This document shows positions 1 through 64,000 of a stretch of 64,000 nt of DNA, piece after piece. The notes below the pieces were generated by a model. It was not told the origin of the DNA. It was given only the letters and a program-made list of their open reading frames with translations, and did no database searches. A program made the position numbers and the translations under genes. Positions within the stretch are counted from its first letter, which is position 1. The number at the start of each line of letters is the position of its first letter. The stretch spans positions 1,803,205 through 1,867,204 of the forward strand of contig CP054178.1 in assembly GCA_015709595.1 (NCBI GenBank), written 5' to 3'. The DNA is from Phycisphaeraceae bacterium (GTDB lineage: Bacteria > Planctomycetota > Phycisphaerae > Phycisphaerales > SM1A02).

Positions 1-166
1 CCACCACGAACTGCTTGAGCAGGTGCTCGATGGGCGCGTCGGCCTGGTGGACGACGAAGCCCGCCTCGGCCGCATGCTCGGCGCAGAGGTGGATTTCCTT
101 GCGCTTGCCGTGCTTGATGGTCACTTCGTGGACCATCGCGGGTTTGTCGCACTTGTCGCAGTTCAT
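1..166 (-). CDS. McsA-like zinc-finger protein (UvrB/UvrC-motif family), N-terminal part only
   Basis: The gene starts with ATG at 166 and runs off the left edge, so only 55 residues are visible. They contain a CDKCDKPA zinc-knuckle motif close to the N-terminus, followed about 20 residues later by a Cys-x-x-His pair (LCAEH). This arrangement is typical of McsA-type proteins, which in Bacillus activate the protein-arginine kinase McsB and in planctomycetes are often annotated as UvrB/UvrC-motif proteins. The C-terminal UVR motif would lie outside the window, so the family call rests on the zinc-binding part alone. The gene is oriented like kdsA but is separated from it by about 125 bases that contain a palindromic repeat. 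Confidence 0.6.
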   Translation of the reverse strand, partial: MNCDKCDKPAMVHEVTIKHGKRKEIHLCAEHAAEAGFVVHQADAPIEHLLKQFVV

Positions 167-237
167 GCGCTATCTCGCCCGTGTGGATTGTAGATCGGCG
201 CGGCGTGGGTGGAAGCAGGAATCCTGCTGATGAGGAT

Positions 238-260
238 CACAGGCGGGGCGCCTGTGCCAC
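238..260. repeat. Dispersed palindrome, family A
   Basis: The sequence is CACAGGCG, a GGG loop, CGCCTGTG, then CCAC. It is an 8-bp perfect inverted repeat lying between kdsA and the McsA-like gene. Near-identical copies occur at 28246-28268 and, degenerate, at 17910-17933 and 29948-30003. Confidence 0.7.
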
Positions 261-291
261 GCAGCACCCAGCACGCCATACCGCCCAGCGC

Positions 292-1107
292 TCACATCGC
301 CCGCCGCAGCCGCACAATACTCTCGATCAGCGGTCCCATGCTGTCGAGAGGCAGCATGGTCGCCTTGTCCGACAGTCCCTTGGCGGGGTCGGGGTGGCAC
401 TCGAAGAACAGGGCGTGAACCCCGGCAACGGTGGCGGCACGGGCCAGCAGGGGGGCGCGGTCGGGGCGGCCTTCGGTGTGGGTGCTCCCCCCGCCGGGCA
501 GCTGGGTGGAGTGCGTCACGTCGAAACACACCGGCGCGCCCAGTTCCATCAGGTCGCCCAGCCCGATGAAGTCGTTGACCAGTCGGTGATAGCCGAAGAA
601 GGTGCCGCGCTCCGTAAGAATGGCGCCGGCCGCGCCCGCCTCACGCAGTTTCGTCAGGACGTTGGTCATCTCCGCCGGGGCCATGAACTGCCCCTTCTTC
701 ACGTTGACCGGCTTTCCCGTTCGGGCGCAGGCGATGAGCAGGTCGGTCTGGCGGCACAGGAACGCGGGCACCTGGAGCAGATCGACCACTCCGCCCGCCG
801 GGGCGGCCTGGTGCTCGTCGTGAACATCAGTGGTGACGGGGACGCCGAGGGCGTCGCGCAGGCGGGCGAGTTCCTTCAGTCCGGCCTCCAGCCCCGGCCC
901 GCGCCCGGAGTGAATGCTGGATCGGTTGGCCTTGTCGAAGCTGGCCTTGAAGACGTAGGGCAGCCCCAGCCGCGCGCACAGGTCGCGCATGGTTCGGCCG
1001 ATGAGCAGGTTGGTCTCCGGGCTCTCCAGCACGCAGGGGCCGGCGATGATGAGCAGGGGCTGACCCGCGCCAACCGTGTGAGGCCCGACTCGGCAGAGAT
1101 TCATCAT
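292..1107 (-). CDS. kdsA: 3-deoxy-8-phosphooctulonate (KDO-8-P) synthase
   Basis: The enzyme condenses phosphoenolpyruvate with arabinose-5-phosphate to make KDO-8-phosphate, the precursor of the lipopolysaccharide inner-core sugar, in the cytoplasm. Family hallmarks are clear: FKASFDKANRSS followed by the GPG loop, the TDVHDEHQA strand, LLQVPAFLCRQTDL, NVKKGQFMAP and FDVTHSTQLPGG near the C-terminus. Length is 271 residues against about 280 for the family. The segment AGPCVLES carries Cys25 where the metal-independent E. coli enzyme has Asn, so this should be a metal-dependent class enzyme as in Aquifex. I chose the ATG at 1107 over an in-frame ATG at 1134 (280 residues); neither has a clear ribosome-binding site. 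Confidence 0.93.
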   Translation of the reverse strand: MMNLCRVGPHTVGAGQPLLIIAGPCVLESPETNLLIGRTMRDLCARLGLPYVFKASFDKANRSSIHSGRGPGLEAGLKELARLRDALGVPVTTDVHDEHQAAPAGGVVDLLQVPAFLCRQTDLLIACARTGKPVNVKKGQFMAPAEMTNVLTKLREAGAAGAILTERGTFFGYHRLVNDFIGLGDLMELGAPVCFDVTHSTQLPGGGSTHTEGRPDRAPLLARAATVAGVHALFFECHPDPAKGLSDKATMLPLDSMGPLIESIVRLRRAM

Positions 1108-1338
1108 GGGAAACGGTAGGGTATCGCCTGCCATCGGGGATCGGTGGGGCGAGTCGCTCGCAACTGCACACATCTTTCCCACATTCTCACTTTTTCCTGT
1201 CAATTCCGCGCGGCGGGGTTTATCCTCTGATACCTCTCTGGCACGGAAGCCCGGGCGCGGGGGTCGGACCCCGCGTAGACCCACGGATGATCGGGCTTTT
1301 CGTGCAGGGACGGCGTCCACGACACGAAAGGCCTGTCG

Positions 1339-2778
1339 ATGTCCGGATACATCTTCTCCGCCGAGCTGGTCGAGCAGTTCCGCCGCAACCCCCTGCACGA
1401 AACCCTGCGTGATCTGGGCAAGGCCGCGCGTGACGCCAACGTGCTCGCCTCGGCTGATTTCCGCAAGCTGCTGGGCTACCTGACCGAACTGGCCGACGGG
1501 CGCGACCGGCGCGAGCCGATGACCCCGGTGGCGGGCACGCACCGCCCCCAGCCGCGCTTGCGGGTGCTGATCGACGCCGCGTTCACGAACCTGGGCGACT
1601 TGACGTGGTTCCGTCTCAACAAGATCGTCAACCAGTCCAAGCAGCCGCTCAAGGGCATGTTTCAGCGCATGGCCGCCAGCGTGGGGCGGCTGAGCGATGA
1701 AGACCTGGAGTCGGTCGTCACCGCGCTGGTGTCTGATTCACCCGACCGAAAGCTGCTGAAACTGCTCAATGAAAAGGGCGGCCGCGTGCCCAACTGCGGA
1801 CTGGAGCTGTTCGCGCGACTGGCCTACCTCTTCCGCCCGGACCTGTACTTCGTGCTTCCGCGCCGCTGGGGCGAGGAGTCGGGCGTCTACAAGTTCATCG
1901 ACAACGATCTGCGCAAGTATTGCGCGGTCTGCCGCACGCTGCGGTCGATCTGCGACGAGGTGGGCTTCCCCGCCGACATCCGCGCCACGCTCTTCGACCG
2001 CGCGGTGGAGATGGACCCGGTTCATCCCACGCTCGAGGCGGCGATCAATCACTCCATCGGCAGCGCCCTGGCGTGGGCCAACGTACTCGAGGCGGGCGAT
2101 GGCTACGTGCCGGGCAAGCGTCCCAACGACGAGATCTCCATGCCGCTGGAAGTCGCACCCGCCGCCATCCGCGTGCGCCGAGGCGAGGCGCGGCTGCGGA
2201 ACCAGTTGATCCGCGCCTACCGCGGATGTTGCGCCATCTCCGGCAAGTGCCCCAAGGACGTGCTCGAGGTGGCCTACGTCGCGCCCTACCCGGCGGGCGA
2301 CATCCACTCCCCGCGCAACGCGATCCCCCTGCGAAGCGACCTGCACACCCTGTGGGACTGCAACCTGATCGCCTTCGACCCCGAGACGCTGGAACTCCAC
2401 CTGTCCGAGTCGCTGCGCGGCACGTGCTACGAGCCCTTCGCGGGCGTGAAACTGTCCGAACCGGACGAGGGCCTGCGTCTTGACGGCGTCGCCCTGCGCG
2501 ACCGCTGGGCGCACTTCCAGTCGATGCGCAAGGCGGGCGCTTCGGCGTCACCGCCCGCCGCCGCGCCGGCTCAGGTCGCGCCGCCGCCCGCGCTGATCGG
2601 CGCTCCCGGCACAACGGGCGAACCCCGCTACGAGAAGGCGGACGTGGAGATCGAGACGTTCGAGGCATTCGAACCGCGCAAGTCCGCCTCCAGCGGCATC
2701 TGGCGGGTGAGGCCGGCGGCGAGCGGGCCGACCATCCCGCTGGCCCCGATCGACGCCGAGGAGCCGGTGGAGGGATAA
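1339..2778 (+). CDS. HNH-family (HNH_2-like) protein with the first catalytic His replaced by Tyr
   Basis: This 479-residue protein has an N-terminal region of about 280 residues that I do not recognise, an HNH_2-like domain at about 285-365, and a Pro/Ala-rich disordered tail. The domain shows CCAISGKCP, then AYVAPYPAGD, RNAIPL and RSDLHTLWD, the last with Asn327 and His336 in the usual places. Most family members read AHI.PY at the first catalytic position; here residue 313 is Tyr. The domain may therefore be a catalytically weakened or inactive nuclease, or a nucleic-acid-binding fold. No methyltransferase, helicase or other restriction or defence partner lies next to it. The ATG at 1339 lies a few bases after an AAAGG stretch. 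Confidence 0.7.
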   Translation: MSGYIFSAELVEQFRRNPLHETLRDLGKAARDANVLASADFRKLLGYLTELADGRDRREPMTPVAGTHRPQPRLRVLIDAAFTNLGDLTWFRLNKIVNQSKQPLKGMFQRMAASVGRLSDEDLESVVTALVSDSPDRKLLKLLNEKGGRVPNCGLELFARLAYLFRPDLYFVLPRRWGEESGVYKFIDNDLRKYCAVCRTLRSICDEVGFPADIRATLFDRAVEMDPVHPTLEAAINHSIGSALAWANVLEAGDGYVPGKRPNDEISMPLEVAPAAIRVRRGEARLRNQLIRAYRGCCAISGKCPKDVLEVAYVAPYPAGDIHSPRNAIPLRSDLHTLWDCNLIAFDPETLELHLSESLRGTCYEPFAGVKLSEPDEGLRLDGVALRDRWAHFQSMRKAGASASPPAAAPAQVAPPPALIGAPGTTGEPRYEKADVEIETFEAFEPRKSASSGIWRVRPAASGPTIPLAPIDAEEPVEG

Positions 2779-2847
2779 TCCGGGGATCGGAACCTTGCGA
2801 ACCACCTCGCCGCGCGGTACGTTGACGCGCGCGGAGTGAGGTGTGCG

Positions 2848-3507
2848 ATGTCCGATGGGGTCGGCATCACGCGTGGAAGGGCGGCGGCGCTGAGCGTTGC
2901 GGGAATCGTTCTTGGCTGCGGCGTGTGGACCATGATCCGCGATGCCGCCATGACCCCGGAACGAGGCATCATCCAATCCGCGGATCGAGGCGAGAGGCCG
3001 GTGCTTCTTGAACATGTGACGCATGAGAGGGCGCACGCCTCGCTGGCGTCCGTCCGGTCGCGTTCGCAGGCGAGCGGCGGTGCAGTATCGTCCCCGGCCG
3101 CGCGCTTGCCGCACCAGCGCGACGTCGACGCCCTCGAAGCATCCATCGCCGAGGCGCGATCGGGATCGATGCCCGTGACGCCGCTCACAGACGACGTCCC
3201 GGGCGCGACGCCCGCTCTGGCCATTCGGCTCATCGAGGCGCAGCCCGTGGAACCCGGCGCGGGCACGTGGCGACTGTCGCTGGCCGTCGTGAACGTCAGC
3301 GACGGGATGCTCGGCGCGGCCGGGTTCACGCTGTCGTGCGACGGGCAGCCCGTGGGCGGCGGGGCGCGATTCACGGTGCGCCCGCTTCCGCGAGGGCGCG
3401 GCGACATGGTGGTGGCCCTCGTGGACGGATTGTCGCAGGACTTCGATCCCGCCCGCCTGTCAGCACGCATCGTATCGCACGGCGACCGCATCGCGACGGC
3501 GGAGTGA
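2848..3507 (+). CDS. Hypothetical protein with N-terminal signal anchor
   Basis: I do not recognise a family. The 219-residue product has a hydrophobic stretch at about residues 10-28 (AALSVAGIVLGCGVWTMI) that would act as a signal anchor or uncleaved signal, then a low-complexity region, and a C-terminal part of about 100 residues with alternating polar and hydrophobic residues that suggests a small beta-sandwich. The ATG at 2848 is preceded at good spacing by GAGGTG; an in-frame GTG at 2836 would overlap that site. It stands alone between the HNH gene and the metal regulon. Confidence 0.6.
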   Translation: MSDGVGITRGRAAALSVAGIVLGCGVWTMIRDAAMTPERGIIQSADRGERPVLLEHVTHERAHASLASVRSRSQASGGAVSSPAARLPHQRDVDALEASIAEARSGSMPVTPLTDDVPGATPALAIRLIEAQPVEPGAGTWRLSLAVVNVSDGMLGAAGFTLSCDGQPVGGGARFTVRPLPRGRGDMVVALVDGLSQDFDPARLSARIVSHGDRIATAE

Positions 3508-3649
3508 CCACGTCGCGCGGACCGACGGCGCCTCGCGGCGCAAGTCGTGCCGGCCGGAACGTCATGACATGTCGTGTGCTGGTTGAACCGGCGCCTCCCT
3601 TGACGGCGCGGTCCGCGGCCGCGCCTTCCAGCCCCGGTGAACGCGAGAC

Positions 3650-3677
3650 TTGACCAGTTTGTAGCATATGCTACACT
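3650..3677 (+). promoter_or_regulatory. Candidate sigma70-type promoter of the outer-membrane barrel gene
   Basis: TTGACC at 3650-3655 and TACACT at 3672-3677 are separated by 16 bases and match the sigma70 consensus at five and four of six positions. The palindromic operator at 3660-3675 fills the spacer and overlaps the -10 element, which is the geometry expected for steric repression. The barrel gene starts 25 bases downstream. Confidence 0.5.
3660..3675. promoter_or_regulatory. Perfect 16-bp palindrome, probable MntR operator
   Basis: TGTAGCATATGCTACA is identical to its reverse complement. It lies between candidate -35 and -10 elements directly upstream of the barrel gene, and a 13/16 match and an 11/16 match lie upstream of mntR. 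Its size and symmetry fit a DtxR/MntR-family dimer site; the assignment to this MntR is inferred from position and recurrence. Confidence 0.6.
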
Positions 3678-3701
3678 TGGGTTCATCCAAGGAGTCAGGT
3701 C

Positions 3702-4559
3702 ATGCGGGGATCAGCCGGTGCGGCGTGGATCATGGGTTCGTGCGGCGTGGCGTGGTCGCTTTCGGGCGCCTTGGCGTCGTCGGGGCAGGAGGCGTCGTAC
3801 CGCGATCTCGGCACGTCGTCGTACTCGCTCTTCAACCCCACGCCGCGAGAGTTGCGGCGGGGCATGAGCCCGGATCGACCCGACACCACCGAAAGCCCCA
3901 TCACGGTCGATGCCGGGGTGGTGCAACTGGAGATGAGTTTCTTCGACCTGTCGAAGAACGGTTCGCATCGCACCTGGACCGCGGCGCCATTCAACCTGAA
4001 ACTGGGGTTGACGGAGTCGATGGACATCCAGTTCGTGCTGGACCCGTACCTGCACGTGCGCGAGGATGGCCGGGGGCGGCTCGCTCACGGGCTGGGCGAC
4101 CTCCAGGTGCGGCTGAAGCTCAATCTGTGGGGAAATGACGGGGGAAGCACGGCCTTCGGCGTCATGCCCTTCATCAAGGTTCCCACCGCCGGCGCGGGGC
4201 TGGGCAACGATCACGTCGAGGGCGGCGTGATTCTGGCCTTGTCGTGGGATGCCGCGCCGGGCGTGGGGCTGGCGTTCATGGTCGAGCCGGACATCGTGTA
4301 CGACGAGGCCGACGACGACCACGATCTTGAACTGCTGCACACCGCGGTGCTGGGGCTGGACATCACCGATCGGGTCGGCTGGTTCATCGAGTACGCGGGC
4401 GTGGTGAGCGCGGATGCGTCGCCCTACCGCGCCGAGGCGATCACCGGCTTCACCCTGGCGGTGACGGACGACCTGATGCTGGACTGCGGCGTGCGTCTCG
4501 GGCTGACCGGGGATGCCGACGACTGGGGACTTTTCGCGGGTATGAGCATTCGCTTTTAG
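3702..4559 (+). CDS. Outer-membrane beta-barrel protein (MetA/phenol-pathway transporter-like)
   Basis: The 285-residue product begins with a hydrophobic signal peptide ending near ALASS. The rest is a succession of amphipathic strands with the alternating pattern of a beta barrel and ends in IRF, a terminal Phe as usual for outer-membrane proteins. The segment DRPDTTESPITVDAGVVQLE is characteristic of the putative MetA-pathway-of-phenol-degradation family (PF13557), whose members are mostly barrels of unknown substrate. A strong AAGGAG ribosome-binding site precedes ATG 3702. Its palindromic operator is shared in degenerate form with the downstream mntR-ABC transporter operon, so I infer a role in metal passage across the outer membrane, comparable to the MnoP manganese porin of Bradyrhizobium. 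No substrate can be read from the sequence. Confidence 0.75.
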   Translation: MRGSAGAAWIMGSCGVAWSLSGALASSGQEASYRDLGTSSYSLFNPTPRELRRGMSPDRPDTTESPITVDAGVVQLEMSFFDLSKNGSHRTWTAAPFNLKLGLTESMDIQFVLDPYLHVREDGRGRLAHGLGDLQVRLKLNLWGNDGGSTAFGVMPFIKVPTAGAGLGNDHVEGGVILALSWDAAPGVGLAFMVEPDIVYDEADDDHDLELLHTAVLGLDITDRVGWFIEYAGVVSADASPYRAEAITGFTLAVTDDLMLDCGVRLGLTGDADDWGLFAGMSIRF

Positions 4560-4568
4560 CGGGATGAA

Positions 4569-4601
4569 TGTAGCCGTTGCCACGAGGTCGCCTATGCTAC
4601 A
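4569..4601. promoter_or_regulatory. Two degenerate copies of the MntR palindrome upstream of mntR
   Basis: At 4569-4584 the sequence matches the 16-bp palindrome at 11 of 16 positions, with the left half TGTAGC intact. At 4586-4601 it matches at 13 of 16 positions, with the right half TATGCTACA intact. A TTGCCA/TACACC pair at 4577-4603 has nearly the same geometry relative to the site as the promoter at 3650. This suggests autoregulation of the mntR operon. It also argues against the in-frame ATG codons at 4564 and 4594 as starts. Confidence 0.45.
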
Positions 4602-4626
4602 CCTGAAACGATTCCGGAATCTGGCC

Positions 4627-5067
4627 ATGACCGCGATCCGCCGCCCCGTCAACTCGTTCGCCAAGGTTCGCGCCGATCACGCCACCGAGACGGCGGAGGA
4701 CTACGTGGAGGCGGTCTCGGACATTCTGCACCGTCAGGGTGAGTGTCGCGTGAAGGACCTGGCGGACGTGATGGGCGTGACGCACGTCACGGTGACGCGC
4801 ATCATCGCGCGGCTGCAGGAGGAGCGGCTGGTCGAAACCGAGCCGTATCGCCCCATCCGGCTCACGGCCAAGGGCGAACGGCTCGCCGCCGACAGCCGAA
4901 GGAGGCACGGGATCGTGCTGCGATTCCTGCGCGCCATCGGCGTACCGCCCGAGGACGCCCAGCGCGACGCCGAGGGCATCGAGCATCACGTGGGTGAGAA
5001 GACGCTGGAGTGCATGCGCCGCTTCGCGGACGAGCGCGAGCGGGAATCATCAGGAGGTGCGTCATGA
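4627..5067 (+). CDS. mntR: Manganese-responsive transcriptional regulator, DtxR/MntR family
   Basis: The 146-residue repressor resembles the E. coli MntR type, with a short N-terminal extension before the winged helix. The HTH is at about residues 38-62 (VKDLADVMGVTHVTVTRII). Metal-site residues known from Bacillus MntR are present: Asp and Glu of EDYVE, His of RRRHGIV, and Glu, Glu and His of DAEGIEHHV. The Glu in the last motif, instead of the Cys found in iron-sensing DtxR, favours manganese. There is no SH3-like third domain, as in MntR. The stop overlaps the start of the binding-protein gene (ATGA at 5064), which indicates one transcript with coupled translation. The start at 4627 was chosen because earlier ATGs lie inside operator-like sequence. 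Confidence 0.85.
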   Translation: MTAIRRPVNSFAKVRADHATETAEDYVEAVSDILHRQGECRVKDLADVMGVTHVTVTRIIARLQEERLVETEPYRPIRLTAKGERLAADSRRRHGIVLRFLRAIGVPPEDAQRDAEGIEHHVGEKTLECMRRFADERERESSGGAS

Positions 5068-6056
5068 GCGGACGACGCCTGGGCATTGTGCGGTGTCTTC
5101 TTGCGGCGGGCGCCGGGCTGCTGGCTTCGTGCGCCGGCCCGTCCGGTTCGGATGTCGCCGCCACGGACGGCAGGCCCCGCATCGTCTGCACCGTGGGCAT
5201 GGTGACAGACATCGTGCGCCGCGTGGCGGGGGATCGGGCGGAGGTGATCGGCCTCATCGGCGCGGGCGTGGACCCCCACCTCTACAAGCCCACGCGCGAC
5301 GACGTGGAGATGCTCTCGAAGGCGGACATCATCTTCTACGCGGGCCTGATGCTCGAGGGCAAGATGGCCGACACGCTCGTCAAGGTCGGCCGCAGCCGGA
5401 AGGTCTACGCGGTGACGGAGGAGATCGACGACTCATTCCTGCTGCACCCCGACGGGGCGGAGGGGCACGCCGACCCGCACGTATGGATGGACGGCAGCGC
5501 CTGGGCCGAGTGCGTGAAGGTCGTCGCCCGCGCCTTGAGCGAGTTCGATCCGCTCCACGCCGCCGACTACGCCCGGCGCGGCGACGCGCTCATCGCCGAC
5601 ATCATGGCGATGCATGAGTACGGCAAGCGGGTGATCTCGACCATCCCCGAGCGCAGCCGCGTGCTCATCACCTCGCACGACGCCTTCAACTACTTCGGCC
5701 GCGCGTACGGCCTGCGGGTGGAGGGCGTGCAGGGGCTCTCCACCGAATCGGAGGCGGGGCTGAAGCGCATCAACGACCTGGTGGATTTCATCGTGAAGCA
5801 CGAGGTGCGCGCCGTGTTCATCGAAACCAGCGTGTCGCCCAGGAACATCCAGGCGCTCATCGAAGGCGCCAGATCGCGCGGGCACGCGGTCGTCATCGGC
5901 GGGGAACTCTTCTCCGACGCCATGGGGGAGGAGGGAACCTACGAGGGCACCTATCTCGGCATGCTCGACCACAACCTGACCATCGTGGCCCGCGCCCTGG
6001 GGGGCGAGGCGCCCGCCGCAGGATGCCACGGGAAACTGAGCCATGCGAGCCATTGA
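5064..6056 (+). CDS. Metal ABC transporter substrate-binding lipoprotein (MntA/TroA-like, cluster A-I)
   Basis: The protein has a lipoprotein signal with lipobox LLASC (Cys23), placing it on the periplasmic side of the inner membrane. It shows the two-lobed fold motifs of the ZnuA/MntA/TroA family and the four expected metal ligands: His72 (DPHLYKP), His139 (DPHVWMD), Glu254 (FIETSV) and Asp302 (MLDHN). The His-rich loop typical of zinc-specific ZnuA proteins is missing. The His-His-Glu-Asp set and the linked mntR favour manganese, although iron or zinc cannot be excluded. ATG 5064 follows a strong AGGAGG site and overlaps the mntR stop; the end overlaps the ATPase gene by 14 bases. Length is 330 residues. 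Confidence 0.9.
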   Translation: MSGRRLGIVRCLLAAGAGLLASCAGPSGSDVAATDGRPRIVCTVGMVTDIVRRVAGDRAEVIGLIGAGVDPHLYKPTRDDVEMLSKADIIFYAGLMLEGKMADTLVKVGRSRKVYAVTEEIDDSFLLHPDGAEGHADPHVWMDGSAWAECVKVVARALSEFDPLHAADYARRGDALIADIMAMHEYGKRVISTIPERSRVLITSHDAFNYFGRAYGLRVEGVQGLSTESEAGLKRINDLVDFIVKHEVRAVFIETSVSPRNIQALIEGARSRGHAVVIGGELFSDAMGEEGTYEGTYLGMLDHNLTIVARALGGEAPAAGCHGKLSHASH

Positions 6057-6879
6057 CGCCAGCGTCGAATCGCCGAGCCGTCCCCTCCCCATCGGGCGCG
6101 TGGGCGTGGCGACGGGGGAGGAGCACTCCCCCGCCGCCCCGCTCTCGATTCACGATATGACGGTGGCCTACCACCGCAAGCCGGTGATCTGGGACATCGA
6201 CCTGGACGTGCCGGAGGGGAAACTCGTCGGCATCGTCGGTCCCAACGGGGCGGGCAAGAGCACGCTCCTCAAGGCGGTGCTGGACCTGGTGCCCAAGGCC
6301 TCCGGGCGCGTGCTGATCTACGGCGAGCCGTATCACCGGCAGCGGCGACTCGTGGGCTACGTGCCCCAGCGCGAGAGCGTGGACTGGGACTTCCCCGTCA
6401 GCGCGCTGGACGTGGTGACGATGGGGCTGTACGGCCGCATCGGCTGGTTCCGCCCGGTGCGGAAACGCCACCGCGAGCAGGCCATGGCGGCGCTTGAGCG
6501 CGTGGGCATCGCGGACCTGGCGCACCGTCAGATCAGCCAGCTTTCCGGCGGGCAGCAGCAGCGGGTGTTCCTGGCCCGCGCGCTGGTGCAGGAGGCGAGG
6601 GTGTACCTGATGGACGAGCCCTTCGCCGCGGTGGACGCCGCCACGGAGAGGGCCATCGTGGACATTCTGCGGGAACTGCGCGACCGCGGACGCACCGCGC
6701 TGGTGGTGCATCACGACCTGCACACCGTGCCCGAGTACTTCGATCACGTCATCCTCATCAACATGCGCGTCGTGGCGCACGGGCCGACCGAGGAGGTCTT
6801 CACCCGCGAGAACCTGCAGAAGACGTACGGCGGCCGCCTCACGCTGCTGGATGAGGCCGCGGAGGCCCTGGCCCGATGA
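6043..6879 (+). CDS. Metal ABC transporter ATP-binding protein
   Basis: The ATPase subunit of 278 residues energises metal import. It has Walker A GPNGAGKST, the Q-loop YVPQRESVDWDFP typical of the Mn/Zn/Fe cluster, signature LSGGQQQR, Walker B VYLMDEPF and the switch His in VVHHDLHT. About 35 residues precede the usual start of the domain, so a downstream start is possible, but the ATG at 6043 overlaps the previous gene as expected for a tight operon. The final codons overlap the first permease gene by four bases (ATGA). Confidence 0.92.
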   Translation: MRAIDASVESPSRPLPIGRVGVATGEEHSPAAPLSIHDMTVAYHRKPVIWDIDLDVPEGKLVGIVGPNGAGKSTLLKAVLDLVPKASGRVLIYGEPYHRQRRLVGYVPQRESVDWDFPVSALDVVTMGLYGRIGWFRPVRKRHREQAMAALERVGIADLAHRQISQLSGGQQQRVFLARALVQEARVYLMDEPFAAVDAATERAIVDILRELRDRGRTALVVHHDLHTVPEYFDHVILINMRVVAHGPTEEVFTRENLQKTYGGRLTLLDEAAEALAR

Positions 6880-8272
6880 GCCGGGGAGAAGCCCCATTCT
6901 GGGGTGACGTGGCGCGGGTCTTCCTGCTGCAGGATTACAACACCCGCGTGGTGGTGCTGGGCGCGGCGGCGCTGGGGCTGGCGGCGGGGGTGGTCGGCTG
7001 CTTCACGCTGCTGCGCAGGCGGGCGCTGATGGGCGACGCCCTCAGCCACGCCACGCTGCCGGGCATCGGACTGGCGTTCATTCTCGTCACGCTGACCGGG
7101 GGCGACGGCAAGTCGCTGCCGTGGCTGCTGCTGGGGGCCACGCTGGCGGGCGCGGCGGGGCTGGGCGTCATTCTGCTCATTCGGAATCTGACGCGGCTGA
7201 AGGAGGACGCCGCGCTGGGCGTGGTGCTGAGCGTCTTCTTCGGGCTGGGCGTGGCGACGCTGGGCGTCGCGCAGAACATGCAGGCGGGTCACGCGGCGGG
7301 ACTGGAGTCATTCATCTACGGCAAGACCGCCTCGATGACCGCGTCGGACGCGCGGCTGATCGCCGTGGCCGCCGGGTTGTCAGTCGCGGCCTGCGCGATG
7401 CTGTTCAAGGAGTTCCGTCTGCTCTGCTTCGACGCCGCCTTCGCGCGAGGACAGGGGCGACCCACGCTGCTGCTGGACATGCTCATGATGGCGGTGGTGG
7501 TGGCGGTCACGGTGATCGGGCTTCAGGCGGTGGGGCTGGTGCTGATCATCGCGCTGCTCATCATCCCCGCTGCGGCGGCCCGCTTCTGGACCGAGCGGCT
7601 TCAGTGGATGACGGTCATCAGCGGGGCGATGGGAGCCCTCTCCGCCGCGCTGGGAGCGGCCATCAGCGGGGTGAGGCCGGACACGCCTTCCGGTCCGATG
7701 ATCGTCATCGTTGCGGCGGCGCTCTTCGCCTTGAGCATGGCCTTCGGCGCGGCGCGGGGCGTCGCGCCTCGGCTGCTGCGACAATGGCGACTGGCGCGGC
7801 GCATCGGGCGACAGCACCTGCTGCGGGCGGTGTTTGAGTTGAGCGAGGGCGAGGCACACCCCGCTCCCTCACGGTCGCGGCTCACGTCGAACGCGCGCGG
7901 CGACGTCACCGAACCGCCGCTTGTGTCAATCAGTGATCTCGCCTTCATGCGTTCATGGTCGCCTCGCTCGCTGCATCGCCAGATCGCCCGGGCGCGGCGG
8001 GCGGGGCTGGTGAATCCGGCGGGCGATGGAGTTCGACTCACCGAGACGGGCCTGATCGAAGCGGCCCGGCTGACGCGCAATCACCGGCTGTGGGAGATGT
8101 ACCTCATCACCCACGCGGATGTCGCGCCGAGCCACGTTGACCGCGATGCCGACCATGTGGAGCACATCCTGGGCCCCGCGCTGACCGCGGAGCTGGAGCG
8201 CCTCATGGCGTCCGACCTGCCCGCCCGCGTCATGCCCGTCAGTCCGCACGTGCTGAATGAAGGGAGCCGCGC

Positions 8273-8276
<4 letters not shown>
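6876..8276 (+). CDS. Metal ABC transporter permease with C-terminal DtxR-like domain (first of two)
   Basis: Residues 1 to about 300 form the usual ABC-3 permease with eight or nine membrane spans (LMGDALSHATLPGIGLAF is the family signature). A cytoplasmic extension from about residue 310 resembles DtxR/MntR: a helix-turn-helix-like segment (SPRSLHRQIARARRAGLV), a wing ending LTETGLIEAARL, then RNHRLWEMYL and HVDRDADHVEHIL, which keep the His, Glu and Glu-His metal ligands. The Cys/Glu position before the last pair is Asp. Total length is 466 against about 280 for a plain permease. Between the two domains lies a family-C repeat copy read in frame (7861-7885). Chlamydial YtgCR has the same permease-repressor fusion. 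Start and stop overlap both neighbours. Confidence 0.88.
7861..7885 (-). repeat. Family C repeat inside the first metal permease gene
   Basis: On the minus strand this reads GTGAGCCGCGACC, GTGA, then GGGAGCGG. It is a full-length 25-bp copy in the linker between the permease and DtxR-like domains, read through as PAPSRSRLT. Other copies are at 39921-39944, 39973-39997 and 59994-60073. Confidence 0.75.
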
Positions 8277-9604
<1,328 letters not shown>

Positions 9605-9756
9605 TCAGCACCCGGCCGCGCTCGAGGGTCGATCTTCGAACCGACGGAATCTCCAGAAAATGCTGGCGTCGAGGTTCATCCGGCGATAAAGTTGGCTGGG
9701 TGCGGGGTTTCCGTGCAGACGATCCGTCCCAGGTTCCGCCATCAGGAGATCAGTTC

Positions 9757-11364
9757 ATGTCGAGGTTGCTCGGCTCGCTTTCACTCTCAACCGTGCTGGC
9801 TGCGGTGCTGCTCGCTTCGCCGGCTTCATCCGCTCAGGACGTGGCGGGGCTTGATCGGGGGGACGAGGTCAACGCCCTGCTGGGCCTGACGGACAGCGTC
9901 GTGTTCACGCTGGACATCAACACCGAACCGGGCGTGCCGCTGGTGGCGGCGATTCCGCTGGAGGGCCAGTGGCGTCTGCTCAATCTCTTTCCGCACTCCG
10001 TGCGCGGGCGACGCTACCAGGTGCTCGCCCAGGTGGGCGAAGGCGAACTGGTGCCGGTGACGCCCTCGCCTGAGCGCACCCTGCGCGGCGAACTGCTGGA
10101 CGACCCGCAGATCATGGCGGCTGGCTCCACCTCTGACGAGGGGCTGTACGCCCGGATCATCCTGCCCGACGGATCGAACTACTGGATCGAGCCGCTCTTC
10201 GGACGCATCCAGGGCGCGCCGCATGGCTCGCACGTCATCTACCGGGGCGAGGACACCTCCTGCTCCGGCATCTGCGGCACATCCGACGATCATCGCCTGG
10301 GCGGCGACCTCGACCTGGTCGAGCACGGCTCCGGCGGCGACGGCGCGCTCAAGGTGGCCGAGGTCGCCTGCGACGCCGACGTGGAGTACTTCACCCGCTG
10401 GGGCAGCGTGGCCAACGTGGAGAGCCGCATCAACAGCATCTTCAACTCCATGAACATCCAGTACGAGCGCGATGTCAACATCACGCACGTCATCACCACC
10501 ATCATCGTGCGCACGGTCGAGCCGGACCCGTACAGCACCACCAACTCCGGCGCCCTTCTGGACCAGTTCCGCAACCACTGGAACGCCAATCACGGCGCCA
10601 TCCAGCGCGACGTGGCCCACCTCTTCACCGGCAAGAACCTCAACGGCTCGGTCATCGGCATCGCCTACGTGGGCGTGATCTGCAACACCCCCTGGGCCTA
10701 CGGACTGGTGGAATCGCTCAACAACTTCGCCTGCGCCACCGACCTGTCGGCTCACGAACTGGGGCACAACTGGAACGCCGACCACTGCGTGTGCGAGACC
10801 TACACCATGCACGCGGGGCTTCAGTGCGCCAACCGCTTCCACCCCACCTTCGACATTCCGGTCATCACCCAGTTCCGCGACTCGCGCGGCTGCCTGAGCG
10901 ACCCCGAGCCGGAGGATCTGGACTGCCCGCTCAAGAGCTTCAACATCACCAAGGGCACGCTGAACAGCGGCAACCTGGCTGCGCTGGACAACTCCGATGA
11001 CAACTACATGATCATCGACCCGCTGCAGGGCAACAACTACGCGGTCAACATGGTGGTCAAACTCACCAGCCCGATCAACAACGTGTCGCAACTGGACCTG
11101 ACGCTCGAAACCAGCGCCATCAACCCCAACGTGCGAACCAAGATCTACGTTCGCAACGTGAACACCAACGCCTGGGTGCTGCTGGATTCGTTCATCCAGC
11201 CGCAGACGGACACGGTCAAGACCTACCTGTCGATTCCCAACCCCAACAACTACATCAAGGCCACGAACAGGGAAATCCAGATCCGGATTCAGATGACGCG
11301 AAAGCTCACCGCCGGCACCTTCATTACGCTGATCGACAACGTGCAGGCCACGGTTCGCGATTGA
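9757..11364 (+). CDS. Secreted zinc metalloprotease, reprolysin (M12B)-like
   Basis: The 535-residue precursor has a signal peptide (LSTVLAAVLLASPASSAQD). A propeptide-like region of about 180 residues precedes the catalytic domain. The zinc site HELGHNWNADH at residues 333-343 gives the HExxHxxxxxH pattern of metzincins, followed by Cys-rich CVCETYTMHAG. The arrangement and the upstream segment with the NVESRINSIFNSMNIQYERD region resemble adamalysin/reprolysin-type peptidases of bacteria. The C-terminal 150 residues look like a beta-sandwich. ATG 9757 follows CAGGAGAT. It is a single-gene unit ending in a strong terminator hairpin. Confidence 0.82.
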   Translation: MSRLLGSLSLSTVLAAVLLASPASSAQDVAGLDRGDEVNALLGLTDSVVFTLDINTEPGVPLVAAIPLEGQWRLLNLFPHSVRGRRYQVLAQVGEGELVPVTPSPERTLRGELLDDPQIMAAGSTSDEGLYARIILPDGSNYWIEPLFGRIQGAPHGSHVIYRGEDTSCSGICGTSDDHRLGGDLDLVEHGSGGDGALKVAEVACDADVEYFTRWGSVANVESRINSIFNSMNIQYERDVNITHVITTIIVRTVEPDPYSTTNSGALLDQFRNHWNANHGAIQRDVAHLFTGKNLNGSVIGIAYVGVICNTPWAYGLVESLNNFACATDLSAHELGHNWNADHCVCETYTMHAGLQCANRFHPTFDIPVITQFRDSRGCLSDPEPEDLDCPLKSFNITKGTLNSGNLAALDNSDDNYMIIDPLQGNNYAVNMVVKLTSPINNVSQLDLTLETSAINPNVRTKIYVRNVNTNAWVLLDSFIQPQTDTVKTYLSIPNPNNYIKATNREIQIRIQMTRKLTAGTFITLIDNVQATVRD

Positions 11365-11392
11365 TTGATCTTCCGCAACGTCGCTGTCAACG

Positions 11393-11426
11393 CGCGGCCC
11401 GGACGCCTGTCCGGGCCGCGTTCTTT
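11393..11426 (+). terminator. Rho-independent terminator of the metalloprotease gene
   Basis: A perfect 12-bp stem (CGCGGCCCGGAC at 11393-11404 with GTCCGGGCCGCG at 11409-11420), a four-base loop GCCT and TTCTTT follow the stop codon by 28 bases. Confidence 0.85.
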
Positions 11427-11568
11427 GACCCTCGTGCGCCGCCGCTTCGTGAGCCGCGCGGGACGCTTGAGTCCATCGATCCCGGCATCGCGTACCGAGA
11501 TCACATCCCGGCCCCTCACCCGTCGCCGTGCCCGCCGATACAATGCGTCCACCTTGGGAGCGCGGTGC

Positions 11569-13419
11569 ATGACGGGTCGGTTCATTCGTGCGGCGGCGGT
11601 GACGGTGGCGGCGGTTCTCTCCGTTGCGGCGGGATCGTCCGCGCCGGCGCAGAGCCGGGCGGAGCGCGAGCCCCCGCTCCACCGCGCCGCGCGCGAGGGC
11701 GACGGGCTCACTCTTCAGCGCGAACTGGACCGTGATTCGTCCCAGGTTTCGCACGCCCACGGACCCAACCTTGAAACCCCCCTCATGTTCGCCGCGCGCA
11801 GCGGCGAGAAGGACGTGGCGACGTGGCTGCCCCGCCTGGCGCCCACGCGCGAGGCGCTCAACGCCCGCGCCCGGGATGGCCGCACCGCGCTGATGATCGC
11901 CGCCAGCCACGGCGTCAGCCAGGTCGTCGCCGCCCTGCGCGACCTGGGCGCGGACGTCTCGCTGGTCGATCACGACGGGCGCACCGCGCTCATGCACGCC
12001 GCCCGGCTGAGCCGCGACGGCGTGCTCGAACTGCTGATCCCCGGCTCGACGCTTGACGCGTCGGACGACGCCGGCTGGACCGCGCTGCATCATGCCGCAT
12101 GGTCCGGGGACGCCGTTCGGGTGCGCCTCCTGGTCGAGGCCGGCGCGACCATCGACGCCGCCGACCGCTCGGGCCGAGCGCCTCTGCACGTGGCGGGCAA
12201 GGTGGGCGCGGCGGAGGTCGTCGAAGCCCTGCTGGACGCGAACGCGAGTCCCGCGCTCACGGACCGCGAAGGCGTCACGCCGCTGATGCTGGCGGCCCAG
12301 GCGAGCACGCCTCGGGCGCTCAACGCGATGCTGGCGGCGCGCGACAGGCATGCCCCCGGGCTGGACGCGAGCGACGCATCGGGCCGCACCGCGCTGATGC
12401 ACGCCATCCTCACCCACCGCCCCGATCACGCGCGGCGGCTGATCGAGGCGGGGGCTTCCGTGTCGCCGCGCGACAGCGACGGTCGAGATGCCTTGTTTCA
12501 CGCCATCGCCGCGGGGGATGCGGCGCTCGTGCGTGAACTCCTCTCGCGTGGAGCGGACGCCGCCGCCGCGGATCGCAACGGCCGCACGGCGCTGATGGTC
12601 GCCGCCGCGCTGCGCGCCGTGGAAGCGCGGAACGACGGTCCCAGCGCCGGCGCGCCCGACGCCGCGATCATCGACACCCTGCTTGCTCACAACACGCGTC
12701 CCGCGGTCAACGCGGTCGGTCCCGGCGGAACAACCGCGCTCATCGAGGCGGCGGCGCGGGGCGGACCCAGGCAGGTCGCCGCCCTGCTGCGCGCCGGCGC
12801 CGCGGTTGATCACGCCGACGAATTGGGCCGCACCGCGCTGATTCACGCCGCGGGCGCGTCGCACGACGATGCCGCCGCGCGGGTCGTGCTTCTGCTCGAC
12901 GCCGGGGCGTCCATTCACCACCGCGACCTCGGCGGGCTCGATGCGCTGATGCACGCCGCCCGGCGCGGGAGCGCGGCCAGCGTCCAGACCCTGTTGTCAC
13001 GCGGCGCCAACGCGGGGGCGCGGGGCGAGAAGGGCGAATCCGCTCTCATGTTCGCGGCGGGTCGATCAGACCGCGCGGCGGAAGGAATGGTCGAACTGCT
13101 CGCCCCCGTCGATCCCCGCATCAACGACGCCGACGAGCGCGGTATGACCGCCCTGCAGTACGCGGCGCGGCATGGCACGGTCGCGGGCATCCGGACCATC
13201 GTCGCTCGCGGCGGCGCCGTCAACGCGCGCGACCGGCTGGAACGCACGCCCCTCATGCACGCCGCCATGTCGGGGCGCCTCGAGCACGTCGAGGCGCTCC
13301 TGGCTGCCGGGGCCGATGCCGCGATCACCGACAAACAGGGACGCACCGCGCTGGATCACGCCCGTTCGCTCGGCGTGCGCGGCGAGCCGGTGGTCGCGCG
13401 GCTTTCGCGGGTCCGGTGA
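11569..13419 (+). CDS. Exported ankyrin-repeat protein
   Basis: The 616-residue product has a signal peptide (IRAAAVTVAAVLSVAAGSSAPAQ) and then roughly 17 consecutive ankyrin repeats, recognisable by repeated TALM-H-AA and VxxLLxAGA patterns from about residue 35 to the C-terminus. No other domain is visible, so it should be a periplasmic or secreted protein-binding scaffold. The start at 11569 was chosen because the signal peptide begins there and GGGAG lies upstream; the longer open frame upstream covers the terminator of the previous gene. The lipoprotein gene follows after 12 bases and is probably co-transcribed. Confidence 0.87.
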   Translation: MTGRFIRAAAVTVAAVLSVAAGSSAPAQSRAEREPPLHRAAREGDGLTLQRELDRDSSQVSHAHGPNLETPLMFAARSGEKDVATWLPRLAPTREALNARARDGRTALMIAASHGVSQVVAALRDLGADVSLVDHDGRTALMHAARLSRDGVLELLIPGSTLDASDDAGWTALHHAAWSGDAVRVRLLVEAGATIDAADRSGRAPLHVAGKVGAAEVVEALLDANASPALTDREGVTPLMLAAQASTPRALNAMLAARDRHAPGLDASDASGRTALMHAILTHRPDHARRLIEAGASVSPRDSDGRDALFHAIAAGDAALVRELLSRGADAAAADRNGRTALMVAAALRAVEARNDGPSAGAPDAAIIDTLLAHNTRPAVNAVGPGGTTALIEAAARGGPRQVAALLRAGAAVDHADELGRTALIHAAGASHDDAAARVVLLLDAGASIHHRDLGGLDALMHAARRGSAASVQTLLSRGANAGARGEKGESALMFAAGRSDRAAEGMVELLAPVDPRINDADERGMTALQYAARHGTVAGIRTIVARGGAVNARDRLERTPLMHAAMSGRLEHVEALLAAGADAAITDKQGRTALDHARSLGVRGEPVVARLSRVR

Positions 13420-13431
13420 AGGAGATCGACC

Positions 13432-13911
13432 GTGCTGTTCTCCCGCCGCGCCGTTCGATTGAAGCCCCGCTTCCACCGCGTGATGCTCCTCGCCGCGCCG
13501 ATGGCGCTGCTGTTCGGCTGCTCCAGCGGCGCGTCGCAGCGGGGGGTGCTTCGCGTGACGGACGCCGTCTCCGGCGCGCCCGTGGCGGGGGCGCGCGTCG
13601 AAGCGCTTGCCATGGAGTTCTTCCTGCCCGTGGATCCCTTTCCCACGCTCGACCCCGCCAGTCACCCACCCTCGCGGGTGATGACGACGAACGACGGCGC
13701 CGCGACGCTCCGTCTCCCCGCCGACCTGCCGGTCCGGTTGACGGTCGAGGCGGCGGGGTACGAGCGGCTGCAGGCCATCATCGAGCCGAGCCGGCGGCGT
13801 GGTCCGACCGGGGCCGCGCCTCGCTGGTGGATCAGCGGCGTCACGCACACGCCGCCGGTCGGCGCGACCGCCCCGATACCTCGATTGGCCGTCGAGATTC
13901 TTCCGCCCTGA
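13432..13911 (+). CDS. Lipoprotein with carboxypeptidase regulatory-like (CarboxypepD_reg) fold
   Basis: The product is 159 residues with a long n-region and the lipobox LLFGC. The mature part has GVLRVTDAVSGAPVAGARVEAL and later ATLRLPADLPVRLTVEAAGYERL, the pattern of a carboxypeptidase-regulatory or Ig-like fold common in surface proteins. The GTG start at 13432 is supported by AAGGAGA at correct spacing, directly behind the ankyrin gene. Its partner is unknown. Confidence 0.7.
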   Translation: MLFSRRAVRLKPRFHRVMLLAAPMALLFGCSSGASQRGVLRVTDAVSGAPVAGARVEALAMEFFLPVDPFPTLDPASHPPSRVMTTNDGAATLRLPADLPVRLTVEAAGYERLQAIIEPSRRRGPTGAAPRWWISGVTHTPPVGATAPIPRLAVEILPP

Positions 13912-13941
13912 CGCCGCCGCCAGGCGCGATACCATGTGCCC

Positions 13942-15048
13942 ATGACTCCCGGCCCGAACGCTCCGCACAGCATCCATCTCGTGGCCGACGCTTTCATGCA
14001 CGACCTCGACCCCGTGCTGGTTCATGTGGCGGGGCCGTTTGCGATCCGCTGGTATGGACTTTCATACCTGGTCGGATTCATCGTGGCGTGGCTGATCCTG
14101 CGCTGGATGGCGGCGACGAAGCGGCTGGCTGTCACCCCCCAGCAGGTGGGCGACTACATGATGGCCGTGGTCGTGGGCGTGCTCGTCGGGGGGCGGCTGG
14201 GCTACGCGGCGTTCTACGACCAGTCGCTGCTCCTTTCGCCGGTGGATCTCATCAAGGTGTGGGACGGCGGCATGGCCAGCCACGGGGGGATGATCGGCGT
14301 CATCCTCGCCACCATGTGGTTCGCCCACCGCCGGGGCGTGAGCCAACTGCACATGCTCGACGCCGCCGCCTTCACCTGCCCGCCGGGTCTGGGTTTCGGG
14401 CGCGTGGCCAACTTCATCAACGGCGAACTATGGGGTAAGCCCATCCCTGCGGATCAACAGGTCAACCCGCCGTGGTGGAGCATCCAGTACTGGGAACAAC
14501 TGCGCCTCTTCGCCCGCCACGACCCCATGAAACTGGCGGATATGACCGATGTGGCCACCGCCGCGGGGCTGGACGGCGGCGCCTGGCGACGCGAGGCCCT
14601 GCTGCTGGGCGTGGATGGCGCCCAGGGGCAGGAAGCGGCCCGTCTCATGCACGGCTGGATCGACGGGATCGGCCAGCAGGTGCGCGCGGGCAACGAGCAG
14701 GTCATCGACGCCCTCCGGCCCGTCCTGACGGCGTACTACCCCTCGCAGATCATCCAGGCGATGGCGGAGGGGGTGATCCTCTTCGCCGCCCTGGTGCTGA
14801 TCTGGCTGGTTCCCCGCAAGCCGGGCGTGGTGGGGTCGTGGTTCCTCACCATCTACGGCGTGCTGCGGGTCTTCACCGAACTCTTCCGCCAGCCGGACGA
14901 GGGGGTGGCGGTGATCGCGGGGCTGCAGCGCGGGCAGTTGCTGAGCGTGGCGATGATCCTGGCCGGTCTGGCGTGCCTGATCGTGGTCAGTCGGCGGAAG
15001 GTCAACCCGGTGAGCGGCCTGATGCGGATTCAGCCCGCGCGGGCGTGA
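13942..15048 (+). CDS. lgt: Prolipoprotein diacylglyceryl transferase
   Basis: Lgt transfers diacylglycerol from phosphatidylglycerol to the lipobox Cys of prolipoproteins in the inner membrane; several lipoproteins in this window are its likely substrates. Family motifs are IRWYGLSYLVGF, WDGGMASHGGMIGVI (the essential HGG segment) and GFGRVANFINGELWGKP. YPSQIIQAMAEG corresponds to the late HP(S/T)QLYE segment, and TIYGVLRVFTELFRQPD carries the conserved Arg region. At 368 residues it is about 80-90 longer than E. coli Lgt; the extra length lies between ELWGKP and YPSQ in what should be a periplasmic loop. ATG 13942 was preferred to an upstream GTG at 13936. Confidence 0.93.
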   Translation: MTPGPNAPHSIHLVADAFMHDLDPVLVHVAGPFAIRWYGLSYLVGFIVAWLILRWMAATKRLAVTPQQVGDYMMAVVVGVLVGGRLGYAAFYDQSLLLSPVDLIKVWDGGMASHGGMIGVILATMWFAHRRGVSQLHMLDAAAFTCPPGLGFGRVANFINGELWGKPIPADQQVNPPWWSIQYWEQLRLFARHDPMKLADMTDVATAAGLDGGAWRREALLLGVDGAQGQEAARLMHGWIDGIGQQVRAGNEQVIDALRPVLTAYYPSQIIQAMAEGVILFAALVLIWLVPRKPGVVGSWFLTIYGVLRVFTELFRQPDEGVAVIAGLQRGQLLSVAMILAGLACLIVVSRRKVNPVSGLMRIQPARA

Positions 15049-15150
15049 ATTGTCCGCCGGGCCCGTTCCGCGACGACGCTGGTCTCCCCGAACGCCTCCA
15101 TCGTCCATTAGAATCCGCCCCTTGCCACCTGTCCAGGCGGGAGACACGTC

Positions 15151-16071
15151 ATGGCCGCGTCATTGCATCGCATCGTTCAGTCCAACTGGTTCTCGACGCT
15201 GGTGTTCCTGGCCATCGTCCTCACCAGCGTGCTGGTGGGGGTGGAGACGTACGCGGCGTTTGATCCCGGCACCACCGCGGGTCAGACGGTGCTGCTCGTT
15301 CAGCAGGTGATCCTGTGGTTCTTCGCGCTGGAGATCGTGCTGAGGATGGCCGCCCGGTGGCCCCGCCCGCACACGTACTTCACCGACGGGTGGAACATCC
15401 TCGACTTTCTCGTGGTGGCGGTGTGCTTTCTGCCGTTCGGCACGCAGTACGCGGCGGTGGTTCGCCTGGCCCGCACGCTGCGCGTGCTGCGCCTGGTGAC
15501 GGTGCTGCCCAAGCTGCAGGTGCTGGTGGCGGCGCTGCTCAAGTCGATCCCCTCGCTGGGTTACGTCGGCGCGCTCCTGTTCGTTCACTTCTACATCTAC
15601 GCGGTGATCGGCGTGTTCCTGTTCGGGCAGAACGACCCGATGCACTTCCGCAACCTGCACACGTCGCTGCTGACGCTCTTTGAGATCGTGACCCTGGAAG
15701 GGTGGATCGACATCATGAACATCCAGGTGCATGGGTCGGACGTGGTGGGATACGCGGACGTGCCGCCGTCCATCGCCTCGCTCCCCCGCGTGTCCGCCGA
15801 GTTCCCCACCGTGGCCCCGATTTACTTCGTCAGTTTCATCCTGCTGGGCACGATGATCGTGCTCAACCTTTTCACGGGCACGATCATCGCCGGCATGGAG
15901 GAGGCCCGCGACGAGGCCATCCGCGAGCGGCTGGAGAAGGCCAAGGCCGCCAGGGGCGGCACCACCGAGGCGCAGGATCTGTCCGCCATCTCCGACCAGA
16001 TCGCACGCCTGAGCGAGAGCGTGGCGATGCTGCAGAAGCGGCTGGAGAACGGGGCGCGGTCGTCGCCTTGA
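15151..16071 (+). CDS. Voltage-gated cation channel, single-domain (BacNav/CavMr-like)
   Basis: The 306-residue protein has the six-span architecture of a prokaryotic voltage-gated channel. S4 carries Arg at 105, 108, 111 and 114 every third residue (RLARTLRVLRLV). The pore loop reads TLEGWID at 181-187, where NaChBac has TLESW. S6 (LLGTMIVLNLFTGTIIAGM) is followed by a charged helix with a coiled-coil pattern (about 250-300) that would tetramerise the channel. Gly at the fourth filter position is known from the calcium-selective CavMr channel and from repeat I of animal Cav channels, so calcium selectivity is plausible but inferred. ATG 15151 follows GCGGGAG. Confidence 0.88.
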   Translation: MAASLHRIVQSNWFSTLVFLAIVLTSVLVGVETYAAFDPGTTAGQTVLLVQQVILWFFALEIVLRMAARWPRPHTYFTDGWNILDFLVVAVCFLPFGTQYAAVVRLARTLRVLRLVTVLPKLQVLVAALLKSIPSLGYVGALLFVHFYIYAVIGVFLFGQNDPMHFRNLHTSLLTLFEIVTLEGWIDIMNIQVHGSDVVGYADVPPSIASLPRVSAEFPTVAPIYFVSFILLGTMIVLNLFTGTIIAGMEEARDEAIRERLEKAKAARGGTTEAQDLSAISDQIARLSESVAMLQKRLENGARSSP

Positions 16072-16225
16072 GCAAGGCGTCCAACCCACGGGCGGTGACT
16101 CCGTGGCGTTCGCCCCGCCGCCCGCCTACCGAATTGGACGGTGACCGGCGGATGGCGCATCCCGTGAAGGGGCAGGCGTCTCCGCCCATGAACGGAGCCG
16201 CTCGCCTCCCTGCAAGGGGGTTTCC

Positions 16226-17146
16226 ATGCGTGAATCAACCCGCCGAACCGCGATGCTGTGGCTGGTGGTCGCCGTGGGCGGCGTGGGGCCGCTGGCCGCA
16301 GGTCAGGCCGCGCCGCCGCCTTCTCCACCCGCCGCGCCCGTCGAGCCGGAGCTCTCGCCTCAGATGAAGATGCTGCAGGCGCTCGGGTACACGCGCATGA
16401 CCTTCGACTTCCGCGAGACGCGGGCGGAGGAGGCGTGGGAGAAGTTCCGCGAGGCGCTGGGGGCCAACCTGATCGTGCGCTATCTCGATCACCGCACGGG
16501 CGTGAGCGGTATCGACCCCGACGCGCCCATCACCCTGTCGGTTGAGAACCGGCGGGCCATCGAAGTCATCGAGATGCTCGTGGAGCAGTGCGCCGTGACG
16601 GAGGAATGCACGTGGCAGATTCGCCGCGGCTTCATCGAGGTGGGGACGAAGGACCGTCTGAGCGTGGGGCAGGCCCGCGAGACGCGGGTGTATCCCATCA
16701 GCGACATGCTCCACGAGGCGCCGGACTTCGATAACGCGCCGTCGCTGCGTCTGGAGGATCAACTGGCGGGCGGCTGGCTGGTGAATCCCTACATCCGCGG
16801 CTGGTGGGGCAGGCCCCTCGACCCGTCGTACTACGGACGCTTCCACTCGGGCACGGGCTTCGGGGGCACGGCGTTCGCCGTCGGACGCGGCAATCGACCC
16901 GCCAGAAGTCCGCAGGAGGAGGCCCGCAGCGCCCAGGAATTGATCGAGGTCATCATCCTCGTCATCGAGCCGGACGCCTGGGAGCAGAACGGAGGCGAAT
17001 GGGCCGCCATCACCTACCGCGACGGCTCGCTGGTGGTGCGCGCCCCGGACTACATCCACCGACAGATCGGCGGCTACCCGCCCGTGCCGCCGCCGGTGGA
17101 GAAGAAGCAGGATGCGTCCGAGCCGGACAAGAAGGGCGGGGAGTGA
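16226..17146 (+). CDS. Exported protein with secretin/TonB N-terminal-like domain
   Basis: The 306-residue product has a signal peptide (AMLWLVVAVGGVGPLAAGQA) and a Pro-rich stretch. A domain at about 50-150 follows: FDFRETRAEEAWEKFREALGAN, then DAPITLSVENRRAIEVIEMLVEQC. That pattern (small helix, strand, helix) is the one seen in secretin N and STN domains. The C-terminal half is Gly/Trp/Tyr-rich with GWWGRPLDPSYYGRF and then a conserved-looking EVIILVIEPDAWEQNGGEWA segment. No secretin barrel is present, so it is not a secretin; in planctomycetes such proteins are usually of unknown role. It follows the channel gene on the same strand after 155 bases. Confidence 0.65.
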   Translation: MRESTRRTAMLWLVVAVGGVGPLAAGQAAPPPSPPAAPVEPELSPQMKMLQALGYTRMTFDFRETRAEEAWEKFREALGANLIVRYLDHRTGVSGIDPDAPITLSVENRRAIEVIEMLVEQCAVTEECTWQIRRGFIEVGTKDRLSVGQARETRVYPISDMLHEAPDFDNAPSLRLEDQLAGGWLVNPYIRGWWGRPLDPSYYGRFHSGTGFGGTAFAVGRGNRPARSPQEEARSAQELIEVIILVIEPDAWEQNGGEWAAITYRDGSLVVRAPDYIHRQIGGYPPVPPPVEKKQDASEPDKKGGE

Positions 17147-17170
17147 TCCGTCGCGGATGCTCTCCGGACG

Positions 17171-17887
17171 TTACGACGTGGTCGATTTGCGTCGCGCATC
17201 GCCGCGGGCGCGCACGACGCGGAGCGCGGCGCCACCCACGAGTCGCCTGTGCATCCCGATCACGACCGCAGCGATGATCGACCCCGTCAGCGCCAGCGTC
17301 ATGTCCTTGTGGGCGTCGAACATGTCGCCCTGCTGGCCGTTGTACTGCTCCGCGTCCTCGGGGTCCATGATGAGGGCGATCATCCACTCGGCGACTTCGT
17401 AGAGTTTGCTCAGCACCGCGAGGAAGGCCACCGCCACAATGAGCGCCTGCCCGCGCCCCAGCGGCAAGAGCCGTTCCACCGTCTCCAGCATCGGCAGCAG
17501 CATCATCACGCCGAACAGAAAGTGGACCAGCCGGTCGTAATGGTTGCGCGGCAGGCCGGTCTCCTTGTTGATCGGCACGCCCAGCGCCTCGCTGATGCTC
17601 GTGCCGAACAGGGAGCGCGACCAGTCGTCATAGGGCACGTACGAGTAGAGGTAGTGCGCCCCCAGCACGTGCAGCAGCAGGAAGAGGAAGATGAGGATGT
17701 ACGAGAGGTTCGAGAGCGGCCGGTGCTTCCACTCCAGCCACCACAGGAACAGGACCAGCGGCGGCAGGGGCAGCATTTCCAGCCGGTAATCGGCGAAGTC
17801 GGCGGCGCCGATGGCGCTCACCAGCATCGCCAGGATGACGATGATGAGCAGCCACAGCCGCAGCGGCCATGACGAAGGGCTGGCCAT
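17171..17887 (-). CDS. Inner-membrane protein, YjdF/DUF2238 family
   Basis: The 238-residue protein has about seven membrane spans. The central motif NHYDRLVHFLFGVMMLLPMLE, with Asp and His facing the membrane, and the later KLYEVAEWMIALIMDPEDAEQYNGQQGDMFDAHKDM segment identify the DUF2238/YjdF family of inner-membrane proteins of unknown function. It is transcribed in the same direction as rpoD, 57 bases upstream of the end of that gene on the map, and converges with the secretin-N-like gene. The family assignment is good, but no function is established. Confidence 0.82.
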   Translation of the reverse strand: MASPSSWPLRLWLLIIVILAMLVSAIGAADFADYRLEMLPLPPLVLFLWWLEWKHRPLSNLSYILIFLFLLLHVLGAHYLYSYVPYDDWSRSLFGTSISEALGVPINKETGLPRNHYDRLVHFLFGVMMLLPMLETVERLLPLGRGQALIVAVAFLAVLSKLYEVAEWMIALIMDPEDAEQYNGQQGDMFDAHKDMTLALTGSIIAAVVIGMHRRLVGGAALRVVRARGDARRKSTTS

Positions 17888-17909
17888 GGAGCCAGTGTAG
17901 CGAAAGGAT

Positions 17910-17933
17910 CACAGGCGAGGACGCCCGCGCCAC
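17910..17933. repeat. Degenerate family A palindrome
   Basis: CACAGGCGAGGACGCC followed by CGCGCCAC resembles the family A element but with mismatches in the right arm. It lies between the YjdF-like gene and rpoD. Confidence 0.5.
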
Positions 17934-17944
17934 CGTTGCGACTT

Positions 17945-19765
17945 CTACGCCTCCACCTCGCCGGTCAGGAAGGACGAGAGCCGCTTGCGGCGCACCGGGT
18001 GCTGGAGCTTGCGGATGGCCTTGCTCTCCACCTGGCGCACGCGCTCGCGCGTGACCTTGAAGATGCGGCCGACCTCTTCGAGCGTGTAGGTATACCCGTC
18101 GCCGATGCCGTAGCGGAGCTTGAGGATCTCCCGCTCGCGGTAGGTGAGGGTGCGGAGCACATCGGCGATGCGCTGGCGCAGCATGTCGTTGCCGGCCTGC
18201 TCCGACGGGGCTTCCTGGCGCTCATCCTCGATGAAGTCGCCGAAGTGCGAGTCCTCGCTCTCGCCCACGGGCCGGTCGAGCGAGATGGGGTGCTTGGAGA
18301 TCTTCATCACCCGCCGCGTCTCGTCGATGGGCATCTTGGCCCGCTCGGCGAGCTCCTCGATGGTGGGCTCGCGGCCCAGCTCCTGCATCAGGTGCTTCTG
18401 GATGGTGCGCAGTTTGCTCATCGTTTCGATCATGTGGACCGGCACGCGGATGGTGCGGGCGTGATCGGCGATGGCGCGGGTGATGGCCTGGCGGATCCAC
18501 CACGTGGCGTAGGTGGAGAACTTGTAGCCGCGCTTGTACTCGTACTTGTCAACCGCTCGCATCAGGCCGGTGTTGCCCTCCTGGATGATGTCGAGAAACG
18601 GCAGCCCGCGGTTGCGGTACTTCTTGGCGATGGAGACGACCAGGCGCAGGTTGCCCGCGGAGAGGTCGCGCTTGGCCTGCTCGTACTCGAAGAAGACCCG
18701 CGAAATCTGATCGATGCGCCGGTCGAGGTGGTCCGGCTCCTCCAGCACCAGGGACCGAAGCCCCTGCAGTTCCTCCCGCATCACCAGAGCGTCCTCGGCG
18801 TCATACTTGGCCGGGAATTTCTCGGCCCGCAGCAGCTCCTTCTGCAGATCCTTGATCTTGTTGTTGATGGCCTGCAGTTTGCGGTAGATCGGGATGATGC
18901 GCCCGGTGCGCAGGCACAACTCCTCGAGCAGCGTGGCCACCTTGCGGCGACGGCGCTTCAGATCGTCCTCCAGCCGCACGCGCGTGCCCTTGCGGATGCT
19001 GGGCGACTGCAGCGACTCCCATGTCACCCGGTTGAGCTCCAGCAGTTTCTTCACCGTCACCAGGTTCACGGGAATGCGGTAGGCGATGGTGTCCTTGTGG
19101 TTCTCCTCCAGCGTGGAGATGCGCATGGTGCGGTCGAAGGGCAGGTGACCGGCGTTCACCTGCTCCAGAATCTCCACCGCCTGCCGGGCGGCGTAGTCGG
19201 ACTCGAGCACCCGGCGGCGGAAGATCATCCGCGTCGTCTCGATCTTCTTCGCCAGCCGGATCTCCTCCTCCCGCGTCAGCAGCGGGATCGTGCCCATCTG
19301 CGTGAGGTACATCCGGATGGGGTCGTCCACCCGTCGGCTCACGTGCTCCTCAATGTCCTCGTGCAGCGCGGCCTGAACCTCGGCGTCGTCCATCAGCTCC
19401 GCCTCGCCCGGTTCGGCGTCCTCGGAGGCCGGCTCAGCCAGCCCGTTCGACGGACCATGACCATCCTCCGGACGCGGACGCGCCGCGGGCAGACGGCGCA
19501 TCGGGTCGTCGCGCTTGAACTTCAGGTTCGTCTGCAGCGGCGCCTGGAACGTGACGAAACCCTGGCGCCTGACCTCCGGCTCGTGGATCATGCGGATGTC
19601 CAGCGAGTCGATCAGGTCGAGCAGTTCATCGAGCTTCTCCGCATCGACCATCTCGTCGGGGAGGGTCGTGTTCAGTTCCTCGTAGCTCATCCACCCGCGT
19701 CGGATGCTCAGCTCGACCAGGGAGCGGAGCGTGGGATGGAGGTCCGGAAGCGTCTTGGTCGTCAC
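17945..19765 (-). CDS. rpoD: RNA polymerase primary sigma factor
   Basis: The 606-residue sigma70 has a region 1.1-like N-terminus (about 1-60), an acidic linker, region 1.2 ([22 protein letters not shown]), a long non-conserved region, region 2 ([20 protein letters not shown], then the 2.3-2.4 segment [20 protein letters not shown]), region 3 and region 4.2 ([19 protein letters not shown]). The presence of region 1.1 and full promoter-recognition helices marks the housekeeping factor. The start is a GTG at 19765 with GGAGAG upstream; the longer open frame extends into the space behind dnaG. dnaG lies 115 bases upstream on the same strand, the remnant of the classical dnaG-rpoD macromolecular-synthesis operon. 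Confidence 0.95.
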
Positions 19766-19880
19766 GTCGTGTCTCTCCGTCGTGGAAATCACACGTCTCT
19801 CGATCCTAGGCGGCAAGTCCCACCGACAGCCGCCTTTCCAGTCAACCCGTCCCCACCCTGGAACCAACCCCGGCGTCCGG

Positions 19881-21806
19881 CTATCCGGATCGCACGCTTC
19901 GAGGAAGAACCGCCCGGTCATCCCCGATGGCTCGCCTTTCCTCCAGCAGCCGCACAAAGGCCGGTACGTCCGCGGTCGGCTCGCCGCTCGATCCGCGCAG
20001 CGCCTCGGCGCGCCGGCGCAGGGTCTCGCGGTCGCGGAGCTGATCCAGCCCGCGCACGGCGGCGTTGAGTCGCGCATGAGCGCGCGATTCGTCGTCGCCG
20101 CACAGGTCGCGCCCGCGGGCGTACAGGTCGGTCACGTACCGCTCCAGCCCCGCGCCCGCCAGGTGCGCCTGCAGCCCCGCTACGTCGGGCGCGACGCCCG
20201 ATTCCGCGTGCTCGAAGATCGCCTCGAACACGGTGCGGCAGGGCGCATCCTGGAACGCCTGCGGCTGGAACGCCTCGCACAGCGGCAGCAGGTGCCCGTC
20301 GCCGACATCGACCGTCGAAAGCGCCAGCTCCGGCTGGAAGACCAGCACGCTCAGCACGTCCTCCTCCGCCACGCGGCGCGCCCTCGGGGCGCGTTCGGCG
20401 AACAGGTCCGCCGCGGGGTCGTGCGTCGTCGATCCGTTGTCGCCTGGCGCGGACTTCGACTCGACGTGCGTTGCGGGTCTCGCGCGACGGCGCGGAACGT
20501 GCTTCTCCACCTCGTCCGCCGGAACGCGGAAGAGGTGCGCCAGCGTGAGCAGCACCGGCCCCTTGCGCACGCCCGACATGGACCAGTATCCCAGATCGGC
20601 GAGCCGCTGGCCGAACTCCTCCAGCCGCTTCTGCCTTCCCGCGCCCCCTTCGGCGCGGGCCAGCACGACGCGGAATCGGTCGATCAGGAATGTCAGCGCC
20701 TCCACCGCGCCGTCGATGACCTGCTGCAGCACTGCGCGACCCGCATCGCCCTGCCGCACGAGGTCGTCGGGATCCTGCCCCTGCGGCAGAATGGCGATGC
20801 GCACATCGACGGGATGGGAGAAGAACACCTCCACCGCGCGGTCGGCGGCCTTCTGTCCCGCCTCGTCGCCGTCGAAGAGCAGCACCACGCGGTCGCACAG
20901 CCGGGTCAGCAGTCGCGCATGATCCTCGCTCAGCGCGGTGCCCAGCGTGGCCACGGCGTGCGTGAAGCCCGCCTGGTGGAGCGCCACCACGTCCATGTAT
21001 CCCTCGCACACGATGGCCAGGTTGTGCTGCTGGATGGCCCGCTGCGCCAGGTGCAGGCCATAGAGCGTGCGCGACTTCTGAAACACGGCCGACTCGGCGC
21101 TGTTGAGGTACTTGGGCTGATCCTCGGGGTCGATGACGCGTCCGCCGAAGGCGATGGGACGGCCCATCTGATCGCAGATGGGGAACATGAGGCGGTTGAC
21201 GAAGGCGTCGCGCAGCCCGCTGCCGCGTTCCTTGAGCAGCCCCGCCTCGTGGTACGCCCGCTGGTTGTACCCGCGCTTGCGGACGAGCTTGAGCAGCCCT
21301 TCCCAGTCGGTCGGGGCGGCCCCGATGCCGAAGGTTTCGATGGTTGTCTGGTCGAGCCCGCGCTTCGACGCCACCTGTCGCGCCGCCGCCCCGGCCTGCG
21401 GGTGCGCCAGCACGTTGCGGAAGAACTGCTCCGCGAAGGCGTTGGCCTGCATGAGGTCGCCGCGCGTCGGCGCGTCCGGGCCGGCCGTCTCCGGTTGGGC
21501 GCGCTGCGTCAGTTCGATGCCGGCGCGATCCGCCAGCAGGCGCAGCGCCTCGCGGAAGTCCATCTTGTGGTACTTCATCACGAAGTCGATGGCGCCGCCC
21601 GACTCGCCGCACGCGAAGCACTTGAAGAACGGCGTCCCCTTGTGCGACACCACGTGCATCGAAGGCGAGCGATCATCGTGGAAGGGACAGAGCCCCACGT
21701 GCTCGCGGCCCTTCTTGCGCAAGGTCACATGCTCACCGATGAGCGAGACGAGGTCGGTCGCGGCGAGCACGCGATCTCGATCGGAATGTCCGGGAAGACC
21801 CTTCAC
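19881..21806 (-). CDS. dnaG: DNA primase
   Basis: DnaG synthesises RNA primers for replication. The CHC2 zinc domain is clear ([10 protein letters not shown], then [11 protein letters not shown]), followed by the TOPRIM domain with [16 protein letters not shown] and [12 protein letters not shown], and a C-terminal DnaB-binding region. Length is about 641 residues, normal for the family. Start assignment is uncertain: GTG at 21806 (GLPGHSDRD) gives the usual N-terminus, but an in-frame GTG at 21815 and a TTG at 21842 are possible. It is upstream of rpoD in a probable operon. Confidence 0.94.
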
Positions 21807-22282
21807 GTACCGCACTGGCTCCGTCCGACGCCGCGGCGACAAGGCCGCGTCCGTCGGTCGTGGTTCAACACCCGCGTTGGTGTCGCTGGCTCAGTCGTTG
21901 AGCCGGCATCGCCACGCACCGGCCCGGGGGCCGGGGCGTCCCTTCCGTGGAGGCGCCGCGAAACCGCTTCCCAACACCATGGATTGTCCGAACACAACGC
22001 CCTTCGACCGATTGCCCGGCCGATGCGGTCGCACGCGAAGGTCAGTGCTGGTCGCGCCGCATGGTCCCGCGGGGACTGGGCGATCGACCCTGAGTATTCG
22101 TGCGCCGGATCATCTTTACGGTACGTCAACACGCCCGCCGGTCAAACGATCACGCGAGATTTCCCGCAAGGTCGTTTCGAAGCCCGCGGCCTGAACACAT
22201 CGACCCGGCGGAGACCGGGTCGATGAAGTGATCGGAAGTTTTTGATTGGCAGCGGTTTGCGGTGAACCGGCAGCAACGCTGC
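21807..22282. other. Intergenic region between rpmB and dnaG
   Basis: Nearly 480 bases without a convincing gene. It contains the hairpin at 22198-22225, a GC-rich inverted repeat around 21922 (CCGGCCC facing GGGCCGG) and weak -35-like TTGAC hexamers on the minus strand near 22130, where a dnaG-rpoD promoter would be expected. I see no confident -10 element. Confidence 0.4.
22198..22225 (-). terminator. Hairpin downstream of rpmB, possible terminator
   Basis: A perfect 11-bp stem (CATCGACCCGG with CCGGGTCGATG) encloses a six-base loop 58 bases after the rpmB stop. No T-tract follows on the minus strand, so it could be factor-dependent or serve RNA stability. Confidence 0.4.
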
Positions 22283-22558
22283 TCAGTGGCCCGCCGCCTG
22301 CTGCTTGCGCGTGTAGGCGTACTTGCGCTTGAGCGGCTTGACCACCAGCCCCATGCGGATCGCCCGCGTAGACACCTTGATGCGCCTTGGCGCCCCGTCG
22401 ATCACGGCGGTCAGCGTCTGCAGGTTGGGGCGGAAGGTCCGCGCGGTGCAGGCGGTGATCTTCTTGCCCACGCCGCCCAGGTACTTGGCGCGGCCTCGGT
22501 AGCGCTTGCTGTTGCCCGTCTGCGTGCGGGCGCCGGTGAAATGACAGACTCGGGACAT
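22283..22558 (-). CDS. rpmB: 50S ribosomal protein L28
   Basis: This 91-residue basic protein matches L28: MSRVCHFTGARTQTGNS at the N-terminus, KKITACTARTFRPNLQ, and VSTRAIRMGLV later. The single N-terminal Cys5 is not part of a CxxC pair, so it is the zinc-free form. It is a stand-alone gene here, without rpmG beside it. The start ATG at 22558 gives the standard length. Confidence 0.95.
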   Translation of the reverse strand: MSRVCHFTGARTQTGNSKRYRGRAKYLGGVGKKITACTARTFRPNLQTLTAVIDGAPRRIKVSTRAIRMGLVVKPLKRKYAYTRKQQAAGH

Positions 22559-22640
22559 GGCGAACCTCGTCTCCAGGAACCCTGTGGGGTGGGGAGTATA
22601 GCCGGCGCGGCAGGTGGGACAACCCGTGTCTCGCCCGCTT

Positions 22641-23000
22641 TCACGCCCCGCCTTGACCCCCGGATGAACCGGAGGCGGCGTAGCGGATCACCTCCACCCG
22701 CTCCAGGGTCACCAGGCAGCCGGTCAGCATGGGCTCGATTTCGCGGAGCAGGGCTTCGATGCGCTCGCGGGCGTCCACCACTTCCACCACGATGGGCAGA
22801 TCCTCCGACAGGCGCAGCACCTTGGCGGTGTGAAGGCGGCTGCTGGCGCCGAACCCCATCGACCCGCGCAGGACCGTGGCGCCCGCCAGCTGCATCTCGC
22901 GGGCCTTGAGCGTGATGGCCTCGTAGACCGGGCGTCCGGACCATCGATCGGATTCGCCCAGAAAGACGCGCAGCAGGCATCCGTCAGCAGGGATTCTCAT
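22641..23000 (-). CDS. DUF190 family (PII-like) protein
   Basis: The 119-residue protein has the DUF190 signature LRVFLGESDRWSGRPVYEAI followed by REMQLAGATVLRGSMGFG and LPIVVEVVDARERIEALL, a PII-like ferredoxin fold. Members are frequently encoded next to CrcB and are thought to regulate or accompany fluoride export; direct function is not established. It starts three bases after the crcB stop, so the two are translated from one message. Confidence 0.9.
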   Translation of the reverse strand: MRIPADGCLLRVFLGESDRWSGRPVYEAITLKAREMQLAGATVLRGSMGFGASSRLHTAKVLRLSEDLPIVVEVVDARERIEALLREIEPMLTGCLVTLERVEVIRYAASGSSGGQGGA

Positions 23001-23003
23001 GGC

Positions 23004-23399
23004 TTACGCTCCCCACCATCGCTCGCCCAGCCGGTAGGCGATCCAGACCGAGGCGAGGCAGGCGACGTTGGTGACGAGGACGTTGGCCGCCGCCCACGTC
23101 CATTGACGGTCGTTGATGAGTTGAAAGGTCTCCAGCCCGAAGGTGGAGAAGGTGGTGAACCCGCCCAGCACGCCCACGAGCAGGAACAACCGCGTTTCCT
23201 CACGCAGCATGTGGGGCGAGGCGAACAGGGCGGCGAGCAGGCCGATCAGCAGACAGCCCGCCACGTTGACCGCCAGCGTGCCGATGGGAAAGAGCTCCAC
23301 GGCGCCGATGGCGAGCCGCTGCACCCAGCCGCTGATGGCGTATCGCATGACCGACCCGATCGCGCCGCCGCAGGCGATGAGGAGGAAATTGAGCGCCAT
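23004..23399 (-). CDS. crcB: Fluoride-specific ion channel CrcB/Fluc
   Basis: The 131-residue membrane protein has four spans and the Fluc hallmarks: CGGAIGSVMRY, the PIGTLAVNVAGC helix break with the conserved Asn, and GGFTTFSTFGLE in the third span, where the Phe residues line the fluoride path. It acts as a dual-topology dimer that lets fluoride leave the cytoplasm. ATG 23399 is preferred over an in-frame TTG at 23405. No crcB-motif fluoride riboswitch is recognisable upstream. The upstream region instead contains a 17-bp copy of the clpX 3' end. Confidence 0.92.
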   Translation of the reverse strand: MALNFLLIACGGAIGSVMRYAISGWVQRLAIGAVELFPIGTLAVNVAGCLLIGLLAALFASPHMLREETRLFLLVGVLGGFTTFSTFGLETFQLINDRQWTWAAANVLVTNVACLASVWIAYRLGERWWGA

Positions 23400-23415
23400 C
23401 TGCAAAGTGTAGCGC

Positions 23416-24547
23416 CGCTCACGCCGACTCGCATTTCAGGCAACGCGCCGGCGGCTCGTCGTCTGCATCCCGTGACAGCAAACGCTCAGTCGCACTCCGG
23501 GCACCCTTCAGGTCCGTTGTACTCGTCGCCGCAAACAGGTCCAACCTTCGTGCAGTTGATCGTCCCGGTCAACTCATCAAAGCAGCTGGACCCAAGGATG
23601 CCCCATTCACAGGGGATCCATTCGGCCGGATCAGTGGCGCGAATCCAAACGCACGCGCCGTCCGGGATTTCCAGGTCGCCACATGGCGCGTTGAACGAGA
23701 GCTTGTACCAGTGGTCCTGCCCCATCGGGCGAATTGAAGTGGCGGGACATGCTGTCTTGAGATTGTCCCACACCGATTTGTGAATGTACCCCAAAGTGCT
23801 CTTGCGTGCCTCCCCTTCGCACCAGATCAACTTCACGCTGTAGACCTGGCAATCCGCCTTGTTGTTCTCAGTCTCGTGCGGTGAGACGCCAAGGTGTTCA
23901 AGCGCCACGGTCGCCAGCACCACGGCCGTCGCGCGGTCCTCACCCGATGCCTCGAAAACGACCGCCAGCAATGTGTGCGGGTTCGCGGCACGCCAGTCAA
24001 ACTCCTGGAAGCGCTGGGAGCTCGGCGACGCTAGGCCGAGACGCGCAAGCGCGAAGAGCACGCGGTCAACCGCCATCTGGCGCTCCATGCCCGTCGCCTG
24101 GAAGGCCGCCGTCAGGAACGCGAGCAGATTTCCACGTCGCCACTCGAAACGCGGGCGTGCGTCAGCGTCCTTGGGCGGTGCTGGGTTCTCTGATTGGAAC
24201 ACCTGCTTGGCGGGCGGCGGATTTTGTGACACCTCGCCGACCACACTGCGACCGACGCCGGCCCCGATCACGCTTGCGACCAGTACCGCACTCATCCACA
24301 GACTCGCGGCAGGTCGGCTGAGAATAGACGGCAACATGGCTCGTCTCCTGCCGAAGTGTCTGGCGTCTTCGTCTTTCGATTGGCGGTGCCCCCGAATGGC
24401 AAGGCCGCTGAACTGTCGCATGATCGCAAAAAAAAGATGGTGGTCAAGCGAAATCCAACAGAATACCACAGGACATGTCTATGCACTGCTTCTGTAAGCA
24501 TTTGTGAATCTGACGCCCTCATGGAATCGTCGCTCACGCCGACTCGC
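23416..24547. mobile_element. 1.1-kb segment bounded by 17-bp direct repeats, possible insertion
   Basis: CGCTCACGCCGACTCGC occurs exactly at 23416-23432 and again at 24531-24547, where it is the last five codons' end and stop region of clpX. The segment between, about 1.1 kb, holds one gene for an unusual secreted protein and has AT-richer stretches (for example 24420-24520) than its surroundings. This looks like an insertion with a target or attachment-site duplication at the 3' end of clpX. No transposase or integrase is present, so the mechanism is unknown. Confidence 0.5.
23486..24337 (-). CDS. Secreted Cys-rich protein of unknown function
   Basis: I do not recognise a family. The 283-residue precursor starts MLPSIL with a signal peptide (SLWMSAVLVASVIGAG). 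A central part has two related helical segments (WRRGNLLAFLTAAFQATGME and WRAANPHTLLAVVFEASGED), each followed by a similar VDRVLFALARLGL or VVLATVALEHLGV helix, so it is an internal duplication of about 50 residues. The C-terminal 110 residues hold about ten Cys (for example CVWIRATDPAEWIPCEWG and CGDEYNGPEGCPEC), which suggests disulfides. ATG 24337 has an excellent AGGAGA site. It is the only gene in the repeat-bounded segment. Confidence 0.65.
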   Translation of the reverse strand: MLPSILSRPAASLWMSAVLVASVIGAGVGRSVVGEVSQNPPPAKQVFQSENPAPPKDADARPRFEWRRGNLLAFLTAAFQATGMERQMAVDRVLFALARLGLASPSSQRFQEFDWRAANPHTLLAVVFEASGEDRATAVVLATVALEHLGVSPHETENNKADCQVYSVKLIWCEGEARKSTLGYIHKSVWDNLKTACPATSIRPMGQDHWYKLSFNAPCGDLEIPDGACVWIRATDPAEWIPCEWGILGSSCFDELTGTINCTKVGPVCGDEYNGPEGCPECD

Positions 24548-25886
24548 GCTTGACCCGCCGCGGCACGTCCGCCAGTTTCAAACCGGGGCTGGCCACCGTC
24601 TCGGCGTCGATCACGTACGTCACGCCCGCGTTGTCCGCATCGGGCAGTTCGTACATGAGTGAGAGCATGATCTCATCCATGATGGCGCGCAAGGCGCGGG
24701 CCCCGGTGTCGCGCTCGATGGCCTTGAGCGCGATGGCCTCCAGCGCATCATCGGTGAACTCCAGTTTCGCGCCCTCGATCGAGAAGAGCTGCTGGTACTG
24801 ACGCACCAGTGCGTTCTTCGGCTCGGTGAGGATCGACACCATCGCCGTCAGGTCGAGCGGCATGAGCGGGGTGAGCAGGGGCAGGCGGCCCAGCAGTTCG
24901 GGGATCATGCCGAACTCGAGCACATCCTCGGTGGTCACGTGGGCCAGCATCGACCCACGCGGGGCGCGGAGCATGCCGGTACGCGTCTCGTTGGGCGAGT
25001 GGAAGCCGATGCGCGTCTTGCCCATGCGGCGGCGGATGATCTCGTCCAGCCCCACGAACGACCCGCCGCAGATGAACAGGATGTGCGTGGTGTCCATCTG
25101 GATGTACTGCTGCTCGGGGTGCTTGCGCCCGCCCTGCGGCGGCACGTTGGCCACCGTGCCCTCGAGCATCTTCAGCAGCGACTGCTGCACGCCCTCGCCG
25201 CTCACGTCGCGGGTGATCGACACGTTCTGGTTGGTTTTGCCGATCTTGTCGATCTCGTCGATGTAGATGATGCCCCGCTGGGCGGCGTCGAGGTCGTAGT
25301 CCGCCGCCTGCAGCAGCTTGAGCAGCAGGTTCTCCACGTCCTCGCCCACGTAGCCGGCCTCGGTGAGCGTGGTGGCGTCGCCGATGGCGAAGGGCACGTT
25401 GAGCATGCGCGCCAGCGTGCGGGCCAGCAGCGTCTTGCCGGTGCCGGTGGGGCCGACCAGCAGCACGTTGCTTTTCTCGATCTCCACGCCCGAGGACTCG
25501 TTGTCCATCTGCGTGAGGCGCTTGTAATGATTATGCACCGCCACGGAAAGGACGCGCTTGGCGTGCTCCTGCCCGATCACGTACTGATCGAGGAACTCCT
25601 TGATCTGCCGCGGCGCGGGAATGGTGGAGAAGAGCGGCCTGGCGGCGCTCACGCGCCGACGCTCCTGCCGGAAGATGTTCTGGCACAGGTCGGTGCAGTT
25701 GGAGCAGATGTAGACGTCGCTGGGGCCTTCCACCATGGGGCCGACCTCGCGCGAGGTCTTCCCGCAGAATGAGCAGGTGGTCACCTTCTGGCCCCGGAAG
25801 CCCCCGCCGCCTCCATCGTGACCGGAAGAACCGCCGCCCCTGTGTGATCCGCGTCCGCCGCCGGGGTTGGTTGGATTGATCGGCAT
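24534..25886 (-). CDS. clpX: ATP-dependent Clp protease ATP-binding subunit ClpX
   Basis: ClpX unfolds tagged proteins for ClpP. The 450-residue protein starts with a Gly-rich stretch and the zinc-binding domain ([11 protein letters not shown], then ICSNCTDLC). The AAA+ module has Walker [11 protein letters not shown], Walker [11 protein letters not shown], the pore loop AGYVGEDVE, the [13 protein letters not shown] segment and sensor 2 GARALRAI. No tig or clpP gene is adjacent. The last codons and stop overlap one copy of the 17-bp repeat. ATG 25886 gives a normal N-terminus; the frame upstream is unrelated. Confidence 0.95.
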
Positions 25887-26216
25887 GGGGAGATTCTTCA
25901 AACTCCGGCGCGAAGACCGGCTCCTGGGACGATCCGCGACGAACCGCCCGCCCGACCGGAGCGACGACGCCCCGGCGGGACATGCTTCCTGCGCCTGCCC
26001 GCCAGGGGTGCAAGGCCGTACGACCGATTCCTTCATCGGGCGACGCGGCGGGCGGCTTCATTCTTGAACCGCGCCATTCTACCGCCGATCGCAGACGATG
26101 CCAGCCGGGAGACTTCGGGAAAGGACGACGACGCTCGCGGACACGTTACCGGCCCCGCGGCATGCTTCCGGCGAAAACTGCGCGAGCATCGACGACCAGA
26201 CAGACGCCACGAGCGG
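25887..26216. other. Intergenic region between dxs and clpX
   Basis: About 330 bases with no convincing gene; open frames here are extensions or shadows of neighbours. A candidate clpX promoter lies at 26076-26104, which would leave a 5' leader of about 180 bases whose role is not apparent. Confidence 0.4.
26076..26104 (-). promoter_or_regulatory. Candidate clpX promoter
   Basis: On the minus strand CTGGCA (26099-26104) and TAGAAT (26076-26081) are separated by 17 bases. The matches to sigma70 elements are four and five of six. No other support is available. Confidence 0.3.
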
Positions 26217-28226
26217 CTACGAACGGGGCTCCGCCACCGAAACCACCTTGGATTCGACGGTGGTCGCGGGCGGCGAGTTCGCCGCGTCGCCCCGGCGGTC
26301 AAGCATCCGGCGCACCGCGCGGGCGATGGACGGCGCGTCCAGACCCGCTTCCTCGAGTTGCCCGTTCCGCGAGCCCTGGTGAATCCAGCGGTCGCTGGGC
26401 AGCCCAAGCCGCGTGATGAGCCGCGTGTCCAGGCCCCGTGCGTGGCAGGCGTCGATGACACATGAGCCAAAGCCGCCTTCGAGCCCGTGATCCTCGACGG
26501 TGATGACCGGGATGTTGCGCGAGATCAGTGAATCGAGCAGGTCAATGTCAACGGGCGTGGCGAAGCGCGCATCGTACACGTTCACCCGATACTCGCCGCT
26601 GAGCAGGTCGGCGGCGTCCATGGCGTTCAGCGCCATGACGCCCAGCCCCAGGATGGCCACGTCCGGCCGAGTTTCCTCGCGCAGGGCACGGGCCTTGCCC
26701 AGTTCGAACGGCGGGCAGGGTTGGTCGGCGAAGCGACCGGAAACATTGTCGCGCGGGTACCGGATGGCGGAAAGCCCGGCGTCGTAGCCGCGCATGAACT
26801 CCAGCCCGGCTCGCAGCGACGGCTCATCCATCGCCGCCAGCACGCACGCCTGCGGCAACACGCGAAGCAGTGCGATGTCGCAGAAGCCGTGGTGGACCGC
26901 GCCGTCGCCGCCGACAAGGCCGGCCCGGTCGAGGCACAAGCGCACCGCCAGCCCCTGCAGAGAGACTTCCTGGAAGCACTGGTCGAAGGCGCGCTGCAGG
27001 AAGGTGGAGTAGACGGCGAAGAACGGCCTCCAGCCGGTCTTGGCCAGCCCGGCCATCATGTCGAGCGCGTGGCTCTCGCAGATGCCGGTGTCCCACGTGC
27101 GAGCGGGGAAGAGCGGCATCACCTTGTTCAGCCCCGTGCCGTCGGGCATGGCGGCGGTGCAGGCGACCACCTTCTCATCCCGCTGCATCACGTCAATGAG
27201 GGCGTCGGCGAAGGCGGTGGTGAAGGATCGCCCGCCGCCGGTCAGTTCGACGCGGCAACCCTCGCTCTGCAGCGTGACGCCATTGACCACGCGGAATGGC
27301 GAAGGCGAGTGGAAGGTGCAGGAGTCCTCCTCGGCGAAGTCGAACCCCTTGCCCTTGACGGTCTTGACGTGCAGCACCAGCGGGCGATCGACGTCGCGCA
27401 CCGCCAGCAGCATGTCGATGAGCGTGGGCAGGTCGTGTCCGTCGATTGGTCCTACGGTGACCAGTCCGAACTTCTCGAACCAGGCGTCCTCGGCGATGGC
27501 GTCCTTGGCGATTTCGCCGGCGCGGTGGTACATCTCCTGAATGAGCGATCCGCCGGGGAGCTGTGTGAGCATTTCCCGCGCGGCCTTCTTCATAGAGCGG
27601 TAGGTGTTGCTGACGCGCACGCGGTCGAAGTACGCCGCCACCGCGCCCTGCGGCTTGGCGATGGACATGCCATTGTCATTGAGCACCACGAGGAACTGCC
27701 GCTTGAGCGTTCCGGCGTTGTTGAGGCCTTCCATGGCCACGCCGTTGACGATGGAGGCGTCGCCGATGAGCGTGACGACCCGCCTGCCGTCACGGTTCCT
27801 CTCCGGGTCGAACGCCTCGCCGTTGAGCGTGTCGCCCCGCGCCATGCCCACGGCGGTGGAGATGCCGGTGCCCGCGTGCCCGACCATGAACAGGTCGTAG
27901 TCGCTCTCGCGCGGATCGGGGAAGCCCGCCATGCCCCCGCGCTGGCGGAGTTTCGAGAGCAGCGGATATCGCCCCGTGAGCAGCTTGTGGGGATAGCACT
28001 GGTGGCCCACGTCGAAGAGAAGCCGATCGTGGCCGAAATCGAAGACGTAGTGCAGCGCGATGGTCAACTCGACCACGCCCAGGTTGGGGGCGAAGTGGCC
28101 GCCCGTCCGCATGATCTGCTCGGTGATCGCCGCCCGGATCTCCTTCGCCAGTTCTGGAAGCCGCTCGATCGGGAGCTTCTTGAGATCGGCGGGCGTGCGG
28201 AGCGTGGGGAGGATGGCGTGGTCCAT
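26217..28226 (-). CDS. dxs: 1-deoxy-D-xylulose-5-phosphate synthase
   Basis: DXS makes the first intermediate of the MEP isoprenoid pathway from pyruvate and glyceraldehyde-3-phosphate with thiamine diphosphate. The 669-residue protein shows HFAPNLGVVELTIALH, DVGHQCYPHKLLTGR, GHAGTGISTAVGMA, the ThDP motif GDASIVNGVAMEGLNNA, the central pyrimidine-binding domain (ICESHALDMMAGLA) and the C-terminal transketolase domain with VEDHGLEGGFGS. GDAS replaces the more usual GDGA, but the Asp and downstream Asn-Asn are kept. The prenyl diphosphate synthase gene lies just upstream on the same strand, so the pair supplies isoprenoids; a family A palindrome sits between them. Confidence 0.95.
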   Translation of the reverse strand: MDHAILPTLRTPADLKKLPIERLPELAKEIRAAITEQIMRTGGHFAPNLGVVELTIALHYVFDFGHDRLLFDVGHQCYPHKLLTGRYPLLSKLRQRGGMAGFPDPRESDYDLFMVGHAGTGISTAVGMARGDTLNGEAFDPERNRDGRRVVTLIGDASIVNGVAMEGLNNAGTLKRQFLVVLNDNGMSIAKPQGAVAAYFDRVRVSNTYRSMKKAAREMLTQLPGGSLIQEMYHRAGEIAKDAIAEDAWFEKFGLVTVGPIDGHDLPTLIDMLLAVRDVDRPLVLHVKTVKGKGFDFAEEDSCTFHSPSPFRVVNGVTLQSEGCRVELTGGGRSFTTAFADALIDVMQRDEKVVACTAAMPDGTGLNKVMPLFPARTWDTGICESHALDMMAGLAKTGWRPFFAVYSTFLQRAFDQCFQEVSLQGLAVRLCLDRAGLVGGDGAVHHGFCDIALLRVLPQACVLAAMDEPSLRAGLEFMRGYDAGLSAIRYPRDNVSGRFADQPCPPFELGKARALREETRPDVAILGLGVMALNAMDAADLLSGEYRVNVYDARFATPVDIDLLDSLISRNIPVITVEDHGLEGGFGSCVIDACHARGLDTRLITRLGLPSDRWIHQGSRNGQLEEAGLDAPSIARAVRRMLDRRGDAANSPPATTVESKVVSVAEPRS

Positions 28227-28245
28227 GCGGGGGTTCTCATTCGCT

Positions 28246-28268
28246 CACAGGCGGGACGCCTGTGCCAC
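28246..28268. repeat. Dispersed palindrome, family A
   Basis: CACAGGCG, GGA, CGCCTGTG, CCAC: identical arms and flank to the copy at 238-260. It lies in the 67-bp gap between the prenyl diphosphate synthase gene and dxs. Confidence 0.7.
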
Positions 28269-28293
28269 TGGTGCTTCTTCGGAAAGGGTAGGT

Positions 28294-29226
28294 CTACTTG
28301 GTTCGTATCGCCAGATAATCGGCCACCTCGGCGAGCAGTACGCCGGTGTGTCCGAAGGGTTCGATCGCCTGGCGGGCGGCGATGTGAAGCCGGGCAATTT
28401 CCTGACGGGACTGGTCCATGCCCAGCACGCCGGGAAAGGTCTTCTTGCCCGCCTCGATGTCCTTGCCCGACCGCTTGCCAAGGTGTTCGCTGGGCTGGGT
28501 GACGTCCAGCACGTCGTCCACGATCTGGAACATCAGTCCGACGGCTTCGCCGAAGTCGGAAATGCGTTGCAGGGCGGCGCCATCCGCGCCGCCGCACAGA
28601 CCCCCGATTCGGCAGGAGGCGCCAAGCAGCGCCCCCGTCTTGTTGCGGTGGATGACCTCCAGGTGATCGCGCGGGGAAAGCCCCGCCGGTACGCCGCCCA
28701 GCGTGTCGTAGACCTGCCCGGCGATCATGCGCGTCGTGGCCATCGACAACTCGCGGATCAGACGACCGGACAGCGCCGCCGGGTAACGCTCGTCGCACAG
28801 CAGCTCGAAGGCGAGCGACTGCAGGGCGTCGCCGGCCAGGATGGCCATGGCCTGACCGTACTTCACCCATACGGTGGGCATGCCGCGACGCAGTTCGTCG
28901 TTGTCCATGGCGGGCAGGTCGTCGTGGACCAGCGAAAAGGCGTGAATCAGTTCCGTGGCGGCGGCGGCGGGCAGGGCGCGGGCGCGATCGCCCCCCACCG
29001 CCTCGCACGCCAGCAGCGTGAGCAGCGGTCGCAGCCGCTTCCCGCCCCCCAGCACCGCGTATCGGCAGGCCTCCAGCAGGTTGTCAGGCAACCCGCGACC
29101 GTCGAGACAGCCGTCGAGGTACCGCTCGATCTCCGCCAGGTGGGGCGCGATGGCGTCAGGTGGGCGGGGTGGCTCGGGCATCACGGGGCGGATCACGGGG
29201 GTCAGGGGTCGGGCCATCGTCGGCAT
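28294..29226 (-). CDS. ispA: Polyprenyl (farnesyl/geranylgeranyl) diphosphate synthase
   Basis: The 310-residue trans-prenyltransferase condenses isopentenyl diphosphate with allylic diphosphates. It has GGGKRLRPLLTL, the first Asp-rich motif DDLPAMDNDELRRG and the second motif VDDVLDVTQ. The CxxxA-type segment before the first motif reads ATELIHAFSLVHDDLP, without the bulky double Phe that restricts some short-chain synthases, so C15 or C20 product is likely but not certain. A Pro-rich leader of about 20 residues makes the exact start unclear (ATG 29226, with another at 29217). It is linked to dxs. Confidence 0.9.
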   Translation of the reverse strand: MPTMARPLTPVIRPVMPEPPRPPDAIAPHLAEIERYLDGCLDGRGLPDNLLEACRYAVLGGGKRLRPLLTLLACEAVGGDRARALPAAAATELIHAFSLVHDDLPAMDNDELRRGMPTVWVKYGQAMAILAGDALQSLAFELLCDERYPAALSGRLIRELSMATTRMIAGQVYDTLGGVPAGLSPRDHLEVIHRNKTGALLGASCRIGGLCGGADGAALQRISDFGEAVGLMFQIVDDVLDVTQPSEHLGKRSGKDIEAGKKTFPGVLGMDQSRQEIARLHIAARQAIEPFGHTGVLLAEVADYLAIRTK

Positions 29227-29305
29227 GGGCGGATTCTATCGACTCGTGAGGATGGGTGATGGATGCGGGGGCGCGAGTGTTGGAAGCGACTCGCTATCAT
29301 CCCGT

Positions 29306-30064
29306 GTGCAGACCCTCATCGACCTGACGAGCCAGTTGGTGGATCGCGGCGGGATCGTGATGATCCCGCTGCTGGGGCTGAGCGTCATCAGCGTCACCCT
29401 GATCCTGGAGCGGTGCTGGTTCTGGATTCGCACCAACCGGCCCAGTTCACTGCGGCGGGTGGCGCGCCTGATCGACCTGCTGGCGGCTGGCGACGCCCGC
29501 GCCGAAGGGCTGATGGCCGGTGACGGCACCATCTACGGGGCCGTGGCCCGTTCGCTCACCCGCCGATCGCCGACTCAATCGACGGCGCTCTCGGCGGTCG
29601 AGGCCGTCCGGCCCCGTCTGGAACGGTGGATGGTGACGCTCTCGACGATCATCACCGCCGCGCCGCTGCTGGGCATTCTGGGCACGGTGCTGGGAATCAT
29701 CCAGTCGTTCAACCTGCTGGGGCAGGATCAGACCCTGGCCGAGCCGAGCCAGGTGTCCGCCGGCATCGCCGAGGCCCTGCTGACCACTGCGGCGGGGCTG
29801 GTCGTGGCGCTGGTGACGCTCTTTCCGTACATGATCTTCAAGGGTCAGGTGGACCGCACGCTGGGACGGCTCGAATCCCTTATTGCTGCCGCGATGGAAC
29901 AGGCGGGAACACAATCGTCGGCGCCGGTGTCACACGAGAGGCCGATTGGGCAGGCGTCCCGCCCGCCATCCTCAGACCCAGCGGTACAGGCGTCCCCGCC
30001 TGAAACAGCCCATCATCCCAGCCGAACAACTGGTCGTGCCGCCGCCTCCGGCGCTTCCGGCTGA
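29306..30064 (+). CDS. MotA/TolQ/ExbB proton-channel family protein
   Basis: The 252-residue protein has a first membrane span (GGIVMIPLLGLSVISVTLILE) and a cytoplasmic helical loop. The paired spans follow: TAAPLLGILGTVLGIIQSF and GIAEALLTTAAGLVVALVTLFPY, the latter with the conserved Glu and Thr residues of ExbB. No ExbD partner is adjacent, so it may pair with an ExbD encoded elsewhere, for example in the 49-kb cluster. The C-terminal tail is Ser/Pro-rich and made largely of family A-like repeat sequence (29948-30003). The start is uncertain: GTG 29306 was chosen, with ATG 29252 as alternative. An unrelated secreted protein gene follows after 17 bases. Confidence 0.83.
   Translation: MQTLIDLTSQLVDRGGIVMIPLLGLSVISVTLILERCWFWIRTNRPSSLRRVARLIDLLAAGDARAEGLMAGDGTIYGAVARSLTRRSPTQSTALSAVEAVRPRLERWMVTLSTIITAAPLLGILGTVLGIIQSFNLLGQDQTLAEPSQVSAGIAEALLTTAAGLVVALVTLFPYMIFKGQVDRTLGRLESLIAAAMEQAGTQSSAPVSHERPIGQASRPPSSDPAVQASPPETAHHPSRTTGRAAASGASG
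29948..30003. repeat. Two family A-like motifs in the tail of the ExbB-like gene
   Basis: GGCAGGCGTCCCGCCCGCC and TACAGGCGTCCCCGCCTGA resemble the family A palindrome in the opposite orientation. Both are translated as part of the C-terminal tail of the protein encoded at 29306-30064. Confidence 0.5.
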
Positions 30065-30081
30065 GCCACAAGGTTGACACC

Positions 30082-31362
30082 ATGAGCATCTTCCGGTCAC
30101 TTCGTTCCCGCTCCGCGTTGCCTCTGGTCGCGGGGTTGAGCGTCCTCGTGCTGGGCGCGCCTGCATGGGGCCAGGAGGCGGAAGGCCCGCGCTACCTGCG
30201 CGTGGTCGAGGAGGAGGGCAAGTCCATCCGGCTCGAGGTCGCCGCCCGCCGCTTCGAGCGGGCCGAGGGCGAAGGCCCCGAAGTCTGCCTTGTCAGCGTG
30301 GCTCATATCGGCGACCGCGGGCTGTATCGCTCGCTGCAGAAACTGCTCGACGGCTTCGACGTGGTGCTGTACGAGTCGGTCAAGCCCGCCGGCGCGGCCA
30401 GGCCGGGCGGCAAGACCGACGAGGAGCGCATCGCCAGCACCCGCGCCTCGCTGCAGTTCATCGCGGGCGTGGTGGAATCCAACAGGCATCACAAGCAGGC
30501 CGTGCCCGCCACGCTGGATGAGCTGAGGCAATCCATCGAATCCATCGACCCCCGGCTCTCCGAATGGACCGCGCTGGCCTCGATCGACGCCTGGGGGACG
30601 GCGGTGCTCTACGCCCGCGACACTGACGGCGGCTACTCGATCCGCAGTCTCGGCGCCGACGGCAAGGAAGGCGGCGAGGGGGCCAACGCCGACCTGATCG
30701 TCACCGGCAAGGACGGCGTCGCCGCGCTCGCCTCCAGCAAGGATGACGGGCTTCAGGCGCAGCTGGCCAAGGCGCTCAACCTCGACTTCCAGCTCGAGGC
30801 GATGGACTACGGCCGTCCGCACTACCGCTGCAGCGACATGACCATGGATCAGATGAATCGCGCCATGAAGGAGCGCGGCGTGGACTTCATGGAGTTCGGC
30901 GGCACGCTCGCCGGCACCTCGCTGCCCGCCCGCATGGTCAACCTGCTCCTGCAGGCGATCCGCCTGTTCGACGCCATGGCCGACGGCATGATGTCCGACA
31001 TGGTGAAGGTGGTGATGATCGAGGTGCTGGGCAACGAATCCATCACCGAGGGCGCGCTCAATCAGCAGTTCGGCCGGGGCTTCGGGGAAGTCATCGTCGG
31101 AGAGCGCAACCAGGTGGTGATGGATGACCTGGCCGAGCTGCTCAAGAACGAGCCGGATGTCAGGAGCGTGGCCATCTTCTACGGCGCCGCCCACATGAAG
31201 GACTTCGAGGAGCGCCTGGCCAAGCAGCTCGGCTACGCCCCGACCACGGTGGAGTGGATTTCCGCCATCGAGGTGGACCTGGCCAACTCCGCGGTGGACC
31301 CCGCTCAACTGGCGTCGATCCGGCGCATGATGAAGTCGCAGCTGCGGAACATGACGCGATAG
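30082..31362 (+). CDS. Secreted TraB/GumN (Tiki-like) protein with an embedded GspG-like segment
   Basis: The 426-residue precursor has a signal peptide (LPLVAGLSVLVLGAPAWG). The start VCLVSVAHIGDRGLYRSLQKLL with VVLYESVKP and the late VRSVAIFYGAAHMKDFEERL resemble the TraB/GumN/Tiki superfamily, whose members are often metallopeptidase-like. Between these halves, at about 140-215, lies LDELRQSI...DAWGTAVLYARDTDGGYSIRS, then LGADGKEGGEGANADLIV. That is the C-terminal GspG pseudopilin pattern, a calcium-binding loop in type II secretion major pilins. The protein is therefore a probable domain chimera. It may be co-transcribed with the ExbB-like gene 17 bases upstream, but no functional link is evident. 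Confidence 0.68.
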   Translation: MSIFRSLRSRSALPLVAGLSVLVLGAPAWGQEAEGPRYLRVVEEEGKSIRLEVAARRFERAEGEGPEVCLVSVAHIGDRGLYRSLQKLLDGFDVVLYESVKPAGAARPGGKTDEERIASTRASLQFIAGVVESNRHHKQAVPATLDELRQSIESIDPRLSEWTALASIDAWGTAVLYARDTDGGYSIRSLGADGKEGGEGANADLIVTGKDGVAALASSKDDGLQAQLAKALNLDFQLEAMDYGRPHYRCSDMTMDQMNRAMKERGVDFMEFGGTLAGTSLPARMVNLLLQAIRLFDAMADGMMSDMVKVVMIEVLGNESITEGALNQQFGRGFGEVIVGERNQVVMDDLAELLKNEPDVRSVAIFYGAAHMKDFEERLAKQLGYAPTTVEWISAIEVDLANSAVDPAQLASIRRMMKSQLRNMTR

Positions 31363-31425
31363 GGGGTCGCCGCCGCGCCTGGCGTGGCGCGATCGTGCCC
31401 GACCACCACCGGCCTACCGTGACCC

Positions 31426-32067
31426 ATGCCCCACGCCCGTGACGGCCAACAGGCGATTCTCCGCCGCTACGCAATCATGGCGCCGCGCTACGACCGGCTG
31501 TGGCGCTCCTACAGCGAGATCACGCTGTCACAGGCGGAGCGTCTGATCCTGACGCATGCGCCGCCCGCCGCGCGGCTGCTGGACGTGGCGTGCGGCACGG
31601 GGCTGCTCGCCGAACGCTTGCGCCGTTCGCGTCCCGCGATGTCGCTGACGGGCATCGATCTGAGCCCGGCCATGCTCGCCCAGGCCCGCGCCCGTCTGCC
31701 CGAGAGGCCGGGACTGCGCTGGGTGGAGGGCGGCGCGGACCAGTTGCCCTTTGAAGACGGCGCCTTCGATGCGCTCACCTGCACCAACGCCTTTCACCTG
31801 GTGCCCGACCAGCCGCGCGCCCTGGCGGAGTTCCGCCGCGTGCTGGCCCCGGGGGGACTGCTCATCATCCTCGACTGGGATCGCTCCGGGTGGACGATGT
31901 CGCTGCTGCACCGCGGCTACCGCCTGCTGGGTCGGGCGCCGCGGCACATTCTCACCGCCGACGAGATGAACGCCCTGGCCGCGCGGGCCGGGTTTGATTT
32001 GCTGGAGCGCTCCCGCGTGAGCGCGGGGTGGTTCTGGCGACTCAACGCGATGGCGTGGCGGCGGTGA
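31426..32067 (+). CDS. Class I SAM-dependent methyltransferase (UbiE-like)
   Basis: The 213-residue protein has motif I LLDVACGTGLLAERL, motif II LTGIDLSPAML and the post-motif segment DQLPFEDGAFDALTCTNAFHLVPD with RVLAPGGLLIILDWDR, typical of Methyltransf_11/UbiE-type enzymes acting on small molecules or lipids. The substrate cannot be inferred; the C-terminal segment with MSLLHRGYRLLGRAP could contact a hydrophobic substrate. It is a single gene followed by a family B repeat cluster. Confidence 0.82.
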   Translation: MPHARDGQQAILRRYAIMAPRYDRLWRSYSEITLSQAERLILTHAPPAARLLDVACGTGLLAERLRRSRPAMSLTGIDLSPAMLAQARARLPERPGLRWVEGGADQLPFEDGAFDALTCTNAFHLVPDQPRALAEFRRVLAPGGLLIILDWDRSGWTMSLLHRGYRLLGRAPRHILTADEMNALAARAGFDLLERSRVSAGWFWRLNAMAWRR

Positions 32068-32076
32068 GAAGTGAGT

Positions 32077-32142
32077 GTGCCACGGCTCGTCGCTCTGGTG
32101 CCACGGCTCATCGCTCTGGTGCCACGGCTCTGTGAGCCGTGC
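32077..32142. repeat. Family B repeat: two tandem 21-bp units and a terminal palindrome
   Basis: Two units of 21 bp, at 32077-32097 and 32098-32118, each begin GTGCCACGGCTC and differ at one base. They are followed by GTGCCACGGCTC, TGT, GAGCCGTGC, a near-perfect palindrome. The array fills the gap between the methyltransferase and frr genes. Related palindromes lie at 61460-61650. Confidence 0.7.
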
Positions 32143-32219
32143 GCGATGGGTGGGGCGTCATGGGCGCGGACAGCATGTCCGCCCTCCCTGACCACCCTCC
32201 ACCGACCATCGACCACCCC

Positions 32220-32786
32220 CTACAACGTCTCCACCTCGGCCGCCTTCTTGTTGGCCAGTTCGTCGATCCTGGCGATGTGCTGCTTGGTCAGCTCCTCGAT
32301 GGCGTTCTTGGCGTCCTTGGCCTGATCCTCGGAGACGTGGGCTGACTTGTCCTTGACCAGCGTGTCGATGTGCTTGTTGGCGTCGCGCCGCTCGTTGCGG
32401 ATGGCGACGCGCGATTCCTCGGCGATCTTGCGCACCTGCGCCACCAGCTGCTTACGCCGGTCGGCGGACGGGGCGGGCACGTTGATGCGGATGGCGTTGC
32501 CCTCGGACATGGGGTTGAAGCCCAGCGCGGCGATCTCGATGGCCTTGATGATCATCTGCTTGGCGCCCGGGTCGTAGGGCTTGATGAGAATCTGCGTGGG
32601 CTCGGGCACGCTCACCTGGGCCAGTTCGCGCAGGTCGGTGGGGCTGCCGTAGTAGTCCACCTTCACGTAGTCCACCAGCGCGGTGGAGGCCCGCCCGGTG
32701 CGGATGCCGCGCAGCTCGCGCTGCAGGTGCTCCACGGTCTTGTTCATGCGGTCTTCGCACTCGAGTTGAATGGAGTCGAGGTCCAT
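32220..32786 (-). CDS. frr: Ribosome recycling factor
   Basis: The 188-residue protein matches RRF throughout: NKTVEHLQRELRGIRTGRAS, PYDPGAKQMIIKAIE, LGFNPMSEGNAIRINVPAPSADRR and the C-terminal helix pair with AIRNERRDANKHID. RRF splits post-termination ribosomes together with EF-G. Usually frr follows pyrH; here pyrH is 13 kb away. The frame closes in a TAG at 32220 close to the family B repeats. Confidence 0.95.
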   Translation of the reverse strand: MDLDSIQLECEDRMNKTVEHLQRELRGIRTGRASTALVDYVKVDYYGSPTDLRELAQVSVPEPTQILIKPYDPGAKQMIIKAIEIAALGFNPMSEGNAIRINVPAPSADRRKQLVAQVRKIAEESRVAIRNERRDANKHIDTLVKDKSAHVSEDQAKDAKNAIEELTKQHIARIDELANKKAAEVETL

Positions 32787-32872
32787 CGCGCCATGCTCCT
32801 GACAGGTCGGGAAGACGGTAGGATAGCCGGAAACGCGGGTGACGCGGGGCTGAATGCGTGATGGAGAAAACC

Positions 32873-34618
32873 ATGCGACGAATCGCGCGGACGGGCGGTC
32901 GGAGCGGAATCGCGGCGACGACGTGGGCCTTGGGTGCGTGGGCGACGGCGATGGCGGCGACAGCCGAGGCGAAGCCCTTGCACGAGGACGCCGCCCCCGC
33001 CGACCTCGTCGTCATCAACGCCAAGGTGTGGACGGGCGACGCCCATCACCCGCACGCCGAGCGTTTCGCCGTGCGCGGCGGCGTGTTCGTGGGCGTGGAT
33101 GATGAAGTCGATGTCGCCGCGCTCACCGGGCCGGACACCGTGGTCTTCGACGCGGGCGGGCGGCGCATCCTGCCGGGGCTGATCGACACGCACGTCCATC
33201 TGGGCGGGGCGGCGGCGGACTTCCGCTATCTCGACCTGCGGGCGGCGACCAGCAAACAGGATCTCCTGAAACGCCTGGCCGACTACGCTCGTCCGCTGGG
33301 GCCGGATGACTGGGTGGTGGGCACGCGGTGGAGCAGCGAGTCGTGGCCCGATCAGACGCCCCCCGGCGCGGATGAGATTGATGCCGCCACCGGCGGGCGC
33401 AAGGCGGTGCTGATCCGCATGGATGGGCACTCGCTGCTGGCCTCGCGATCGGCGCTGGAGTACGCCAACATCACGAAGGACGGACCCGCCGACCCGCCCG
33501 GCGGCACCATCGGGCGTCTGGCCGACGGAACGCCCAGCGGCGGCATCTTCGAGCAGGCGATGGGGCTGGTGCAGCGGCACGTGCGCCTGCCCGCGGTGGA
33601 TGAGAAGGAACTGCTCCTCAAGGCCGTGCGCGAGGCCAACCGCTTCGGCGTCACGCAGGTCGGCGCGATCGAAGGGCCGGACACGCTGCGCCAACTGGCG
33701 GAACTGGACCGCGAGGGGAAACTGACGCTTCGCATCGCGGGGACGATCCGCGGCGCGGGGGATTCTCTTTCCGCGTGGGAAGCCGCGCTGAAGTGGGGGG
33801 CGGAGAACGCCAGCCCCAGCCCGATGGTGCGGGTGGTGGGCTTCAAGGGCTACATGGATGGCTCGCTGGGCTCACGCACCGCGTGGATGATGGAGCCCTA
33901 CCTCGACAACCACATGGCCCCGGACAAATCGCCCGACAACGCGGGGTACCCGCTGGCGATGGCGGCGGAAGGCACGCTGGCGGACCTGATCCGGCTGGGC
34001 GCGGGCATGGGGTTGCAGCCGGCAGTGCACGCCATCGGCGACCAATCCAACCATGTGCTGCTCAACTGGTACGAATCGCTCACTACCGAGCAGCGGAAGG
34101 CGCTGCGGCCGCGCATCGAACACGCCCAGCACCTGCTGCCGGCGGATGTGGTCCGGTTCGCCGCGCTGGGCGTGGTGCCGTCCATGCAGCCCTATCACAA
34201 GGCGGATGACGGCCGCTACGCCGAGCAGCGGATCGGGCCGGAGCGCATCAAGTCCAGTTACGCCTTCCGGCAGCTGCTGGATTCCGGCGCGCTGCTGGCC
34301 TTCGGCAGCGACTGGCCGGTGGTGTCGGTGGATCCGTTCCTCGGCATTCACGCGGCGGTGAGCGCGCGCACGCTCGATGACAAGGTGTTCGCGCCCGAGC
34401 AGTCGATCACGGTTGAGGAGGCGCTGACGTGCTACACGCGCTCCGCGGCGGCGTGCCTGCTGAGCGAGTCGTCCACCGGCATGATCCGCGCGGGGTATGC
34501 GGCGGACTTCATCGTGCTCGACCGAGACGTGCTCACGACCACCGCGGAGCAACTGCGCGACATTCGCGTGCTGCGAACATTCGTGGCGGGCAGGCCGGTG
34601 TACGAGCGCGCGGAATGA
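32873..34618 (+). CDS. Exported amidohydrolase, YtcJ-like (Amidohydro_3)
   Basis: The 581-residue metal-dependent hydrolase has a twin-Arg-containing N-terminal leader (MRRIARTGGRSG with a hydrophobic run to about 40). The barrel shows LPGLIDTHVHLGGAAAD (metal His pair), the Trp/Asp-rich loop WVVGTRWSSESWPD and FKGYMDGSLGSRTAWM (the lysine position that bridges metals in the superfamily). MGLQPAVHAIGDQSNHVLL, RIEHAQHLLPADV and LAFGSDWPVVSVDP supply the other ligands. Substrate is unknown; relatives act on N-substituted formamides or aldehydes. ATG 32873 has GGAGA upstream at good spacing. It is monocistronic. Confidence 0.85.
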   Translation: MRRIARTGGRSGIAATTWALGAWATAMAATAEAKPLHEDAAPADLVVINAKVWTGDAHHPHAERFAVRGGVFVGVDDEVDVAALTGPDTVVFDAGGRRILPGLIDTHVHLGGAAADFRYLDLRAATSKQDLLKRLADYARPLGPDDWVVGTRWSSESWPDQTPPGADEIDAATGGRKAVLIRMDGHSLLASRSALEYANITKDGPADPPGGTIGRLADGTPSGGIFEQAMGLVQRHVRLPAVDEKELLLKAVREANRFGVTQVGAIEGPDTLRQLAELDREGKLTLRIAGTIRGAGDSLSAWEAALKWGAENASPSPMVRVVGFKGYMDGSLGSRTAWMMEPYLDNHMAPDKSPDNAGYPLAMAAEGTLADLIRLGAGMGLQPAVHAIGDQSNHVLLNWYESLTTEQRKALRPRIEHAQHLLPADVVRFAALGVVPSMQPYHKADDGRYAEQRIGPERIKSSYAFRQLLDSGALLAFGSDWPVVSVDPFLGIHAAVSARTLDDKVFAPEQSITVEEALTCYTRSAAACLLSESSTGMIRAGYAADFIVLDRDVLTTTAEQLRDIRVLRTFVAGRPVYERAE

Positions 34619-34765
34619 GAAGGTTCACCACGGAGTATCACGGAGTTGAAAGAAGGGGTTGGCTGAGTTGGTCGAGGTCACACGACAGTCAGTTTGCGTG
34701 CGTGTTCCTGTCCTCAAGGGAGTGGACGCCTCGATCCCCTGATCCCGCGACGCCTGCCCTCTCCC

Positions 34766-36097
34766 TCACCCGCCCTTCTTCGCCATCTCGGCCTTGAGAT
34801 ACTCCACGATCTGCTGCCGCTTGGCCTGCTCGGCGCCGCGCGAGGCGCCCATGAGCACCACGGCGTGATGCAGCGCGTTGTGCCCCTTGCGGTCGGCGGC
34901 GTGCAGTTCCGCGCCCGCCTCGACGAGCGCCCGCACGTTGTCGATCTGGCCGGACTTCACGGCGGACATGAGCGCGGTCTCGCTGAAGGGGCCGCGGGCG
35001 TACGGATCGGCCCCGGCCTCGAGCAGCAGCGCGATGGTTTCAGGCGTTCCCATGCGGGCCGACCAGTAGAGCGCGTTGCGCCCGAACTGGTCGACCGCGT
35101 TGACGTTCAGACCCGCCTCGAGCAGCAGGGTCAGCGTGGATGGGTGGGATCGGTTGGACATGGCGGCGGCGATGAGCACGGTGCGCCCGTCGCGGGCGGT
35201 GGCGTGCGGGTCCGCCCCGAACTCCAGCAGGGCCTTGAGCCGATCGGTGTGGCCGGTCATGGCGGCGTGGAAGAGGGCGGTTAGACCCTGCTGATCCGCC
35301 TCCATGAGGTCGGCGCCCTCGTCCAGAATGTCGCCCAGGTCGCCCAGTTCGCCCGAGCCCTTGGCCCATTCGATGAGCCGCTTGGTGGGGCCGGTCGTCT
35401 CCAGCCGCGACGAGCGGATCATGAGCGAGTCCATGCGCGGATGGTCGGTGTAGATTCGGATCAGGTTGAGCCGGTGCTGCAACTGGCGGAGTTTCACCGC
35501 GGTGAGACGCACTTCGTGCTCCACGCGCGGCTGGCGATCGACGCCTTCGAGAATGCCTGGGTCCGCCGCCAGCAGCGAGAAGGGCTTGCCGTCGGTGGCG
35601 CGAATGCGGATGACCTGATCCTTGTCGGCGTCCGGCTCGAACATGGCCGGCTCAACCGTCAGGGGGGAGCGCACGTTGGCGGCGATGGCGAGCTGCACGT
35701 CGCCCTTCTGATCCGCCAGCACGAATCGCGCGGTGGAGCCGAACGGGCCGACGCTCTTGGAGGCGAACTCGACCGCCACCTCCACCGTCGCACCCGGCGG
35801 AATGGGCTTGTCCGGAATGCTGGGCACGGTGCAGTTGCAGGTGGTGAAGGCGCGCACGATGCGGATGGGCTCCGACGAGATGTTCGTCAGCTGCACCATC
35901 CTGCGGAAGGTCTCACCGCGATCCACTTCGCCGAAATCCAGCACGGTGGGGGTGATGCGGAGATACCTGGCGCCGGTGGAGGTCGAGTCGTCGATGTCGG
36001 TGACCTGGCGCTGCGGAAGCGTGTCCTGGGCCGATGATGGAGCGGCGACCATGACGGACGCCAGAAGGACGAGGCACGAAGCGACGGATCGGCGCAT
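34766..36097 (-). CDS. Exported DUF1573 and ankyrin-repeat fusion protein
   Basis: The 443-residue precursor has a signal peptide (SVASCLVLLASVMVAAPSSAQ). Residues about 40-150 form a DUF1573-type immunoglobulin-like domain with VLDFGEVDRGETFRRMVQLTNISSEPIRI and the conserved TTCNCTVPSI, then GATVEVAVEF. A linker follows, and then five or so ankyrin repeats (LTALFHAAMTGHTDRL to NALHHAVVL). DUF1573 domains are common in Bacteroidetes and planctomycetes and of unknown role; a combination with ankyrin repeats is unusual. ATG 36097 has GGGAG upstream. Confidence 0.78.
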   Translation of the reverse strand: MRRSVASCLVLLASVMVAAPSSAQDTLPQRQVTDIDDSTSTGARYLRITPTVLDFGEVDRGETFRRMVQLTNISSEPIRIVRAFTTCNCTVPSIPDKPIPPGATVEVAVEFASKSVGPFGSTARFVLADQKGDVQLAIAANVRSPLTVEPAMFEPDADKDQVIRIRATDGKPFSLLAADPGILEGVDRQPRVEHEVRLTAVKLRQLQHRLNLIRIYTDHPRMDSLMIRSSRLETTGPTKRLIEWAKGSGELGDLGDILDEGADLMEADQQGLTALFHAAMTGHTDRLKALLEFGADPHATARDGRTVLIAAAMSNRSHPSTLTLLLEAGLNVNAVDQFGRNALYWSARMGTPETIALLLEAGADPYARGPFSETALMSAVKSGQIDNVRALVEAGAELHAADRKGHNALHHAVVLMGASRGAEQAKRQQIVEYLKAEMAKKGG

Positions 36098-36213
36098 GGT
36101 CAATCTCCCGGCATGAAGTCGGCGTCGATGCTGCAAGGATAGCCCGTCAACGGGGCGCGCCCAACGAAATACCCGACGGACACGTCATTTCCGGCGCGCT
36201 ACCATGTGCCCCC

Positions 36214-37413
36214 ATGACGACTACACCCCTGCCGGATCACCTCCGCATGCCGCATCTGCGGCCGATCCAGCCCATCGGGCTGCAGAAAGACGGCAAGCAG
36301 TTTGTCGCCCTGCGCGACCCGCAGATGCTGTGCAAGCAGACCATGGTCATCCCCGTGCAGGCGATGCCGGTTCTCCAGTTTTTCAGGGGCGAGGAGGATC
36401 TGGACGCCATCGCCCAGCGCCTCAAGGCGCCGGTGGAGCAGCTGGCCGCGCTGGTCCAGGGGCTGGACCAGGTGGGGCTGCTCTGGGGTCCGACCTTCGA
36501 GCGGCTGGAGCGGGAACTGAAGGAGGAGATCGCCACGCGCGGCGCGTACCCGATGGGCGCGGCGGGGTCGCTGGGCGAGTCCGCCGAGCAATGCCGCAAG
36601 CGACTCGACGCCTGGCTGGCGGAGACGGACGACCCGGAGCTGGATGAGCCGGTCCGCGGGCTGGTGGCGCCGCACCTCGATTACGAGCGCGGCTGGCCCA
36701 ACTACGCGGCGGCGTATCGCTGCATCGAGCGCGTGGAACGGCCCGACCGAATCGTCATTCTCGGCACCAACCACTTTGGTCTGGGAGACGGGGTGGTGCT
36801 GGCGGAGCATGGCTTCGAGACACCGCTGGGGCGCGTCAGCTCCGACGTGGGCATCGTCAGCGCCATGATCGAGCGGCTGGGCAAACCGCTGATCATCGAC
36901 CAGCTCGACCACATGCCGGAGCACTCGGTGCAGCTGCACCTGCCGTGGCTCCAGCACCGTTGGGGCGATGTGCCGATGGTGGCGGCGCTGGTGCCCGATC
37001 CATTGGCGCCGATGGTGGAGGAGGACGGCGAGCGCGTCACCGGCGAACGGTTCGTCGAGACGCTGCGCGAGGTGCTCGACGCGGCCGGCGGGCGCACCTT
37101 CTTCATCGCTTCCGCCGATCTGAGCCATGTGGGTCCGCAGTTCGGCGAGCCGCGCCCCGTGGATGACCAGCGGCGTCATGACGTCGAGCTTCATGACCGC
37201 GAGATGATGGCCAAGTTCCTCACCGGCGACGCCGAGGAGTTCCTCGGCGCCATGCGCTGGTGCAACAACCCCACCCGCTGGTGCAGCGTGGGCAACATGT
37301 CCGCCGCCCTGATGCTGGCCAGGCCCGCGGGCGTCGAACTCATCGACTACCGCCAGGCGGTGGACGAGCAGGGCATGGTGCTGGTGAGCAGCGCGGCGAT
37401 GGCGATGTTCTGA
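36214..37413 (+). CDS. MEMO-family protein (AmmeMemoRadiSam system protein B) with N-terminal extension
   Basis: Residues about 145-395 form the MEMO fold: GLVAPHLDYERGWPNYAAAY, RIVILGTNHFGLGDGVV, LDHMPEHSVQLHLPWLQHRW and FFIASADLSHVGPQFGEP carry the His and Asp residues that line the extradiol-dioxygenase-like site. The first 140 residues look like a separate domain with a winged-helix-like IAQRLKAPVEQLAALVQGLDQVGLLW. The radical SAM and AMMECR1 partners of the usual gene trio are not here. The biochemical role of MEMO proteins in bacteria is unsettled. dtd lies 50 bases downstream and may be co-transcribed. Confidence 0.85.
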   Translation: MTTTPLPDHLRMPHLRPIQPIGLQKDGKQFVALRDPQMLCKQTMVIPVQAMPVLQFFRGEEDLDAIAQRLKAPVEQLAALVQGLDQVGLLWGPTFERLERELKEEIATRGAYPMGAAGSLGESAEQCRKRLDAWLAETDDPELDEPVRGLVAPHLDYERGWPNYAAAYRCIERVERPDRIVILGTNHFGLGDGVVLAEHGFETPLGRVSSDVGIVSAMIERLGKPLIIDQLDHMPEHSVQLHLPWLQHRWGDVPMVAALVPDPLAPMVEEDGERVTGERFVETLREVLDAAGGRTFFIASADLSHVGPQFGEPRPVDDQRRHDVELHDREMMAKFLTGDAEEFLGAMRWCNNPTRWCSVGNMSAALMLARPAGVELIDYRQAVDEQGMVLVSSAAMAMF

Positions 37414-37462
37414 TCGCAGCCCCGTCTGACTCGGACAACAGGGACAGGGAAGCGGCACAGGC

Positions 37463-37912
37463 ATGATCGCGGTCGTTCAGCGCGTCGCCGAGGCCTCGGT
37501 GGAGGCGCCCGAGTCGGACCACCGGGCCGCGATCGGCGCCGGACTGTGCGTGCTGCTGGGCGTCGAGGTCGGCGACACGCCCGATCAGGCCGACTGGATG
37601 GCGGACAAGATCGCGCGGCTTCGCATCTTCCGCGATGAGGCGGGGCGAATGAACCGCTCCGTGCTGGATGTCGGCGGCGGCGTGCTGGTCATCAGCCAGT
37701 TCACGCTCGCGGGCGATGCGTCGCAGGGGCACCGCCCCAGTTTCACCAAGGCCGCCCCTCCCGACGCAGCCCAGCCGCTCTACGAGCGGGTCGCCGCGCG
37801 CCTGCGAGATGTCCACCAACTCCCGGTGGGAACGGGCGTCTTCGGCGCGATGATGCAGGTGCGGCTGACCAACGACGGGCCGGTGACGATCATCCTGCGA
37901 AGCGGCCGCTGA
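37463..37912 (+). CDS. dtd: D-aminoacyl-tRNA deacylase
   Basis: The 149-residue enzyme hydrolyses D-amino acids from mischarged tRNAs in trans. It has the two signature elements that form the active site across the dimer: [17 protein letters not shown] and the C-terminal [11 protein letters not shown] (the GP-containing segment; usually NxGPVT). [14 protein letters not shown] is a standard start at 37463. Length is normal. It lies downstream of the MEMO gene and before the structured intergenic region. Confidence 0.95.
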
Positions 37913-38328
37913 TGGGCGATCGTCCGGTTCCGCCCCACACCTCCGTCGGAGAAAGAGTCACGGAAAGAAATGAGGGCCCGACGCAGACACAAGTGTCGCG
38001 CCGGGCCCCTCGTGGGGGGGGCACAGGTTGGGGAGGGCGGGGATTCCACCGACCTCTCCATGATAGCCGCTTTCAGCGGCGTTTCATTCCCCGGAAGGGG
38101 GAAAAAGGGCCCGGCGCTGGAACCTGAGTAGCGTCGGGCCCCTCGTGGGGGGGGCAAGTGAACGCCGATTGGCCAGCAGCCAGTCGGCATTGGCTATCCG
38201 CATCATGCCATCCAGCGGTTCCACACTCCACGAACTTTTTTCTTTTTTTGTGAAACGCGGATGAATGGGGGACATGGGAGAATCGGATTGTGACTGCAAG
38301 TCGTTGTCAAAAAAAGAGATACGATCAA
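37913..38328 (+). other. Structured intergenic region with two similar GC-rich hairpin units, candidate ncRNA
   Basis: Two units, at 37974-38023 and 38107-38156, each form a long hairpin (GGGCCCGACGC with GCGCCGGGCCC; GGGCCCGGCGCT with AGCGTCGGGCCC). Each ends with the same 3' motif GGGCCCCTCGTGGGGGGGGC plus A. The left and right arms differ between units in a partly compensatory way. A GCCGCT/AGCGGC hairpin at 38066-38080 lies between the two units, a GCCGATTGGC/GCCAGTCGGC hairpin at 38164-38188 follows the second, and T-runs follow at 38236-38249. No coding frame is plausible. Whether the transcript comes from the plus strand (downstream of dtd) or the minus strand is unclear; a terminator or attenuator role is also possible. 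Confidence 0.5.
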
Positions 38329-39072
38329 TCACGACCGCTCCGCCAGTTTCGCCATCACCGCCTGCATGTCGGACCAGACCTTGGCGCGGGTGTCCACCGT
38401 GTAGTTGCGCAGCAGGTAGGCGGGGTGGAACGTGGGCATGACGGGGATTTCCACATCCCCGTCCCGCCAGACGTGCCAGGAACCACGCAGCCGCGTGATC
38501 CCCTCATCCGTCTGCAGCAGCAGCTTCGAGGCGGGTCCGCCCAGCGTCACGATCACCCTGGGCCGGATGATCCGGATCTGCTCGACCAGGTACGGCCCGC
38601 ACCGCGCTACCTCGTCCGGCAGGGGGGTGCGGTTGCCCGGCGGGCGGGCCTTGAGCACGTTGGCGATGTACACGTCCGCCCGCCGCATCTTCATCGCGGC
38701 GATGATCTCATCGAGTTTCTGCCCCGCCCGGCCCACGAAGGGCCTGCCGGTCTCATCCTCCTGCTCACCCGGGGCCTCGCCCACGAACATGAGGGCCGCT
38801 TCGGGGTTGCCCTCGCCGAAGACGATGCGTTTGTACCCCGTGGCCGTGGTGCAGTGGGGGCACTCGGCGGCGTGACGGGCCTCGAGAGCCGCCAGTAACG
38901 CCGCCTTGTCGGACAGGTCACTCACGGGTGGGGAAGCAGGAGCAGCCGAAGCGGGCGCCGCGACCACGGCGGTCTCGGAACCGATGGGAACGAAGTCCAC
39001 GCCCAGCATCAGGCACGTCTTGAGTTCCTGGCGGGCGGAGCGGAGCGTCATGGACATGTCGGAAGCAGCCAT
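38329..39072 (-). CDS. Uracil-DNA glycosylase, family 4 (UdgA type), lacking one usual Fe-S ligand
   Basis: The 247-residue protein removes uracil from DNA. A non-conserved leader of about 65 residues precedes the domain. The domain shows ECPHC (Cys71, Cys74), the motif GEAPGEQEDETGRPFVGRAG, NVLKARPPGNR with Pro-rich loop, Cys158 in EVARCGPYL, and the catalytic HPAYLLR. Family-4 enzymes bind a 4Fe-4S cluster through four Cys; the third one, normally in NVxKCRPP, is Ala142 here. The cluster may be absent, three-coordinate or use another ligand. ATG 39072 was chosen; an upstream TTG is unlikely. Confidence 0.88.
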   Translation of the reverse strand: MAASDMSMTLRSARQELKTCLMLGVDFVPIGSETAVVAAPASAAPASPPVSDLSDKAALLAALEARHAAECPHCTTATGYKRIVFGEGNPEAALMFVGEAPGEQEDETGRPFVGRAGQKLDEIIAAMKMRRADVYIANVLKARPPGNRTPLPDEVARCGPYLVEQIRIIRPRVIVTLGGPASKLLLQTDEGITRLRGSWHVWRDGDVEIPVMPTFHPAYLLRNYTVDTRAKVWSDMQAVMAKLAERS

Positions 39073-39133
39073 GCGGGCATGGTACCCGCCCAACCGAACA
39101 ATGTACCAAGTACATTTTTCGGGGCCTCAGCAC

Positions 39134-40924
39134 TCAGCACTCGACCCCCTCCCGCACCAACTCGCCCCGCAGAATCAGCGGCCCCGAGCCCGTCACCCGC
39201 ACGGGCAGGATGCGGCCGACCAGATCGTCGGGCGACACGCCCTCCGGAGCGTCGAAGGCCACGATCAGGTCGCCGCCCGTGCGGCCGGTCATTTGGATGC
39301 GCGGCGATTCCGCGGCCGCGGGCTGCCAGCGCAGTTCCACGCGCGACGCGGTCTTCGCGCCCAGCACGCTCACGCCTTCCACCAGCACTTCGACGGTGCG
39401 GCCGACCTGCTCGGCGTGGACCTGCGCGCCGATGGCCGACTGCACCCGCAGCAGTTCGTTGTTGCGGCGGCGCTTGATCGCGTCGGGCACATCATCGGTG
39501 AAGCGGTCGATCGCCACCGTGCCGGGGCGGGGCGAGTACTTGAAGATGAAGCAGTTCTTGTATCGCACGCGCTGAAGCAGGCGTTTGGTCGCCTCGAAGT
39601 CCTCATCCGTCTCAGTGGGGAAGCCCACGATGATGTCGCCCGCGATGGAGATGTCGGGCATGATCGCACGAGCGCGGTCGATGAAGTCGAGGTACTCCTC
39701 CACCGTGTAGCCGCGGTTCATGAGTTTCAGGATGCGGTTGGAGCCCGACTGCGCCGGCACGTGCAGGTATCGGCAGATGCGGGGGGAATCGGCCATCACG
39801 CGCAGGGCCTCATCGGTGAAGTCGCGCGGGTAACTGGTCACGAAGCGCAGCCGCCGCAGGCCGGGCACCTCCTCGTGAATCCGGTGGAGCAGGTCGGCGA
39901 AGGTGGTCACACGTGAAGAGCGAGCCGCGACCGTGAGGGAGCGGTTCAGGTTCGGATCACTCGTCCAGCCGTCCGCTCCCTGACGGTCGCGGCTCACTTG
40001 CTGGTGGTCGCGGCTCACTTGCTGGTGGTCGCGGCTCACTTGCTGGTGGTCGCGGCTCACTTGCTGGTGATCGCGGCTCACTTGCTGGTGATCGCGCCTC
40101 GCGCTGGCCTTGAAGAACCCCAGCCCCGGGCCGATCTGCGGCGCCTCGCGCCCATCGGCCGTCATCGCTTCGCCATGCACGTACACGTAGTGATTCACCG
40201 TCTGCCCGAGCAGGGTGATCTCGATCACGCCCGCATCCACCAGCCGCTGGCACTCATCGACGATGGCGTCGGGCGGGCGATGCACCTCCGCCCCGCGGGT
40301 GCGCGGCACCACGCAGTAGGTGCAGAACTTGTTGCACCCGCGCGTGATGCGAACGTACGCGCTGCGCCGCGCGGCGGGGGATGACCCATCCTCCGCCGCC
40401 TCCAATCCGCGCTCGGGGTCGAAGGCGCGGCTCAGGTCGAGCAGTTCCAGGTTGTCCTCCGCCGCCGCCAGCGTGCTGCTGCGCCGATGGTTGTCGCCCT
40501 GCAGGGCGATGCGCTCGGCGCGGCTCACGTGCTCGGTCTTCATGGCGTTGTCGAGCAGCAGGGGCAGTTTGTCCAGTTCGCCCGGCCCGCACATCAGGTC
40601 CACCTGCGGGTACTTCGTCATCATGCCCGCGCCGTCGCGCTCGGCCATGCAGCCGATCACCCCGAGCACCACATTGCGGCCGCGCTCCTTCTCCTTGCCC
40701 ACGATGCCCATGCGGCTGAGCACCTTGTTTTCCGCCTGCTCGCGCACGGAGCAGGTGTTGTAGATGATGACATCCGCCGCGCTCGCGTCGCGGGTGAAGG
40801 TGTATCCCAGCGCGCCCAGCTGGCCCCGGACGAGTTCCGAGTCCAGTTCGTTCATCTGGCAGCCGAAGGTCTCGAGGTAGACCCGCTTCGACCGCCCGGA
40901 GATGGTCGGTTGCACGGTGGTCAT
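39134..40924 (-). CDS. miaB: tRNA-2-methylthio-N6-dimethylallyladenosine synthase with repeat insertion
   Basis: MiaB adds the methylthio group to i6A37 of tRNAs with two Fe-S clusters. The N-terminal UPF0004 domain has Cys22 (FGCQMNELDSE), NTCSVREQAENKV and VIGCMAERDG; the radical SAM motif RGCNKFCTYCVVPRTRG and the C-terminal TRAM domain are intact. At 596 residues it is more than 100 longer than usual. About 65 extra residues (roughly 270-335) come from dispersed repeats: five tandem heptads of SRDHQQV type and two family C elements, all in frame. A second extension lies before the radical SAM motif. Flanking catalytic segments look undisturbed, so the enzyme is probably functional with an added surface loop. 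Confidence 0.92.
   Translation of the reverse strand: MTTVQPTISGRSKRVYLETFGCQMNELDSELVRGQLGALGYTFTRDASAADVIIYNTCSVREQAENKVLSRMGIVGKEKERGRNVVLGVIGCMAERDGAGMMTKYPQVDLMCGPGELDKLPLLLDNAMKTEHVSRAERIALQGDNHRRSSTLAAAEDNLELLDLSRAFDPERGLEAAEDGSSPAARRSAYVRITRGCNKFCTYCVVPRTRGAEVHRPPDAIVDECQRLVDAGVIEITLLGQTVNHYVYVHGEAMTADGREAPQIGPGLGFFKASARRDHQQVSRDHQQVSRDHQQVSRDHQQVSRDHQQVSRDRQGADGWTSDPNLNRSLTVAARSSRVTTFADLLHRIHEEVPGLRRLRFVTSYPRDFTDEALRVMADSPRICRYLHVPAQSGSNRILKLMNRGYTVEEYLDFIDRARAIMPDISIAGDIIVGFPTETDEDFEATKRLLQRVRYKNCFIFKYSPRPGTVAIDRFTDDVPDAIKRRRNNELLRVQSAIGAQVHAEQVGRTVEVLVEGVSVLGAKTASRVELRWQPAAAESPRIQMTGRTGGDLIVAFDAPEGVSPDDLVGRILPVRVTGSGPLILRGELVREGVEC
39921..39997. repeat. Inverted pair of family C repeats inside miaB
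   Basis: One copy at 39921-39944 reads CGAGCCGCGACC, GTGA, GGGAGCGG on the plus strand. The other, at 39973-39997, is its inverted partner with CAG-type centre (GTGAGCCGCGACC, GTCA, GGGAGCGG on the minus strand). They are 28 bases apart and both are translated as part of MiaB. Confidence 0.75.
39986..40090 (-). repeat. Five tandem 21-bp units inside miaB
   Basis: Five contiguous 21-bp units run without spacers from 39986 to 40090; four are identical and the fifth differs at one base. On the minus strand each unit is GTGAGCCGCGACC followed by ACCAGCAA and encodes the heptad SRDHQQV. The first 13 bases are the left half of the family C repeat, which the array abuts and overlaps at 39973-39997. 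Confidence 0.9.
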
Positions 40925-40967
40925 GGCCGGTCAGGATGGTACGCCGGTCATTTCGAGCGACCCCTGT

Positions 40968-41741
40968 TTACGATGCGGCCATTCCGACGCGATCGGCCCG
41001 ATCCGCCAGCGTCACTTCGCAGACCTGCGCCAGCGTGACCGCGTCTCCGCTCCGGTGGGCGGCGTGCAATGCGATCAGGTCCGCCTCCAGTTCCTCGCGC
41101 CACGGGCCGGGGTCGGGCCAGTAGGATGAACTGCGGGCACGACCCAGAAGACCCTCCAGCGTGTAGATGGCGTCATTGCGGAACCGGAGCCGCCTGACGT
41201 TGATGAAGTGCCCCGTCCGCGCGGGGTCGGCGGCCCGTTCACGGCGCACGATACGGCCGGCGGCCTCCGCGGCGTCCTGGGCGCGTCGGACGACGCGTTC
41301 GAACCACTCCGCCGGCGCATCGCCCGGCTCGCGGACGTTCCACAGCAAGGCGAGCCGCCCGCCGGGGCGCAGGATGCGGTGGAACTCAGCCAGGGCGCGG
41401 GGGGCGTCGAACCAGTGAAAGGACTGGGCGCAGGTGACGATGTGGGCGAAGCCGTCGGGCAGCCCGGTGGCCTCGGCGCGCCCGTCGCGGTAGTCGATGC
41501 CGAGCGGCTCGCGTTGCTCCGCTTCAGCGGCGGCGCGGCGCATGGCCTGTCCGGGCTCGATGGCGATCACGCGGGCGCCATGCCGGGCCAGCAGTCGGGA
41601 GAGGATTCCGGTGCCGCTGCCGACATCGATGACCATGGCCGGAGGCGCAAACCCGTCCAGCACGACCCGCACCGCCTGATCGGGGTAGGCGGGTCGATGT
41701 CGGGCGTACTCGTTCGTGCGCGAGGCCCAGAAGCCGGTCAC
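40968..41741 (-). CDS. Class I SAM-dependent methyltransferase
   Basis: The protein of about 257 residues has motif I VIDVGSGTGILSRLLA, motif II VIAIEPGQAM, the FAHIVTCAQSFHWFD segment and FHRILRPGGRLALLWNVRE, typical of Methyltransf_11 enzymes related to yeast TMT1-like and plant salicylate-type families. The substrate is unknown. An in-frame GTG at 41792 would give 274 residues but lies in the loop of the terminator hairpin of the upstream subtilase gene. The GTG at 41741 (TGFWASRTNEYARHRPAYPD, the real domain start) is therefore preferred. No clear ribosome-binding site precedes either. Confidence 0.8.
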   Translation of the reverse strand: MTGFWASRTNEYARHRPAYPDQAVRVVLDGFAPPAMVIDVGSGTGILSRLLARHGARVIAIEPGQAMRRAAAEAEQREPLGIDYRDGRAEATGLPDGFAHIVTCAQSFHWFDAPRALAEFHRILRPGGRLALLWNVREPGDAPAEWFERVVRRAQDAAEAAGRIVRRERAADPARTGHFINVRRLRFRNDAIYTLEGLLGRARSSSYWPDPGPWREELEADLIALHAAHRSGDAVTLAQVCEVTLADRADRVGMAAS

Positions 41742-41764
41742 GTCGCCGGGCGTGTCGCGGGTTG

Positions 41765-41802
41765 AAAAAAACGATGCGTCGGCTTCAGGCACGACGCATC
41801 GT
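41765..41802 (-). terminator. Rho-independent terminator of the subtilase gene
   Basis: A perfect 10-bp stem (ACGATGCGTC at 41771-41780, GACGCATCGT at 41793-41802) with a 12-base loop is followed on the minus strand by seven T. It lies 29 bases after the subtilase stop. Confidence 0.9.
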
Positions 41803-41830
41803 AGGAATGCCGCGGATTCGGGGATGTTCC

Positions 41831-43477
41831 TTACGGGCCGGTGACGATCACCTCAACCCAGGCGGTCCACTCCGAGGGGCCGGCCCGGTTGACGGATCGG
41901 ATGCGGTAGCGGTAGTGACCCGCGCCGGGGTTGTCGATCATGGTCACCTTGTTGCGGCCCGGGCGGTTCACGTTGATCCAGTCCACCCAGGCGGCCCCGT
42001 CGCGCCGCTGACGCTGCACGAGGAATCGGTTCTCGTTGCTGGAGTTGTCCGTCCACTCCATGAAGGCGCGTCCGTCCTGCAGGTCCGTCAGCACGGGCGT
42101 GCCGGGAACGGCGGGAACCACCGTCTGATCACGCAGCGCCCGGTAGGCGTTGGGCACCGACCGATAGATGGTCTTGCCGTTGAGCGCCGCGACCTTGCGC
42201 CTCGAGTTGAGAATCCGGGTGCGGATGCGGGTGGTGTCCCACGTGTACTGGCTGGCCAGAAGCACCGCCAGCCCGGTGACGTGCGCAGCAGCGGCGGAGG
42301 TGCCGTTCACCCACACGTAGCTGCCCAGCCGGTGCGTGGAGAAGATGCTCACGCCCGGAGCGCCCATGTGAACGGTGTTGGCCCCGTAGTTGGAGAAGAA
42401 GGCCAGCTGGTCGTTGTTGTTGGTGGCGCAGATGGAGATGACATTGCCCACCTGGTATGACGCCGGGTAGAAGGGGTTGACATCGTTGTTATTGGTGTCG
42501 TTGCCCGCCGCGGCGATCACCAGGTGCGTGCCCACCAGGGCGGTCAGGGCGTCCAGGAACGACTGGGAGAAGTCGTATCCGCCGAAGCTCTGGTTCGAGA
42601 ATCGCACGTTCTTGGCGGCGGCGTACTCCATGGCGAGAATCACGTCCGACACCAGCCCGCCGTTGGCCCCCAGCACGCGCAGGATGACCATCTGGCACCG
42701 CCACGCCACGCCGGTGATGCCCACGCCGTTGTTGCCGCGGGCGCCGATGATGCCGGCCATCAGCGTGCCGTGGCCCGTCATGTCGGTGGGGTTGCCGTCG
42801 TCGTCGTAGAAATCCCAGCCGTTCACGTCGTCGATGTAGCCGTTGCCGTCATCGTCGATGCCGTTGTTGGGGATCTCACCGGTGTTGACCCAGATGTTGG
42901 CGGCCAAGTCCTCGTGATCGAGCTTGGCGCCGGAGTCGATGACCGCCACCGTGACCGAGGACGACCCCGTGTTGACGTCCCAGGCGTCGAACATGTCCAG
43001 GTCGGCGTCGGTCTTGCCGCTCACGCCGCGGATGTTCTGGCCGAAGTTCTCCAGCCCCCACTGGTTGCTCAGGTTGGGATCGTTGGGTTCCGCGGTCGGC
43101 CGGACCACGAAGTTGGGCTCGGCGTACATGACCGCGTCCACCCCGCGGAGCAGCTGCACGGCCACCTCCACGTCAAGCAGGGTCGAGATGCGCTCCAGCC
43201 CCGGCACCACGCGGTAGGCGGTGAGTCGCTCGCCGCCCACCATGCCGCGAACGATGGCCTTCTCTTCCTCGCTGACGCCTTCGTGGAAGCGGATCAGCAG
43301 GGTGTAGGGGTCGAAGCGCAGCAGCGGATCACGCTCCAGCGCCAGTTTGCCCGCTCGCGCGAGGTCGTTCACGTTGTTCGAATGAACCATCTGCCCCTGA
43401 ACCGACCCCGCTGCCGTGACGCCGACCAGCGTCGCCACGGTCGCCACCCGAAGCGCGCAGTTGCGTCGAGTCCTCAT
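41831..43477 (-). CDS. Secreted subtilisin-like serine protease (S8) with fibronectin III-like tail
   Basis: The 548-residue precursor has a signal peptide (ALRVATVATLVGVTAAGSVQG). A propeptide with an inhibitor I9-like fold (YTLLIRFHEGVSEEEKAIVRGM) follows, and then the peptidase S8 domain. The catalytic triad is visible: Asp in VAVIDSGAKLDHEDLAANIW, His in DMTGHGTLMAGIIGA and Ser in WVNGTSAAAAHVTGLA, with the oxyanion Asn in VIAAAGNDTNNND. The last 90 residues (VLTDLQDGRAFMEWTDNSSNENRFLVQRQ) resemble a fibronectin type III domain. It acts outside the cell or in the periplasm. ATG 43477 has CAGGAGA upstream, and a clear terminator follows. Confidence 0.92.
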   Translation of the reverse strand: MRTRRNCALRVATVATLVGVTAAGSVQGQMVHSNNVNDLARAGKLALERDPLLRFDPYTLLIRFHEGVSEEEKAIVRGMVGGERLTAYRVVPGLERISTLLDVEVAVQLLRGVDAVMYAEPNFVVRPTAEPNDPNLSNQWGLENFGQNIRGVSGKTDADLDMFDAWDVNTGSSSVTVAVIDSGAKLDHEDLAANIWVNTGEIPNNGIDDDGNGYIDDVNGWDFYDDDGNPTDMTGHGTLMAGIIGARGNNGVGITGVAWRCQMVILRVLGANGGLVSDVILAMEYAAAKNVRFSNQSFGGYDFSQSFLDALTALVGTHLVIAAAGNDTNNNDVNPFYPASYQVGNVISICATNNNDQLAFFSNYGANTVHMGAPGVSIFSTHRLGSYVWVNGTSAAAAHVTGLAVLLASQYTWDTTRIRTRILNSRRKVAALNGKTIYRSVPNAYRALRDQTVVPAVPGTPVLTDLQDGRAFMEWTDNSSNENRFLVQRQRRDGAAWVDWINVNRPGRNKVTMIDNPGAGHYRYRIRSVNRAGPSEWTAWVEVIVTGP

Positions 43478-43794
43478 GGCTGAATCTCCTGTCTGTCTCG
43501 AAACGATCTCACAGCGACCCGGAAAAGGCCCACCTTTCCTCACGGTCCAGCCCCAATATACACCGGTCACCCCTGGGTTGAAACACAATCCGGCAAAGAA
43601 CTTGCGGCGAACCGGGGCGATTTCTCACGTCAAAGCCCGTCAAACCCCCTCCCTTGGCACGGTTCGCGCCAGCCCGGATGACGCCCGGGGCCTGATAACC
43701 ATGCTCTCGCCCTGTTCCATGTCGCGACGCCGCCCGTCGCTTGCGGAATCCAGTGCGGCGCGTGACCCGAGCCATCCAGTACAATCCGCCCGCC
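43478..43794. other. Divergent intergenic region between the subtilase gene and comM
   Basis: About 317 bases between divergent genes. It contains a candidate subtilase promoter at 43555-43583. No coding frame is convincing, and I cannot point to a comM promoter. Confidence 0.4.
43555..43583 (-). promoter_or_regulatory. Candidate promoter of the subtilase gene
   Basis: On the minus strand TTTCAA (43578-43583) and TATATT (43555-43560) are 17 bases apart. The -10 element fits sigma70 well, the -35 weakly. The leader would be about 70 bases. Confidence 0.35.
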
Positions 43795-45381
43795 ATGATC
43801 GCCCGCGTCGAGAGTTTCGTGCTTCAGGGGATCGACGCTGTCCCCTGCGAGCTGGAAGTGGACCTGAGCCCGGTTGGGCTGCCCAAGCAGACCATCGTGG
43901 GTCTGCCTGATGCGGCGGTACGTGAGTCGATCGAGCGAGTCCGCACCGCCCTGATGAACTCCGGCTACCGGTTCCCGCTGACGCGGATGACCATTAACCT
44001 GGCCCCGGCGGACCTGCGCAAGGAAGGCCCGGTCTACGACCTGCCCATCTCGCTGGCGATTCTGGCGGCGGAGGGAACCATCGCCCCGCTGGATGACGCC
44101 AGGCCGGGGCTGAGCGATTTCCTGATCGCGGGGGAGCTGGCGCTCGATGGTCGGGTCAGGCCGGTCAACGGGGTGATCTCGCTGGCCATTCTTGCCCGTC
44201 AGATGGGGAAGCGAGGCGTGGTCGTGCCCGCCGAAAACGCCAGCGAGGCGGCGGCGGTGGACTCGCTCGAAGTCATCCCCGTGCGCACGCTTGGGGAAGT
44301 GGTGGGTTTCCTCAATGGAACGCTGGAGGTCGAGCGGGTCAGGCCCGTGGACGCCGAGCGAGAAATCCTCGACACCCCGCCGGAAATCGACTTCGGCGAG
44401 ATTCGCGGGCAGGAGGCGGCCAAGCGGGCCATGACCATCGCCGCGGCGGGTGGGCACAACATCCTGATGATCGGCCCGGCGGGCACGGGCAAGACGATGA
44501 TGGCCAAGGCGCTGCCGGGCATCATGCCCCCGCTGACGCGGGATGAGGCGCTCGAGGTGACGCGGATCTACTCCAGCGTGGGCATGGTGCCGCGCGGCGC
44601 CTCGCTGATGACCCGCCGACCCGTGCGCATGCCGCACCACACGGCGAGTGGTCCGGCGATCGTGGGCGGCGGCCCGATTCCACGTCCCGGCGACGTGTCG
44701 CTGGCTCACCGCGGGGTGCTGTTTCTCGACGAGTTGCCGGAGTTCAACCGGGCGGTCCTCGAAAACCTGCGCGAGCCGCTCGAGGACGGCGCCATCACCA
44801 TCGCCCGGGCGCAGGGATCGGTGAAGTTCCCCGCCCGGTTCATGCTGGTGGGGGCGATGAACCCATCGCCCAAGGGCGACTTCGCCCGCAACGAGCATGA
44901 CCAGCGCTCGATGGACCGTTACCTGTCACGGCTGTCCGGCCCGCTCATCGACCGTATCGACCTCCACGTGGAAGTCCCCGCCGTGCCTTTCCAGCAGCTG
45001 ACGGGTCAGGCCCGGGGCACCGACACCGCGACGATGCGGGCCCGCGTGGAGCGATGCCGGGCAGTTCAGCACGAGCGGAACCGAGGCGACGGCAGAGGTC
45101 AGAAGGCAGAGATCAGGGGTGTGGCGGCGGGGAGCGGGCGTGGACGACCTCTGCTCAACTCCGAACTGCGGGGCAAGGCGCTGGACCGCGTGGCGCCGCT
45201 CGACGAGGCGAGCAAGTCGCTGCTGGAGCAGGCCATGCGGGAGATGGGCCTGAGCGCGCGGGCCTACGACAAGATCCGTCGCGTGGCGCGCACCATCGCC
45301 GATCTGGAGGAATCGCCGGGCGTCCAGATGGCCCACGTGTCCGAGGCGGTGCAGTACCGTCTGCTCGACCGGATGCGGTAG
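43795..45381 (+). CDS. comM: ComM/YifB-family Mg-chelatase-like AAA ATPase
   Basis: The 528-residue protein resembles ComM, a hexameric helicase that promotes branch migration in natural transformation. It has an N-terminal ChlI/Lon-like domain (GLPDAAVRESIERVRTAL, PADLRKEGPVYDLPI). The AAA+ core has Walker A GPAGTGKTMMAKALPG, Walker B VLFLDELPEF, NPSPKGDF and sensor-like RIDLHVEVP, and the C-terminal Mg_chelatase_C segment has GLSARAYDKIRRVARTIAD. A stretch at about 427-450 (HERNRGDGRGQKAEIRGV) breaks the alignment and stems from repeat-like DNA at 45092-45120. ATG 43795 was chosen since the standard N-terminus MIARVESF begins there. Confidence 0.92.
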   Translation: MIARVESFVLQGIDAVPCELEVDLSPVGLPKQTIVGLPDAAVRESIERVRTALMNSGYRFPLTRMTINLAPADLRKEGPVYDLPISLAILAAEGTIAPLDDARPGLSDFLIAGELALDGRVRPVNGVISLAILARQMGKRGVVVPAENASEAAAVDSLEVIPVRTLGEVVGFLNGTLEVERVRPVDAEREILDTPPEIDFGEIRGQEAAKRAMTIAAAGGHNILMIGPAGTGKTMMAKALPGIMPPLTRDEALEVTRIYSSVGMVPRGASLMTRRPVRMPHHTASGPAIVGGGPIPRPGDVSLAHRGVLFLDELPEFNRAVLENLREPLEDGAITIARAQGSVKFPARFMLVGAMNPSPKGDFARNEHDQRSMDRYLSRLSGPLIDRIDLHVEVPAVPFQQLTGQARGTDTATMRARVERCRAVQHERNRGDGRGQKAEIRGVAAGSGRGRPLLNSELRGKALDRVAPLDEASKSLLEQAMREMGLSARAYDKIRRVARTIADLEESPGVQMAHVSEAVQYRLLDRMR

Positions 45382-45391
45382 ATCATGCTGC

Positions 45392-46120
45392 TCAGGCGGT
45401 AATGAGCGTGCCGAGCGGCGCGCCCTCGATGACGCGCCGGATGTTGCCGCGCACCTTGAAGTCGAACACCTTCACCGGCAGGCGGTGCTCCATGCACATG
45501 CTCAGGGCGGTCAGGTCCATGACGCGCAGTTTCCGCTCCAGGGCCTCGGAGAAGGTGAGCTTCTCGAATCGGGTGGCGTCGGCGTGGCGCACGGGGTCGC
45601 GGTCGTAGACGCCGTCCACCTTGGTGGCCTTGAGCAGGATGTCCGCGCCCAGTTCCGCTCCGCGCAGGGCCGCGCAGGTGTCGGTGGTGAAGAACGGGTT
45701 GCCGGTGCCCGCCGCCAGGATGACCACGCGGCCCTTCTCCAGGTGACGCAAGGCGCGCCCCCGGATGAACGGCTCGGCGACGGCGGTCAGGTTGATCGCC
45801 GAGAGCACGCGGGCGGGCTGGCCGATCGTCTCCAGCGCTTCCTTGAGCGCCAGGGCGTTGATCACCGTGCCCAGCATGCCCATGTAGTCCGCGGTGGCCT
45901 GGGCGACCTGTCCCTTGGCGGCCAGCACTGCGCCGCGGATGATGTTGCCCCCGCCCACCACCACGGCGACCTGCGTGCCGCAGATCGTGGCGTCCTTGAT
46001 CTCCTGCGCCATCAGGGCCAGTTCATCCGGGTCGATCCCGAACTCGCCCTGCTTGGCGAAACTCTCCCCGCTCACCTTGAGCACAACGCGACGGTAATAG
46101 GGCTTGGGTGCGTCCGGCAT
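45392..46120 (-). CDS. pyrH: Uridylate (UMP) kinase
   Basis: PyrH phosphorylates UMP to UDP for pyrimidine nucleotide synthesis. The 242-residue protein has RVVLKVSGESFAKQ, VAVVVGGGNIIRG, ADYMGMLGTVINALAL, VVILAAGTGNPFFTTDTCAALR and LLKATKVDGVYDRDP, all typical. It ends in LGTLITA, like E. coli. ATG 46120 (MPDAPKPYYRR) matches the usual N-terminus; an ATG at 46177 would add 19 residues. It converges with comM, 10 bases apart, and diverges from the VWA gene cluster. Confidence 0.95.
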   Translation of the reverse strand: MPDAPKPYYRRVVLKVSGESFAKQGEFGIDPDELALMAQEIKDATICGTQVAVVVGGGNIIRGAVLAAKGQVAQATADYMGMLGTVINALALKEALETIGQPARVLSAINLTAVAEPFIRGRALRHLEKGRVVILAAGTGNPFFTTDTCAALRGAELGADILLKATKVDGVYDRDPVRHADATRFEKLTFSEALERKLRVMDLTALSMCMEHRLPVKVFDFKVRGNIRRVIEGAPLGTLITA

Positions 46121-46365
46121 GGAGTGGGTCTGTCGCGCGTGGGGGTGGGAAGGAATGGTCGGCGTGACGGATGACATGACGATTCCCGGGGTCGGTCAGG
46201 CAACCGAGTCCGTCGAACCGCCGTACGGGCTCATTGGACCGGCGGGAAAGTGTAGGGTCAAGGGGCCAGCGGCGCAAGGCCGATGGTTGTGGCGGCTATA
46301 TGATGCGGTGCCGGGTCGGAGACAGACCCGGCCTGACAGCGCCCGACGCCTTCCGCGGATTCGCC

Positions 46366-47346
46366 ATGAGCCGAACGTTCACCCAGCCCGCGCCGCTCGT
46401 GCGACCATCCCGACAGGCGATGGAAGCGCGCCTGGCGGAGCTGGAAGCCGAACGCGAGGCGCTGGCGAAGCAGAAGCGGCGCAACATCCTGTTCATGGGC
46501 GCGGCCATCTCGCTCATGGTCCACCTGGCCATCCTGCTCTACCTGGAGACGGTCAAGCGGCTGGGACCGGGAGGCGACGGACCGGGCGAGGTGATCGTCG
46601 AGTTCGCCGTGCTCCCCCAGCAGGATCTGTCGGAGCTTGAACTGGTCGAAATCCAGGACTCAGACGCCAGCTCCGACCTGAACCTGGAGGAAGCCGACCC
46701 CGCGCTGGAACTGGACGTGAAGCCCCCCGCCGCGGAGCTGCTGGCGCTCAACGACGGGTCGATGCCCTCGCTGGGCGCGGGCGGGTCGAGTTCGGGCGAC
46801 ATGTCGATGGGCGGCGGCGGCGCCGGGGCGAGCTTCTTCGGCGTCTCGTCCACCGGCCAGCGCTTTCTCTTCATCGTGGACGTATCCGGCTCGATGCAGG
46901 AAGGCAACCGCATTCACGTGGCCATGCGCGAACTGTCGCGGTCGATCTCGGAACTGCCCGACTTCGCGTACTTCTACGTCATCCTGTACAACCACGAGCC
47001 GATCATTCCGCGCTTTCAGAGGGGATGGCAGCGCGCCCGCCCACGCGAGGTGGACGACATGCTCGACTACCTGCGCAACGTCACGCCCGGCGGGGGAACC
47101 GTACCCGTGGGCGCGTTCGCCGCGGCCTTCGCCCTTGACGTGCCCCCGGACGTCATCTTCTTCCTCACCGACGGGCTGATCCCGCAGGAGACGCCCGATC
47201 GGGTCCGCTCGATGAACGCTCGCGGCAAGCGCGTGGTCATCAACACCATCGCCTTCGGCGATCAGTCGTCCGCCGACCTGCTCAAGCGGATTTCGGACGA
47301 ATCCGGCGGGCGATACCGCTTCGTCCCCGTGCGCGGAGGTGGGTGA
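46366..47346 (+). CDS. TonB-like single-span protein with C-terminal von Willebrand A domain
   Basis: The 326-residue protein has a cytoplasmic N-terminus with a short coiled coil (MEARLAELEAEREALAKQK), then one membrane span at about 42-61. The span reads AAISLMVHLAILLYLE; S49xxxH53 is the same Ser-x3-His motif found in the span of TonB and TolA, where it couples to ExbB-ExbD or TolQ-TolR. An acidic and Gly/Ser-rich periplasmic linker follows (about 75-155). The rest is a VWA domain with MIDAS DVSGSMQEG at 172, a Thr in GGGTVPVG and FFLTDGLIP. No TonB C-terminal domain is present. The gene heads a cluster with ExbB and two ExbDs. I infer that it is the force-transmitting arm of that motor, with VWA as output. 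Confidence 0.78.
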   Translation: MSRTFTQPAPLVRPSRQAMEARLAELEAEREALAKQKRRNILFMGAAISLMVHLAILLYLETVKRLGPGGDGPGEVIVEFAVLPQQDLSELELVEIQDSDASSDLNLEEADPALELDVKPPAAELLALNDGSMPSLGAGGSSSGDMSMGGGGAGASFFGVSSTGQRFLFIVDVSGSMQEGNRIHVAMRELSRSISELPDFAYFYVILYNHEPIIPRFQRGWQRARPREVDDMLDYLRNVTPGGGTVPVGAFAAAFALDVPPDVIFFLTDGLIPQETPDRVRSMNARGKRVVINTIAFGDQSSADLLKRISDESGGRYRFVPVRGGG

Positions 47347-47349
47347 CTC

Positions 47350-48558
47350 GTGCGCCTCGTCACGATGGTCATGCTGCTGTTGACGGCGTCTGCGCCAGTG
47401 TTGGCGGCGGGCGGCGGGTCGGCGGCGGGAGGCGCCCGGTGCTCCGTCGTCGGTTGTCAGTTGCTGGCGGGCGTCGTGATTGCAGCCCGCCATCCTCAGC
47501 CCTTGGTCCTCGCCTCTCCCGACGCCGTGTTCCGGCGCGGGTCGGAGTCCACGCTCACCGGCGCGGTGCAGCAGGTGGATGACAACGGCGTGACGATCCG
47601 GAGCGACCTGGGGGCCGTTCACGTCGTCCCGTGGGATCGGGTGCGGCGCGTCGTCACGGACAACCCGGATCGCGATTCGATGATCGCGCGGCACATGGAG
47701 CACGCCGCCGCGCTCTGGCGGGCGCGATCGCGCGTGGAGCGGATGGACGTGACGCTGGCCGAGCCGCTGTTCGAGCGGCTCTTTGAGCAGTATCGCGGGT
47801 CCACGCACGAGACCGCGCTGGTGACGGCGGAAGGGCTGCTGCGTTGCCGCCTGGCGCGCGGGGCGCACACGCTGGCGATCATTCCGGCGCTGGAGGTGAT
47901 GCGCCTGCGCCGCGCCGGGGTGAGGACGGAGTCGTACGCCGCTCTTCCCCCGGTGTACGACGAGGCGATGGGGCTGTGTCCGGCCCTGGCGCCGGTGTGG
48001 TTCGAATCGCCCGCGCTGCGCCGCGTGGAGCAGGAACTGCGCGAGTACGTCGCCCCGGGCGACGAGGTCACCGCGGCGGTCGCCTGGCTCTACGCCGAGT
48101 CGGTGCGCCGGGCCCTGGGCGTCGCGGACGGCCCGCCCCCGCCTGGCGCGTGGCCGGAGGGCGAGGGGGTGCGCCTGCTCATCGACCTGCTGGCCTGCGG
48201 CGAGGCGGATTCCAACCGTCGTGAAAAGGCCCGCGACGACCTGCTGCGCCGGGAATCGTCGCTGCCCGGCTTCGCCCGCGCCTGGGCCCGGTTCCACGTG
48301 GGCTGGTCGCTGCTCCGCGAGTCGGGGGTGGTGCGCCAGCAGCGGGGCATGCTGTCGCTCCTGCACGTGCCGGCGGCGCATGGTTCATCCCAGCCGTACC
48401 TGGCCGGTATCGCCCTGTCGCTGGTGGCCGGCGCGCTGGAGCAGTCCGGTTCGCGCGAGCCCGCCGCCATGCTTCGAGGCGAGCTGGACGCCCGGTTTCC
48501 GTTTCATCCCGTGCGCACGGCCCGGCCCGCGCCGGTGACCGCGCCGCCACGGACGTAA
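47350..48558 (+). CDS. Secreted protein of unknown function in the ExbBD cluster
   Basis: This 402-residue protein begins three bases after the VWA stop with GTG 47350. It has a signal peptide (LVTMVMLLLTASAPVLAAGGG). Next comes a small beta-rich domain (about 70-105, STLTGAVQQVDDNGVTIRSD, then VPWDRVRRVV), which resembles the short Sm-like or SH3-like region seen in many planctomycete exported proteins. A helical region of about 280 residues without recognisable motif follows. The Pro-rich end suggests disorder. By position it is periplasmic and likely to contact the VWA protein or the helical-repeat protein of the cluster. No function can be assigned. Confidence 0.68.
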   Translation: MRLVTMVMLLLTASAPVLAAGGGSAAGGARCSVVGCQLLAGVVIAARHPQPLVLASPDAVFRRGSESTLTGAVQQVDDNGVTIRSDLGAVHVVPWDRVRRVVTDNPDRDSMIARHMEHAAALWRARSRVERMDVTLAEPLFERLFEQYRGSTHETALVTAEGLLRCRLARGAHTLAIIPALEVMRLRRAGVRTESYAALPPVYDEAMGLCPALAPVWFESPALRRVEQELREYVAPGDEVTAAVAWLYAESVRRALGVADGPPPPGAWPEGEGVRLLIDLLACGEADSNRREKARDDLLRRESSLPGFARAWARFHVGWSLLRESGVVRQQRGMLSLLHVPAAHGSSQPYLAGIALSLVAGALEQSGSREPAAMLRGELDARFPFHPVRTARPAPVTAPPRT

Positions 48559-48567
48559 GGAGTTCGG

Positions 48568-49362
48568 ATGACGACGTTTCAACAGGCCGCCCTGCTGCTC
48601 GCCACTCCGTCCGGGGAAGGCGGTGAATCGCTGCTCGATCTCGTTCAGAAGGGTGGGGTGATCGCCTACATCATTCTGGCTCTCAGCGTGGGCGCGCTGG
48701 TGCTGATCATCTTCCACCTGGTGCAGATCCGGCGTGCCGCCCTGCTGCCGCCGGAGCAACTTGACCAGGTGGATCACCTGCTGGCGCGAGGCGACGCCAG
48801 CGCGGCCCTGGCGTACGTCGCCGATCCGGCGAATGACTCGTACTTCGCGCGCATCATGACGGTTGGGCTGACGCGATTCCAGAAATCCGCCTTCGGCGCC
48901 TTCGAGATCAAGAGCGCCATCGAGGAGGCGGGCGAGGAGCAGACCGCTCGCCTGTACCGATCGACCGACGCGCTGCAGGTCATCGGGGCCATCGCGCCGC
49001 TGCTGGGGCTGCTGGGCACGGTGCAGGGCATGGTGGGTGCGTTCTCCACGCTCTCCAAGAGCGCCGCGACCAAGCCCGAGCTCCTCGCCAACGACATCTC
49101 ACTGGCCCTCATCACCACGCTCATGGGGCTGACGCTGGCGATCCCCTGCATCGCGCTCTTCACGTTCTTCCGCAACCGCATCGACGCCTTCGCCGCCGAG
49201 GCCGGGCGCGAGATCGAGCGGATGATCCTGCATCTGGAATCGGCGGCCCCGGCGCCGACCGGGGCCCCGGCCCGTCCGGCGCCCGTGCCGACGGGCGGTC
49301 CGGCGCGGCCCGTGAGGCCCGCCGCGGGTCCGGCGCCCGCGCCCGGAGCGCCAGCGCGATGA
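48568..49362 (+). CDS. ExbB/TolQ/MotA-family proton channel subunit
   Basis: The 264-residue protein has an N-terminal amphipathic part, span 1 (GGVIAYIILALSVGALVLIIFHLV), a cytoplasmic loop, and the hallmark paired spans IAPLLGLLGTVQGMVGAF and ALITTLMGLTLAIPCIALF. Thr residues of the third span are kept, but the Glu that normally precedes it (GIAEALL in E. coli ExbB) corresponds to DISLALI here, a Leu. The C-terminal 45 residues are Pro/Ala repeats. An AAGGAG site precedes ATG 48568, and the stop overlaps the first exbD gene (ATGA). It should pump or conduct protons with the two ExbDs and drive the VWA protein. Confidence 0.88.
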   Translation: MTTFQQAALLLATPSGEGGESLLDLVQKGGVIAYIILALSVGALVLIIFHLVQIRRAALLPPEQLDQVDHLLARGDASAALAYVADPANDSYFARIMTVGLTRFQKSAFGAFEIKSAIEEAGEEQTARLYRSTDALQVIGAIAPLLGLLGTVQGMVGAFSTLSKSAATKPELLANDISLALITTLMGLTLAIPCIALFTFFRNRIDAFAAEAGREIERMILHLESAAPAPTGAPARPAPVPTGGPARPVRPAAGPAPAPGAPAR

Positions 49363-49787
49363 GGTTCTCGCCGCACGGCCATCGTGACCGGGCGCTCCAC
49401 ATCGACCTCACGTCGATGGTGGACGTGGTCTTTCTGCTCATCATCTTCTTCCTCACCACCACGCAGTTCGCGCGCATGACCCGCGCCGATGTGGAGCTGC
49501 CCGTCGAGCCGGGCGAGCAGCAGCCCGAGCCGGACGAGCCGGGCATCGTCATCAACCTGCTGCACGACGGGTCGATCGTGGTGGATGACGAGACGCTCGA
49601 CCTCGAGGGGCTGCGGTCGCTCATCCGCGCCGAGATCACCGGTTCGCAGCGGGGCCGGGCCGACAAGGTGAAACTCATGCTGCGGGCCGACCGTCGCCTG
49701 CCCGCGGCGCGGCTCAACCAGGTGGTGAAACTGCTGCAGGACATGGGCGTCGGACTGGGTCGGTTCGCCACCGAGCAGCCGCGCTAG
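49359..49787 (+). CDS. ExbD/TolR-family protein, first copy
   Basis: The 142-residue protein has the single N-terminal span with the essential proton-carrying Asp22 (IDLTSMVDVVFLLIIFFLTT, corresponding to Asp25 of E. coli ExbD). A periplasmic domain follows with the usual strand-helix pattern (GIVINLLHDGSIVVDDETL, VKLMLRADRRLPAARLNQVV). Overlap with exbB and 9-base spacing to the second exbD indicate a shared message and stoichiometric synthesis. Confidence 0.9.
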   Translation: MRFSPHGHRDRALHIDLTSMVDVVFLLIIFFLTTTQFARMTRADVELPVEPGEQQPEPDEPGIVINLLHDGSIVVDDETLDLEGLRSLIRAEITGSQRGRADKVKLMLRADRRLPAARLNQVVKLLQDMGVGLGRFATEQPR

Positions 49788-49796
49788 GAGTCGATC

Positions 49797-50219
49797 GTGC
49801 GCATCCAGGTCAGGCCATCCCGTCGGCGGCCCACGCTGCTGGTGCTCAACCTCGCCAGCATGATCGACGTGACATTCCTGCTGCTGATCTACTTCATGCT
49901 CACGATGGTGTTCACCAAGCCGGAGGATCGGCTCTCCTCGGCCCTGCGCGCCAAGACCGAGGCCGCCTCGGGAAGCACGAGCGATTTTCAGCCGCAGGTG
50001 GTGGACGTGATCGTGACGGACGGCGCGCCGGCGTACCGGCTGGGGGCTCGGCTCTTCCGCGACAAGGCGTCGCTCACCGCGGCGCTGGAGCCGCTCAACA
50101 AGGCCACGGGGCTGTTCATCAGGGTCAGCAACGAGCCCCCCACGGGGTTCGTGCTGGCCGCGTTCCAGGCCGGGCACGATGCCGGCTTCGAGAAGGTGAC
50201 CTATGTCGCGGTGGAGTGA
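49797..50219 (+). CDS. ExbD/TolR-family protein, second copy
   Basis: The second ExbD, 140 residues, starts with GTG 49797 after a GGAG site. Its span reads LASMIDVTFLLLIYFMLTM with Asp24. The periplasmic domain differs clearly from the first copy (VVDVIVTDGAPAYRLGARLF, LFIRVSNEPPTGFVLAAF), so the two are diverged paralogues rather than a recent duplication. Tandem unlike ExbDs occur in other planctomycete and Myxococcus clusters and may form a heterodimer in the ExbB pore. The next gene overlaps its end by 17 bases. Confidence 0.88.
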   Translation: MRIQVRPSRRRPTLLVLNLASMIDVTFLLLIYFMLTMVFTKPEDRLSSALRAKTEAASGSTSDFQPQVVDVIVTDGAPAYRLGARLFRDKASLTAALEPLNKATGLFIRVSNEPPTGFVLAAFQAGHDAGFEKVTYVAVE

Positions 50220-52857
50220 CAGATCGGCGATCGGCGGCTGGCTGTTGGGTGTTGGCTGCCGACTCGCCGCCGCGCTGTTTCTCTGTCTGACTGCTTCGTC
50301 CGCGCTGGCGGCGCCGGACGACGTGGCGGCGTACCTGGAGCGCCACGGACTCAAGCATCTGCTCGCCCTGCACCTGCGCGAGCGCCTCGACAAGGCGCCC
50401 GCGGAGGAACGCGACGCCGTCGCCGTGCGGCTCGCCGAGCTGTACGCCGAACTGCTGGAGACGACGGATGATGCGGCGGTGCGGCTCGACCTGGAGAACC
50501 GCGCCCGCGAGCTGCTCTCGCTTGTTCCCGCGGAGAGCGCGGATGAACTGCGGCTGTCCCTGCTGCGGGGGGGCTACGTGGCCGCCGAGAAGATCGCCGA
50601 GAACCACCGGCTGCGGCTTTCCACGCCCGAGGACGTGGCCCGCGCGATGGAGATGCTGCGCGACCTCGTCCCCAAGTTCGCCTCGCTGCGATCGGCGCTC
50701 AAGGACAAGCAGGACACCACCGAGCGCCGCCTGCACCGCGCCACCGGCGCGCAGGCCGCCCTGCTGACGCAGGAGCATGACCGGGCGCGTCGTCTGACGG
50801 CGCGATGCACCTTCCTGTCCGCGTGGTCCCACTACTACCTGGCGTGGCTCGAGGGCAAGCCCGATCACGCGCGGCTGGGTTTCGACCTGTTCGCCTCGGT
50901 CATCGACCCCGAACTCAAGCGGTTGACGGTGGAGGACGTGTCGCGCGATCTGCTGGGCGTGGAGCCGATGGCGCGGTCGGTGCTGGGGCTGGCCCTGTGC
51001 CGCTCCATCACGCATGGCCCCGATGAGGCCCTGCGCTGGCTGGCGCTGCTGGAGCAGGAGGCGGCGCACGAGCAGCTGCGTTCCATGGCGCCGGCGTGGC
51101 GTCTGGCCATCCTGCTCGATCACCGCGACTTCCGCCGCGTCCGCCAGTTGCTGGAGATGGAGCGCACCGAGGGGCGCGAGATGCCGCTGGTGTGGGTGCG
51201 TCTGGCGGCGGCGCACGGGCTTGAGAATGCGTCGCGCGATCCCGAGGCCGCCGATCTGGCGAGGCAGTCGATCGCCGAACTGGCGGCGCGGGGCGAACTG
51301 CAGCAGGTGCTGGACCTGGCCGACCGGTACGGGGTGGATTCGATGGGCGACGCCGGGTTCGCCATCCTCTACGTGCGCGGCGCCCGCGCCTACAAGCAGG
51401 CCCGCGACCTGCACGGCGACGAATCCCCCACCTCGCGTTCCGACGTGGTCGCTCTCTACGCCCAGGCGTCGGGCCTGCTGCAGGACGCCCAGCGCCAGCC
51501 GGACGCCTCGCGTTTTCCCGTGGCCGCGGCGGGAGCGCAGTCGCTCATCGGCTGGTGCCTGTATTTCCAGGGTCGATTCCTCGACGCGCGACAGGCGTTC
51601 GAGCACGCGGCGGGACTGCTCCCGCCGGCGGAGGCCGCCGAGGCGCTGTGGATGGCCATTGTGTCGCTGGATCGCGTGGTGCGGGCCAGGCCCAACGCCG
51701 CGCTCGAGGCCGACCTGCAGGGCATGATCAAGGCGTTCCGCGAGCGGTTTCCCTCCAGCGAGTACACGCCCCGGCTGGTGCTGCGCGGGGCGGACGTGAC
51801 GCAGGGCGAGCCCACGCCCGAACTGGTGGCGGAACTGCTGGCGATTCCACCAGGCAGTCCGGATTACGACGCCGCCCGACGTCGCGCCGAGCAGATGCTG
51901 TACACGCTCTATCAGTCCGCCGCGGGCGATCGTCGCGTGGAGTGGGCCGATCGGTACCTGCAGGCGGCGCTGCCGATGCTGCTGGCGGTTTCGCCCGACG
52001 CGCTGCGCGAGGGGCTCGAAGCGTCCGAGCCGTTCCTGGTGCGATCCCGGCGCGTGCTGGAGGTGTCGCTGGCGCCGGGCGTCGAGCAGCCCCGCGTCGC
52101 CGAGGCGATGCTGGCCCGCCTGGATGAACTGGCCGCCGCAGGCGCGATCGACGTGTCGCCCGTGCAGGATGAGCTGGAGTACCGTCGTCTCCGCGTAGCC
52201 ATGCTCAGCGGGCTGATCGACCCGGCGCGGGCCATCGCCGAGCGTCTCTGGTCGCGCGACGAGGATTCCCCGTGGGCGCAGTCGGCGGCGCGGGCCATGT
52301 TCAAGCACGCGGTGGACACGTGGCGGTCCATCCCGCCCGCCTTGCTGGCGAGCGATCCCCAGGCGCCCGGAGTCCTGATCCAGGTGGTCACGTGGGGCGG
52401 CCGCGCCCTGCACGAGTACGAGGATCGCGCCAACGCGCTGGACGATCCGTCGGTGCTCAGCGCCTACGCCGTGGTGGCCGAGGCGGCCCACGCGCTGTGG
52501 GATCTCACGCAGGAGAAGCAGCAGGGTGAGCGGGCGCTCTTCCTGTACGAGAAAGTGCTGGAGGCGAAGCCCACCAGCGCGGCGTTCCTTCGCGCCGTGG
52601 GCGTGCTGGCCGAGTCGTTCGGCAAGCCGGAGCGGTCCATCGAGTGCTGGCGTCGTCTGTCCGTGGGACTGCCGCCTGATACCGATGGCTGGTACGAGGC
52701 CAAGTATCACCTGATCCGTCTGCTGTCGTCCTCGGATCCGGCGCGCGCCCGCGAGGTCATGGATCAGCACAAGGCGCTCTATCCTGAGTACGGACCGGCC
52801 CCGTGGCGCCAGCGGATGGAGGAACTCGATCGGCGGCTTCGCGGGGACGAGGAATGA
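50203..52857 (+). CDS. Large exported helical-repeat (TPR-like) protein in the ExbBD cluster
   Basis: The 884-residue precursor has a signal peptide (GVGCRLAAALFLCLTASSALAA). It is almost entirely alpha-helical, with TPR-like segments such as AQSLIGWCLYFQGRFLDARQAFEHAAGLLP and ERALFLYEKVLEAKPTSAAFLRAVGVLAESFGKPERSIECWRRL. TPR superhelices bind proteins, so this is a plausible periplasmic scaffold for the cluster. ATG 50203 lies inside the second exbD gene; the first dozen residues come from repeat-like DNA common in this genome. No enzymatic motif is visible. Confidence 0.75.
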   Translation: MSRWSDRSAIGGWLLGVGCRLAAALFLCLTASSALAAPDDVAAYLERHGLKHLLALHLRERLDKAPAEERDAVAVRLAELYAELLETTDDAAVRLDLENRARELLSLVPAESADELRLSLLRGGYVAAEKIAENHRLRLSTPEDVARAMEMLRDLVPKFASLRSALKDKQDTTERRLHRATGAQAALLTQEHDRARRLTARCTFLSAWSHYYLAWLEGKPDHARLGFDLFASVIDPELKRLTVEDVSRDLLGVEPMARSVLGLALCRSITHGPDEALRWLALLEQEAAHEQLRSMAPAWRLAILLDHRDFRRVRQLLEMERTEGREMPLVWVRLAAAHGLENASRDPEAADLARQSIAELAARGELQQVLDLADRYGVDSMGDAGFAILYVRGARAYKQARDLHGDESPTSRSDVVALYAQASGLLQDAQRQPDASRFPVAAAGAQSLIGWCLYFQGRFLDARQAFEHAAGLLPPAEAAEALWMAIVSLDRVVRARPNAALEADLQGMIKAFRERFPSSEYTPRLVLRGADVTQGEPTPELVAELLAIPPGSPDYDAARRRAEQMLYTLYQSAAGDRRVEWADRYLQAALPMLLAVSPDALREGLEASEPFLVRSRRVLEVSLAPGVEQPRVAEAMLARLDELAAAGAIDVSPVQDELEYRRLRVAMLSGLIDPARAIAERLWSRDEDSPWAQSAARAMFKHAVDTWRSIPPALLASDPQAPGVLIQVVTWGGRALHEYEDRANALDDPSVLSAYAVVAEAAHALWDLTQEKQQGERALFLYEKVLEAKPTSAAFLRAVGVLAESFGKPERSIECWRRLSVGLPPDTDGWYEAKYHLIRLLSSSDPARAREVMDQHKALYPEYGPAPWRQRMEELDRRLRGDEE

Positions 52858-52967
52858 ACGTGAGGACCGAGTGACGCCTTCGCGCGTCGGGCGGTCCGAA
52901 CCCGCCAGGCCCGCCAGTCAAGCCATCCCCGGAACCGATCACCGAGAACCGTCAACCTGCCACTCCC

Positions 52968-55900
52968 ATGTCCGATCCGCTTCACAAGTTTCTCGGCGTC
53001 ACCGGCGGCACGGATGCCTTCCGTCTGCTGGCGCTGACGCCCGGCCAGCGCCATCCGTTGGCGGTGCAGCGGTCGCTCGAGGCGCAGCTGGCGCGGGTGA
53101 ATCGTCACCCGGAGAATGGCTCGCCCGAGGCCGCGATGGTGCGCCAGTGCCTGCTCGAGGCGGCAAGGCAGATCCGCGAAGGCGACCCCGCGGCGCTCAC
53201 GCCGCGCACGATCTACTACGTCAGGCCGGGAGAGGGGGAAGGCCGTCAACCATCAGCCGTCAGCCGTCAGCCGCCGCCCGCATCGGGTCGTCCATCCGGG
53301 CCGTTGGGCGGCGCGTCGCCGGCTCGTGCCGCTCCGCCGCCGGTATCGTCCCGTCGCGCCGCGGCGCCGGTCGGCGGGATTGCCCCGGCGCCCATGTCGG
53401 GCGCGCCGGGACCATCCGTCGCCTCGCGTCCGGCGGGCGCGCCGGCGCCGCCCGTTCACCCGAGCTACCCGGCGCGACGCACGAGTCCGCCGCGCCGCGC
53501 GCCGGGGCTTGACCTGACGCCCTTCGACCGCTGCGTGCTGGCCATGCTCATCGCGTACGGCGGGTGGAACGCCGCGAGCCGCGCCAAGCTGGTGGCGATG
53601 GCGGCGTCGCACGGCGTCTCGCCCCAGGGTCTGATGAAGGTCGTCACGGGCCTGACATCCCAGGCGCGTCACGCGGGTCGCCGCATCGACGTGGCGCAGG
53701 TGACGCAGGGCGCGGCGCGATTCGTCGATCCCGGCGCGACGGTCGATCGCGCCGCCGCGCCCCAGCCGGAATGGGCCGACAGTATGCTTCCCGAACTGCG
53801 GGGCGGCGGCGCGTGGGCCACCTTCAAACTCTCGATCCTCTTCGGCGCCGTCACGCTGCTCATGGGCGTGCTGTTCGTCCGCATGCTGATGCAGCCCGAC
53901 CCGCGAAGCGTCGCCGTGCTCCCGCCGGACGGGAACTCGACGCCCGGCGTCGTTACTCCGGGCGGCGCGTCCGGACCTGGCGGGGGGGGCGCGGGGGGCG
54001 TGGGGGGGGCGGGCGGCGCGACGCCCGCGGCTCCCGGTGGAAGCCAGGGCGGCGCGGCGACGGGCTCGCCCCGGCTCGTGCCGTGGTCCAATCCCCCGAC
54101 GTTTCGCGGCGACACCAGGCCGCGCATCGTCGCCGACGCCCTCGATCAGAGTCCGCGCCTGCCCGCGATCTTCGATCAACTGGGGCGGCAACTGACGGTG
54201 GTCGCCACCCCCTCGCGGGCGGCGCTGGTGGATTGGCGTTTCGCCAATGACCAGATCGGACTGTGCTGGCCCGTCGTGGAGCAGCCGCTGCTTGATGCGG
54301 TGCGCGGAGATTTCTTCGAGGTGCTCTTCGCCGTGTCCGACCGGCCCACGGTGGTGACGGATCTGGTCTCAACGCTGGCGGCGCAGGCGGGCAAACTCGA
54401 GGAGCCCGCCGACGTGTGGCGCGGAGCGTGGGCGGCGGGCATGCTCGGGGCCGTTCTGGCCCGCTCCGACGCGCCCGCGGTGCTGCGCGACGAGGCGCGG
54501 CGCGTGCTCGAACAATCCGTCGGCGACGCCCTGCGCGACGACCTGCCCACCTTCGATCTGGCGGCGGCGGCCTGGCTCGATCGGGCGGCGACGCGGCTGG
54601 TGTCGATCACCGAGATCGACCGGCGATCGCCCGACTTCTGGGAGTTCTGGCTGGCGGCCCAGTCGCGCGTGGGCACGCGGGCGCGGTTCGACGCCGCGAT
54701 GATCGCCGCCATCGGCGAGGTGCTGCGCTCCAGCATCGATCTGGCCCGCGACGGTCCGACGGTCAACGTGCTGGGGCGGCTCGTGGAGGAAGCCGACTTC
54801 CGCGATCCGCGCTCCGTGGGCGGCGCCGCCGGGGGGCACGGCATCGGCGCGGTGCGCGAAGGATTCCTGGGCTTCTTCAGCGACCCGCAGGTGACCTCGC
54901 GCGACCTGTGGGCGCTGGGGTCGCTGCTGGCGGCGCGCCCCGGACTGCGATGGTACGGCGAGGATCTCATCGTGCCCGATGGCGCCGAGACGCCCCAGCG
55001 CCTGGCGCTGATGCGGCTGGTCGAACGCCGCTGGCCAAGTCCGTCGGGAACGGGCGGTGACCCGTCGGGGCGGACCATCGCGGGGACGCGCATCGTGGTC
55101 AACCCCGCCCTGGGCGAGCGGTGGCGCGGACTGGCCCAGGCCCAGTTCGACGACCTGGCCGCGCTGCGCCAGCCGGTGGAGCAGACGCCCGAGCGATACC
55201 TGCGCCGGCTGGTGCTGGCGGCCTGGCTCAACGAAGCCGCCGCGGCGCTGGCGACCCGCGACGAGCAGCAGGCGCACGACCTGCTGCGCCGCCTCGAGGT
55301 CGGCTGGCAGGCGACCACGTCAGGCGGCTCCGGCGCCGCGGGCGGCGGGGTTCCGATCACGCCTCCCCCCGGGTCGCCCCCGCCTCCAACGCCCCCGCGC
55401 GGACCCGGCGGAGTACCCATCGTGCCCATCGGCGGGGGCGGTTCGGGCGGAGGCGTCCCGCTGCAGCCGGGCTCGCCCTCGGGCGTCGATGGTCAGTGGA
55501 AGCAGGCCTACGACCAGGCGATCCGCAACAACGAGGAGCGGATGAACCTGCTCCGTTCGCTGCGCAACGTGACCTCGGGTGATCTGGGTCCGATTGACGC
55601 CCGCGCGTTCGTGCTCGAGGTCTACCGCGCCGGCGTGCCGGAGATTCGCGCCTTCGCCCAGGCGATCCTGCTGGAAATGTTCTCCGCGGGCCCCAACGTG
55701 GCCATCGCGCTGGTCGATCTCTTCCCCGACGCCCAGGCGCGTGATTCGACCTCCGAGCTGATCAGTTCGCTTTCCGGGCGTCTGCTGCCCTCGGTGCGGT
55801 CGTCATCGTGGAAGCGCGAGGCGCGGTTGGCGCTGGTGACGCACGCCCTGCGCCTCCTGCCCACCACGGCCAACGAGATCGACGAGGCGGCCAACGTGAT

Positions 55901-57224
55901 CGCCCGATCGTGGGCGGCGCAGGCGGGGTGGCTCAAGCCGGACCTGGGTCGAACGCGCGCCGACGGACGCGACCCGTCGCCCTCGGAGGCGGTGGATCGA
56001 CTGCTCGCCGCCTGGCGCGCCCTGGCGGGCGGGATGGTGGTGTCGCGTCCGATTCCGGACGTGCCCGCGGCGCTGGAGCGCCGCCATGAGACGCGCCTGC
56101 TGCTGGCGGAAGGGCCGATCGAGCGCTCGATCGCCTCGCAGGTCACCATCCTCGAACATCTCGCCTTCGTGGTGGCGGGCGAACAGCCGATCCTGGCGGA
56201 TGACGTGCTCAAGGTGCTCGGCGACTGCGCCCGCGCCCGACGCGACGCGGTTCATGTGCTGGAGCAGGCGATCCAGGTCGAGGCGGCGCAGGCCAGGTTG
56301 TGGTCGTTGCGACTGTCGATCCCCGAGGCGGGGGGGAGCGGCGGGCGTCAGTCGGCGCTGGACGCGGGGGAGCGAAGGCATCGAGGCATCGAGGCGTCGA
56401 CGCATCGAGGAGTGGAAGCGTCGATTGATCAAGGGGCGCCGCGGTGGGCGTCGCGGACTCGACCCGCCATCCTCGATCCTCAATCCTCGATCCTCATTGC
56501 GTTCTCTTCCGATCCGCCCGACTGGACGCCTCGCCTCGAGGCCCTCACGCCGCGTCGTCCGGAGCAGTACTTTGACCTGGCGGAGGAGGTTGCCGACGCC
56601 GCGGGAGCGGGTGATGAAGCCGCGCTCGGCCTGGCGAGGCATCTGTTCCGGCTGGCGGGCGTGCTGGACCCCGATCGACTGGGACGCGGCGCGTGCCTGG
56701 CCCTGGCGGACCTGGAGCGTGATCCCGCCGAGCGTCGTCGGCTGCTGGCGTTGGCCACGCTGCTGAACCGTCGTTCGGGCGAACCGAACTGGCTGCCGTC
56801 GCAGTCGTCGGCGTCGGATGATGACTTCGCGGCGGCGGTGGCGCTGGCCGACGCCTTCAGCCACTACCGCAGCGGGTATGGCTCGCGGGCGGAGGCGGCG
56901 CTGAACGCCGCCGCCGGGGCGCGCGACCTGCTGCGGACTCATGAGCACGTGGTGGGTGGCGAGCGCCGCTTCCTCGAAAACCTGCGCGCGTATCGCAGCG
57001 GGCAATCGCCCGTGCGTTCCCGCGCGGAAGTCATCGACATGCTGCGGCTCGAAGCCGCCCTGCTCGCCGGCGAAGGGCGGACGTGGTCGGGCGATCTGAT
57101 GCTCAGTCGCGGACGGACGCTGGTGGAGGTCGATCCGGAGCGGCTCGCCGAGGCGCTGGGCGTGGACGCCTCGCGCCCGCTGTATCGGCAGGGTCGCTGG
57201 GTGTTCGCGGAAGGTCGCGAGTAG
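52968..57224 (+). CDS. 1418-residue single-span protein, probable envelope scaffold of the ExbBD cluster
   Basis: I do not recognise a family. The N-terminal 75 residues form a small helical domain that could resemble a J-like fold (AFRLLALTPGQRHPLAVQRS). After a Pro/Ala-rich linker a second helical domain lies at about 185-265 (FDRCVLAMLIAYGGWNAASR). A single membrane span (FGAVTLLMGVLFVRML) is at about 285-305, so about 1100 residues would lie in the periplasm. These comprise Gly/Pro-rich linkers (about 331-365, 785-840) and several helical domains. A segment around 1125-1180 is translated repeat-like DNA (56350-56490). It is 110 bases downstream of the helical-repeat gene. It may connect the motor to the cell wall or outer membrane. 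Confidence 0.7.
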   Translation: MSDPLHKFLGVTGGTDAFRLLALTPGQRHPLAVQRSLEAQLARVNRHPENGSPEAAMVRQCLLEAARQIREGDPAALTPRTIYYVRPGEGEGRQPSAVSRQPPPASGRPSGPLGGASPARAAPPPVSSRRAAAPVGGIAPAPMSGAPGPSVASRPAGAPAPPVHPSYPARRTSPPRRAPGLDLTPFDRCVLAMLIAYGGWNAASRAKLVAMAASHGVSPQGLMKVVTGLTSQARHAGRRIDVAQVTQGAARFVDPGATVDRAAAPQPEWADSMLPELRGGGAWATFKLSILFGAVTLLMGVLFVRMLMQPDPRSVAVLPPDGNSTPGVVTPGGASGPGGGGAGGVGGAGGATPAAPGGSQGGAATGSPRLVPWSNPPTFRGDTRPRIVADALDQSPRLPAIFDQLGRQLTVVATPSRAALVDWRFANDQIGLCWPVVEQPLLDAVRGDFFEVLFAVSDRPTVVTDLVSTLAAQAGKLEEPADVWRGAWAAGMLGAVLARSDAPAVLRDEARRVLEQSVGDALRDDLPTFDLAAAAWLDRAATRLVSITEIDRRSPDFWEFWLAAQSRVGTRARFDAAMIAAIGEVLRSSIDLARDGPTVNVLGRLVEEADFRDPRSVGGAAGGHGIGAVREGFLGFFSDPQVTSRDLWALGSLLAARPGLRWYGEDLIVPDGAETPQRLALMRLVERRWPSPSGTGGDPSGRTIAGTRIVVNPALGERWRGLAQAQFDDLAALRQPVEQTPERYLRRLVLAAWLNEAAAALATRDEQQAHDLLRRLEVGWQATTSGGSGAAGGGVPITPPPGSPPPPTPPRGPGGVPIVPIGGGGSGGGVPLQPGSPSGVDGQWKQAYDQAIRNNEERMNLLRSLRNVTSGDLGPIDARAFVLEVYRAGVPEIRAFAQAILLEMFSAGPNVAIALVDLFPDAQARDSTSELISSLSGRLLPSVRSSSWKREARLALVTHALRLLPTTANEIDEAANVIARSWAAQAGWLKPDLGRTRADGRDPSPSEAVDRLLAAWRALAGGMVVSRPIPDVPAALERRHETRLLLAEGPIERSIASQVTILEHLAFVVAGEQPILADDVLKVLGDCARARRDAVHVLEQAIQVEAAQARLWSLRLSIPEAGGSGGRQSALDAGERRHRGIEASTHRGVEASIDQGAPRWASRTRPAILDPQSSILIAFSSDPPDWTPRLEALTPRRPEQYFDLAEEVADAAGAGDEAALGLARHLFRLAGVLDPDRLGRGACLALADLERDPAERRRLLALATLLNRRSGEPNWLPSQSSASDDDFAAAVALADAFSHYRSGYGSRAEAALNAAAGARDLLRTHEHVVGGERRFLENLRAYRSGQSPVRSRAEVIDMLRLEAALLAGEGRTWSGDLMLSRGRTLVEVDPERLAEALGVDASRPLYRQGRWVFAEGRE

Positions 57225-57246
57225 ACGCCGGGTGGGTGCGTGTTGA

Positions 57247-57717
57247 TTACGTCACCCGTGACTGCGAGCGGGAAAACGCCACCTGCTCCCGCGCCAGCGC
57301 GGCCACCTCGTGAAGCAGCGTTTCGCTGGTGATCGACCACATGCCCCATTCCGTGTCGAACGGCTCGGCGGCAAGCTCCAGCCCTTCACGCAGCGCCCTC
57401 CGCAGCCGACGCACCAGCACCGAGCGCACGAACGCCTGCTGCACCGGCACCGCCACCTGGAGGTCGGAGGGATTGGGAATGATGATCGCCGCGACGCGAC
57501 CCAGGTCCGGCGCGTGGTAGGCGAACGTCCAGCGCCAGCAGGCGCCCTGCCAGGCGATGCGTTCCTCCAAGCCGGGGATGTCCGCCAGTCGCTGCCGCGC
57601 CTGCTCCAGCAGCGAGGCGTGGGGCGAAGGAAGCGGCGCGCGGAGCATCCGATCCGTCGGTCGGTTGAACCGGTCGGCCCACGGGAGCCGTTCGTACTGG
57701 TGCCGCGCGCGAACCAT
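57247..57717 (-). CDS. Conserved hypothetical protein
   Basis: The 156-residue protein has no signal peptide. The central segment ERIAWQGACWRWTFAYHAPD followed by GRVAAIIIPNPSDLQVAVPV resembles the Trp-rich core of DUF3788-like proteins, but the match is loose. A C-terminal helical region contains several Arg pairs (RRLRRALREGL). It is convergent with the large cluster protein and divergent from the response regulator. Function is unknown. Confidence 0.6.
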   Translation of the reverse strand: MVRARHQYERLPWADRFNRPTDRMLRAPLPSPHASLLEQARQRLADIPGLEERIAWQGACWRWTFAYHAPDLGRVAAIIIPNPSDLQVAVPVQQAFVRSVLVRRLRRALREGLELAAEPFDTEWGMWSITSETLLHEVAALAREQVAFSRSQSRVT

Positions 57718-58200
57718 GATGCAGACGATCCTCCCCGCGTGTATCGCCTCGTCGGAGCACGATCCCCTGAAGAAAGACGCATGTTCGGGCCGGATCGTTC
57801 AGATTTCCCGCAAAGACGGCCCACTGAGTTGTTGGGATCGCCTCACGCCGGGTTGCAGCCGCGAGTTCCCCGCCGGGAAATGGGGGGAACCTCGACGTTC
57901 CGCATGTTCTCGGACCTGAACGGCCGTGAAGCGTCCGGCGCCCATCCCATGCAGGTTCGCCCGAATCGACCCCGTTCGCCGATGTGTGTACCATTGGCGT
58001 TCCCGCGGCCAATGGCGCCAGGAACCCGGCGCCGCGTCGGCGGACCCTTGCATCCGGCGCATCGCGGGTGTCTTGTTCGATCAAGCCGGGATATCTTGAC
58101 CCATCCCCAGGGAGTTTCGAGGACTGAGACGCGGAACGCTCCGCGGATTGACCCTCGAAAGCCCCCAATCACCCCCGGCTTCCAGTCAGGCGGCTCGACG
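57718..58200. other. Intergenic region upstream of the response regulator gene
   Basis: About 480 bases between divergent genes. I found no coding frame I would defend. A short GCGGAACGCTCCGC inverted repeat lies about 70 bases before the response regulator start. No promoter is convincing. Confidence 0.35.
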
Positions 58201-58719
58201 ATGAGTCAAACCACACAGACAGGTGTTCTGTCCGGTCCGGGTGACTTTGACCTGTCCAGCACCACGGTCCTGCTGGTGGATGACAACGAGCAGAACCTCG
58301 AGCTGATGCAGGCCTACCTGGAGTCACTTCCCTGCACCATCCTGGTGGCGCGGGACGGCATGGAGGCGGTTCGTCTCATCGACGAGAACGCCGTCGATCT
58401 CGTCCTGCTCGACGTGATGATGCCCCGCATGTCCGGCTTCGAGGTCTGCCAGAAGATCAAGAGCAGCCCGGCGACCCGCGATATCCAGGTCATCATGGTC
58501 ACCGCCCTGCACGAGGTGGGCGATGTCGAGCGGGCGGTCGAGGTGGGGACCGACGGCTTCGTCACCAAGCCCGTCAACAAGCTGGAACTGCTCACCCACG
58601 TGCGCTCGCTGCTCCAGTTGCGGCTGCTCAAGCGCCAACTGGCGGCGATGGAATCCCTCCACGGGCGAATCGGTCCGGACCTGATCGGTCGGCTGGAGGC
58701 GGGCGAAAAGCTGGAATAA
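58201..58719 (+). CDS. Single-domain response regulator with C-terminal helical tail
   Basis: The 172-residue protein contains a CheY-like receiver at about 20-140: VLLVDDNEQNLELMQAYLE with the acidic pair, the phospho-acceptor Asp in LVLLDVMMPRMSGFEVC, the Thr in VIMVTALHE and the Lys in FVTKPVNK. No DNA-binding or enzymatic output domain follows, only a helix of about 35 residues (LQLRLLKRQLAAMESLHGRI) that could mediate dimerisation or bind a partner. No histidine kinase is adjacent, so its input is unknown. ATG 58201 lacks a strong ribosome-binding site. Confidence 0.88.
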   Translation: MSQTTQTGVLSGPGDFDLSSTTVLLVDDNEQNLELMQAYLESLPCTILVARDGMEAVRLIDENAVDLVLLDVMMPRMSGFEVCQKIKSSPATRDIQVIMVTALHEVGDVERAVEVGTDGFVTKPVNKLELLTHVRSLLQLRLLKRQLAAMESLHGRIGPDLIGRLEAGEKLE

Positions 58720-58819
58720 GCCCTGCAAACCGCGCCCTCGGACGCCTGAACGCCGGAAGAGTCGGGCGGGCTGGCGTGTCCTTCCGGGACAGGACACCTC
58801 GGGCATGACCCTTCGACCG

Positions 58820-59044
58820 CTATTCCGCGTCCATCAGCCGGGCGGCCACCGCGTGACCGCTTCGCCGCGTCCACCGGCTGTGACCGCCGCGCGGCTCGAT
58901 GACCAGTTGCAGGTGGTCCAGGTATTCCCGCAGCTCCTCCACGTCGAAACGGCTGAGCCACTCGGTCGCCGCCGACTGGTTCACCTCGCGGATCGCGTTG
59001 ATCAACTGGCTCTTGGTGAGAACGGTGGTCTCGACAAGTCGCAT
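58820..59044 (-). CDS. Small helical protein of unknown function
   Basis: The 74-residue protein is acidic and helical (KSQLINAIREVNQSAATEWLSRFDVEELREYLDHLQLV), with a basic Arg-rich end. GGAG lies upstream of ATG 59044. It is divergent from the lipoprotein gene at 59147, so the shared 100-bp intergenic stretch should carry both promoters. No known domain is recognised; the helical part could form a small protein-protein interface. Confidence 0.55.
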   Translation of the reverse strand: MRLVETTVLTKSQLINAIREVNQSAATEWLSRFDVEELREYLDHLQLVIEPRGGHSRWTRRSGHAVAARLMDAE

Positions 59045-59146
59045 GGCAAGGTGACTCCAGGGATGAGCCGCGACGTGCGGCGAGAAGGGTCTATCGGACC
59101 GGTCCGAGTCGGTTCGCCCGGTGATAACCGTTGTGGACACAAGCAC

Positions 59147-59887
59147 TTGCGACGACCATCCAGACGTCAAACCACAGCCGGTTGTGGGTGGTCAATCTCC
59201 GCCCTCTGGATGTTGGGGTTGCTGGTGAGCGCGGGGCTGATGGGCTGCCCTAGGCAGACCGCTTCCCCCGGTGATTCCCGGTCCGGAATCACCCACGCCA
59301 TGACGGATTCGGGGGCATCAGCCAGTCCCCGCGACCGAGAACCTGCCACTGGCGACCCCGGGCCGTCCGAGAACCGGGCCTCCAGCGTTCGCACCGTCTC
59401 CAACGACGCAGCCAGCGAACAGCCCACGATGAAGGCCGCCCAACCCCCGGTCACGACGGACGCCAACCCTGGCGCCATCCCCGCCCAGACCCTCGACCCC
59501 GGCTCGGTGCGACTGGTGAATGACCTGCTCGAGGCCATCGGCGAGCCCGGCGCCGGGCTGGTCATCGCGGTGCGGGGCCTGCGCAACCAGTCGCGCACCC
59601 CCGGCGATGAAATGACCACGCTGCGCGAGCGCCTCCACCAGTTGCTCGCCGCCGCGGGTGAGCCGCGCGGGCTGCGCGTCACGCTCGACGAGCCGACTGA
59701 CGCCGACTACACGCTCAGCGGCACGGTGTATCTCGTCAACCGCGACGGCTTCGACCAGTGGGAGATCTACCTCGCCCTGCGCCCCGCCGAGGCCAACTGG
59801 ACCATCTGGCGCAACGATGACCCTGTGCGCCTGATGCGGCAGCAGCGAGCCGCGGGCGATGCCCTGCTGGTCGCGCCCAGGCGGTGA
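59147..59887 (+). CDS. LpoB-like lipoprotein (peptidoglycan synthase activator-like)
   Basis: The protein has a lipobox region LVSAGLMGC, a disordered Pro/Ser/Thr linker of about 75 residues, and a C-terminal domain of about 130 residues. That domain reads VRLVNDLLEAIGEPGAGLVIAVRGLRNQSRT, RLHQLLAAAGEPRGLRVTLDE and ADYTLSGTVYLVNRDGF with YLALRPAEANWTIW. The order of a GLRNQSRT-type strand, a helix, and an ADYxLSG strand is that of LpoB/CsgG-like lipoproteins. This would place it at the outer membrane, possibly stimulating a penicillin-binding protein. The start is uncertain: TTG 59147 gives a basic n-region, while ATG 59063 and 59210 are in frame too. Confidence 0.55.
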   Translation: MRRPSRRQTTAGCGWSISALWMLGLLVSAGLMGCPRQTASPGDSRSGITHAMTDSGASASPRDREPATGDPGPSENRASSVRTVSNDAASEQPTMKAAQPPVTTDANPGAIPAQTLDPGSVRLVNDLLEAIGEPGAGLVIAVRGLRNQSRTPGDEMTTLRERLHQLLAAAGEPRGLRVTLDEPTDADYTLSGTVYLVNRDGFDQWEIYLALRPAEANWTIWRNDDPVRLMRQQRAAGDALLVAPRR

Positions 59888-59993
59888 ACCTCGCCTTGTC
59901 TCCCTCCGGGAGAGGACCGGGGTGAGGGTGTTCTCAACAGGCACTCGACGACCAGCCCCGCTCGACACGGAGCGTCGCGCCACCCCATCTCAT

Positions 59994-60073
59994 TGCGCAT
60001 CGTGAGCCGCGACCGTCAGGGAGCGGCCTGATCTGCGCATCGTGAGCCGCGACCGTCAGGGAGCGGCCTGATC
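59994..60073 (+). repeat. Two tandem 40-bp units containing family C repeats
   Basis: Two exact 40-bp units (59994-60033 and 60034-60073) each contain GTGAGCCGCGACC, GTCA, GGGAGCGG with the flanks TGCGCATC and CCTGATC. The array lies between the LpoB-like and aminotransferase genes, behind a TCCCTCCGGGAGA hairpin of a kind common between genes of such genomes. Confidence 0.8.
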
Positions 60074-60122
60074 CCCGTGTGCCCCATCAGACCGGCGCCC
60101 CGCACCCCTACCATCCTGCGCC

Positions 60123-61346
60123 ATGCCAAGCCCGACACTCGCGCATCCAGCCGCTTCATCGCACACCACTCCCGCGCCGCTCTCGCCGCCGACTCCTCTC
60201 GCGCCGGACATCCGCTCGCACTGGACGCTCGACCCCTCGGTCGCGTTCCTCAACCACGGCTCGTTCGGCGCCTGTCCGCGCGAAGTGCTCGCCGAGCAGC
60301 AGCGGCTGCGCGATGAACTGGAGCGCGAGCCGCTGCTCTTTCTCGACCGCACGCGCGACGGGCGGCTGGATCAAGCTCTCACCGCCGTGGGGGCGTTCAT
60401 CGGCGCCACGCGCGGCAACCTGGGCTTCGTCACCAACGCCACCGAGGGCTGCGCCGCGGTGATCCGCTCCATCGACCTGAAGCCCGGCGACGAACTGCTC
60501 ACCACCGCCCACGCCTACGACGCCATCAGTTTCACGCTGCAGCACGTGGCCGACCGCGCCGGGGCGAAGGTGATCCGCGTGCCCATCGACACGCCTTACG
60601 TGGGCGATGACCGCTTCGTTTCGCTCATCGACAGCGCCATCACGCCCCGCACGCGGCTGGTGGTGGTGGATCACATCACCTCGGTCAGCGCGCTGGTGCT
60701 GCCGGTGAAGGCCATCGTCGAGCGCTGCGCCGCGCGGGGCGTGGATGTGCTGATCGACGGCGCCCACGCCCCCGGCATGATTGACCTGAACATCGAGCAA
60801 CTCGGCGCCGCGTGGTACACCGGCAACCTGCACAAGTGGGTGTGTGCGCCCAAGGGCGCGGGCTTCCTGCACGCGCGGCGGGACCGCCAGCGAAACCTGC
60901 ACCCCGCCATCGTGAGCAACCACTACGGGCAGGGCTTCGCGGCGGAGTTCAACTGGCAGGGCACGCGCGACATCACGCCGTGGCTGAGCGCGCCCAGGGC
61001 TATCGAGTTCATGGGCCAGTTCGGCTGGGACCGCGTGCGCCAGCACAACCACCAGATGGCCGCGTGGGCGCAGCGGCTCCTGTGCGAGACCTGGGGCGTT
61101 GAGCCGCTCTCGCCGCTGGATGGCTCGTCTCTCGGCTCGATGGCCAGCGTGCCCCTGCCGCCGCGCGTGGCGGCGCGCTACGCCGACCGGGGCGAATGCG
61201 TGCGCGAACTGTTCGAGCGCTTCCGCATCGAGATTCCTGGCATGGTGGTCAACGGCCTGCTCACGCTGCGCTTGTCGTGCCAGGTGTATAACCGGGCGGA
61301 GGAGTACGAAAAGCTGGCGGCGGCGGTGGTGGGGTTGGGAGGGTGA
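60123..61346 (+). CDS. PLP-dependent class V aminotransferase (isopenicillin N epimerase-like)
   Basis: The 407-residue protein has the class V fold: FLNHGSFGACPREV at the start, FVTNATEGCAAVIRS, VVVDHITSVSALVLPV, DVLIDGAHAPGMIDLN with the PLP-binding Asp, and the Schiff-base Lys in TGNLHKWVCAPKGAGFL. Similarity to CefD-type isopenicillin N epimerases is a family annotation; true substrates of such environmental homologues are mostly unknown, and no beta-lactam genes are present. ATG 60123 adds about 30 low-complexity residues before the domain. It is monocistronic. Confidence 0.88.
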   Translation: MPSPTLAHPAASSHTTPAPLSPPTPLAPDIRSHWTLDPSVAFLNHGSFGACPREVLAEQQRLRDELEREPLLFLDRTRDGRLDQALTAVGAFIGATRGNLGFVTNATEGCAAVIRSIDLKPGDELLTTAHAYDAISFTLQHVADRAGAKVIRVPIDTPYVGDDRFVSLIDSAITPRTRLVVVDHITSVSALVLPVKAIVERCAARGVDVLIDGAHAPGMIDLNIEQLGAAWYTGNLHKWVCAPKGAGFLHARRDRQRNLHPAIVSNHYGQGFAAEFNWQGTRDITPWLSAPRAIEFMGQFGWDRVRQHNHQMAAWAQRLLCETWGVEPLSPLDGSSLGSMASVPLPPRVAARYADRGECVRELFERFRIEIPGMVVNGLLTLRLSCQVYNRAEEYEKLAAAVVGLGG

Positions 61347-61765
61347 GTGAGGGCGTCCACTGATGGACACGGATGGGGGGATGCGTGGAAGCGAGTAGGG
61401 CGGGTGGAGCGAGTCTTCAGGCGCAACCCGCCGCCCCGCCCCCGCGCGATCGCGCGGTGAACGTGCGTCAGTCTCGGGCTCGCACGGCTGGACAGCCGTG
61501 GCACACGGGCGCACGGCTCACAGAGCCGTGGCACACGGGCGCACGGCGTGGATTATGGCGGTGTGCCACGGCCGTGTCGGCCGTGTGTTCGCGCGTTGAA
61601 CGTGCGTCAGTCTCGGGTTCGCACGGCTGGGACAGCCGTGGCACACGGGGATGGAAGCCATCAGCCGCCAGCCATGAGCCAACAGCCCTCTCGCCTGTAT
61701 CATCCGCGGCACGCATTCACCCCGGCGCGGCGGGGGGTCGCCTCGTCCTGGTCACGGAGTCTCTC
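61347..61765. other. Intergenic region rich in family B repeats
   Basis: Nearly 420 bases without a convincing gene. From about 61460 to 61650 several CACGGCT/AGCCGTG palindromes and GTGGCACACGGG motifs recur. A longer direct repeat of about 50 bases appears at about 61460-61510 and 61609-61650 with small differences (both contain GTGCGTCAGTCTCGGG). Family B palindromes were also seen at 32119-32142. Confidence 0.7.
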
Positions 61766-62695
61766 ATGCTCGATGACATGCTCAGCGCGTGGAACGATCC
61801 CTCGATGCGTCACGCCATGATCGTTCACTTTCCCGTGGTGCTGTCGGTGCTGGGCGTGCCGGTGGCGGCGGTTTCGTTGTTCATGCCGCGCTCGCGGTGG
61901 GCGCGGGGCGTGGCGATTGGGCTCTTCGCGGGGCTGGCGGCGTCGTGCCTGATGGCCGCGCGGAGCGGCGAGGGGGCGGAAGGATCGCTGGGCGCCAACA
62001 TGACCCAGCAGGCGGCGGACGCGCTCGAAAAGCACGAGGAACTCGGCAAGAACGTCTTCGTGGCGGCGGGCGGGGTGGCGCTGCTGCTACTGATCGCGTG
62101 CGTGCCCAAGCCGGCGGTGCGGAACACGGCGGCGACGCTGGGGTTGCTGGGCTCGCTGGGCGTGGCGGGGTGGGTGGCGACCACGGCCCACCACGGCGGG
62201 GTGCTGGTGTACGAGCACGGGCTGGGCGCCGGGCGAAGCGGGGGCGGCGGTGGTGGAGGAAGTGGAGGAAGTGGGGGAGGTGGGGGAGGTGAGGGGGGTG
62301 GGCAGGGGTCGGGTGGGCTGGTGGCCGCTGATCCGAGGGTGGTGTTCTTCGAGCGCGAGGTGCGTCCCATCTTCGAGGATCGCTGCTGGGGCTGTCACAA
62401 CCCCGTTCGGGCGGAGCGGAACGGCAAGCTGGACATGACCTCGATCGCCAACATTCTCAAGGGTGGGGGTACGGGTAATCCGGCGGTCGTTCCGGGGCGG
62501 CTGGATGCGGGGGAGCTGCTCATCGCCATCAGTTACGAGGACGAGTTCATGCAGATGCCCCCGCTCAAGTCGGGCGGGAAGCTGCCGGACGAGCAGATCG
62601 CGCTGATTCGTCGCTGGGTGGAGGAGGGGGCGGTGTGGACCGTTCCCGCCGGGGAGCGACGCTGGGAGGCGGCGACGGACGAGGAGGACGGCTGA
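61766..62695 (+). CDS. DUF2231-type membrane protein fused to a planctomycete-type cytochrome c domain
   Basis: The 309-residue protein starts with a hydrophobic domain whose MRHAMIVHFPVVLSVLGVP segment with a membrane-embedded His is typical of DUF2231. Four or five spans follow, including HEELGKNVFVAAGGVALLLL. After a Gly-rich linker (about 153-180) comes a PSCyt1-like cytochrome domain: VVFFEREVRPIFEDRCWGCHNP with the heme c motif CWGCH, and later LIRRWVEEGAVW. Such proteins are thought to be electron carriers bound to the membrane, but no direct function is known. GGAG precedes ATG 61766. Confidence 0.82.
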   Translation: MLDDMLSAWNDPSMRHAMIVHFPVVLSVLGVPVAAVSLFMPRSRWARGVAIGLFAGLAASCLMAARSGEGAEGSLGANMTQQAADALEKHEELGKNVFVAAGGVALLLLIACVPKPAVRNTAATLGLLGSLGVAGWVATTAHHGGVLVYEHGLGAGRSGGGGGGGSGGSGGGGGGEGGGQGSGGLVAADPRVVFFEREVRPIFEDRCWGCHNPVRAERNGKLDMTSIANILKGGGTGNPAVVPGRLDAGELLIAISYEDEFMQMPPLKSGGKLPDEQIALIRRWVEEGAVWTVPAGERRWEAATDEEDG

Positions 62696-62872
62696 TGCCG
62701 GGTCGAACCGCGGATGGGGAGCGTGCGGAATCTTCGTGGGCGACGGGTGTCTCTCCCTGATGGGTGGGGGTGATCGTGGGGGGTGATTGCGGCATCCGCC
62801 ATGTCGGCGGCGGTGAGGTACGATTCAGAGACTGACGGCTCGCTTTCAAGAGAAGACGATCGGAGCATCATC

Positions 62873-64000
62873 ATGTGGCGCACTCGACTCGCAGCCGTGG
62901 CGTTGGCCGGTGGGGTTCTCGCGGTGGGCCTGCCTGGGACGGTGCTGGGTGCGGATGCTCCGGCGGCGGCGGCGTCGAAGCAGGATCGTTCGCGTCAGCC
63001 GACTCGTCCCGCGCGCGAGAGCGCGCCGCCGCAGCGGTCGTCGGATCAGGCGCGACAGCAGGAGCAGGCGCGTCAGCGTCAGGTCGAGCAGCAGCGAGCC
63101 GCCGAGCAGGCGCGTCAGCGTGAAGCGCAGCAGCGTGCGGCGGAGGATGCGAAGCGCCGCGCCGAGCAGGCCTCGCCGCCGTCGCGCGACCCGATCTCGC
63201 GTCCCGCGGACGAGGCCCGCAACCGTGTTCTCGACCAGCAGCGTGCGTCGGACCTGGCCCGGCAGCGCGAAGCGCAGCAGCGTGCGGCGGAGCAGCAGCG
63301 CGCCGCCGACGAGGCGAAGCGCCGCGCCGAGGAGCAGCAGGCCCGCCAGCGTCAGCTCGATCAGCAGCGTGCGTCGGATGAGGCGAGGCGGCGTCTGAAT
63401 GATCCCGTGGTCGCGCCGCGCACGGAACCGTCGCCGCGGAACCTGCCGCCCACGCGGGTGGAGGGCGGGGATCGAACCGCGCCGCCCGGCGGCGATCCGA
63501 TCGTGCGCGATCGCACACCGGTGCGGACGCCGCCCTCGTCGGTCAAGGAGCCCACGCTGGCGGAGCGGATTCGCGAGCTGGAGCGCCAGCAGGCGCAGGA
63601 TCGTCTGCGGACGCCTGCGGCGTCGAAGGATCCCGCGGCGGGCGCGCCGCCTTCGACCGGCAGGCCGCCGGCGACCGTGGCGCCGCCTTCGGAGGGGCGC
63701 GACCCGGTGACCGGCGTGACGCCGCCTCGCGGGGCGCCTCAGGCCCCTCGCACGGGCGGCGACGATCCTGCGGGAGGCGGGCGCATCGTCATCACCCCCG
63801 GTCGCGGCAGCACGACGGATCGCGACCCCACGCGCGGCGGACCCGGCGCGGACCTGCCCGGGCGGGGCGACGTCAAGCCGTCTGACCCGGTGACGCGCGA
63901 TCCGATCTCGCGTCCCCCGTCGACAGGCGGTCCAGCGACGCGCGATCCCATGACGCGAGAACCCGCGGCGGGTGGCTCGACGGGTCGGACGCCGATCACC
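62873..64000 (+). CDS. Secreted coiled-coil and Pro/Gly/Asp-rich protein, 3' end beyond the window
   Basis: The frame is open without a stop from ATG 62873 to the end (376 codons), so the protein continues past the window. It has a signal peptide (LAAVALAGGVLAVGLPGTVLGA). Residues about 55-190 are Gln/Arg/Glu/Ala-rich with repeated QRAxxxARQREAQQRAAE patterns, a coiled coil or single alpha-helix. From about 190 on the chain is disordered, with repeated DPVTRDPISR-like units and PP motifs. It could be a stalk or wall-associated protein. The extreme composition, with no other recognisable domain, prevents a functional call. The previous gene ends 177 bases upstream. Confidence 0.65.
   Translation, partial: MWRTRLAAVALAGGVLAVGLPGTVLGADAPAAAASKQDRSRQPTRPARESAPPQRSSDQARQQEQARQRQVEQQRAAEQARQREAQQRAAEDAKRRAEQASPPSRDPISRPADEARNRVLDQQRASDLARQREAQQRAAEQQRAADEAKRRAEEQQARQRQLDQQRASDEARRRLNDPVVAPRTEPSPRNLPPTRVEGGDRTAPPGGDPIVRDRTPVRTPPSSVKEPTLAERIRELERQQAQDRLRTPAASKDPAAGAPPSTGRPPATVAPPSEGRDPVTGVTPPRGAPQAPRTGGDDPAGGGRIVITPGRGSTTDRDPTRGGPGADLPGRGDVKPSDPVTRDPISRPPSTGGPATRDPMTREPAAGGSTGRTPIT

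Follow-up and report, generated by a model that had tools for sequence, protein, structure and literature searches.

A seven-gene planctomycete operon predicted to encode a proton-driven envelope machine with a VWA-bearing arm

Do seven closely packed genes, encoding a VWA protein, an ExbB-ExbD-ExbD motor and three further proteins, make up a single envelope system, and if so, what would that system do? The question is raised by positions 46366–57224 of the window (the whole 64,000-nucleotide stretch of DNA analysed), where seven open reading frames (ORFs), all on the + strand, were verified. They start at 46366 (the VWA gene, ATG), 47350 (GTG), 48568, 49359, 49797 (GTG), 50203 and 52968, and the gaps between them are 3, 9, −4 (an ATGA overlap), 9, −17 and 110 bases. 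All seven genes listed by a first-pass annotation of this DNA are present among the ORFs, and each spacing that it gave was reproduced exactly from the assigned starts. Pfam searches with the seven proteins recovered VWA_3 (1e-10), MotA_ExbB (5e-27) and two ExbD domains (1e-22 and 2e-10). Both flanking genes lie on the opposite strand: upstream, a member of the amino-acid-kinase family, which we take to be pyrH-like, and downstream, a weakly DUF3788-like gene. These two neighbours are consistent with the earlier remark that the cluster adjoins no gene of the TonB, Tol or gliding kind. A promoter and terminator scan found nothing exceeding chance.

Conservation of the gene cluster

The gene order is not a product of chance, because it recurs in relatives. 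Gene-neighbourhood conservation, the check proposed by the first-pass annotation, was examined in the 29 loci of the same taxonomic order that matched best: 22 carried all seven genes in order and 3 were cut by contig ends. The order was retained, overlapping genes included, across families f1, f2 and f5 and also outside the class, where the full seven-gene set was found in locus L106. Synteny thus bears out the initial claim of a single unit, and the view that the seven genes form one functional system is, at the level of sequence comparison, strongly supported.

That view was to fall, on the same annotation's terms, if the VWA gene lay far from any ExbB in most relatives, and the opposite was observed. 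Among 150 VWA rows listed, 86 were followed within 3.5 kb by a listed same-strand ExbB; when only rows of arm length were counted, and only in genomes for which an ExbB was listed, the figure was 82/97 among the matches listed. When the 15 apparent misses were examined at the locus, 5 had an adjoining motor, 3 lay at contig ends and 7 were without a motor. No motor gene was found within the stretch examined around the arms of genomes G015, G078 and G166. In three of those 7 (genomes G090, G102 and G113) the VWA, SEC402, TPR and gene 7 genes (described below) were clustered without motor genes, the four staying together despite the departure of the motor (L148, L149 and L150). G102 has an ExbB-ExbD-ExbD set elsewhere in the genome (L094), and the only ExbB matches known from G090 and G113 are weak (6e-25 and 3e-22). 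Loci L101 and L102 have ExbB-ExbD-ExbD and lack the VWA gene. Further afield, in 27 non-close loci (L009–L035, many from Akkermansia and some shortened by contig ends), a VWA profile match was detected only in L009, and that one is without Ser-x3-His.

Arm, motor and partner proteins

The VWA gene (46366–47346, +; alignment A1, 32 sequences) encodes a short N-terminus, one membrane helix, a linker of ~100 residues and a C-terminal VWA domain. The helix (46489–46551) contains Ser49-x3-His53, a docking pair of the TonB/TolA SHLS type, and both residues are invariant across the 32 aligned rows. Ser-x3-His was present in the arm helix of 33/35 relatives, as against 6/479 other hydrophobic segments taken as background, and was retained in 27/31 further VWA arms. 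The other two SHLS residues, Leu and the final Ser, are for the most part missing (S-x3-H-x6-L in 15/32, full SHLS in 1/32); in the arm of G237 (L078) the docking His is replaced by Asn, and a search of the arm of G161, from the same genus, found no Ser-x3-His. The VWA domain (46867–47322) has a complete metal site (D172, S174, S176, T245, D269), invariant in the 32 rows. Judged from these sequence features, the VWA gene encodes an arm of the TonB/TolA type, and the original suggestion of a motor-driven arm bearing a VWA domain gains support from the docking pair. A paralogous operon, type B, keeps the docking pair, and in the window's relatives its VWA metal site has decayed.

The motor comprises an ExbB/TolQ-type subunit (48568–49362) and two different ExbD proteins, ExbD1 (49359–49787, membrane Asp22) and ExbD2 (49797–50219, membrane Asp24), all on the + strand. 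Conservation in ExbB was close to complete at T151 (43/43), T184 (43/43), P193 (42/43) and S40 (41/43), and the membrane Asp, the proton site, was found in 40/40 ExbD1 and 39/39 ExbD2 rows, such that the pore Thr and the membrane Asp that mark ExbB/TolQ-ExbD/TolR motors are both present. In the Ton and Tol systems of E. coli, contact of Ser-His with ExbB has been demonstrated (available text of PMC12215075). Trp38, the E. coli ExbB residue in contact with the TonB Ser-His, is not Trp in 42/43 of the ExbBs here. In phylogeny, ExbB sequences group by operon type and not by genome.

Two partner proteins were predicted by eye to be secreted. SEC402 (47350–48558, +; ORF and 25-row alignment) consists of a small beta region and helical repeats with weak TPR matches; a low-confidence model built from 3 sequences (mean pLDDT 65) places strands at residues 71–94, followed by helices, and no Pfam family passed the cut-off for the window protein. 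TPR884 (50203–52857, +; 884 aa) has TPR-type helical repeats, matched weakly by Pfam TPR, and its profile matches TPR structures (best 7e-27). The lipobox pattern was found in 0/27 SEC402 and in 1/29 TPR proteins, that one being doubtful.

The last gene had been described as encoding a single-span giant of 1418 residues. The ORF exists, but it joins two genes in frame, 7a and 7b, which are separate ORFs in most relatives matching the second part (phmmer, residues 1166–1418). Gene 7a (52968–56330, +; alignment A4) encodes a J-like N-terminus (52989–53192), a GGWN helical domain, one membrane span (residues 290–308, 53835–53891, by hydropathy) and a large C-terminal part; 22/24 gene 7a rows have exactly one hydropathy span. 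The junction (56331–56486, +) contains short pieces resembling dispersed repeats, partially matched at 7 other places in the genome (77–96% identity over 25 to 62 bases), and gene 7b (56487–57224, +) is a small stand-alone ORF in most relatives. The 1418-aa protein had no Pfam match, and for SEC402 and gene 7 no family exceeded a cut-off in searches of Pfam, NCBIfam, PADLOC and PDB sequences. The J-like domain was modelled in its L007 homologue (mean pLDDT ~88, residues 1–70), and J-domains head the list of structural matches, with a best Z of 8.6 over 70 residues, a score that can be common among helical models; the other matches are weak (Foldseek best E 1.6; sequence E 0.55). At the HPD motif the window has HPE; L007 has HPD itself, and most other rows have other letters.

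What the machine might do

The cluster probably encodes, with good confidence from its sequence features, a vWA-type trans-envelope force transducer driven by the proton motive force, and the machine is most likely a proton-driven envelope puller. Five ExbB subunits would surround one ExbD1 and one ExbD2, and proton flow through them would drive motion of the arm. The VWA domain may grip an acidic ligand via a metal ion and then pull or signal, with SEC402, TPR884 and the product of gene 7, which is tethered to the membrane, as putative periplasmic adaptors or scaffold of the arm. The end target would be the outer membrane or the cell wall, neither being evident from the operon genes.

One use for such a puller would be to replace Tol-Pal, acting on the outer membrane or cell-wall layer in growth and division in a group nearly without TolB. 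In the class, TolB_N was found in 4/248 genomes (3 above cut-off), compared with 220/248 for ExbB, only 95/248 for TonB_C, and 227/248 for the VWA profile, the last being profile matches confirmed as arms only in part. The presence of a TPR protein next to the motor is reminiscent of CpoB in Tol-Pal, and the Lpt and Tol-Pal systems of Planctomycetes are termed largely reduced in the available text of PMC8871954. The idea nonetheless stays tentative: absence of TolB does not prove replacement, the operon contains no recognised Pal-like or outer-membrane gene and its predicted secreted proteins next to no lipobox, and five genomes of family f66, of the same phylum and 99–100% complete, lack a VWA match at 1e-12. 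Energising of uptake or export in the manner of Ton, with the VWA domain acting on a putative outer-membrane transporter, would suit a TonB-type arm on an ExbBD-type motor in a genome with one Plug-domain gene. It is unlikely, however, as that gene (the genome's only Plug match, at 3.42 Mb, with the operon at 1.85 Mb) lies ~3 kb from the sole TonB_C gene, the VWA domain does not resemble the C-terminal domain of TonB, and the operon has no recognised transporter next to it.

The arm might instead sense rather than pull, ExbB-ExbD and the VWA arm relaying the state of the envelope to the cytoplasm through gene 7, whose J-like domain precedes the single span and is therefore likely to be on the cytoplasmic side. 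This reading is quite unlikely, given that the HPD Asp is mostly lost, making stimulation of DnaK unlikely, and that no gene 7 was seen in L105, a type B operon, or detected in loci L095–L103, from other taxonomic orders. A motor for surface motility or adhesion, with the VWA domain working in the manner of gliding adhesins, is a possibility raised in PMC12204202, where the VWA domains of myxobacterial gliding are cited; with the arm anchored in the inner membrane, we consider it very unlikely. That the seven genes are mere neighbours without a functional link is barely credible: loss of the motor genes from three clusters implies that the motor at least can separate, but the other four genes stay together after that loss, the motor phylogeny tracks operon type, and the order, overlaps included, has persisted between families and beyond the class.

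Returning to the proton-driven puller, a broader proposal can be put forward more speculatively still than the replacement of Tol-Pal: VWA-ExbB-ExbD1-ExbD2 might be the class's main trans-envelope force transducer in place of Tol-Pal, with a heterodimeric-ExbD motor, a metal-gated type A VWA hand gripping repeat-protein scaffolds, and a type B hand, without the metal site, holding a different ligand differently. The last element follows from type B having kept the docking pair while, in relatives of the window, losing the metal site. Several of the standard genes for division and the envelope are missing from Planctomycetota, with loss of ftsZ as well as a reduced Tol-Pal (PMC8871954, available text). 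A widespread proton-driven arm is a concrete candidate for outer-membrane work in a class nearly without TolB, and one that deletion and point mutation of two residues (docking His and metal-site Asp) could test; the contrast between types A and B, which share the docking pair and differ in whether the metal site survives, opens the role of the VWA metal ion to direct testing.

Comparison with known systems

The resemblance to the Ton system (TonB-ExbB-ExbD) extends to motor family, arm topology and the Ser-x3-His docking pair. The operon differs in that its arm ends in a VWA domain and not in TonB_C (the one TonB_C gene of the genome lies elsewhere), in having two different ExbDs and no adjoining receptor, and in not keeping ExbB Trp38. 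Tol-Pal shares with it a TolQ/TolR-like motor, a TolA-like arm and a TPR protein in the operon; the end domain again differs, TolB_N has no match genome-wide at E 0.001, and none of the three OmpA matches in the genome, the type to which Pal belongs, falls within the operon. The Zorya defence system was rejected, PADLOC giving for the seven proteins one weak ZorA match to ExbB (0.0058) and nothing else at E 1.

The first-pass annotation had put the system forward as a candidate undescribed one, which does not hold for its core. In PVC bacteria, Planctomycetes included, Williams-Jones et al. 2025 (PMC12204202; abstract, section 8 and Discussion) report vWA force transducers that carry an SHLS motif and have as gene neighbours a TPR gene, a TolQ-like gene and two TolR-like genes, and give their function as unknown. 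The arm described here shares with these the SHLS-type membrane helix (as Ser-x3-His), the disordered linker, the C-terminal VWA fold and the adjoining TPR, TolQ-like and two different TolR-like genes. A second family in the same source, VWA-TolQ pairs, likewise couples a VWA domain to a TolQ-like motor; those pairs are described as lacking the SHLS residues and TolR/ExbD genes, whereas Ser-His and two ExbDs are present here. Beyond that paper, no other description of the core was found in a search of published, mostly open-access papers, and a review from 2026 on the Ton and Tol motors (PMC12905483) mentions neither VWA nor Planctomycetes in its available text. The VWA gene comes first here and lies downstream of the TPR and motor genes in the published transducers, and SEC402 and the J-like gene 7, both in this operon, are not mentioned in those sections of PMC12204202. 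What appears to be new is accordingly the operon as enlarged by these two genes, the three genomes with arm and partners together but without motor genes, the paralogous operon whose VWA metal site, among relatives of the window, has decayed, and the setting, a class with TolB_N in only 4/248 genomes.

Conservation of the gene cluster

An ORF check bore out the seven plus-strand genes at 46366–57224, and the spacings between them, as the first-pass annotation had described: a VWA arm, SEC402 (402 aa), ExbB, ExbD1, ExbD2, TPR884 (884 aa) and the 1418-aa gene 7. Pfam assigned one VWA, one MotA_ExbB and two ExbD families to the window proteins and gave a weak TPR match to TPR884, with no family over the cut-off for the 402-aa and 1418-aa proteins. 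The genome is a single contig of 3.84 Mb, and its closest named relatives by ExbB were Phycisphaeraceae/Phycisphaerales MAGs (loci L007 and L008), which would place it in Phycisphaerae. A DUF3788-like gene (weak match, 0.034) lies convergent with the operon at 57247–57717 on the minus strand; a gene similar by eye occupies the same place in L007 (10286–10819, minus strand).

ExbB was matched at 1e-15 in 220 of 248 genomes of the class. Synteny was read, with the seven proteins as queries, in stretches of at most 20 kb surrounding the top-ranking ExbB matches of 38 other genomes (L066–L103), together with L007 and L008. Relatives kept the cluster, as the view of a single unit anticipated: the complete set, in unchanged order, was present at 23/40 loci, contig ends cut four more (L008, L069, L074, L079) in which every gene that fits was present, and the remaining 13 carried a reduced set. 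Among the 29 loci from the same family or order (L066–L094, picked for top-ranking ExbBs and drawn from families f1, f2 and f5), 22 were full, three cut and four reduced (L078, L089, L090, L094), SEC402 being recovered by a later profile search in L078 and, weakly, in L090. Within this order, the stretches read from families f3 and f4 (L102, L122, L124, L125, L144, L146) held a motor without VWA, operons of a paralogous type (type B) or a lone VWA gene; none gave SEC402 or gene 7 matches, and the full set therefore does not extend to the whole order. Beyond it, VWA-ExbB-ExbD-ExbD-TPR was retained in L095 and L096 and VWA with motor genes in L097–L100 and L103, while L101 had no VWA gene. Outside the class, a complete seven-gene set was found in L106 (genome G362, family f89), one of twenty stretches chosen from class-wide and phylum-wide arm-profile matches.

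Pairing of the VWA arm with ExbB

The arm profile matched 227/248 genomes of the class at 1e-15. Pairing was scored between 150 VWA and 150 ExbB matches, counting an ExbB on the same strand no more than 3.5 kb downstream. Among the matches listed, ExbB lay downstream of 86/150 VWA genes, comprising 82/125 that covered the arm and 4/25 domain-only matches. For arm-covering matches from genomes with any listed ExbB the figure was 82/97; the VWA gene is thus not far from any ExbB in most relatives; the opposite outcome is what the first-pass annotation had held would undo its system view. The VWA-ExbB gap was at least 850 bases in 70/86 pairs, leaving room for a SEC402-like gene, and below 500 in 16/86.

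An earlier, uneven selection of 100 VWA matches found ExbB for 85. Of the 15 misses, read at the locus, five had a motor alongside (genomes G021, G030, G031, G050, G060; their ExbB lay outside the matches listed), three stopped at a contig end (G142, G161, G228) and seven truly had no adjoining motor. Among these seven, the stretches read for G015, G078 and G166 contained no motor genes and G137 was a domain-only match. In the other three (G090, G102 and G113; loci L149, L148 and L150) VWA, SEC402, TPR and gene 7 form a block uninterrupted by ExbB or ExbD genes, and the arms retain Ser-x3-His; G102 carries an ExbB-ExbD-ExbD set on another contig (L094). These three genomes argue in both directions: the motor can separate, yet the arm and its partners stay together.

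Across the phylum, 130/149 genomes matched the arm profile at 1e-12, the weaker matches mostly covering the VWA domain alone. Five genomes of one family, f66 (G294, G314, G331, G348, G363; 99–100% complete) gave no arm match at 1e-12, a possible natural loss that would be useful for comparison.

Arm, motor and paralogous operons

The 40-locus search gave 35 VWA matches, and the arm alignment (32 rows, L078, L082, L100 and L103 not included) had 17 invariant columns. Among these were Asp172, Ser174, Ser176, Thr245 and Asp269 of the VWA domain, which make up its metal site (MIDAS), and Ser49 and His53 of the membrane helix. Ser-x3-His fell inside a hydrophobic stretch in 33/35 matches, the exceptions being L100, a fragment beginning near the VWA domain, and L078 (G237), with His replaced by Asn; for comparison, of 479 other six-frame ORFs that contain a strongly hydrophobic segment, not all of them real genes, 6 had it there. 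In E. coli, a cryo-EM study shows TonB Ser16/His20 contacting ExbB Ser34/Trp38 (PMC12215075). Here the ExbB positions Ser34 and Pro190 were kept in 41/43 and 42/43 rows, and the position matching Trp38, assigned by eye, was Trp in 1/43. The end of the SHLS motif was mostly lost (last Leu in 15/32 arms, last Ser in 1/32), and these departures, that at Trp38 included, count against a perfect match. With best matches per locus, paralogues included, the ExbB pore threonines T151 and T184 were present in 43/43 rows and the membrane Asp in 40/40 and 39/39 rows of the two ExbDs; because two different ExbDs both carry it, a heterodimer is suggested.

A second, paralogous operon (type B) lies at about 1.65 Mb in the window's genome (L105:6111–13158, minus strand). 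Besides the VWA arm and a TPR-bearing protein, it encodes ExbB with two ExbDs and a further TPR protein, but not gene 7. By eye, its TPR-bearing protein is laid out like SEC402, but the profile built from SEC402 does not match it. All six type B arms of f1/f2 (L105, L133, L134, L137, L139, L140) have Ser in place of the metal-site Thr and another residue in place of the Asp, and keep Ser-His; those of other families (L122, L124, L144, L146) retain the Asp, and some retain both residues. Ser-His was present in 27/31 further arms (exceptions L009, L113, L117, L125). In an ExbB tree of 65 rows, built by a quick method and with some long branches, types A (window-type; grouping support 78), B and C each grouped better than all 500 shuffles, with one change for type A (31 rows), three for type B (16 rows) and one for type C (4 rows); VWA loci outside the order (8 rows, four changes) were split between type B and other places in the tree. 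Since ExbBs group by operon type, motors track arm type, not genome.

A third ExbB-ExbD operon of the window's genome, at about 1.27 Mb (L104:3815–9711, minus strand), has downstream a 1513-aa protein that combines a PD40 beta-propeller with a membrane helix bearing Ser-x3-His-x6-Leu; a long linker then leads to a squalene-cyclase-like alpha/alpha domain and a CarboxypepD_reg domain. Its relatives adjoin ExbB-ExbD in L135, L142 and L143 (L143 truncated at a contig end), with Ser-x3-His at the matching helix, and L110 has a related C-terminal domain, also with Ser-x3-His. From its sequence, the protein appears to be a further arm of the TonB type that ends in a different domain; a literature search on such an arm found nothing.

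Partner proteins, Ton/Tol setting and known relatives

SEC402 has a hydrophobic N-terminal stretch followed, in a low-confidence model, by a small beta region and helices, and the TPR884 profile matches TPR structures. A simple lipobox pattern was found in 0/27 SEC402 and, doubtfully, 1/29 TPR proteins, so that by this pattern neither resembles a lipoprotein. The single 1418-aa 'giant' is a real ORF in the window, but it joins two parts, 7a and 7b, that are separate ORFs in most relatives with a 7b match (one frame in L068, L087 and L088); the junction, at 56331–56486, contains short repeat-like pieces that partly match other places in the genome. The 7a N-terminal domain, modelled from L007 (residues 1–70, mean pLDDT about 88), had J-domains as its closest solved folds (Z up to 8.6), Foldseek alone giving no significant match; most of these domains no longer have the Asp of HPD.

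ExbB-ExbD proton flow would probably move the docked arm, whose linker would be long enough for the VWA domain to cross the periplasm, hold an acidic group via its metal and then pull or release; the co-encoded repeat proteins would be its likeliest first partners. TonB_C was matched in 95/248 and TolB_N in 4/248 genomes of the class. The window's genome gave one TonB_C, one Plug, three OmpA and no TolB_N matches; the sole TonB_C and Plug lie about 3 kb apart (G000:C1:3422024–3425626), and it therefore has a single classical Ton pair beside its VWA systems. No TonB_C or TolB_N match is listed for G032, a single contig that carries the full operon (L083); in such genomes the candidate clients visible for ExbB-ExbD are the VWA arms. 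That the VWA machine fills a Tol-Pal-like role, as argued from distribution, is the highest-rated alternative, and we consider it rather unlikely.

The first-pass annotation took the system for a candidate undescribed one, but PMC12204202, in the portion available, describes a vWA force-transducer family that includes Planctomycetes, predicts docking via a conserved His and leaves function not established. The window cluster shares every tested feature of that family as described there, but its gene order differs, and SEC402 and gene 7 are extras that the available portion does not mention; to judge by sequence, gene order, SEC402 and gene 7 would be what is new relative to it.
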